DNA from: a virus
Reading direction: 5' to 3' (one strand)
Length of the DNA: 25,520 nucleotides
Virus record (IMG/VR): IMGVR_UViG_3300022725_000237
Span: 1 to 25,520 of that record
Below the pieces are notes generated by a model. That model ran no database searches, had not been told where the DNA came from, and was given only the letters and a program-made list of their open reading frames with translations. The first letter of the stretch is position 1; every line of letters starts with the position of its first letter. A program made the position numbers and the translations under genes. Shown in pieces: positions 1-25,520 of the stretch.

Positions 1-766
1 TCAGGTCCCACAGCGTGGTGTCGGTACCGATATAGGGATCATTGATACGTTGGCCGGTATCGCCGATGCCGGGGCCGCCCAGTTGCACGGACGGATCGAT
101 TTTGTCCTGCGTCACCGCCCCGTTTGCAAGATCAACACTTTCGATAAGATCGGCAAGCGCCCGGTAAAGGGCAGGGTCAAATGTCGCGGCCGCAGCGGCG
201 GCAGCTTCTGCATCATCCTTCGCCGCGACCGCGTCGGTGGCGGCGGTTTGTGCTGTATCTACAGCGCCTTCAAAACTTTCAATCGTAGACACATCCACAC
301 TGGCAATGACATTCCCGGACGCATCAAAGGCCATGACTTTCCCGGCACGCTGTCCTTGAAGAGGAAGCAACAAAGCGGCGTCACCATCCTCAGGCGCAAG
401 CATGAGGGCACGGCCCTGATCATCTGCAATCTGTTGCTGGATTGCGATGATTTCATCCAGTTCCCGGTTGATAACCTTCGCCCGAAATGCCCCGCCTTCA
501 GCAAAATCGCTCAGGCGCTCAATCGTTATCCGACGGCGTAGGGTTACAACAACGTCGTTAGCAGGCGCTGTGACAAAATCAACAGTGCCGCCCTCTGATG
601 TGCCAGCACCCGTGATTGTAAAATCGGTGGTCTGAAGAGTACTGTCCAACCAGACTTCCAGATCCCCCTGGTCAAAAATGGGGAAAGGGTAAACAAAACT
701 TGTTTGCACCCCATCACCGACCGCCTGAATGCGCGGGCGGATATCCCCGATTACAATATCAGTCAT
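1..766 (-). CDS. Tail fibre protein, T7 gp17-like N-terminal part (3' end beyond window)
   Basis: The reading frame starts at ATG 766..764 and stays open to the window edge, so at least 255 residues are visible and the C-terminus is missing. The start is directly preceded by the TAA stop of the upstream gene and by a strong GGAGGA ribosome site. The N-terminus (MTDIVIGDIRPRIQAVGDGV, then an F-Y-PFPIF stretch) and the later VVTLRRRITIERLSDF segment followed by FRAKVINRELDEI match the pattern of the T7 tail-fibre N-terminal domain, which attaches the fibre to the tail tube. An alanine-rich probable coiled coil follows (near residues 165-195). Its place as the last gene after the internal virion proteins is the T7 order. 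The receptor-binding tip would lie outside the window. Confidence 0.8.
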   Translation of the reverse strand, partial: MTDIVIGDIRPRIQAVGDGVQTSFVYPFPIFDQGDLEVWLDSTLQTTDFTITGAGTSEGGTVDFVTAPANDVVVTLRRRITIERLSDFAEGGAFRAKVINRELDEIIAIQQQIADDQGRALMLAPEDGDAALLLPLQGQRAGKVMAFDASGNVIASVDVSTIESFEGAVDTAQTAATDAVAAKDDAEAAAAAAATFDPALYRALADLIESVDLANGAVTQDKIDPSVQLGGPGIGDTGQRINDPYIGTDTTLWDL

Positions 767-3214
767 TTAACGTCTTTCCTCCATCTCTGGGGCCCGCCGG
801 GGGGCCGTTGCACCGGGCCGCCAGAAATAATCCTGCCCATATTCCTTGCGCATCTTGCGGATCATGCGACGGCGGCGGCGATGCACTTTAGGGTCGACAA
901 ATTCATCAATGCGATCTGCAACGCCACGTTCAAAAAGAAGCTGCGTGTACCAAAGGTTTTGAAAGGGAATGTTGCTCTTTGTGAAGCGCCAGGCTTCATA
1001 AGCCAGGTTCAGCTTTTCACCTGCCGCTGCCTGATCAAAATTCCCTTTAATCAGCCTCCAGGCTGCATCACCTGTTTGCCCAACCAAAGGCCCTGAGAAA
1101 GTGCCCAGGAAGGTGCCGCCATTACGGTTTGCATCAGATCCAATAAAATCACCGAAAATACCCAGGCCACCGCCTTGCAACATGGCTTCACCCCACGTTT
1201 CCCCACTGGATAGATCACGCAGATCTTTCCCGCCTTTAACCTGCTTGGACTGCAGGGATACCATGCCGAAGAGCATCATGATAAAGGCCATGCCGGTACC
1301 ATAGGCGATTTTGCCCTGGATACCGTTCTGGCTGAGCATGCGTGTCATATGCATCACTGTGAATGTGAGAGGGAAGTTTTTAAAGTGCCAGAATGCCCGG
1401 AAGGCTTCACCTTTGCCTGTCCCTGGGCGATTGTTGCCAAACATCCATCCACGAACGCGCGAATGAGATGTGATCACGGCATATTCGCGTTCCGTCAGCA
1501 TCATGCGTTGCAACTGTTCAGCCGCCTCTTGCGCATTCGGTGTATCCAGACGGGCCATTGCCATCGGATCAACATAACGCGCACCGCCTTTTTCTCTGTA
1601 GGCTTTCTGCATCATGGACCAATGCTCTTTGCCGATCCCGTAATTCTTGAAATTGGCAATCAATCCTTCATCCAGTTGATCAAAAGACTTGTCCAGGTGG
1701 CGACCCAGCATGCCTAAGAATTCCATTTGGAAGGCCATTTGGATGCCATCTGTATGCGGTTTCAAAAGACTAACCCGCATTACACTGTCTGCCACCCGGC
1801 TCATAAAACCGTGACTGAGCATTTCACCGGCATAACGATGACCAGAAGCCATGGTCTGTGTCAGGCTGTCAGCCACAACACCCATCTGGGCGGCAAATTC
1901 ACGATAATCATTATCCTTCATCACCTTCATGTATTCGTTCAACATTTTGGTTGGCTTCATTTTGTTGAGCTTGGCGATCATGGAAGCTGTGCCAAAGTCA
2001 GAATAAGCCGACAGATATGCTGAACCTAGATGTGAAGAAGCTTGCCAGGCACGAAGTTCAGAACCGATTGTCGCAATACGGCCATTTACCGGGGTACTAT
2101 TCAAGCCGGTGACGGTGTCCCAGGTTGTCTGTAAACCGTCAATCTTGCTTTCTGCACGCTGGCGTTTGTTATACAGCCCCTTGCCACCTGGTAGGGCGGC
2201 AGCTTCTTTGCGGGCATGATCCATAATCCGTTTAAACCCATGTTCCGGGTTTGGCCCCATAACTTCCATCATGGCGATGTCCTGGGACATACGCTCCATA
2301 TGATTGGTCAGAGTGTTGAAAATGTCATCATTGCCAAAACGTTTTTGATAGGTCAGCCAGCTTTCTGCATCCTTGAAATGCAAAATCCGGTGATCACCAC
2401 GCTGGTTTGCCAGCATGGATTTACCACGTTGGCCGCCGGGTTTAAGCTTATTGATCCCATCTGTGCGCAGTGTTTCATAAATGTCATGTAACAACAGTTC
2501 GAGCTTCTCATCGCCGACCGGCAGGCCCGTATCCAGATCAACCATCTTTTGGCGATCAAGCAAAGGCAGGATATGTTTTTTCCAAACATCAACAGAAACT
2601 TCCCCGATTTTGCGCATGTCATGGCTTTGCGGCAGCAACCAACTTTCCCATTTACCGATGTTGCCGCCCGCAGCATTGAAACGTGTTCGCAGATATTCGG
2701 ATGCTTTTTTCCATTGCTCCGCAATTTCCATTGCGGCTTTGGAAACTTTCTCACCATGTAGGGCCCGGACAATGGCTTCACCCGTGGCACGTTGCGTTTT
2801 CCAGCCAAGGCCTGTGCGCTCAAGTGCGTTCAAACCGCCAAAGAACATGGAGGACACATGCTTCAGGATCGTTCCACGCTGTGTTGTGACGTTGGCGTTT
2901 TGCAATCCCTTTCGGCTTAAGTCAATATCAAGAAGGGAATGGCCGCCGGCAACAACACCGCCTGAATGACTAAATACCTGGCGATCAATGCGATCCAGGG
3001 CAATGATCTGTTTTGAATTCAGATACCGGGTGCGTTTGGCCTTTTGCTTTTGCAGATCAACCATGTCTGTGGCGGCTTTGATCTGTGCCATTTCAGGTGA
3101 AAGCTTTTCACGGTAGCTGACCTCCAGCTGATCCAGCATGTCCAGCATCTGTTGACCGCGTTCACCATCAATCACGCCGCCGGCTATTTTCCCCTCAATA
3201 CAGGCCCGTACCAT
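767..3214 (-). CDS. Large internal virion (ejected) protein, gp16-like C-terminal type
   Basis: About 815 residues. I chose ATG 3214 because it overlaps the upstream TAA stop (TAATG) and has a purine-rich AAGGGA site; an in-frame ATG at 3235 would add seven residues inside the upstream gene. The protein is helical and charged, with one clear hydrophobic segment (around residues 637-653, YGTGMAFIMMLFGMVSL). Its C-terminus has a motif I recall from podoviral internal virion proteins: NIPFQNLWY, then a basic DPKVHRRRRR tract, then YFWRPG and RAP. In T7 relatives such proteins are ejected ahead of the DNA and help build the channel across the cell envelope. Here the roles of T7 gp16 seem shared with the upstream 1000-aa gene. 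I see no transglycosylase motif. Confidence 0.65.
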   Translation of the reverse strand: MVRACIEGKIAGGVIDGERGQQMLDMLDQLEVSYREKLSPEMAQIKAATDMVDLQKQKAKRTRYLNSKQIIALDRIDRQVFSHSGGVVAGGHSLLDIDLSRKGLQNANVTTQRGTILKHVSSMFFGGLNALERTGLGWKTQRATGEAIVRALHGEKVSKAAMEIAEQWKKASEYLRTRFNAAGGNIGKWESWLLPQSHDMRKIGEVSVDVWKKHILPLLDRQKMVDLDTGLPVGDEKLELLLHDIYETLRTDGINKLKPGGQRGKSMLANQRGDHRILHFKDAESWLTYQKRFGNDDIFNTLTNHMERMSQDIAMMEVMGPNPEHGFKRIMDHARKEAAALPGGKGLYNKRQRAESKIDGLQTTWDTVTGLNSTPVNGRIATIGSELRAWQASSHLGSAYLSAYSDFGTASMIAKLNKMKPTKMLNEYMKVMKDNDYREFAAQMGVVADSLTQTMASGHRYAGEMLSHGFMSRVADSVMRVSLLKPHTDGIQMAFQMEFLGMLGRHLDKSFDQLDEGLIANFKNYGIGKEHWSMMQKAYREKGGARYVDPMAMARLDTPNAQEAAEQLQRMMLTEREYAVITSHSRVRGWMFGNNRPGTGKGEAFRAFWHFKNFPLTFTVMHMTRMLSQNGIQGKIAYGTGMAFIMMLFGMVSLQSKQVKGGKDLRDLSSGETWGEAMLQGGGLGIFGDFIGSDANRNGGTFLGTFSGPLVGQTGDAAWRLIKGNFDQAAAGEKLNLAYEAWRFTKSNIPFQNLWYTQLLFERGVADRIDEFVDPKVHRRRRRMIRKMRKEYGQDYFWRPGATAPRRAPEMEERR

Positions 3215-6200
3215 TATTCTGTCCCTTTCATGCACAATTCGGCTTCAATGGCCGCGGTTTCTTCCAGGTCGATGTCGTCTTTGAAGGATGAAAAGGTCGG
3301 ACCTTCAGGCTCGACCATCTCATCACCTTTTTCACTGAGGATGCGCGAAACTTCCACATCCAGCCCGTCTAGATCGTCGGTTAGATCATCCAGCTCTTTG
3401 GTTGCCTTGATCGGGTCCAGCTCTTGTGTTGGCAAAATGTTGCTGCGTTTATCCAGCACCGTATCCATGATTTCAGTTGCACGAAGCGCCGCCATGCCTT
3501 CAAAAAGACTGTCCCCCGCCTTGTTCTTGCCCGCCTCGCGAATGAAACTTTCCAGTGTATCTGTCAGACGTTCGCGGCTGGCGGCCTTTTCCAGCTTGGC
3601 ATCCGTAAACATCATGCGCAAAAACCGTTGAACTTGCTGCGGGGTTTCACCGGACAACAGGTCAATTTGATCCACCAGATCACGCACCGCGCGGTTTTCT
3701 GAACGGGCCTTGTCAACTATCTTAACGGCGGACAACAGTGCATCATTCACATCCATGCCGGGGTCAATATCCCCGCGCTTCGCCGCAGATCGCAGGCGCG
3801 CCCACAGCGGGGCAATGTCCAGCAAGACGCCCGCCAGAGATTTTATCAGGGTATGATCCACTTCCAGAAGGTCGGCGAGAATTTCTGTATCCCCATAGGC
3901 CTTGGCAGCAATGGCGGCGCGCATACGCTCCCGCCCGGCTTTGGTCAGACGTGCATCCGCACTGGCCAGCCCACCACGTTCTGCTGGTGAAACGGTTTCC
4001 ATGAAGGCGCGCACAAAATCATGGTTGCGCACCAGTCCCAGGTCGCCTCCTTGATACAGCTCCAACACGTCATCGGGCATATTGGCCGCATCAACAGCAG
4101 CCCGTTCCGCGGTGCGCATTTCCATGGTGGAACGCTCGTTACTTTCCCGGGCAAATTTTGCGCGGGTATCCATATCGGCATTATCCAGACGGCGGCGGAT
4201 CAAAACAGGTTTTTTAAGGCCGCTGACATCAAATCCTTGATCTTTCAGCCATTGGGTATAGGAAACCCCTTCATCCCGTGCATACGCCTTCCTGAGCGCC
4301 ACGGTGCGACCATTCCCGGCCTCAACAACATCATCGGCACCCACAATCGGGGCGCCGTCGCTTGCCAGATGGGATTTGCCCAACAGACCAGGTTCCAGAT
4401 TACCCGCGATTTCCTGCACCTGGGCCTGTGATGCAGCCCCGCTGCGATCACGCGGTTGCAGGGCAGGGGGGAAATCCGGGTTGATTTCCAGATCATCCCC
4501 GTGGGACGTGATCAATTGATCCAGTTCAATCACTTCATATTTCACAGGGATACGGGTACCGCGCGGGGTGACAACCACGTCTGATTGCGATATACTATCC
4601 TTTGGTTGGTTGGGAGCCGGGACGTTTCGGACGTGTGCTTTGGGACCATTCATGTAAGCACGGTTTAGACCATGGGCGGGGACTTCGGTTCCCGCCCTAA
4701 AGTTTTTCATATTTGGCCGACGATCAGCAGGTATCTTGTAGGCCGTGCTGAACATCATTTTTTTGCGCTTGCTACGCAGCTCCACGACCAGGACCTGATT
4801 GCCGTCAATCTTCTTTTCAAGCATGATTTGTGGCGTGTTTGTTTTTTGCGCCAAACCAAGATAGGTCACCCGATCAAAATCAGTAACCACATTGCCGATT
4901 TGCTCAATGTCTGCGCGGGTTATCGGTAGATTGCCACGCGACATTTCAGCTTGCGGGTTTTTACCATGTCTTTGCCACCAATGGCGCAGGCCGGTTTCCT
5001 CGATCGAGAAAACCCAGCCGGTGACATCCTCTATTTTCTTGCCTTCAAAGGTCGTGGCCCCGGCTGATTTCAATTCTTTATTGATCCAACTCGCCGCCTC
5101 ATCCGAAATATACGAAACATCTGTCCATTCGGCCGCGCGGCCCATAGGTTCCTTGCCTGTAATCCGCGCCCAACTGTTATCAAGAAACCGGGAAATACGC
5201 TGTTTGGAATGTGCAAGACGCTGCGCAATCGGCAATTGCGCTTCCGTGCGCGGAATTGGTCCCGGTTCCACATCATCAAAATTGGGCAAGCGCCCCTGAT
5301 CGAGCGCTTCTTCCGTTTCCGCCATTTTCTGGCGGTGGACACCCTCGGCTTCAATATCATCCGGATCAAAGGGCGTGGCATCGCTCACATGCTGGTCACT
5401 TTCCAGCAGACCTGCGGCGGCTTCCTGATCTTTGGTCGGGTTCGGATTGGTCTTGCGGAAAAGATCAACCTTTTCCTTGTTGGTTAACAACCCAATTGCC
5501 TTGCCCAGGGATTTGAGACCACCACCAAATGCGGCACCACCGGCGGCACCATACATAACCTGATCCCAAATATCCTCTTTTTCCAGTCCCAGCTTTTGCC
5601 GGTACGCCTGAATATCAGGCTGATTAAACAGCTCGATACCGCCGTTTATAAAACCCTCGACAATTGCGGTGCGCATAATACCGGCCGCTGCACCGGCACC
5701 CATGGACAATGTTGCCATGTTTGCCGGTTCGCGCACACCGGCAAACATATGACCGGCAAAGGCACCGGCCTTCCCAAGACCGCTGGCCCGTCCGGAAACA
5801 TCTTCATATTCTTCAACCGTCCCCAGAACAGATTTGTTCATTTGTTCAAGCAAATCACCACGCGATCGTGGCAGGTCAGCAAAGGCAGTATCGTCACTGG
5901 CGCGACTGGCTGACAGGTGGTTCCAGATAAATCCTTCCAGTTCCTCCGGCGTGTAACGTTGGCGCCAATCCGGTCCACGTTGCGGGTCATGAAGAGACCG
6001 GGCATAGGGGTTGGCAAGTCGCTTGCGGTTTGGCAGGTCTTTGTTGACCTCCTTCAGAATATCGTCATATGCCGTTGCAAGATTGTATTTTTCCGAGATT
6101 GCAGACCCCGCAACGGCATCATGGCGCTCCGCTGCAAACAGGTTTTCCCAGAAACCGGTTTCCGGTCCCTGGGCAACCGGGGCACGCTCGGGGGTGATTT

Positions 6201-6216
6201 CCTCTTTCCACAGCAT
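3214..6216 (-). CDS. Ejected virion 'polyvalent' protein with BECR/MuF-C-like nuclease-type and DdrB/ParB-like domains
   Basis: 1000 residues; ATG 6216 overlaps the upstream TAA (TAATG) and has a GAGGGTG ribosome site. Residues about 145-245 contain glycine/alanine-rich hydrophobic stretches (SMGAGAAAGIM, YGAAGGAAFGGG). Residues about 362-505 read like the BECR nuclease fold of phage MuF-C/PBECR toxins: H412 and H417-G418, E424, RGNLPITRADI, a valine-rich VLVVEL strand and a late STAYK. Residues about 556-700 match the DdrB/ParB-like domain of polyvalent proteins: ELDQL, LQPRDRS (586-592), ASDGAPIVG, AGNGR (633-637), RRLDNADMD and ESNERST. The remainder is helical. Position among T7 gp13-16-type genes implies that it is packaged and ejected. 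Family assignments are from remembered patterns; activity is inferred. Confidence 0.7.
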   Translation of the reverse strand: MLWKEEITPERAPVAQGPETGFWENLFAAERHDAVAGSAISEKYNLATAYDDILKEVNKDLPNRKRLANPYARSLHDPQRGPDWRQRYTPEELEGFIWNHLSASRASDDTAFADLPRSRGDLLEQMNKSVLGTVEEYEDVSGRASGLGKAGAFAGHMFAGVREPANMATLSMGAGAAAGIMRTAIVEGFINGGIELFNQPDIQAYRQKLGLEKEDIWDQVMYGAAGGAAFGGGLKSLGKAIGLLTNKEKVDLFRKTNPNPTKDQEAAAGLLESDQHVSDATPFDPDDIEAEGVHRQKMAETEEALDQGRLPNFDDVEPGPIPRTEAQLPIAQRLAHSKQRISRFLDNSWARITGKEPMGRAAEWTDVSYISDEAASWINKELKSAGATTFEGKKIEDVTGWVFSIEETGLRHWWQRHGKNPQAEMSRGNLPITRADIEQIGNVVTDFDRVTYLGLAQKTNTPQIMLEKKIDGNQVLVVELRSKRKKMMFSTAYKIPADRRPNMKNFRAGTEVPAHGLNRAYMNGPKAHVRNVPAPNQPKDSISQSDVVVTPRGTRIPVKYEVIELDQLITSHGDDLEINPDFPPALQPRDRSGAASQAQVQEIAGNLEPGLLGKSHLASDGAPIVGADDVVEAGNGRTVALRKAYARDEGVSYTQWLKDQGFDVSGLKKPVLIRRRLDNADMDTRAKFARESNERSTMEMRTAERAAVDAANMPDDVLELYQGGDLGLVRNHDFVRAFMETVSPAERGGLASADARLTKAGRERMRAAIAAKAYGDTEILADLLEVDHTLIKSLAGVLLDIAPLWARLRSAAKRGDIDPGMDVNDALLSAVKIVDKARSENRAVRDLVDQIDLLSGETPQQVQRFLRMMFTDAKLEKAASRERLTDTLESFIREAGKNKAGDSLFEGMAALRATEIMDTVLDKRSNILPTQELDPIKATKELDDLTDDLDGLDVEVSRILSEKGDEMVEPEGPTFSSFKDDIDLEETAAIEAELCMKGTE

Positions 6217-8351
6217 TATTTCACCCTCGCCATGTCGGTGGATTTGGCTTTACCCAAACGGGCAAGAACCGTATCCCGGTCAAAAGAAAGACCGAATTCA
6301 CCGTTTTCCAGACCACCGTTTAGACCCATCCCATTCCCCATACGCACCCGGTATTGCCCCGGTGCGTAAGAAACAAGGACGGCGTGGCGTTTGAAATAAT
6401 CAACCGGCACGGCTTTACCGTCGCCCCAAGTGGGCTGGACACCCCCGATTGAAAACGCCTGCAAATCTTCCTCGCTCAGGGTGTCCATGAATTTTTCAAA
6501 TTCATCTTGCTTCATGCCCCGCACTGGCGGGAAAATCCTTTGATCTTTCCACTCGACCATGCCCCCGGTGACGCGATCCAGCATGTCTTCAAATAGGTCT
6601 TGGTTAAATGCCTCACTCTGACGGCCTGTTCTGGCGGTTTCTCGTGCATATAAAGACAGGGCTGACTGTGTCATTAGGGCTTGTTGTTCACGCGATGCGC
6701 TTAAGGCCGTGTCAAAATATTCATAAGCCGTGCGTGACCAGTCAACCGGCTTGGGCTTCAGCTTGGGATCAGCCGCCAGAATTTGTTCACTCTCCAGCAA
6801 GTCGCTAGCCAATTGTGGATCCTCAACTGACAAACGTGCAGCAACGGCGAAGGCAGGCTGTTTCGGGGCCAGTTTTTGGGAAAGGCTGCGCATGTGATTA
6901 GCCCCGACACCGGAATGCAAGGCTGCCAGGATTTGTGTTTTTCCCGCCGCATCGCTGTTTGCCAGCATATTTTCAATCTGATTAATTTCACCACCGGTGA
7001 AGGGCAGGGCATCAACCCCGTAGGTTTCTTTCACTTTCAAGGCCGCGCGATTGCGTTGACGCATTTGGGGGATCAACTGATCGGGTTTGGAAAAATCCAA
7101 TTGTGCCGGGGCCTCAACAGCGCCGACATCAATTGCATGGCCCAGTGCGTCTTTTTCCAGGGCGCTGCGCGTGTGGGCCGCGGTGCGCTCCAATCGCCCT
7201 AACAGGCTTGCGGACCGTTTTGTTTGTTTGCCTTGTGACAGTTTTTCCAAAACGCTTTGTTGCGTGTGCGGCGGTTGCTTTGCAAATGCCTGTATGTAGT
7301 CGCGGTCAGCAAGCGCCGCGTCCAGTTGCGCCTCCCACTTCGTGCCCTTGATTTCATCGCGCAACCCTTCCAGCCCTCTGGGTTCATATCCTTTTTCAAT
7401 AACGGAAATAACAGCAGCCGTTTTTTGCCCAAGTTCTCGGTCAAGGACTTTACGATCAGCAACCTTGCTTGCCAGATCGCCTTCCAGACGGGCAACGATC
7501 CGGTCCTTCAGGTCCGGGTCCATGGATTTCTGTGTTTTCTTGAAACGGGCAATGTAATCTTTCCCGGCTTCCAACCCCTGACCGTCCAGTGTGCGTTCAA
7601 AGTCACCCAAAACCGTTTGTTTTTCACCTTCATCACGCAGGTGTGTGCGCATGCGCACGGCGCGTTCAGCACTGACACGGCCATTGTCAACCGCCTCGCT
7701 CAGACTGCCATCAAAACGGGCAAAGGCTTCTTGGGCGCTCTGGGTATCACCACGCCGCCAGGCATTTTCATAATCCTGTCCAAATGCTTCCAGCCCGCTC
7801 AGGATCGTAACTTGCTGTTTTTCAATTTCACGCTTCTGAAATGTCTTGTTAATTTGGCGCAGCTTTTCACCACGGCGCGCCATAAGCTCCAGTTGCAGCG
7901 CCGGGCGCAGGTTTTCTGGTGCGGTTTTCAATAATTTCTCAGAATATGCCGAAAATGCCGTTGTAAAACCGTTCGGGTCAGCATCATGTTTTTGCTGATA
8001 CTTGTCCGCCTCCTGACGGATGTCCAGGCCAAGTGCGGTCAGATAACTTTGTTCCGCCCCACGATTAAACGCCGCCCCGGCAACGGTATCATTATCCTCG
8101 CGCAAGGCGAGTGATGTACCGTTTTGAACAGCTTGCAACCCGGCTTTGGTGCCAGCCGCAGCTTGTTTTGTTTTGATCTTTTGTTCTGTTTCCTTAAGCT
8201 GACCAAGGGCATATTTATGTAGCAGGCTACTGCCCATGTTCAACAGGCTGGGACCTACGCCGCCGCCGCCACCTTGGGCACGTTGCACACGCGCGGTGCC
8301 TACACCACGAAAATCAGGGACCTGCCCGCGGATATTTCTGAAACCACTCAT
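6216..8351 (-). CDS. Internal virion protein, T7 gp15-like
   Basis: About 711 residues, close to the size of T7 gp15 (747). The start is ATG 8351, which overlaps the upstream TGA (TGATG) and follows an AAAGG site; a TTG one codon earlier is less likely. After a glycine-rich N-terminus (QGGGGGVGPS) the protein is almost wholly alpha-helical and charged, with many Q, K, E and A residues, as expected for an ejected core protein. It has no catalytic motif that I can recognise. It lies between the gp14-like and gp16-like genes, which is the T7 order, and this position is the main support for the call. It probably forms part of the internal core and the periplasmic tube during DNA entry. Confidence 0.65.
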   Translation of the reverse strand: MSGFRNIRGQVPDFRGVGTARVQRAQGGGGGVGPSLLNMGSSLLHKYALGQLKETEQKIKTKQAAAGTKAGLQAVQNGTSLALREDNDTVAGAAFNRGAEQSYLTALGLDIRQEADKYQQKHDADPNGFTTAFSAYSEKLLKTAPENLRPALQLELMARRGEKLRQINKTFQKREIEKQQVTILSGLEAFGQDYENAWRRGDTQSAQEAFARFDGSLSEAVDNGRVSAERAVRMRTHLRDEGEKQTVLGDFERTLDGQGLEAGKDYIARFKKTQKSMDPDLKDRIVARLEGDLASKVADRKVLDRELGQKTAAVISVIEKGYEPRGLEGLRDEIKGTKWEAQLDAALADRDYIQAFAKQPPHTQQSVLEKLSQGKQTKRSASLLGRLERTAAHTRSALEKDALGHAIDVGAVEAPAQLDFSKPDQLIPQMRQRNRAALKVKETYGVDALPFTGGEINQIENMLANSDAAGKTQILAALHSGVGANHMRSLSQKLAPKQPAFAVAARLSVEDPQLASDLLESEQILAADPKLKPKPVDWSRTAYEYFDTALSASREQQALMTQSALSLYARETARTGRQSEAFNQDLFEDMLDRVTGGMVEWKDQRIFPPVRGMKQDEFEKFMDTLSEEDLQAFSIGGVQPTWGDGKAVPVDYFKRHAVLVSYAPGQYRVRMGNGMGLNGGLENGEFGLSFDRDTVLARLGKAKSTDMARVK

Positions 8352-8944
8352 CAACCCAGCCTTTTCCGGGTCATAGCCCAGTCCAGAATATTTTCACCGG
8401 CACCACCGAGCACACCCAATGTATTTGCGTTCATACTGGAGGATGCCGACTTGCGTTTCATTGCAGCCCCCATCGAATTGATCGCCGCAAGGTCACGATC
8501 AATATTGGTTTCGCGCTCGGCCTGTTTGACGGCTTGTTCTGCAACATTTAACGGGGACCCGGTGGACACATCCAACCCGGCACCGCCAAACATGACACGC
8601 TGCGCAGCCAAAACATTCCCGAGTTCTTCTTGGCGCAAAGCTTCGCGTTTGGCCGCCTCCATGCCTTCTACGGACTGGTTGAAGGCCATCATATTATCCT
8701 GATGGGCGGCCTGGTTTTGCGCACTCATCAACCCGCCGACTGTTGACAGGGCAGTGGACCCCAACATAAAGGCATCAAACATGGTCACCCCGGCGAGCAA
8801 GCCAGTTGTCGTTGGCGCCGCCAAGGTAGGAGGCGCAAGTAGAGATACAGAAATGCCACTTGCAACTTCACCGACGACCGCAGACGTAACCACAGTGTCA
8901 GCTGCAAGCTTTCCTCCAATAACAGCAGGCTCCACTCCTGTCAT
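8351..8944 (-). CDS. Internal virion protein, T7 gp14-like
   Basis: 197 residues, against 196 for T7 gp14. ATG 8944 overlaps the tail-tube gene's stop (ATGA) and has a near-perfect GGGAGGTAA ribosome site. The N-terminal half is hydrophobic and small-residue rich (residues about 20-75, including LLAGVTMFDAFMLGSTAL), suggesting membrane insertion after ejection. The second half is an alanine/glutamine-rich helix (AKREALRQEELGNVLAAQR) followed by a G-rich turn and ERETNIDRDLAAINSMGAAMKRK. This layout is typical of gp14-type proteins, which form the outer-membrane pore. The assignment rests on size, composition and gene order. Confidence 0.65.
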   Translation of the reverse strand: MTGVEPAVIGGKLAADTVVTSAVVGEVASGISVSLLAPPTLAAPTTTGLLAGVTMFDAFMLGSTALSTVGGLMSAQNQAAHQDNMMAFNQSVEGMEAAKREALRQEELGNVLAAQRVMFGGAGLDVSTGSPLNVAEQAVKQAERETNIDRDLAAINSMGAAMKRKSASSSMNANTLGVLGGAGENILDWAMTRKRLG

Positions 8945-10719
8945 ACACTTACCTCCCGCCGAATTGACAAAATTGTTACCGGTCCCGGTGCCGACCCGTG
9001 GATGCGTTTTGTACCCGTGCGATCAAAGCCCAGGTGGCGCACGGGTTTGGTCCCGCTATAAAGGGGTAGTTTTTGATCCAGCAGCTCATCGCCGAATTTG
9101 CGGAATTGCTGAAGCTTCCCATCCACATAGAATTCTGCGGTATCTTTCACCTGAACATTGGTGACGATGACCCGCTGGATATCGCCGAAACTGGTGCCGT
9201 CCGGCAGGTCGATCGCAAAGGGCATAGGGGTGATTTCCCAGTCAGAGGGGTACCCCGCTTCAATCCAGGTGGCGGAATGCTCTAAAGTGATGTTACCGTT
9301 CTGATCAACCGGATAATTCCCCCGATCACCATCATTGGCCCAGACGCGAACGGTTTCACCCGCTAAATGGTCAAAACCGGAAAACGTTTTTTTGGCTGTA
9401 TCTTCAGGTGTGACTTTTGAACAATCGAGCCAGGTACCATATTCCATTTTCTCAAGGAAATACTTGGTCTGTCCGCCAATAATGCGCTTGGTGACAAAAA
9501 AGACCGTGGCGCCCACAACTGCGACACGCAGGATTTTATCCTCACCACTACCACCTGGTGATAAGACCTCAGACCAGCCGGTGACGTCCTGGGACCGCAG
9601 TGTATTCAATACAGCCACAGACCCGTCTGCGTTGACTACAAAAACATGCGCTGCACGATCATCTTCATTACCGCGACGCAGCGCTAAATCCTGCACGGGG
9701 GCACGGATAATGTCGCCCGCTAGTAGGGACAGGTCTTGGGGCTCATAGGCCCGTTCGGCTTCCCCGGCATACAGGAACTCAATCAGGGTTTGGCGTTCAT
9801 TCTCACGCTGACCGGATACAAATAAAACACCGCGTTCGATTGAAACTGGCGAAATGGCTGAAGCACCGATCTTGCTTTGCCGGATGGAGGATGCCTTTTT
9901 CGGCGTCATCGGGTAATCCAGCGTGGCAAATTCAGACCCGCTGGTGAAGGTCAAAAGATGTTTTTGGGAATACATCGCAACAATGGGGTCGCCTTCATCG
10001 GCATTGGCCTGCGCAACAACGGCCAGATCATCCTTGGCGTCACCTTCGTCATAATTAAAATAGTCAGAAACGACACTGGCAGCCCACTTACCGGGCAATT
10101 GCGTGGATCCACCTAGGACAAGCCGATCCCCATGAAACGTCCCGCAGGACGGCCAACCGCGTGTGTCTGACCACATATTTTCTTCAATCGGGTCATTGTT
10201 GGCATCCGTTGGACTGTCGGCGTCCTCGAAATTATGCTCGGGAATGTTTTTTAATTCCTTGGCACTCAGGGTCCAGTCATTATGCGCACCATTTCTAAGC
10301 AAACTATGCGGCTGTATATCTGAATGGAAAAGTAAAACCGTATCCAATGCACCAAGGCGTTGAACTTCATTGGCTTGTTGACCTGTCCAGGGCGCCGCCT
10401 CATCCTCCCAGACTTTTTCGCTTTGATGATAAACCCGGACTTTGTTATGTGTGCCTAAAATCAAGTAAGTCTGGTCACGGTTGAAACGGTGCTCGCCAAT
10501 AAAAACACCTTCAATACCGTTATCTGCGGTGATATCTGTCAGTTCTTCAACCATGGTTAAGCCAGCACGACGGGTGGCGCCGCCGGTTGGCTTCAGCAAC
10601 AGGTTTAAAATCCGGCTGGCACCGGCATACCAATGCCGGGTGTCAATCCGTCCAGCCATATCGGGACTAAGCTGTCCCGAGGTAAACGCCGTTTGAACCT
10701 TTTTAATTTTACGGCCCAT
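8941..10719 (-). CDS. Tail tubular protein B (T7 gp12-like)
   Basis: 592 residues. ATG 10719 lies one base after the upstream TGA with a GAGGGTG ribosome site. The N-terminus shows the family signature: QTAFTSGQLSPDMAGRIDTR, then YAGASRILNLLLKPTGGATRRAG, the usual 'gets a field of R-D-Y, N, GG, RR-G' pattern of podoviral tail-tube/stabilisation proteins. Further on are beta-rich repeats, as expected for a nozzle protein. It assembles with the gp11-like adaptor below the portal to form the short tail tube through which DNA passes. It is shorter than T7 gp12 (794), a common size for alphaproteobacterial podoviruses. Confidence 0.8.
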   Translation of the reverse strand: MGRKIKKVQTAFTSGQLSPDMAGRIDTRHWYAGASRILNLLLKPTGGATRRAGLTMVEELTDITADNGIEGVFIGEHRFNRDQTYLILGTHNKVRVYHQSEKVWEDEAAPWTGQQANEVQRLGALDTVLLFHSDIQPHSLLRNGAHNDWTLSAKELKNIPEHNFEDADSPTDANNDPIEENMWSDTRGWPSCGTFHGDRLVLGGSTQLPGKWAASVVSDYFNYDEGDAKDDLAVVAQANADEGDPIVAMYSQKHLLTFTSGSEFATLDYPMTPKKASSIRQSKIGASAISPVSIERGVLFVSGQRENERQTLIEFLYAGEAERAYEPQDLSLLAGDIIRAPVQDLALRRGNEDDRAAHVFVVNADGSVAVLNTLRSQDVTGWSEVLSPGGSGEDKILRVAVVGATVFFVTKRIIGGQTKYFLEKMEYGTWLDCSKVTPEDTAKKTFSGFDHLAGETVRVWANDGDRGNYPVDQNGNITLEHSATWIEAGYPSDWEITPMPFAIDLPDGTSFGDIQRVIVTNVQVKDTAEFYVDGKLQQFRKFGDELLDQKLPLYSGTKPVRHLGFDRTGTKRIHGSAPGPVTILSIRREVSV

Positions 10720-10720
10720 T

Positions 10721-11290
10721 TCACCCTCGCGCGCCGATCAGCAAATTGCTTTCAATAACGTCTCCGGGGGCTTCCTGGCTGTCGATAATCTTCGCAGCGG
10801 AAAAGGCTTTCTCCGCCAACTGCGCCATATCTTTCATCTTGCTGGAACTATCCGTGATCGGGATTGCGAATTCCGCTTTAAGGTGGGCAATCAACAACTG
10901 GGCAAACCAGGGCGGAAAGTTTTCTTCCGGTGCCCGAAAGATATAACGCACAATGATATCGCTATTGTCTGTGTGCAGCCGTTTTTCCTGTATGCGATAA
11001 TTCGCCCCACGGCTCTCGCCTTGATCCCCAGCCGCCAGAATTCTGAGAAAATCGACGGGGAGTTGATAGGCATATTTAAAACCGGCGATGGGTTCAACCA
11101 CCAACCGGTTCAGGCGCATTTCGGCCGTGGCAAAGTTCCACGGGTAGGAAGAAAGCAAACTATCGCGCACCCCTTCATAAAGGTTGCTTGAAACTTCACC
11201 TTCTGCCGTTCCCTCGTCGAAAGAGGAAATACTGTTTGCTCCCAGCCCCAAAAGGGCCCGTGAACACATTGCCACGTCCGATAATGCCAT
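10721..11290 (-). CDS. Tail tubular protein A (T7 gp11-like adaptor)
   Basis: 189 residues, against 196 for T7 gp11. ATG 11290 follows the upstream TAA by one base, with a GAGGAA ribosome site. Recognisable features are the N-terminal ALSDVAMCSRALLGLGANSI helix, the strongly conserved SSYPWNFA motif (residues about 47-54) followed by R-L-N-R-L, and the YQLPVDFLRIL segment. These are the marks of the gp11/tail tubular A family, which forms a ring between the portal and the nozzle. The partner gp12-like gene is immediately downstream. Confidence 0.85.
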   Translation of the reverse strand: MALSDVAMCSRALLGLGANSISSFDEGTAEGEVSSNLYEGVRDSLLSSYPWNFATAEMRLNRLVVEPIAGFKYAYQLPVDFLRILAAGDQGESRGANYRIQEKRLHTDNSDIIVRYIFRAPEENFPPWFAQLLIAHLKAEFAIPITDSSSKMKDMAQLAEKAFSAAKIIDSQEAPGDVIESNLLIGARG

Positions 11291-11291
11291 T

Positions 11292-11582
11292 TTATTCCTC
11301 GCTGACCGGTTTGGTGATAAAGGTCAACCGACGCCCGCGAATAATGCCATTTACATTTTTCAACGGTTTCGGAAACGCAAGGCCAAATGCTTCATCCCGC
11401 AGCGCACTGCTGACAGCAAATCCACAACGCTCTGATAATGCTTTTGCATCCGGCTTTCCATCGGTTGTCCAATGCGCTTTGTCCTTGGGCAGTCGCTTGA
11501 TTTCCGCGACAACCGCTTGGACCTCCTCCTCGGAAAAGGTTTTTTCCTTTTCCGAGGCGACTGTTTTTTTCTTTTCAGTCAT
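11292..11582 (-). CDS. Small virion-cluster protein of unknown function
   Basis: 96 residues, ATG 11582, 11 bases downstream of the previous stop with an AAGG site. The first third is lysine/glutamate rich (EKKKTVASEKEKTFSEEE), probably disordered or coiled. The centre reads HWTTDGKPDAKALSERCG then SSALRDEAF, a pattern (W-T-x-x-G-K-P-D ... RDEAF/W) that I recall from short proteins in the capsid-to-tail interval of many tailed phages. I cannot give it a function; a head-completion or head-tail joining role would fit its place between capsid and tail-tube genes. Confidence 0.6.
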   Translation of the reverse strand: MTEKKKTVASEKEKTFSEEEVQAVVAEIKRLPKDKAHWTTDGKPDAKALSERCGFAVSSALRDEAFGLAFPKPLKNVNGIIRGRRLTFITKPVSEE

Positions 11583-11593
11583 GGTGGACGACC

Positions 11594-11863
11594 TTAATCA
11601 GTGTCTGTGGTACCAACAGCGTTCATATCGCCGACATCGACGACACCACCACTGTTGGACAACACGACAAAATCACCATATGCCGCTGTACCATCGGTAT
11701 CCGCGGAAGCCATGATGCGATCACCGACACGCAACTGGGACGACGCGCTGTTGAAATACCCCTCGGTATCCACTTCGGCAGCGGTGTCCACTGTTGTGTA
11801 GTGATACAGCGTAAAACCATTGGCATATGCCAAAACGGAAAGGCCTGATTGCTTAAATGACAT
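11594..11863 (-). CDS. Probable head decoration/structural protein
   Basis: 89 residues, ATG 11863 with a GGGAGGG ribosome site and directly downstream of the capsid gene. The sequence (SGLSVLAYANGFTLYHYTTV, EGYFNSASSQLRVGDRIMAS, FVVLSNSGGVVDV) is beta-rich with few charges. It matches a short protein that I recall recurring next to capsid genes in phages of proteobacteria, thought to be a virion surface or decoration protein. The conserved core is the ANGFTL-(W/Y)-HY segment and the YFN...LRVGD segment. The structural role is inferred from position and composition. Confidence 0.65.
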   Translation of the reverse strand: MSFKQSGLSVLAYANGFTLYHYTTVDTAAEVDTEGYFNSASSQLRVGDRIMASADTDGTAAYGDFVVLSNSGGVVDVGDMNAVGTTDTD

Positions 11864-11877
11864 AACGAAACCCTCCC

Positions 11878-12696
11878 TTAGCTTTCAAGACAACGCAAAG
11901 AAACGACACCTGTCGGGTCGATCAGTACGGAGCCTTGGCTCATCATGTTGTTGACGAAATGCGCGGCGTGATCACCATGCCAGCTGATATCGGATTTAAT
12001 ATCCGATCCACTGGCGTGGCCGATGCCTGTTTTGTGGTACCAGTAGCAATACCGCACATTACCGGATTTGGTCAGGCCGGAATGCGGCATCCACAGGGTG
12101 CCCAGCCAGCGTTTGGCTTGTACACCTTTCCATGGCAACGCATCATCGCCGACATAATCAGCATCAGAAAATTCGCTGATTTGCAGCAAATCTGTCCATT
12201 GCTTGTAACCCACAATAGCGTAACGCTCACCGTCATCAGGCACATCGGCCTCCCCCAACATTTCAAAGGCTTCCAGAACCTTGGCTTTCGTCAGGCCGTC
12301 GGCACCGTCACCGGCGTAATTGGTGGATTTATCCAGTTCATTGACGATAATTTCGTCAGTTTTGCGGCCCAGGGCGTAGGCCCCGGCATCGACGGTAATC
12401 TGGCGTTCGTTGATGTTGATTTTCAACTCATCCAGTTTATCGACCCAATCCCCGGCGTAGTGATCAGCCAACAGGCATTCCACCGGTTCATGGTCGAGGT
12501 TCATCACCGGGACTTTGCCATGACGCCCTTTGGTGCTGGCGGTGCCTTTACCAATTTTCTGGAAAGTCGTGGACTTACCCGTGATGTTGTTTTTTTGGCG
12601 GACTGTACTGCGTAGCTTGGAGCCTTTGCGCTGATACGCAATGTGCGCGTCGGTCTCATACTGCTTTACAAACGCCTCGGTAACGGACGTACTCAT
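11878..12696 (-). CDS. Major capsid protein
   Basis: About 272 residues. The ribosome site AAGGAG sits nine bases before ATG 12696, whereas the in-frame ATG at 12705 would begin right against it, so 12696 is the better start. The sequence (STSVTEAFVKQYETDAHIAYQ, GSKLRSTVRQ, then AYALGRKTDEIIVNEL, VGYKQW, GDDALPWKGV) resembles the 'Phage_capsid_2' group of HK97-fold-type capsid proteins found in podoviruses. The scaffold gene lies upstream but is separated by the antirepressor/toxin-antitoxin insertion. A weak promoter candidate for this gene lies within 12838..12867. Confidence 0.8.
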   Translation of the reverse strand: MSTSVTEAFVKQYETDAHIAYQRKGSKLRSTVRQKNNITGKSTTFQKIGKGTASTKGRHGKVPVMNLDHEPVECLLADHYAGDWVDKLDELKININERQITVDAGAYALGRKTDEIIVNELDKSTNYAGDGADGLTKAKVLEAFEMLGEADVPDDGERYAIVGYKQWTDLLQISEFSDADYVGDDALPWKGVQAKRWLGTLWMPHSGLTKSGNVRYCYWYHKTGIGHASGSDIKSDISWHGDHAAHFVNNMMSQGSVLIDPTGVVSLRCLES

Positions 12697-12837
12697 CGCG
12701 CCCATCTCCTTCGTTCAAGTCAAAACAAATTCAGTTCGGGGCGCGATAGGTGGCAAGCAAGGCTTACGACGTCGCGAATTTGGGAATGTGGAAACGTCCA
12801 TGCTTATTTCATCATGGATAGGCCACCACACATCCAA

Positions 12838-12867
12838 ATAATGGTGGGGCGGCCCGCAACAAGTCAA
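12838..12867 (-). promoter_or_regulatory. Possible promoter upstream of the capsid gene
   Basis: On the minus strand TTGACT (12867..12862) is followed after 18 bases by CATTAT (12843..12838). This would start transcription near 12831 and give a leader of about 135 bases. That leader contains a 6-bp hairpin (TCCATG/CATGGA, arms 12797-12802 and 12813-12818). A promoter here would re-start late transcription after the inserted antirepressor module. The match to consensus is only moderate. Confidence 0.3.
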
Positions 12868-12885
12868 CAATGTAACTCGTTTTTT

Positions 12886-13602
12886 TTAATGCAGATTGTG
12901 GTCGTTCAATTGTTCGTCCCAGCCTTCAAACTGATGCATGGCAGCTTTAAAGGCGCGCAGGTTACGGGCGGTGGGCTGTTTTATCATCTTGCCAAATGTC
13001 TCGACCACATCCTGCCACAGGTCATCCGGTACCGCCATGGATGTGTCAGCGGGGCTGGTGATTTCAATGGTCAAGGCATCAATATTGACCGGCTGTCCCA
13101 TTTCCATCAGGCTGGAAATCTGTCTTTTCAATTCCCGACGAATATCGGAAAAGGCCGACAAGGCCAGATAATGCGCCTGCCGATTGATCGCCTGTTCCAG
13201 TCCACGGTCAAAAACCTGCGCCGGGGAATAGGGATATTGCGCAAGCGCGGCCTGACGGGTTGGTGTCGGCAGCTCCTTTTTCATCTCCCCCCGCCGATGC
13301 TGCATAAAGACATCAATCAGTGCCTTGCGAACCTTGGCAGCCTGCTTGGTTTTACTTAACGCGCAAATCAGAAGGGCCTGGCCTTCGTTGAGGTAATATT
13401 CTTTGGCGTCATTCCCTCGAATAACCCGCGACACAGTGGCGCACGTTCCATAGGTTGTTAACTCTTCCATATTGCGCTCTATTATCTTGCGAATATCGCG
13501 AGGACGTTCGAAACCCAAACGTTCAGCAAGAACCAAATCCATTAGACGTGGTTCATGGTTTACAGCAGTATTTAAATCGGAAAGTGAAAAAAGATCGGTC
13601 AT
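12886..13602 (-). CDS. Phage antirepressor (P1 Ant / Rha-like group)
   Basis: About 238 residues. I chose ATG 13602 because GAGGGG lies seven bases upstream and because the icd-like frame ends at its start (ATGA overlap); the longer open frame uses a TTG at 13632. The N-terminal half contains GFERPRDIRKIIERN, then YYLNEGQALLICALSKT and a KVRKALIDVFMQHRRGE helix, the classic antirepressor N-domain in which 'N-E-x-Q-A-L-L-I' and 'A-x-x-V-R-x-x-I-x-x-V-F' are conserved. Such proteins bind phage repressors and trigger induction. The C-terminal part differs and presumably binds the target. Control is likely by the C4-like RNA upstream. The gene is unusually placed inside the structural cluster. 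Confidence 0.75.
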   Translation of the reverse strand: MTDLFSLSDLNTAVNHEPRLMDLVLAERLGFERPRDIRKIIERNMEELTTYGTCATVSRVIRGNDAKEYYLNEGQALLICALSKTKQAAKVRKALIDVFMQHRRGEMKKELPTPTRQAALAQYPYSPAQVFDRGLEQAINRQAHYLALSAFSDIRRELKRQISSLMEMGQPVNIDALTIEITSPADTSMAVPDDLWQDVVETFGKMIKQPTARNLRAFKAAMHQFEGWDEQLNDHNLH

Positions 13603-13811
13603 ATCAAGCCCCTCGCGTTGGCTGTTAAACAACCGTCACCAAAAGGGCTTTCTACGACCCCACTGGCGGCGGGAGGGTAGAAACCTAACACGAGATAGGC
13701 GGACTTATTCCCCCGAAGGGTCTTGTATTCGTCGCCCTCCCGCCATAGCGGGCATAATAAATCCGGGCTGTCGTGCCGGATAGACGCTCGTGTATAAGAG
13801 GTTTCTACGCC
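13599..13811 (-). CDS. icd/Ash-like overlapping leader frame
   Basis: A 70-codon open frame runs through the whole C4-like RNA and stops at TGA 13601..13599, overlapping the antirepressor ATG (ATGA). Recognisable peptide stretches are RHDSPDLLCPLWREGDEYKT, GNKSAYLVLGFYPPAASG and VVESPFGDGCLTANARGLI, which I recall from proteins annotated Icd-like/Ash-family upstream of antirepressors. No ATG is present in this frame; the only usual alternative start is GTG 13691, which would give 30 residues. In phage P1, translation of ant is coupled to the frame before it (icd/orfx). The peptide conservation may simply reflect conserved RNA pairing, so production of a protein is uncertain. Confidence 0.4.
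   Translation of the reverse strand, partial: GVETSYTRASIRHDSPDLLCPLWREGDEYKTLRGNKSAYLVLGFYPPAASGVVESPFGDGCLTANARGLI
13649..13677 (-). promoter_or_regulatory. C4 RNA target sites (a and b) ahead of the antirepressor
   Basis: CCCTCCCGCC (13677..13668) is perfectly complementary to the C4 segment 13744..13735. CGTAGAAA (13656..13649) repeats the 5' strand of the C4 closing stem and can pair with its TTTCTAC strand (13683..13677). Pairing would hide the region where translation of the leader frame must start and, by coupling, shut off the antirepressor. Confidence 0.55.
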
Positions 13812-13814
13812 TCA
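13677..13814 (-). ncRNA. c4: C4-like antisense RNA
   Basis: The transcript from the promoter at 13849..13821 can fold into a multibranched structure. The closing stem is GTAGAAACCT (13808..13799) with AGGTTTCTAC (13686..13677), 10 bp perfect. It continues through ACACGAG (13793..13787) with CTCGTGT (13694..13688). Inside are ATCCGG (13781..13776) with CCGGAT (13766..13761), CCCGC (13752..13748) with GCGGG (13743..13739), and a CCC-TTCG-GGG tetraloop. The GGCGGGAGGG segment (13744..13735) is exactly complementary to CCCTCCCGCC just downstream (13677..13668). This matches the C4 RNA of P1-type immI loci, in which the antisense RNA pairs with a and b targets to block antirepressor translation. 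Confidence 0.75.
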
Positions 13815-13820
13815 AAAGAT

Positions 13821-13849
13821 AATCTAGCAAGTGAACTGATGGTTGTCAA
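13821..13849 (-). promoter_or_regulatory. Sigma-70-type promoter of the C4/antirepressor operon
   Basis: Perfect TTGACA (13849..13844), 17-bp spacer, TAGATT (13826..13821). Transcription would begin near 13814, just before the first strand of the C4 closing stem. The -35 box overlaps the stop codon of the small ORF 13846..14022. Confidence 0.7.
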
Positions 13850-14022
13850 GCGAACCAATGAAGCACACTCCAATAGATCGGCCAGATTTGTGCCAGGATG
13901 AAATTGACAGGGATAGCAATAATCCAGTTGGTTGCTGTGTAAACATAACCATCAAAGAAAGTCAAATAAACAAACGTAACTGTATCACCGATCGCATAGA
14001 TCCACTCTTTATAAAAATACAG
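13846..14022 (-). CDS. Small putative membrane protein, non-ATG start
   Basis: About 58 codons ending at TGA 13848..13846. No ATG, GTG or TTG fits the N-terminus; the first plausible start is CTG 14022, and the frame is closed by a stop shortly upstream. The peptide is very hydrophobic and aromatic: IGDTVTFVYLTFFDGYVYTA, then NWIIAIPVNFILAQIWPIYW. I recall very similar short proteins (YLTFFDGYVY, IIAIPVN, IWPIYW) in many prophages, usually annotated hypothetical, which suggests a real gene. The N-terminus may have been eroded or may use an unusual start. It has two probable membrane-associated segments. The function is unknown. Confidence 0.5.
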   Translation of the reverse strand: MYFYKEWIYAIGDTVTFVYLTFFDGYVYTATNWIIAIPVNFILAQIWPIYWSVLHWFA

Positions 14023-14037
14023 GGCTCTGCATTTTTA

Positions 14038-14065
14038 TTGATTTGTTCCCCAAATGTGGTACATT
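14038..14065 (+). promoter_or_regulatory. Promoter and operator of the DinJ/YafQ operon
   Basis: TTGATT (14038-14043), 16-bp spacer, TACATT (14060-14065), with the antitoxin ATG 20 bases further on. The inverted repeat AATGT-GGT-ACATT (14053-14065) covers the -10 box and is a natural operator for autorepression by DinJ or the DinJ-YafQ complex. Confidence 0.5.
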
Positions 14066-14084
14066 ACAAGAAAGGAGATACGTC

Positions 14085-14348
14085 ATGACTAAAACAGAAA
14101 CAATTCGTGCCCGCGTGGAACCGCAGCTCAAGCACGAAGCCGAACAGGTCTTCGCAGCTCTCGGTATGTCTGCCACACAGGCCATTACACTGTTTTATAA
14201 ACAGGTCAGCCTTCATCACGGGATTCCTTTTGAGGTTAAAATCCCCAACACGCAGACCTTGGCCGCAATCCGTGAAGCCGAACAAAAAGATAGCTTGACC
14301 CGTTTTGGCAGCGTCAAAGACTTGATGGCCGACAGTGTCGATGCGTGA
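14085..14348 (+). CDS. dinJ: Antitoxin of the DinJ/RelB family
   Basis: 87 residues. ATG 14085 has a strong AAAGGAGA site (14071-14078); an upstream in-frame ATG at 14043 lacks one. The N-terminus (TKTETIRARVEPQLKHEAEQ) is the ribbon-helix-helix DNA-binding part, with alternating strand residues followed by the FAALGMSATQAITLFYKQV helix typical of DinJ. HHGIPFEVKIPN begins the C-terminal toxin-wrapping region. It neutralises the YafQ toxin encoded downstream and represses its own promoter. The genes overlap by 8 bases. The pair is on the opposite strand to every complete neighbour, which indicates an acquired cassette. Confidence 0.9.
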   Translation: MTKTETIRARVEPQLKHEAEQVFAALGMSATQAITLFYKQVSLHHGIPFEVKIPNTQTLAAIREAEQKDSLTRFGSVKDLMADSVDA

Positions 14349-14610
14349 AATACGAACCACATCCCAATTCAGAAAAGACCTGAAAAAGGCAAAAAAACGT
14401 CAAAAGGACCTGGACAAGCTTGAAGCCATTCTTGACAAGTTGGTTGCAAGTGAGACCCTGGAACCTCACAATAGACCACATCCCCTTTCCGGCAACTGGA
14501 AGCCCTGCTGGGAATGCCATATTGAACCGGATTGGCTTCTCATCTGGGATGAGGATGAAACTTCGATCATCCTCATCAGAACCGGCACACATTCAGACCT
14601 TTTTGCCTGA
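14341..14610 (+). CDS. yafQ: mRNA-cleaving toxin YafQ
   Basis: 89 residues from ATG 14341; a GTG two codons earlier is possible but less likely. The protein keeps the full YafQ active-site set at a constant offset of three from E. coli YafQ: H47 (HPLSG), H60, D64, W65 (HIEPDWLLIW), H84 and F88 (TGTHSDLF). It should therefore be an active ribosome-dependent endoribonuclease of the RelE superfamily. With the overlapping antitoxin gene it forms a type II toxin-antitoxin module. In a prophage it may stabilise the element or act against other phages. No truncation or missing residue is visible. Confidence 0.93.
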   Translation: MREIRTTSQFRKDLKKAKKRQKDLDKLEAILDKLVASETLEPHNRPHPLSGNWKPCWECHIEPDWLLIWDEDETSIILIRTGTHSDLFA

Positions 14611-14696
14611 AATTGGAACAAGTCACTCTTGTACTGCCTCCCAGTCCTCAAACCAGTCCATAACCAGCCTGAAGTGAAGGCCCGGGTGTTTGTCAA

Positions 14697-15536
14697 TCAG
14701 CCCGGATACAGCTTCTTCCAGCCTTCCTCGACTTTCTTGATAAAGGCCGGGTCCTGATCGCGCCAGTATTTGGGGTCAGCCTGCATTTCCCGCAGTGTGT
14801 TTTCATCCATAGCGCTCCCGCCACTGGACATATTGGCACCCGGAATTTTGGCTTCCTGAATATGGCCGGAAAGATACCCGCTGCGCAGATAATCGGCCAG
14901 CCGTACACCTGCGGCCGTACTGCCCAGCATGCGCATGGCTTGATAAAGCGGTTCGCGCTCCTCTTGCGGTAGCTTGTCATTGTTCAAAATGGCGGCTTTC
15001 CCCCAATCATCAACGGCCTTCAGGGTTGTCTCTGTCGTCTCGCCGTACATTTCCTTAATCGCGCCCAGTTCGGCATCGCGTACCTGTTCTGCAATTTGAT
15101 TTTCCGCTTCAAGATAAAATTCAACCGTGGCATTCAGGTCTTCGTTTGACCAGTTCTGCGCCTTGCCGAACTCCTGTGCCGCCGACAATAACGGTGCGTC
15201 TTCAGATACCCGGTCTTTGAAGCTTTCAGGGATGACAACTTCATATTTTTCCGGGGCCCGTTTGTTGTTGATTTTGTCCAACTGGGTCTTGGTATCGTTG
15301 AAAGCTTTCAACAACGCCGGTGTATTAACCGGATCGTCACCTTCGCCCTGGAAATGCTCCGGCACTTCGATCTTTTCGCCTTTAAATTCAACATAACGTG
15401 GCTCGGGCGAGGAACCTTGTTCAGTTCCTGCCGGGGCCTTCTCCGGCGGTGTGTTTTGTTCTTGCTGTGCAGATTGCTCTGTATTCCCCGCCGGCGGCTG
15501 TTCACCTCCTTCAGGCAAAAGCGATGTATCAGCCAT
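14697..15536 (-). CDS. Scaffolding / capsid assembly protein
   Basis: 279 residues. ATG 15536 has an AAAGGAG site and overlaps the upstream stop by 8 bases. The N-terminus is Q/P/E-rich and disordered (EGGEQPPAGNTEQSAQQEQN). VEFKGEKIEVPEHF and KYEVVIPESFK then occur as in T7 gp9-like assembly proteins, and a long acidic helical region follows (AQEFGKAQNWSNEDLNATVE). The C-terminus ends DPKYWRDQDPAFIKKVEEGW, a frequent capsid-binding tail in this family. The acidic, helical character and place after the portal support the call. The capsid gene it serves is about 2 kb downstream, beyond the inserted module. Confidence 0.8.
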   Translation of the reverse strand: MADTSLLPEGGEQPPAGNTEQSAQQEQNTPPEKAPAGTEQGSSPEPRYVEFKGEKIEVPEHFQGEGDDPVNTPALLKAFNDTKTQLDKINNKRAPEKYEVVIPESFKDRVSEDAPLLSAAQEFGKAQNWSNEDLNATVEFYLEAENQIAEQVRDAELGAIKEMYGETTETTLKAVDDWGKAAILNNDKLPQEEREPLYQAMRMLGSTAAGVRLADYLRSGYLSGHIQEAKIPGANMSSGGSAMDENTLREMQADPKYWRDQDPAFIKKVEEGWKKLYPG

Positions 15537-15882
15537 CCCGTTTCACTCCTTTTGCTTTTAAGAAAAAATTATGTATCCGCTGTGCCAATGGGGTTGGCTT
15601 TTCGGGTTGACGGCCGCGCTCACACATAACGATCATGCGCTCAATAAGCGCGCGTTGCCCCTCGCGGTAATAAAGATACCCGTCCCCAACATGGGGCGGT
15701 AAGGATGTATGGACCAGCCCGACAAGGTATTCCAGAACCAACTGTCCGTCCTTACCGGAAAACAACCGCGCAAAAGCCGCTTGATATTTTTCCGTTTCCG
15801 GGTCAATGGTTTGGCTCTCGCCACTTTCAGAAAACAGGAAATCACTTGTGGGCGCATCGCTTGCCCAGCTTTTAGGATCCAT
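15529..15882 (-). CDS. Bbp19-like phage protein
   Basis: 117 residues. ATG 15882 overlaps the portal stop by 11 bases and has a GGAGGGG site. The central AAFARLFSGKDGQLVLEYL followed by the YYREGQRALIERMI helix follows the pattern of the Bbp19 family of Bordetella phage BPP-1 (F-x-x-L-F ... G-Q-x-V-L-x-x-L ... E-G-x-R-x-L-I). This family sits next to the portal or scaffold gene in many podoviruses. Its biochemical role is not known to me. Confidence 0.6.
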   Translation of the reverse strand: MDPKSWASDAPTSDFLFSESGESQTIDPETEKYQAAFARLFSGKDGQLVLEYLVGLVHTSLPPHVGDGYLYYREGQRALIERMIVMCERGRQPEKPTPLAQRIHNFFLKAKGVKRDG

Positions 15883-17401
15883 TGGGAGCCCCTCCGGCGT
15901 TTGCTTGCGACATGGCAGCCTGTGTTTGTTTCATATGTTCTTGCGCCTCGTCCGCATCGCGCAACATATCCTCGGACCAACCAAACTCGCGCAGGGTATT
16001 GCGCGCGGCTTCTACAGTTTTTAAAACCGACGACACCACCACCGGACCAAAGGCCGACGCCATTTCCAGCCCTTGCATCCGATCGGCGCTTTCGCTGCGC
16101 TCGACCATTTTTGTAAATGGGGAAACCTGTTCTATGCGGACATGACCTGTATCAAACCCGACGGAACCGATTTTACCCTTTTTCTCACATAAATACGCCG
16201 CACGGCGATAGACCTGCACAATCAATTCGTCAAACAATCGCGCATTTTCCGGCATGGTCAGGATGGTCAGGTCCTTGTCATACATGATGTGTTCGGTGGC
16301 GCTTCGAATACCTTGCTCGGGGCTTGGGCGACCGGGGCCGACAATGGCGCGACGGACTGTGCTGCGCAGGTCATTTATCATGGCTTCGGATACCTGAAAA
16401 CTGGCTGCGGGTTGCAATGGCTGAAGTCCGCTTGAATTTACCGCTTTTGGAATGACGGCACCCGGCACCAGTTTGATGGTGGCCGGGTTCAAGACACCGT
16501 CATCATCTGCCTGCCAGATACCCGCAACGGCAATCGCGCCATTCTTCAGGCTAAGTTCTTTTAACTTGTTGAGGGTCAGGATATCAGGCAGAACCCGTAA
16601 AACCGCACCACGGCCCATTGTGGCCCCGGTGTGTTTGGCAGATCGAAATGCGATCCAACGGCTGGAGGGCGATTCCTCTTCAAAAACAACATGGCCCGTT
16701 TCAACTTCCACCACGCGATAAACGTATGAATGCTTCTGCCCGACGCCCGCTTCTTTGACTTCGGTGCCTTCAATGACCTGGATGACGACATCCGGGTCTT
16801 CGGCCTGCGCTTTTTTTGCCTGATCGGACCATGTTCCGTTTGGCCACATACCTTCAAGAATGGAAAGTCGGTTTTCGTATTCCCGATAGATGTTATCAAC
16901 GCGACCCTTTGGTCCTTCATCCAGGATCACTTGCCACAGCGGAACAGCCTCCCACCGGACAACCTGCCCGTCGTCTCCCTCATGTCCAATCAGAATGCCA
17001 TTCGCCACCGCGGCCTCACGCAAGGCGGCGTAACCTTCAACAAGTAAATTGGAGCGAACGATTTCCCCAAAAATGATTTGATGCGTTTCGTCCAGGGCTT
17101 CCCGCAACTCCCGACTGTCTCTATCCTCTTTTGCGACGGACGGACCCGGAACAAGCCGCAACATAGACCCCACAGCCAAACCGATATTATAGGCTTGACG
17201 GGCGGCCCATTCCTCCACGGCATCCACGGCCGTTCCGTCATAGACGTCGATGGGGCGTTGGGCGTTTTGGTTTAGTTGGGAAAACCCATTGTCACACAGC
17301 CCGTATTTGTATCCGTTGGACAGGCTTGATAAATCTGCGCGCATGCGCTCCTTCGCGCGCCGGGCGCGGGCAATCATGGGATGGACGGCGTTGTTTGTCA
17401 T
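15872..17401 (-). CDS. Portal protein (T7-type head-to-tail connector)
   Basis: 509 residues (T7 gp8 has 536), ATG 17401 two bases after the upstream TGA. Motifs of the T7 connector family are visible: PIDVYDGTAVDAVEEWAARQ near the N-terminus, FGEIVRSNLLVEGYAALREA, then GRGAVLRVLPDILTLNKLKE and the crown/stem region SAMINDLRSTVRRAIVGP with RSATEHIMYDKD. The Q/A/G-rich C-terminus is a normal barrel end. Twelve copies form the vertex through which the terminase pumps DNA and to which the gp11/gp12 tail attaches. No frameshift or truncation. Confidence 0.88.
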   Translation of the reverse strand: MTNNAVHPMIARARRAKERMRADLSSLSNGYKYGLCDNGFSQLNQNAQRPIDVYDGTAVDAVEEWAARQAYNIGLAVGSMLRLVPGPSVAKEDRDSRELREALDETHQIIFGEIVRSNLLVEGYAALREAAVANGILIGHEGDDGQVVRWEAVPLWQVILDEGPKGRVDNIYREYENRLSILEGMWPNGTWSDQAKKAQAEDPDVVIQVIEGTEVKEAGVGQKHSYVYRVVEVETGHVVFEEESPSSRWIAFRSAKHTGATMGRGAVLRVLPDILTLNKLKELSLKNGAIAVAGIWQADDDGVLNPATIKLVPGAVIPKAVNSSGLQPLQPAASFQVSEAMINDLRSTVRRAIVGPGRPSPEQGIRSATEHIMYDKDLTILTMPENARLFDELIVQVYRRAAYLCEKKGKIGSVGFDTGHVRIEQVSPFTKMVERSESADRMQGLEMASAFGPVVVSSVLKTVEAARNTLREFGWSEDMLRDADEAQEHMKQTQAAMSQANAGGAPNGS

Positions 17402-17402
17402 A

Positions 17403-17615
17403 TCAACCCAGTTTAGATTTGAGGTTATCAGTCACGCCGCGCTCATCACCGCCCAAAAGGCTGCGGCGCCCGGTGCCACCAGACGCACCGCGCATGGCGC
17501 GCATGCGCGCTTCGTTCTTGGCCTTTTCTTCTTCGGCCTTCTTTTTTGCTTCTTCTTCCTGCCGTTTGATATGGGACATATCCGGCGCTTTGGGTTTGGA
17601 GAACATTCCGCCCAT
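17403..17615 (-). CDS. Small charged structural-cluster protein
   Basis: About 70 residues. I chose ATG 17615 because an AGGAG site lies nine bases upstream and the previous gene stops 11 bases before; earlier in-frame ATGs at 17675 and 17657 would overlap that gene. The layout is a FSKPKAPDM head, a charged coiled coil (KRQEEEAKKKAEEEKAKNEA), then GGTGRRSLLGG. This matches a short family that I recall beside podoviral portal genes and that resembles T7 gp6.7/gp7.3-type tail-associated proteins. The function is not certain. Confidence 0.6.
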   Translation of the reverse strand: MGGMFSKPKAPDMSHIKRQEEEAKKKAEEEKAKNEARMRAMRGASGGTGRRSLLGGDERGVTDNLKSKLG

Positions 17616-17626
17616 TGATGCCACTC

Positions 17627-18091
17627 CTAATCTCGGGTTTCCTTTAGCATCAACCATTCTGACCAAATTCCGCAATGGTTTAAAAATCTATTTAAAACAG
17701 ATAGATGCCAGCGTTTCATTGTTAAGCGACAATAGAGTTGGTACGGCGTGATGATGTGGCGCGAACGAATGCCAATTGTGCGTTTGACGATTTCAACACA
17801 GGTACATAATCCGATAGGGGCAATGGTCTTCGGTGTTTCGGCAATGGTCACAGGAACCACATGGCAACCGTGCTTTCGGTAATAAATTTGTGGATCAAAC
17901 GCGACATTGCGATTTTGCGGATCGCTGGTCCAAATTTCCAGTTGGCGCCCTAAAGGTTCGATCATGACCCACTGATCCCCATGGCGCAACCAGATCAGAC
18001 AATGTCGAAACCCGGGGCGCAGGAAATTGGCCCACCATTCCTCAACATTGCCATGAAAAACAACCAAAGCCTGAGCGTCTGCGCGCTTCAT
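17627..18091 (-). CDS. Putative permuted papain-like (NlpC/P60-type) cysteine hydrolase
   Basis: 154 residues, ATG 18091 overlapping the upstream stop (ATGA) with an AGGTG site. The order of candidate catalytic residues is His first (GFRHCLIWLRHGDQWVMIEP, H30) then Cys (LCTCVEIVKRTIGI, C98, with E100). This fits circularly permuted papain-like folds such as LRAT/YaeF/YiiX, where H precedes a (N/T)-C-(E/V) helix. RHIITPYQLYCRL follows the Cys helix, as in similar proteins often found between phage terminase and portal genes. Possible roles are wall degradation during entry or amidase/protease activity. The fold is inferred by eye only. Confidence 0.45.
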   Translation of the reverse strand: MKRADAQALVVFHGNVEEWWANFLRPGFRHCLIWLRHGDQWVMIEPLGRQLEIWTSDPQNRNVAFDPQIYYRKHGCHVVPVTIAETPKTIAPIGLCTCVEIVKRTIGIRSRHIITPYQLYCRLTMKRWHLSVLNRFLNHCGIWSEWLMLKETRD

Positions 18092-18534
18092 AATTGCACC
18101 TGATAGTACTCATCATAACCGCTTTGCCAGTCGGCGGTGGTTTTGCATTTTCGACAAACAAAAATCCCTTTATGGGGTGGTTCAAACTCCTTACGACACT
18201 TCAAGCATGGGCGCTTGTTCGGGGGCTGCACAGGGGGACTGGTGTGGGTATGGACCAGCTTTCGAACCTTCTCAAAAACCCATTGTAGTTGAAGATTTCC
18301 GCTTAGGTCTTGGCGAAACGTTTTTATTGTCGCATGGACGCTTTGCTGGGAACGGCCAAAAAAAGAACCGATATTGGTTTCTGTCATGCGCAATTCTTCG
18401 ACCAATGCCAGCATTATGGCACCGCGCCATTGGACTGCATCCCGTGTCTTAATCCGGTTTTTAAGAAGTTGCACGCTCAAACCGGATCTACGCGAAACAG
18501 CGCCCAAAAAATCATCAAAGAACTTATCATCCAT
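18088..18534 (-). CDS. DnaA-domain-IV-like HTH plus zinc-ribbon protein
   Basis: 148 residues, ATG 18534 with an AGGAG site, just after the large terminase. Residues about 30-75 (RDAVQWRGAIMLALVEELRM, then TNIGSFFGRSQQSVHATI) follow the DnaA C-terminal DNA-binding pattern 'R...A..L...L...IG..FG-R....V..A'. The C-terminus has four cysteines spaced as a zinc ribbon (C110, C113, C127, C130) around a KEFEPPHKGIF linker. It lacks the AAA+ part of DnaA, so it is not an initiator. It may bind DNA for packaging or late regulation. Its position in the late operon suggests the former. Confidence 0.6.
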   Translation of the reverse strand: MDDKFFDDFLGAVSRRSGLSVQLLKNRIKTRDAVQWRGAIMLALVEELRMTETNIGSFFGRSQQSVHATIKTFRQDLSGNLQLQWVFEKVRKLVHTHTSPPVQPPNKRPCLKCRKEFEPPHKGIFVCRKCKTTADWQSGYDEYYQVQL

Positions 18535-18543
18535 TTGCCACTC

Positions 18544-20019
18544 CTATCCCAATGGGTTGAAATCTGTACTTGCCATCATTGGCCGGTGCCCCATGACCTG
18601 TTGCTGGCGCCGCCCCATAACGGCGGCATACTCACCACCACCTAGAACGCCATATTGCAAGGCGTCGTGCGGGTGGGAATACTCGTTTTTTTCTGGTTTA
18701 TCGTCATAGGTGACGGAACCACCTTGCAGTTTTTTATATCGATACCCATCGTTAAATCCGCGGCGAAGGATGATGCATTTCGGCGACAGGAAAAACCGGG
18801 GTTTCCGCCCTTCAATCAGCTCGTTCAATTGATTACCAACGGCGTCAAGACGGGGCTGAATGTTATTGGTGGGGGCCGGGCGGATGCGCAGGCCAGTTTC
18901 TTTTTCAACAATTTGCTTCCAGGCCAGGTCGTCTTCACTTCCGCCAAAGTCGGCAGACGGGTCGCACCAAGGGGCAAACAGTCGGGCACCAGGGAAATCC
19001 TTATGTATTTTTTGATTTAACTCCCGTCCGAACGGGGTTGCCGTTATGTGTCCGGGGATTAATTCATCCAGACAGCGCCACTGTCCGTCTGCCAGTTGCT
19101 GAAGGAAGATCGCCGCCGGTGTGTTTCCCGCGTCCATGCCAATAATCAAAGGCAGTTCAGGGATAAACGGCAAATCGTGTTCGGCGACGTGTAGCTGATC
19201 GTTGAAGTTCTCATAGACGGGTTTTCCTTTTCGGGAGTAACCGAACAGGTTTAGGATCATCCGCCGGATGTACCAATCCTGCTTACCTTTGATTTGTTTG
19301 GCGTAATAGTCACTGGGGAGGTTGCCGAGGTTTTCCGCAGCTGGGTTGACCTGGTATTGTCCATCTCCGATCTTAATCATGGCACCCGGCTGTTGGTAAA
19401 ACTCCAGCGACGTAGCGCGGTTTTTCACAAACCGATCATACACCCAGTTGTCATATGAGGGCGCGTTGCAATCCGCCCAGACACCGGACCACCGGCACCC
19501 GCCATGGGCTTTGGACGGATAACGACCACAGCGCCCCGATACCCAGTCCAGAACGTCAGGATCCAGTGTGTCCGCCTCGTTCAGATAGGCACCGGTACCT
19601 TCCCAGCCGCGCATCACGCTTTCTACACTGTGCTCGCCCAGGGCGATAAATTCGACCGTCAGGTGGAACTCACCAATATCGCCGCCCAAATCAAACAGAA
19701 TTTCATGGCTCGCCGGTTCGCCATTCCCGCCACCAGCCCACTTGCCCATGGTCTTGGGAAACCAGGTCAACCAGGATTTGATGGTGGTTTTTGCAAGGTT
19801 TCGGTAAGTGTCGCGGATAACAGCAAACTTTGCATACCGGCGCCCGTCGATGGGGCTGCGCGGCTGCAACAGCCCCTTGTTGATCATGTCAAACAGGCAG
19901 GCCGAGGTCTTGCCCGACCCGATCGGCCCCATGATCATCCGGGTTTCGCCTTTTGACGCCATGAACTTGGCGGCAACAGGTCCAGCCGGTTTTAATTGCA
20001 ACGTAACGGGACCACTCAT
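18544..20019 (-). CDS. Terminase large subunit (DNA packaging ATPase/nuclease)
   Basis: About 491 residues from ATG 20019, which overlaps the stop of the small upstream ORF (ATGA) and has a TAGGGG site; a longer frame to 20193 overlaps that ORF and starts with low-complexity sequence. The ATPase domain has Walker A GPIGSGKT (31-38) and a Walker B-like AYLNEAD (144-150). The nuclease domain has IIGMDAGNTP (D296), CDPSAD (D353, D357) and SHPHDALQYGVL (D452), the three acidic positions expected of an RNase-H-like terminase nuclease. It pumps DNA through the portal and cuts concatemers. Confidence 0.92.
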   Translation of the reverse strand: MSGPVTLQLKPAGPVAAKFMASKGETRMIMGPIGSGKTSACLFDMINKGLLQPRSPIDGRRYAKFAVIRDTYRNLAKTTIKSWLTWFPKTMGKWAGGGNGEPASHEILFDLGGDIGEFHLTVEFIALGEHSVESVMRGWEGTGAYLNEADTLDPDVLDWVSGRCGRYPSKAHGGCRWSGVWADCNAPSYDNWVYDRFVKNRATSLEFYQQPGAMIKIGDGQYQVNPAAENLGNLPSDYYAKQIKGKQDWYIRRMILNLFGYSRKGKPVYENFNDQLHVAEHDLPFIPELPLIIGMDAGNTPAAIFLQQLADGQWRCLDELIPGHITATPFGRELNQKIHKDFPGARLFAPWCDPSADFGGSEDDLAWKQIVEKETGLRIRPAPTNNIQPRLDAVGNQLNELIEGRKPRFFLSPKCIILRRGFNDGYRYKKLQGGSVTYDDKPEKNEYSHPHDALQYGVLGGGEYAAVMGRRQQQVMGHRPMMASTDFNPLG

Positions 20020-20267
20020 ACCCCTAACCCCTTTTTCCCAGAATGAAAAATACGATTTTTCAGATTTTGAAACGTTGAAATTTCTTGGATAGAGGGGGAG
20101 GGAGCGGGCAGGTGCGGAAGGCCGGAAGGGGGGGTGGGCCGCGCGGAGGCGACTTTCACCCGGAAAAAACCGCTTTCCAGTGCCTCGGTCCACTGATCGG
20201 GTATCAGTCGTCCTTTGCGCGAAAGGCCGCAGAAATCCTTAAGTTTTGCTAATCTGTCCAACTTCAT
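20016..20267 (-). CDS. Small ORF coupled to terminase
   Basis: 83 residues, ATG 20267 with a GGAG site nine bases upstream. The stop TGA 20018..20016 overlaps the terminase ATG, so the two appear translationally coupled, which is the best evidence that it is real. The N-terminal half (LDRLAKLKDFCGLSRKGRLI, PDQWTEALESGFF) is ordered, the rest proline/serine rich. I recognise no family. It might be a terminase accessory protein. Confidence 0.55.
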   Translation of the reverse strand: MKLDRLAKLKDFCGLSRKGRLIPDQWTEALESGFFRVKVASARPTPPSGLPHLPAPSPSIQEISTFQNLKNRIFHSGKKGLGV

Positions 20268-20309
20268 GTGTCCAACTCCGCTTTGCCTGTGTTTTATAAG
20301 TTGTTGTTT

Positions 20310-20849
20310 TTATTCACTTTCCATATCGTCGTGATCGATCACCGTTCCGTCGAAGCAATAACCTTCTTCCTCGTCCTCGCGATCGGCGTCGGCGATCATC
20401 TTGGCAATCTCCGGCGAGGCCACCAATTGAAGCGCTACCGCACCGCTGCCTTCCATCTGGATTGCCTGCGGCTGTTTCTGGTGAACGTACGGCGCCAGTT
20501 CACGCGCGGCCTGAAGCTGGAGCTTGAAAGCCTCCAGATTTTTACAGCCCAGTTCCTTTGCCAGATCTTCCAACGGCCTGGAATAGACCGAGGCCAGAAC
20601 CTCCAGCGGTGATCGGTGTTGCTTCAGGATGAATTCCTGCCATTCCTTGGTCCGTTTGTTGCGCGATCCTGCCGGGCGGCCCGGCCCTTTGCGCTTCTGC
20701 GCCACCAGTTTGTCCCGCCCTGTGGCCTGCACATCCGTCCCCGGTGCCGACAACGGCAGCAACGCCAGCTGCTCGCTCTCATCCGTCGGCGGCTCTCCCG
20801 CACCAACGGTTTCAATCGCGCTTGAAAGACCTGTTTTTTCCTCAGACAT
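20310..20849 (-). CDS. Probable terminase small subunit
   Basis: 179 residues, ATG 20849, with only a weak TTGGGTG site upstream. The first 50 residues are acidic and disordered. The core starts GPGRPAGSRNKRTKEWQEF (basic, AT-hook-like), then SPLEVLASVYSRPLEDLAKE, LGCKNLEAFKLQLQAARELA and PYVHQKQP. This is the pattern that I recall for the protein preceding the large terminase in alphaproteobacterial podoviruses. It would recognise the packaging site. The repeat-rich region just upstream (20850..21237) is a natural target. The C-terminus is acidic (DADREDEEEG). Confidence 0.6.
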   Translation of the reverse strand: MSEEKTGLSSAIETVGAGEPPTDESEQLALLPLSAPGTDVQATGRDKLVAQKRKGPGRPAGSRNKRTKEWQEFILKQHRSPLEVLASVYSRPLEDLAKELGCKNLEAFKLQLQAARELAPYVHQKQPQAIQMEGSGAVALQLVASPEIAKMIADADREDEEEGYCFDGTVIDHDDMESE

Positions 20850-20896
20850 GAATAAACACCCAATATTTTATTTATTTTCAAAGACTTAAATCATTT

Positions 20897-20934
20897 CCTA
20901 ACCACGGTTAGGTCTTGGTTAGGTTTTGGTTAGG
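20897..20934. repeat. Left outer iterons, GGTTAGG at 11-bp period
   Basis: GGTTAGG starts at 20906, 20917 and 20928, exactly 11 bases apart, so the copies face the same side of the helix. The first copy also pairs with CCTAACC at 20897 as a 7-2-7 palindrome. Bases 20917-20934 match the reverse complement of 21131-21148 at 17 of 18 positions. Confidence 0.85.
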
Positions 20935-20992
20935 TTTTTATATCTATATAACCTATTGATTTAATTGATTTATATGTCTGGAAAGGGGCATT

Positions 20993-21007
20993 CCTAACTT
21001 TCTAACC
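20993..21007. repeat. Left inner arm of the nested inverted repeat
   Basis: CCTAACTTTCTAACC matches the reverse complement of 21061-21075 at 14 of 15 positions, enclosing a 53-base loop. Confidence 0.85.
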
Positions 21008-21014
21008 GTTTTTT

Positions 21015-21053
21015 CGCGCGTATATACGCGTACGCACGCGCGTACATGCGCAT
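21015..21053. repeat. 39-bp alternating pyrimidine/purine core
   Basis: Every step alternates pyrimidine and purine, starting CGCGCGTATATACGCG and ending ATGCGCAT. The tract contains the perfect palindromes CGCGTATATACGCG (21017-21030) and ATGCGCAT (21046-21053). Such sequence is prone to Z-DNA or cruciform formation. CGCAT-C-ATGCG (21049-21059) continues the symmetry. Confidence 0.85.
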
Positions 21054-21060
21054 CATGCGA

Positions 21061-21085
21061 GGTTAGAAAGTTAGAAAGTTAGAAA
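21061..21085. repeat. Right inner arm with three tandem GTTAGAAA repeats
   Basis: GTTAGAAA occurs at 21062, 21070 and 21078, a perfect 8-bp tandem triplet. The first copies form the right arm that pairs with 20993-21007. Confidence 0.9.
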
Positions 21086-21119
21086 AGGGGTTAAGTCGTT
21101 GATATTAAATATTTATTCG

Positions 21120-21148
21120 TCTAACCAGTTTCTAACCAAAACCTAACC
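21120..21148. repeat. Right outer iterons, YCTAACC at 11-bp period
   Basis: TCTAACC, TCTAACC and CCTAACC start at 21120, 21131 and 21142. They are inverted copies of the left GGTTAGG set, again 11 bases apart. Confidence 0.85.
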
Positions 21149-21237
21149 AGAGGCGGTTGGAAACGGAGGTCCACGACTTGACCAGCCCCAATCCTCGCGC
21201 GTTTTTTTTGTTTGGTCAAGTGGGTCGGGGGAAAAAA

Positions 21238-23190
21238 TCACAGGAACTCCTCCGGGTCGGGGTTGGGGGGATTTTGAGTTCGGGCGGCTTCGCCGCGCTC
21301 ACTCGTTGTTTCCATGCCTGACGGCATGACGCTATCAAGGGCGACGGCAGCGACTTTTGTCGTCGCGCCACCGATATAGACTGCGGCCTTGGGAGCGAAT
21401 GCATTGGGCAAACGCAGGGCGGGCTGGCGCCACACCCCTTTCTTCCAGCGTGTATCCTTGAATAATTCATCCAGTCCGCGGTGCTTGTTGGCGATCATCA
21501 AAAACCATGGCTCGTCCATACCGATGCCGACTTCCTTAAGCTGGCCGATTTTCATGCCATGCATGCCCAGGGCACGTTGCGCATCCTTGTCCGGGAATTC
21601 GCCCGGCTGGCGCCCCCAGGCCTTCTCGATCAACTCCGCCACAGTCTGGCGCGAACCGCTGCGCCACGGATCAATCGTGGAGGTCAGGAGGTGGCGGATA
21701 AATTCATCCTCATCCTTGTCCGTATCCCCCCAGCTGACAATGTCCGATGCCTTGACCTGCGCCGCCCAGTCTGCCGCGCGTTCCGGCGGGACATGGCCGT
21801 CATAAAGGGCAAGGTCTGAGGCCGCCAGCAACGTGCCGTACTGGTCACAGGCCCGGCTGTCCAGCCCTTCCTTTTGCAAGGCCGCGCGGTATTGCTCCAA
21901 CGCCTGCGGCAAGCGCACCCAGCCGTCCACAACCCGGCGGAAGATGCGCCGCCCCAAATCTTTCATCCTTTTGGGGGATGTATTGGGCGGCTCGGAATTT
22001 AACAAATCCCCTAAATCCAACACCGCGATCCGACTTTTATCCGTCCCTTTTAACGCCGGGATCAACACGGAACTGTATAAAAACGGGCTGCGGATCAAAA
22101 ATTCATGTGATTTATGATCCTGCCCGCCGCGTGTCACCTTCCCCCCGCTGGAGGCATGACGCGCCAGCTTAATCACATTCTGAATGGCGCGGTCATCTTC
22201 CTCGGCCTCGCCCTCGTCAATCTTGACCGGCAGGCTGGCCGACCCCAACGTCTGCCAGATCGCCGCGGCCGTCGGGTCGGTGATCGACAGGCACATGTCA
22301 TTCAACAGGTTGTCGATTAACCGCTGAAGGGAGCTTTTGCCCGTCCCGGCACCGCCGCCTAACCAGCAATGCGGCCGCCATTCCAACGCACCACCCAGAT
22401 AGGCCGCACATATCCAGCTAAACAGCATATAGGCATCCAGATCATGGCGCTTCCAGTTCCAGGTGTTTAAGATATCCAGAACGGCCTGCGCAGGCCCGTC
22501 ACTGCCGGCGATTTGTCTGTCCATATGGGGCATCGGACCGGCCGGGGCAGCCGGATACACCGATCGCCCGATCACATCGGGTTTTAGGATCACACTCTCT
22601 TCCCAGCCGTCCGCAACCCGGTTGCCGTCTTCATCATACTGGGGGATCAGGATGATCTTGTCCCCGCAGTGCAAAATCAGTTCGTCATCTTCCCCACACC
22701 AGGCCCCGGCACCGCGCACCCGGTCTTTCGGGTCCCAGACGCCACGCTTCGCACAGGCAACCTGCAAATCTTCCACGACCTTCTCAGCTTGCCAACCGGT
22801 GACGATCCACTCGCCGTCTTCCATTTTCGCGCGTGGGTAATATTCGTACACCTTCCCCAATTGACGCCCAAACAGCGACGCAATATTATTTTTGGAATGC
22901 TCTTTCGCGCTCAGCTCACGCAGTTGGTTCAGCTCGTCCAGATAATAATACATACTGCCCTTCACGCCCAACGCCTTGACCGGCCAGCCGCGGATGTCAC
23001 CTTGCAGGCGCAGCCGCTGCGGGGGTAGATTATCTGTCCCGGTGCGTTGAGACGGCGCCGCGCTGTTACCCACCGGCGGGGCATCATCGATCGCACCGAA
23101 GTCCTGCTCATCCATTACCGCGGGCTGGGCGTCTTCCATCGCCTGGCGAATATCCACCACATTATCCGGGCGCGGATCGTCGTCACTCAT
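21238..23190 (-). CDS. P-loop replicative helicase (phage AAA+/SF3-like)
   Basis: 650 residues, ATG 23190 overlapping the upstream stop (ATGA). The first 60 residues are acidic and probably disordered. Residues about 60-270 form an alpha/beta N-domain of the type seen in DUF927-like phage helicases. The ATPase core has Walker A GGGAGTGKS (278-286), a Walker B-type PVKIDEGE (321-328) and a sensor-like RSPFLYSSVLIPAL (367-380) followed by DKSRI (384-388), where R387 may be the arginine finger. It follows the Toprim primase, so the pair probably unwinds and primes phage DNA for a host polymerase. The C-terminus is proline/threonine rich. Confidence 0.75.
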   Translation of the reverse strand: MSDDDPRPDNVVDIRQAMEDAQPAVMDEQDFGAIDDAPPVGNSAAPSQRTGTDNLPPQRLRLQGDIRGWPVKALGVKGSMYYYLDELNQLRELSAKEHSKNNIASLFGRQLGKVYEYYPRAKMEDGEWIVTGWQAEKVVEDLQVACAKRGVWDPKDRVRGAGAWCGEDDELILHCGDKIILIPQYDEDGNRVADGWEESVILKPDVIGRSVYPAAPAGPMPHMDRQIAGSDGPAQAVLDILNTWNWKRHDLDAYMLFSWICAAYLGGALEWRPHCWLGGGAGTGKSSLQRLIDNLLNDMCLSITDPTAAAIWQTLGSASLPVKIDEGEAEEDDRAIQNVIKLARHASSGGKVTRGGQDHKSHEFLIRSPFLYSSVLIPALKGTDKSRIAVLDLGDLLNSEPPNTSPKRMKDLGRRIFRRVVDGWVRLPQALEQYRAALQKEGLDSRACDQYGTLLAASDLALYDGHVPPERAADWAAQVKASDIVSWGDTDKDEDEFIRHLLTSTIDPWRSGSRQTVAELIEKAWGRQPGEFPDKDAQRALGMHGMKIGQLKEVGIGMDEPWFLMIANKHRGLDELFKDTRWKKGVWRQPALRLPNAFAPKAAVYIGGATTKVAAVALDSVMPSGMETTSERGEAARTQNPPNPDPEEFL

Positions 23191-23465
23191 GTAAAGCCCC
23201 CATCTATATATTGATCCAGGGCCGCCTGGATCATTTCCTTAAAAATATCGTCAATAATTTCCTGATGTGTCGCACTTGCCAGCCGGTCTTCATCTTCCAG
23301 AACCCACACCGCCGCCTGCGTCATGTAATCCGTCGGCATCAACAGCTTTTCCAGCACGGCCTTGGCGGTTTCCTCGTCCACCGGGCTGCACACCGTATGC
23401 TTCAACACGCCCCGGCACTTTGCTTGCGCAATTACCCAGGCGATTTGCTCAATCATGGTTTTCAT
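23187..23465 (-). CDS. Unknown 92-residue protein between primase and helicase
   Basis: ATG 23465 overlaps the primase stop and its own stop overlaps the helicase start (ATGA at both ends), so it is firmly part of the replication operon. It is mostly helical and acidic (EETAKAVLEKLLMPTDYM, HQEIIDDIFKEMIQAALDQY). No family is recognised. It might be a helicase-loading or primase-accessory factor, which is only suggested by its place. Confidence 0.7.
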   Translation of the reverse strand: MKTMIEQIAWVIAQAKCRGVLKHTVCSPVDEETAKAVLEKLLMPTDYMTQAAVWVLEDEDRLASATHQEIIDDIFKEMIQAALDQYIDGGFT

Positions 23466-24529
23466 CGCTTTTTTCCCAACAGCCAGTCGTTGAAATCCTT
23501 GTAGTGCGGGGGCGGGGGGAAGGGGATCACCGTGCGTTTCTGATGCAAAAAAACCTCCACTGCCGCGTCAAAGGCGACGTCTGCCTCTGACCCGTCCGCA
23601 TCGTTGTCCTTGCCCAGATAGACCGGGTCACAGACCTCCGGTAAAATGATGTTTTTCAGGTTGGCAACAGAAATCGTGCACCACACCCGCTTTTCAGGAC
23701 ATGCCATCACAATCGACAACGCATTTTCCGGCCCCTCGTGCAACACAATGGGGGACGGTGTGGTTTGATCCCTCAACGCCTTGCGCTCTGACCCCCGCCA
23801 CAAACGGATACAACCGCCATAGGCCTTGTAAGTCCCCAGTGTCAGTTTGGCGTCCTTGACGCCCTGCAATTTGATCACCTGCCCGTCCGCTTCACGCTGC
23901 AAATAGATGCGGTGAATGCCACACGGCTTGTTGTCGTTGCCCACAATCAGGGCAATCAACGCCGGATGCATCTTTTGGGTTTCACGGTGATAAACGGCGG
24001 GATGAAACCGCAAGGCGCGCGGCTGATATCCCAGTTTTTCCAAATCAATCCCGCGGCTTTTCAGATATAAATCCGCGGCCGTTGCGCGCAATCGCGGCTG
24101 GGCTTCTCCCCAAATCCGCATCGCCGCGCCATACCATTTGTTGTCCGGTTCCTTCGCCGCCTTTTTGCGTTGTTCGGCGGCCCGGCGCCGGGCATCTTCC
24201 ACGCGCTTGGGATCACCGGTTTCCAGTCCCAGATACTGCTTGGCCCAGGTTACGGCCTTGGCGATATCACCCCCGCATTCCGCCACCCGGATCAGCTCCA
24301 GCATGTCACCGGCCTCTCCGCTGGCGAAATCGGACCACACGCCGCGGCGCTTGCCCTTGCCGATGTTGATGGACATGGACGATCCTTTTTCGCCCCAGAC
24401 CGACCCGACACAATATTCTGTGCCGTGGCGCACCCCGTTGGGATACAGCCGGGAAGCCAGATTTTCCGCATCCGCCTTCAACATGTCGGCGATTTCAGAA
24501 ACATCGATATCGCGACCATTTCCGCCCAT
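23462..24529 (-). CDS. Toprim-domain DNA primase
   Basis: 355 residues, ATG 24529 one base after the stop of the 36-codon ORF. The N-terminal part (KRRGVWSDFASGEAGDMLEL) is the usual region before the catalytic core in phage primases, but the classic CHC2 zinc-finger cysteines are not evident. A basic linker (RRRAAEQRKKAAKE) leads to the core. Toprim motifs are LHEGPENALS (E265) and LGKDNDADGSEAD (D308, D310), and the C-terminus has the KDFNDWL motif typical of the group. It should make RNA primers and work with the helicase encoded downstream. Confidence 0.85.
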   Translation of the reverse strand: MGGNGRDIDVSEIADMLKADAENLASRLYPNGVRHGTEYCVGSVWGEKGSSMSINIGKGKRRGVWSDFASGEAGDMLELIRVAECGGDIAKAVTWAKQYLGLETGDPKRVEDARRRAAEQRKKAAKEPDNKWYGAAMRIWGEAQPRLRATAADLYLKSRGIDLEKLGYQPRALRFHPAVYHRETQKMHPALIALIVGNDNKPCGIHRIYLQREADGQVIKLQGVKDAKLTLGTYKAYGGCIRLWRGSERKALRDQTTPSPIVLHEGPENALSIVMACPEKRVWCTISVANLKNIILPEVCDPVYLGKDNDADGSEADVAFDAAVEVFLHQKRTVIPFPPPPHYKDFNDWLLGKKR

Positions 24530-24530
24530 T

Positions 24531-24641
24531 TTATCGCCCCCGGTATTTCAGGCGATGCGCCGCCAGGGCACATTCCGACCCGGCCAGTTGAAACAACTGC
24601 GCCAGGTCAATCAGAAACCGGATCACAAGCCTGCGTAACAT
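24531..24641 (-). CDS. 36-residue coupled small ORF
   Basis: ATG 24641 overlaps the upstream TAA (TAATG) and has a perfect GGGAGG ribosome site; the stop TAA is one base before the primase ATG. The peptide (MLRRLVIRFLIDLAQLFQLA, then GSECALAAHRLKYRGR) is a basic amphipathic helix. Tight junctions on both sides argue that it is translated. It is either a real small protein or a translational bridge to the primase. Confidence 0.55.
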   Translation of the reverse strand: MLRRLVIRFLIDLAQLFQLAGSECALAAHRLKYRGR

Positions 24642-25150
24642 TAAACCTCCCTCAGCAGGACAATCTCGTCCTGCAACTGGCGAAGGCGGCTTTGCACACC
24701 CTGAAGCTTCTCGTCCACGTCACTGACCGCCAGCCACTTCGCATCCGGCAACAAAACTTCGGCCAGAATTTTCAATCCGAATAAATGTGCCGCACGGCCA
24801 AGATTACCGGCTTGGGGGGCAGGCGGGTGGTCCTGCCGGATCCAGCTCTTGGCCGTGGGCACCGAGACTTCGAAATCACACGCGATTTTTTTGGCACGGT
24901 CACGCGCCTCGTACCGCTGGATCAGGGCGGTCCGCCAGCGAAGACCCAATTCCTGCTTTGAAAATTCGATATCCTCACTGGACATGTTTATTTCTCCCTG
25001 CGCTTGGAATACTTCAAGTCGCAGGGAGGCCACTTCACCATTGCCGCGTGAAGGGAGGTTGAACTGCAATTGCGGTGGTGGGGCTGCTGCCGCCACTCCA
25101 GCCCCACCACCAAACAAAAACCCTTGCCGAGGATCTAATTGCTTGATCAT
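24641..25150 (-). CDS. HTH DNA-binding early protein
   Basis: 169 residues from ATG 25150, which overlaps the Cro-like gene's stop (ATGA). An internal ATG at 24985 also has a good GGGAG site and would give 114 residues that contain the whole ordered part. The first 55 residues are G/A/P rich. The recognisable domain is RDRAKKIACDFEVSVPTAKSWIRQ, a helix-turn-helix of the type found in early phage regulators. The C-terminus (DVDEKLQGVQSRLRQLQDEI) is a coiled coil, suggesting a dimer. It may regulate early transcription or recruit replication proteins. Confidence 0.6.
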   Translation of the reverse strand: MIKQLDPRQGFLFGGGAGVAAAAPPPQLQFNLPSRGNGEVASLRLEVFQAQGEINMSSEDIEFSKQELGLRWRTALIQRYEARDRAKKIACDFEVSVPTAKSWIRQDHPPAPQAGNLGRAAHLFGLKILAEVLLPDAKWLAVSDVDEKLQGVQSRLRQLQDEIVLLREV

Positions 25151-25380
25151 GCCGCCGCCTCATCTCTGTTTTTCTTTAACCAGTCCAAGCGGGTTTGGTG
25201 CATATCATCTAACGTGACTTCACCATTGGTTTCTTTAATGATCTTTTGTTTCATCAAAGCATCAGGCTCACGTTCACCAGAGCAATACCGAAGAACGGTT
25301 AAACGACCACGCCCGATCAATCGACCAAAGGCAGCATGGTTACCGTTAAAGCTTTGTTTTATGTGTTCAGATAATCTCAT
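25147..25380 (-). CDS. Cro-like small HTH regulator
   Basis: 77 residues, ATG 25380. RLSEHIKQSFNGNHAAFGRL then GRGRLTVLRYCSGEREPDAL is a Cro/YdaS-type helix-turn-helix. It is the first gene of the leftward early operon, facing a divergent repressor-like gene. There is no ribosome site. The promoter -10 box ends nine bases before the ATG, so the mRNA is probably leaderless or nearly so. Confidence 0.7.
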   Translation of the reverse strand: MRLSEHIKQSFNGNHAAFGRLIGRGRLTVLRYCSGEREPDALMKQKIIKETNGEVTLDDMHQTRLDWLKKNRDEAAA

Positions 25381-25388
25381 AGGGCCAA

Positions 25389-25417
25389 AAGTTACCGATA
25401 CGGTAACTTTATGTCAA
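25389..25417 (-). promoter_or_regulatory. Leftward early promoter
   Basis: TTGACA (25417..25412), 17-bp spacer, TAACTT (25394..25389). The operator palindrome covers the spacer and most of the -10 box, so a bound repressor would block RNA polymerase. Confidence 0.7.
25391..25407. promoter_or_regulatory. Repressor/Cro operator palindrome
   Basis: GTTACCG-ATA-CGGTAAC is a perfect 7-3-7 palindrome. Related GGTTAC half-sites occur at 25461-25466 and 25478-25483, close to the start of the rightward gene, as expected for several operators in an immunity region. Confidence 0.75.
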
Positions 25418-25475
25418 ATGGAAAGTTGCAAGTTCAGGTACTTACGTGAGTTTCCAAATCGGTTACTTTAATTCT

Positions 25476-25520
25476 ATGGTTACACGAGTGAATAGAATAA
25501 AAGAACTTAGAAAAGACCGG
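25476..25520 (+). CDS. Divergent repressor-like gene (5' end only)
   Basis: Only 15 codons are visible: ATG 25476, MVTRVNRIKELRKDR, open to the window edge. The RIKELRKDR stretch is the typical first helix of an XRE-family (CI-like) repressor. GTG 25488 is an alternative start. There is no ribosome site before either. A possible -10 (TACTTT, 25464-25469) would put the transcript start at the ATG. The identity rests on few residues plus the divergent position opposite a Cro-like gene. Confidence 0.55.
   Translation, partial: MVTRVNRIKELRKDR

Follow-up and report, generated by a model that had tools for sequence, protein, structure and literature searches.

The non-coding region that follows the helicase gene of this phage is predicted to be its replication origin, of a type in which the replicative helicase also serves as initiator (probability about 0.83). 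Directly 3' of the primase–helicase cassette, short words are arranged in four arrays with a palindromic layout, the geometry of which is conserved in relatives while the word itself is not. The window, i.e., the whole stretch of DNA analysed, is a virus record of 25,520 bp, where the genes follow each other on the same strand in the order primase, a 92-residue frame, helicase, site, small protein, terminase large subunit (TerL), and late genes. Some 90 bp separate the helicase stop from the site on its 3' side; Table 1 gives the coordinates of the parts of the site and of the surrounding genes. The small protein falls outside the proposed origin.

Table 1. Parts of the predicted origin and neighbouring genes in the window.
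Feature	Position	Strand	Remark
Lone CTAAC outside the arrays	20898..20902	-	Forms CTAACC-AC-GGTTAG with the next word
Outer array 1, GTTAG x3, 11-bp period	20907..20933	+	Words at 20907, 20918, 20929
AT-rich spacer, candidate unwinding stretch	20934..20993	.	73% AT over 20939-20990
Inner array 2, CTAAC x2, 8-bp period	20994..21006	-	Words at 20994, 21002
Alternating purine/pyrimidine tract, 39 bp, central	21015..21053	.	Z-DNA-prone by sequence
Inner array 3, GTTAG x3, exact 8-bp period (GTTAGAAA x3)	21062..21082	+	Words at 21062, 21070, 21078
AT-rich spacer	21083..21120	.	71% AT over 21086-21120
Outer array 4, CTAAC x3, 11-bp period	21121..21147	-	Words at 21121, 21132, 21143
Primase, DUF7146 + Toprim	23462..24529	-	Precedes the helicase, in agreement with pri-rep-ori order
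Helicase, 650 aa, SF3/D5-like fold	21238..23190	-	SaPI5 Rep relative by fold; candidate word-binding initiator
Small protein, GRPxGSxNKRT motif	20310..20849	-	Occupies the small-terminase position; first gene past the site
Terminase large subunit	18544..20193	-	Context; control protein in the covariation test

Direct reading and a repeat search identified 12 copies of GTTAG/CTAAC between positions 20898 and 21147 of the window, 11 of which are grouped into the four arrays. The order is three words at an 11-bp period, two at 8 bp, the 39-bp alternating purine/pyrimidine tract, three words at 8 bp, and three at 11 bp, and the periods are exact in outer and inner arrays alike. A perfect inverted repeat (18/18) has its arms at 20916–20933 and 21132–21149, and the arms of an inner one (20991–21007 and 21061–21077) match to 94%. 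The two spacers, each separating an outer from an inner array, have AT contents of 73% and 71%, compared with 47% for the window. The alternating tract is exactly 39 bp, whereas the longest such run in 20 shuffles of the whole window was 21, and a detector built for the layout scored the site at 16.8, to be compared with a maximum of 7.7 when the whole window was dinucleotide-shuffled 60 times and with 6.6 for the second-best peak in the window itself. A preceding sequence-only reading had described nested facing repeats in 20897–21148, an inner inverted repeat with an 8-bp tandem triplet, a central 39-bp alternating tract, and the absence of a coding frame, and all four descriptions hold, the site being located in the non-coding gap 20850–21237, which is bounded by the helicase stop on one side and by the next gene's start on the other. 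It had also described the outer arrays as 7-bp repeats with an 11-bp period; the period is correct, but there is no common 7-mer, since the left outer array carries GGTTAGG and the right one CTAACCA. The outer arrays have GGTTAG in common, the only 6-mer present in both of these 7-mers, and the unit common to all arrays is GTTAG. An Rfam search of the site gave no match, and a search of named phages for distant DNA similarity returned chance matches only.

In a Foldseek search, the structure model of the helicase (pLDDT 86, pTM 0.78) matched SaPI5 Rep (PDB code 7ola), D5, and the NrS-1 primase-helicase with E ≤ 1e-6, and it also resembles ASFV PrimPol. By fold class, the modelled helicase would thus belong to the SF3/D5 class, the self-loading type. 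Origins of PICI elements lie immediately 3' of rep and consist of an AT-rich region between two sets of iterons; a PICI origin segment replicates a plasmid, and the pri-rep-ori layout was reported as common to no other known replicon (PMC6092414). Both SaPI Rep and Cch2 act as initiators on iterons placed shortly after the initiator's own gene, the related Cch2 helicase recognizing short AAGTG iterons (PMC7581432). As for PICI and SaPI elements, the window has a primase gene, a gene for a putative initiator helicase of the same fold class as SaPI5 Rep, and the predicted origin 3' of the latter; short iteron sets flank a central region, and the words differ between elements. The order of primase followed by helicase is also present in the alphaproteobacterial relatives. 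Unlike PICIs, the carriers are not satellites; they are tailed phages that encode terminase, portal, and head proteins themselves. The site has four arrays in a dyad instead of two iteron sets, and its centre is an alternating GC-rich tract instead of AT-rich DNA, the AT-rich stretches being placed on either side, between the outer and inner arrays. Because TerL and other late genes are present, we do not assign the window to the PICIs, and owing to the tailed-phage carrier, the four-array dyad, and the alternating centre, the site is regarded as a variant of the PICI origin. The putative SCCmec origin used by Cch2 similarly combines a self-loading SF3-type helicase with downstream pentamer iterons (AAGTG), but there a single direct-repeat region is sufficient for binding, no four-array palindrome is present, and the DNA-binding domain is C-terminal (PMC7581432). 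No description of a four-array layout in phages was found in the open-access literature searched, although one elsewhere is possible. The alpha protein of satellite P4, with its ori and crr sites, is a primase-helicase that binds short iterons itself. Lambdoid O-protein origins also pair type-specific iterons with a cognate initiator beside AT-rich DNA, but there the initiator gene itself contains the iterons, and its product is not a helicase.

Relatives were retrieved with a helicase alignment as query, which gave 80 IMG/VR loci and 9 genome loci, with Sphingomonas, Sphingopyxis, Zavarzinia, and Rhodospirillales represented; an IMG/VR search with the single helicase protein gave no matches. 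Of 61 close loci (the window and two fecal phages counted), 55 have their top detector peak 3' of the helicase, with site scores of 10–18.5 and other peaks mostly below 8. A second high peak in locus L074 stems from a tandem repeat. Two of the six exceptions, L017 and L019, do have the layout, with GTTTG as the word; the detector leaves out two-letter words and missed it, and these sites were read by eye. No layout was seen in the available bases of L034 and L041, and the sequences of L053 and L054 end inside the helicase. In total, about 16 words were recorded (GTTAG, GTAAG, GTTTG, GTTAC, GTAAC, GTAGC, GTTGC, GTACC, GTTCC, GGAACC, GGTTCT, GTCGTG, GGTATG, GTGACG, GTCCC, and GTAAT). Over 49 non-redundant sites, words of the inner arrays are most often spaced by 8 bp (93 of 132 intervals) and those of the outer arrays by 11–12 bp (77 of 119), and the spacers of about 35 bp are 54% and 60% AT, compared with 36% for the loci. 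The words seem to change by steps, since L017 (3715–3990) and L019 (6890–7165) carry GGTTTGG in the inner arrays together with leftover GGTTAGG in the outer ones; these two-word origins look like intermediates in a word change. The sequence-only reading had named relatives that share both flanking genes as the place where loss of the repeats would speak against it; in those relatives the layout is present, with other words. The layout is absent from some helicase relatives, namely L062, L065, L076, L082, L088, and Bordetella and T5-size phages.

The link to helicases reappears when the site is searched for independently of them. With the inner arrays alone as query, one word at a time, the IMG/VR scan returned 16 stretches for GTTAG, at least 120 for GTTAC, and 32 for GTTGC, compared with 5 and 5 for two control words. 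Among the matches listed, an SF3 helicase is found within 4 kb in 84 of 128 non-control loci. In 75 of these 84, the site follows the helicase on its 3' side, at median distances of 208 bp (GTTAG), 112 bp (GTTAC), and 287 bp (GTTGC), again among the matches listed. The helicases fall into four families, namely the window type, D5_N/Pox_D5/DUF5906, VapE, and a DUF3854 fusion. The control words GATTG and GTATC were not free of such arrays, a few being located 3' of a helicase (L130 and one of L253–L257). As the controls thereby include a few real sites beside helicases, they overestimate the background, and the word repertoire is wider than that listed above. Some of the small contigs among the GTTAC matches may be satellites themselves, and one contig carries two GTTAC inner-array sites 1.7 kb apart (L144:9062–9158 and 10787–10883). 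Among cultured phages, the layout gives the highest peak over all of the sequence read in Serratia MQ-4, Pseudomonas ZRG1, Synechococcus MinM1 and S-H1, and Acinetobacter Acjo_20, and it is seen in weaker form in KLER1-1 and Bdellovibrio phi1422. GC skew turns less than 1 kb from the site only in MinM1 among the five isolates, and the window shows no turn. Of the two functions proposed in the sequence-only reading, a replication origin is favoured by the presence of the layout 3' of SF3-type helicases across unrelated phages, irrespective of whether a terminase gene follows, and by its agreement with published pri-rep-ori origins (PMC6092414).

The other proposed function was recognition by the small terminase. 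The site would then be a packaging start (cos or pac), and the terminase would be encoded by the next gene. In lambda, cos is located just before the small-terminase gene. A similar arrangement exists in the alphaproteobacterial group, where the site nearly always lies 120–240 bp before the gene of the small protein, followed by TerL, and this distance is kept despite up to 3.5 kb to the helicase (the site–helicase distance is 1.5–3.5 kb in some relatives); the small protein also has a basic GRPxGSxNKRT motif. The GGTTCT group (L004, L033, L042, L044, L045, L047, and L096) deviates, with about 780–790 bp from origin to small-protein gene. However, the site does not travel with the small-terminase gene. 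Distant loci have it after the helicase and before genes other than terminase, S-H1 likewise has it beside the helicase and not the terminase, and in Acjo_20 TerS is far away while the site is placed immediately 5' of the primase-helicase. In L089, a Rhodospirillales MAG, the helicase and a GTGACG origin (7760–8080) are followed by a resolvase-like frame, and the search of this genome found no TerL homologue, an empty search being weak evidence. The structure model of the small protein is of low confidence (pTM 0.37), and its alignment of 37 rows is too diverse for use as a scan query. Given the position of the site in these loci and the covariation between words and proteins, a packaging function is improbable.

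With the other proteins held, partial Mantel coefficients between word and protein were 0.165 for the helicase (p 0.001), 0.146 for the primase (p 0.001), 0.073 for the small protein (p 0.035), and 0.031 for TerL (p 0.21), where the p-values derive from label shuffles that ignore phylogeny. The word thus covaries with helicase and primase, only weakly with the small protein, and not with TerL. The minimum number of word changes on the respective trees (14 words, 42 loci) is 16 for the primase, 17 for the helicase, and 20 for TerL. The helicase is the likely reader of the words. Helicase residues 76–150 show excess identity in pairs with the same word, but segments 151–232 and 481–555 match or exceed this stretch once all segments compete, and for that reason we do not assign a word-reading domain.

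Covariation also bears on transcription control, in which the words would be operators of a phage regulator and/or part of a promoter for late transcription at the early–late boundary. The site does lie between replication and packaging genes, short words arranged in a dyad resemble operator arrays, and HTH genes are nearby. The nearby HTH protein family predicts the word with an AUC of 0.65, compared with 0.91 for the helicase, and hence does not track it. Furthermore, the dyad spans 250 bp with a fixed 8/35/11 geometry and a structural centre, and what the layout accompanies is the 3' end of the helicase gene and no particular downstream gene, which makes a regulatory role very unlikely. Even less can be said for a partition or centromere-like site of an extrachromosomal prophage. 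Arrays of short words could bind a ParB- or CopG-like protein, and some carriers encode ParB-domain proteins, but the genes identified in the window include none for partition, and among the carriers there are apparently integrated prophages.

For the predicted origin, a plausible sequence of events can be outlined. The helicase would bind the words as initiator, probably as two oppositely facing oligomers, one per half-site. It could then open the DNA at the AT-rich spacers and/or at the centre, and load itself, after which the DUF7146/Toprim primase would start synthesis in both directions.

The nature of the centre varies between hosts of the layout. We compared 72 non-redundant GTTAC cores among the matches listed. 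Next to genes that do not belong to the window's helicase family, alternating runs of at least 14 occur in 11 of 18 GC-rich cores but in 3 of 45 AT-rich ones, among the matches listed (Fisher p 1.3e-5, kinship among the GC-rich loci being ignored). The background frequency of such runs per 60 bp is 0.8% in GC-rich and 0.2% in AT-rich loci, and the GTTAC cores of AT-rich loci are 75% AT. The frequency of alternating runs in GC-rich cores, with AT-rich cores elsewhere, suggests that the tract stands in for the AT-rich element. On these sequence comparisons we tentatively consider it possible that, in GC-rich genomes, the tract takes over the function of an AT-rich unwinding element. The tract might flip to Z-DNA and absorb negative supercoiling, and in this way provide an opening or a structural signal without AT-rich DNA.

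Compared with the satellite origins, the new elements are the presence in tailed phages, the four-array palindrome, the repeated change of word, and a centre made of AT-rich DNA in AT-rich phages but of alternating purine/pyrimidine sequence in GC-rich ones, unrelated helicase families included. An origin layout described as confined to satellites is thereby extended to complete tailed phages, which bears on the source of the satellites' origins. Word arrays with 8/35/11 geometry 3' of an SF3 helicase provide a sequence-level predictor of origins in many uncultured and cultured phages. The approximately 16 pairs of word and helicase, with two-word intermediates among them, form a natural series for studying change of initiator specificity, and whether Z-DNA-prone sequence may help to open an origin becomes directly testable.

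Three further features of the window were recorded. A 148-residue protein encoded after TerL (18088–18534, minus strand) has a cysteine-rich C-terminal part and a weak match to a DnaA domain IV-like helix-turn-helix, with an E-value of 4.5e-4 that does not reach Pfam's cut-off. Positions 13660–13744 on the minus strand match the Rfam family sRNA-Xcc1 with 64.8 bits, above the gathering score, here in a phage. Finally, two adjacent frames at 14043–14610 resemble, by eye, a RelB/DinJ-type antitoxin and a YafQ/RelE-type toxin, and are located on the plus strand, opposite to the neighbouring late genes.
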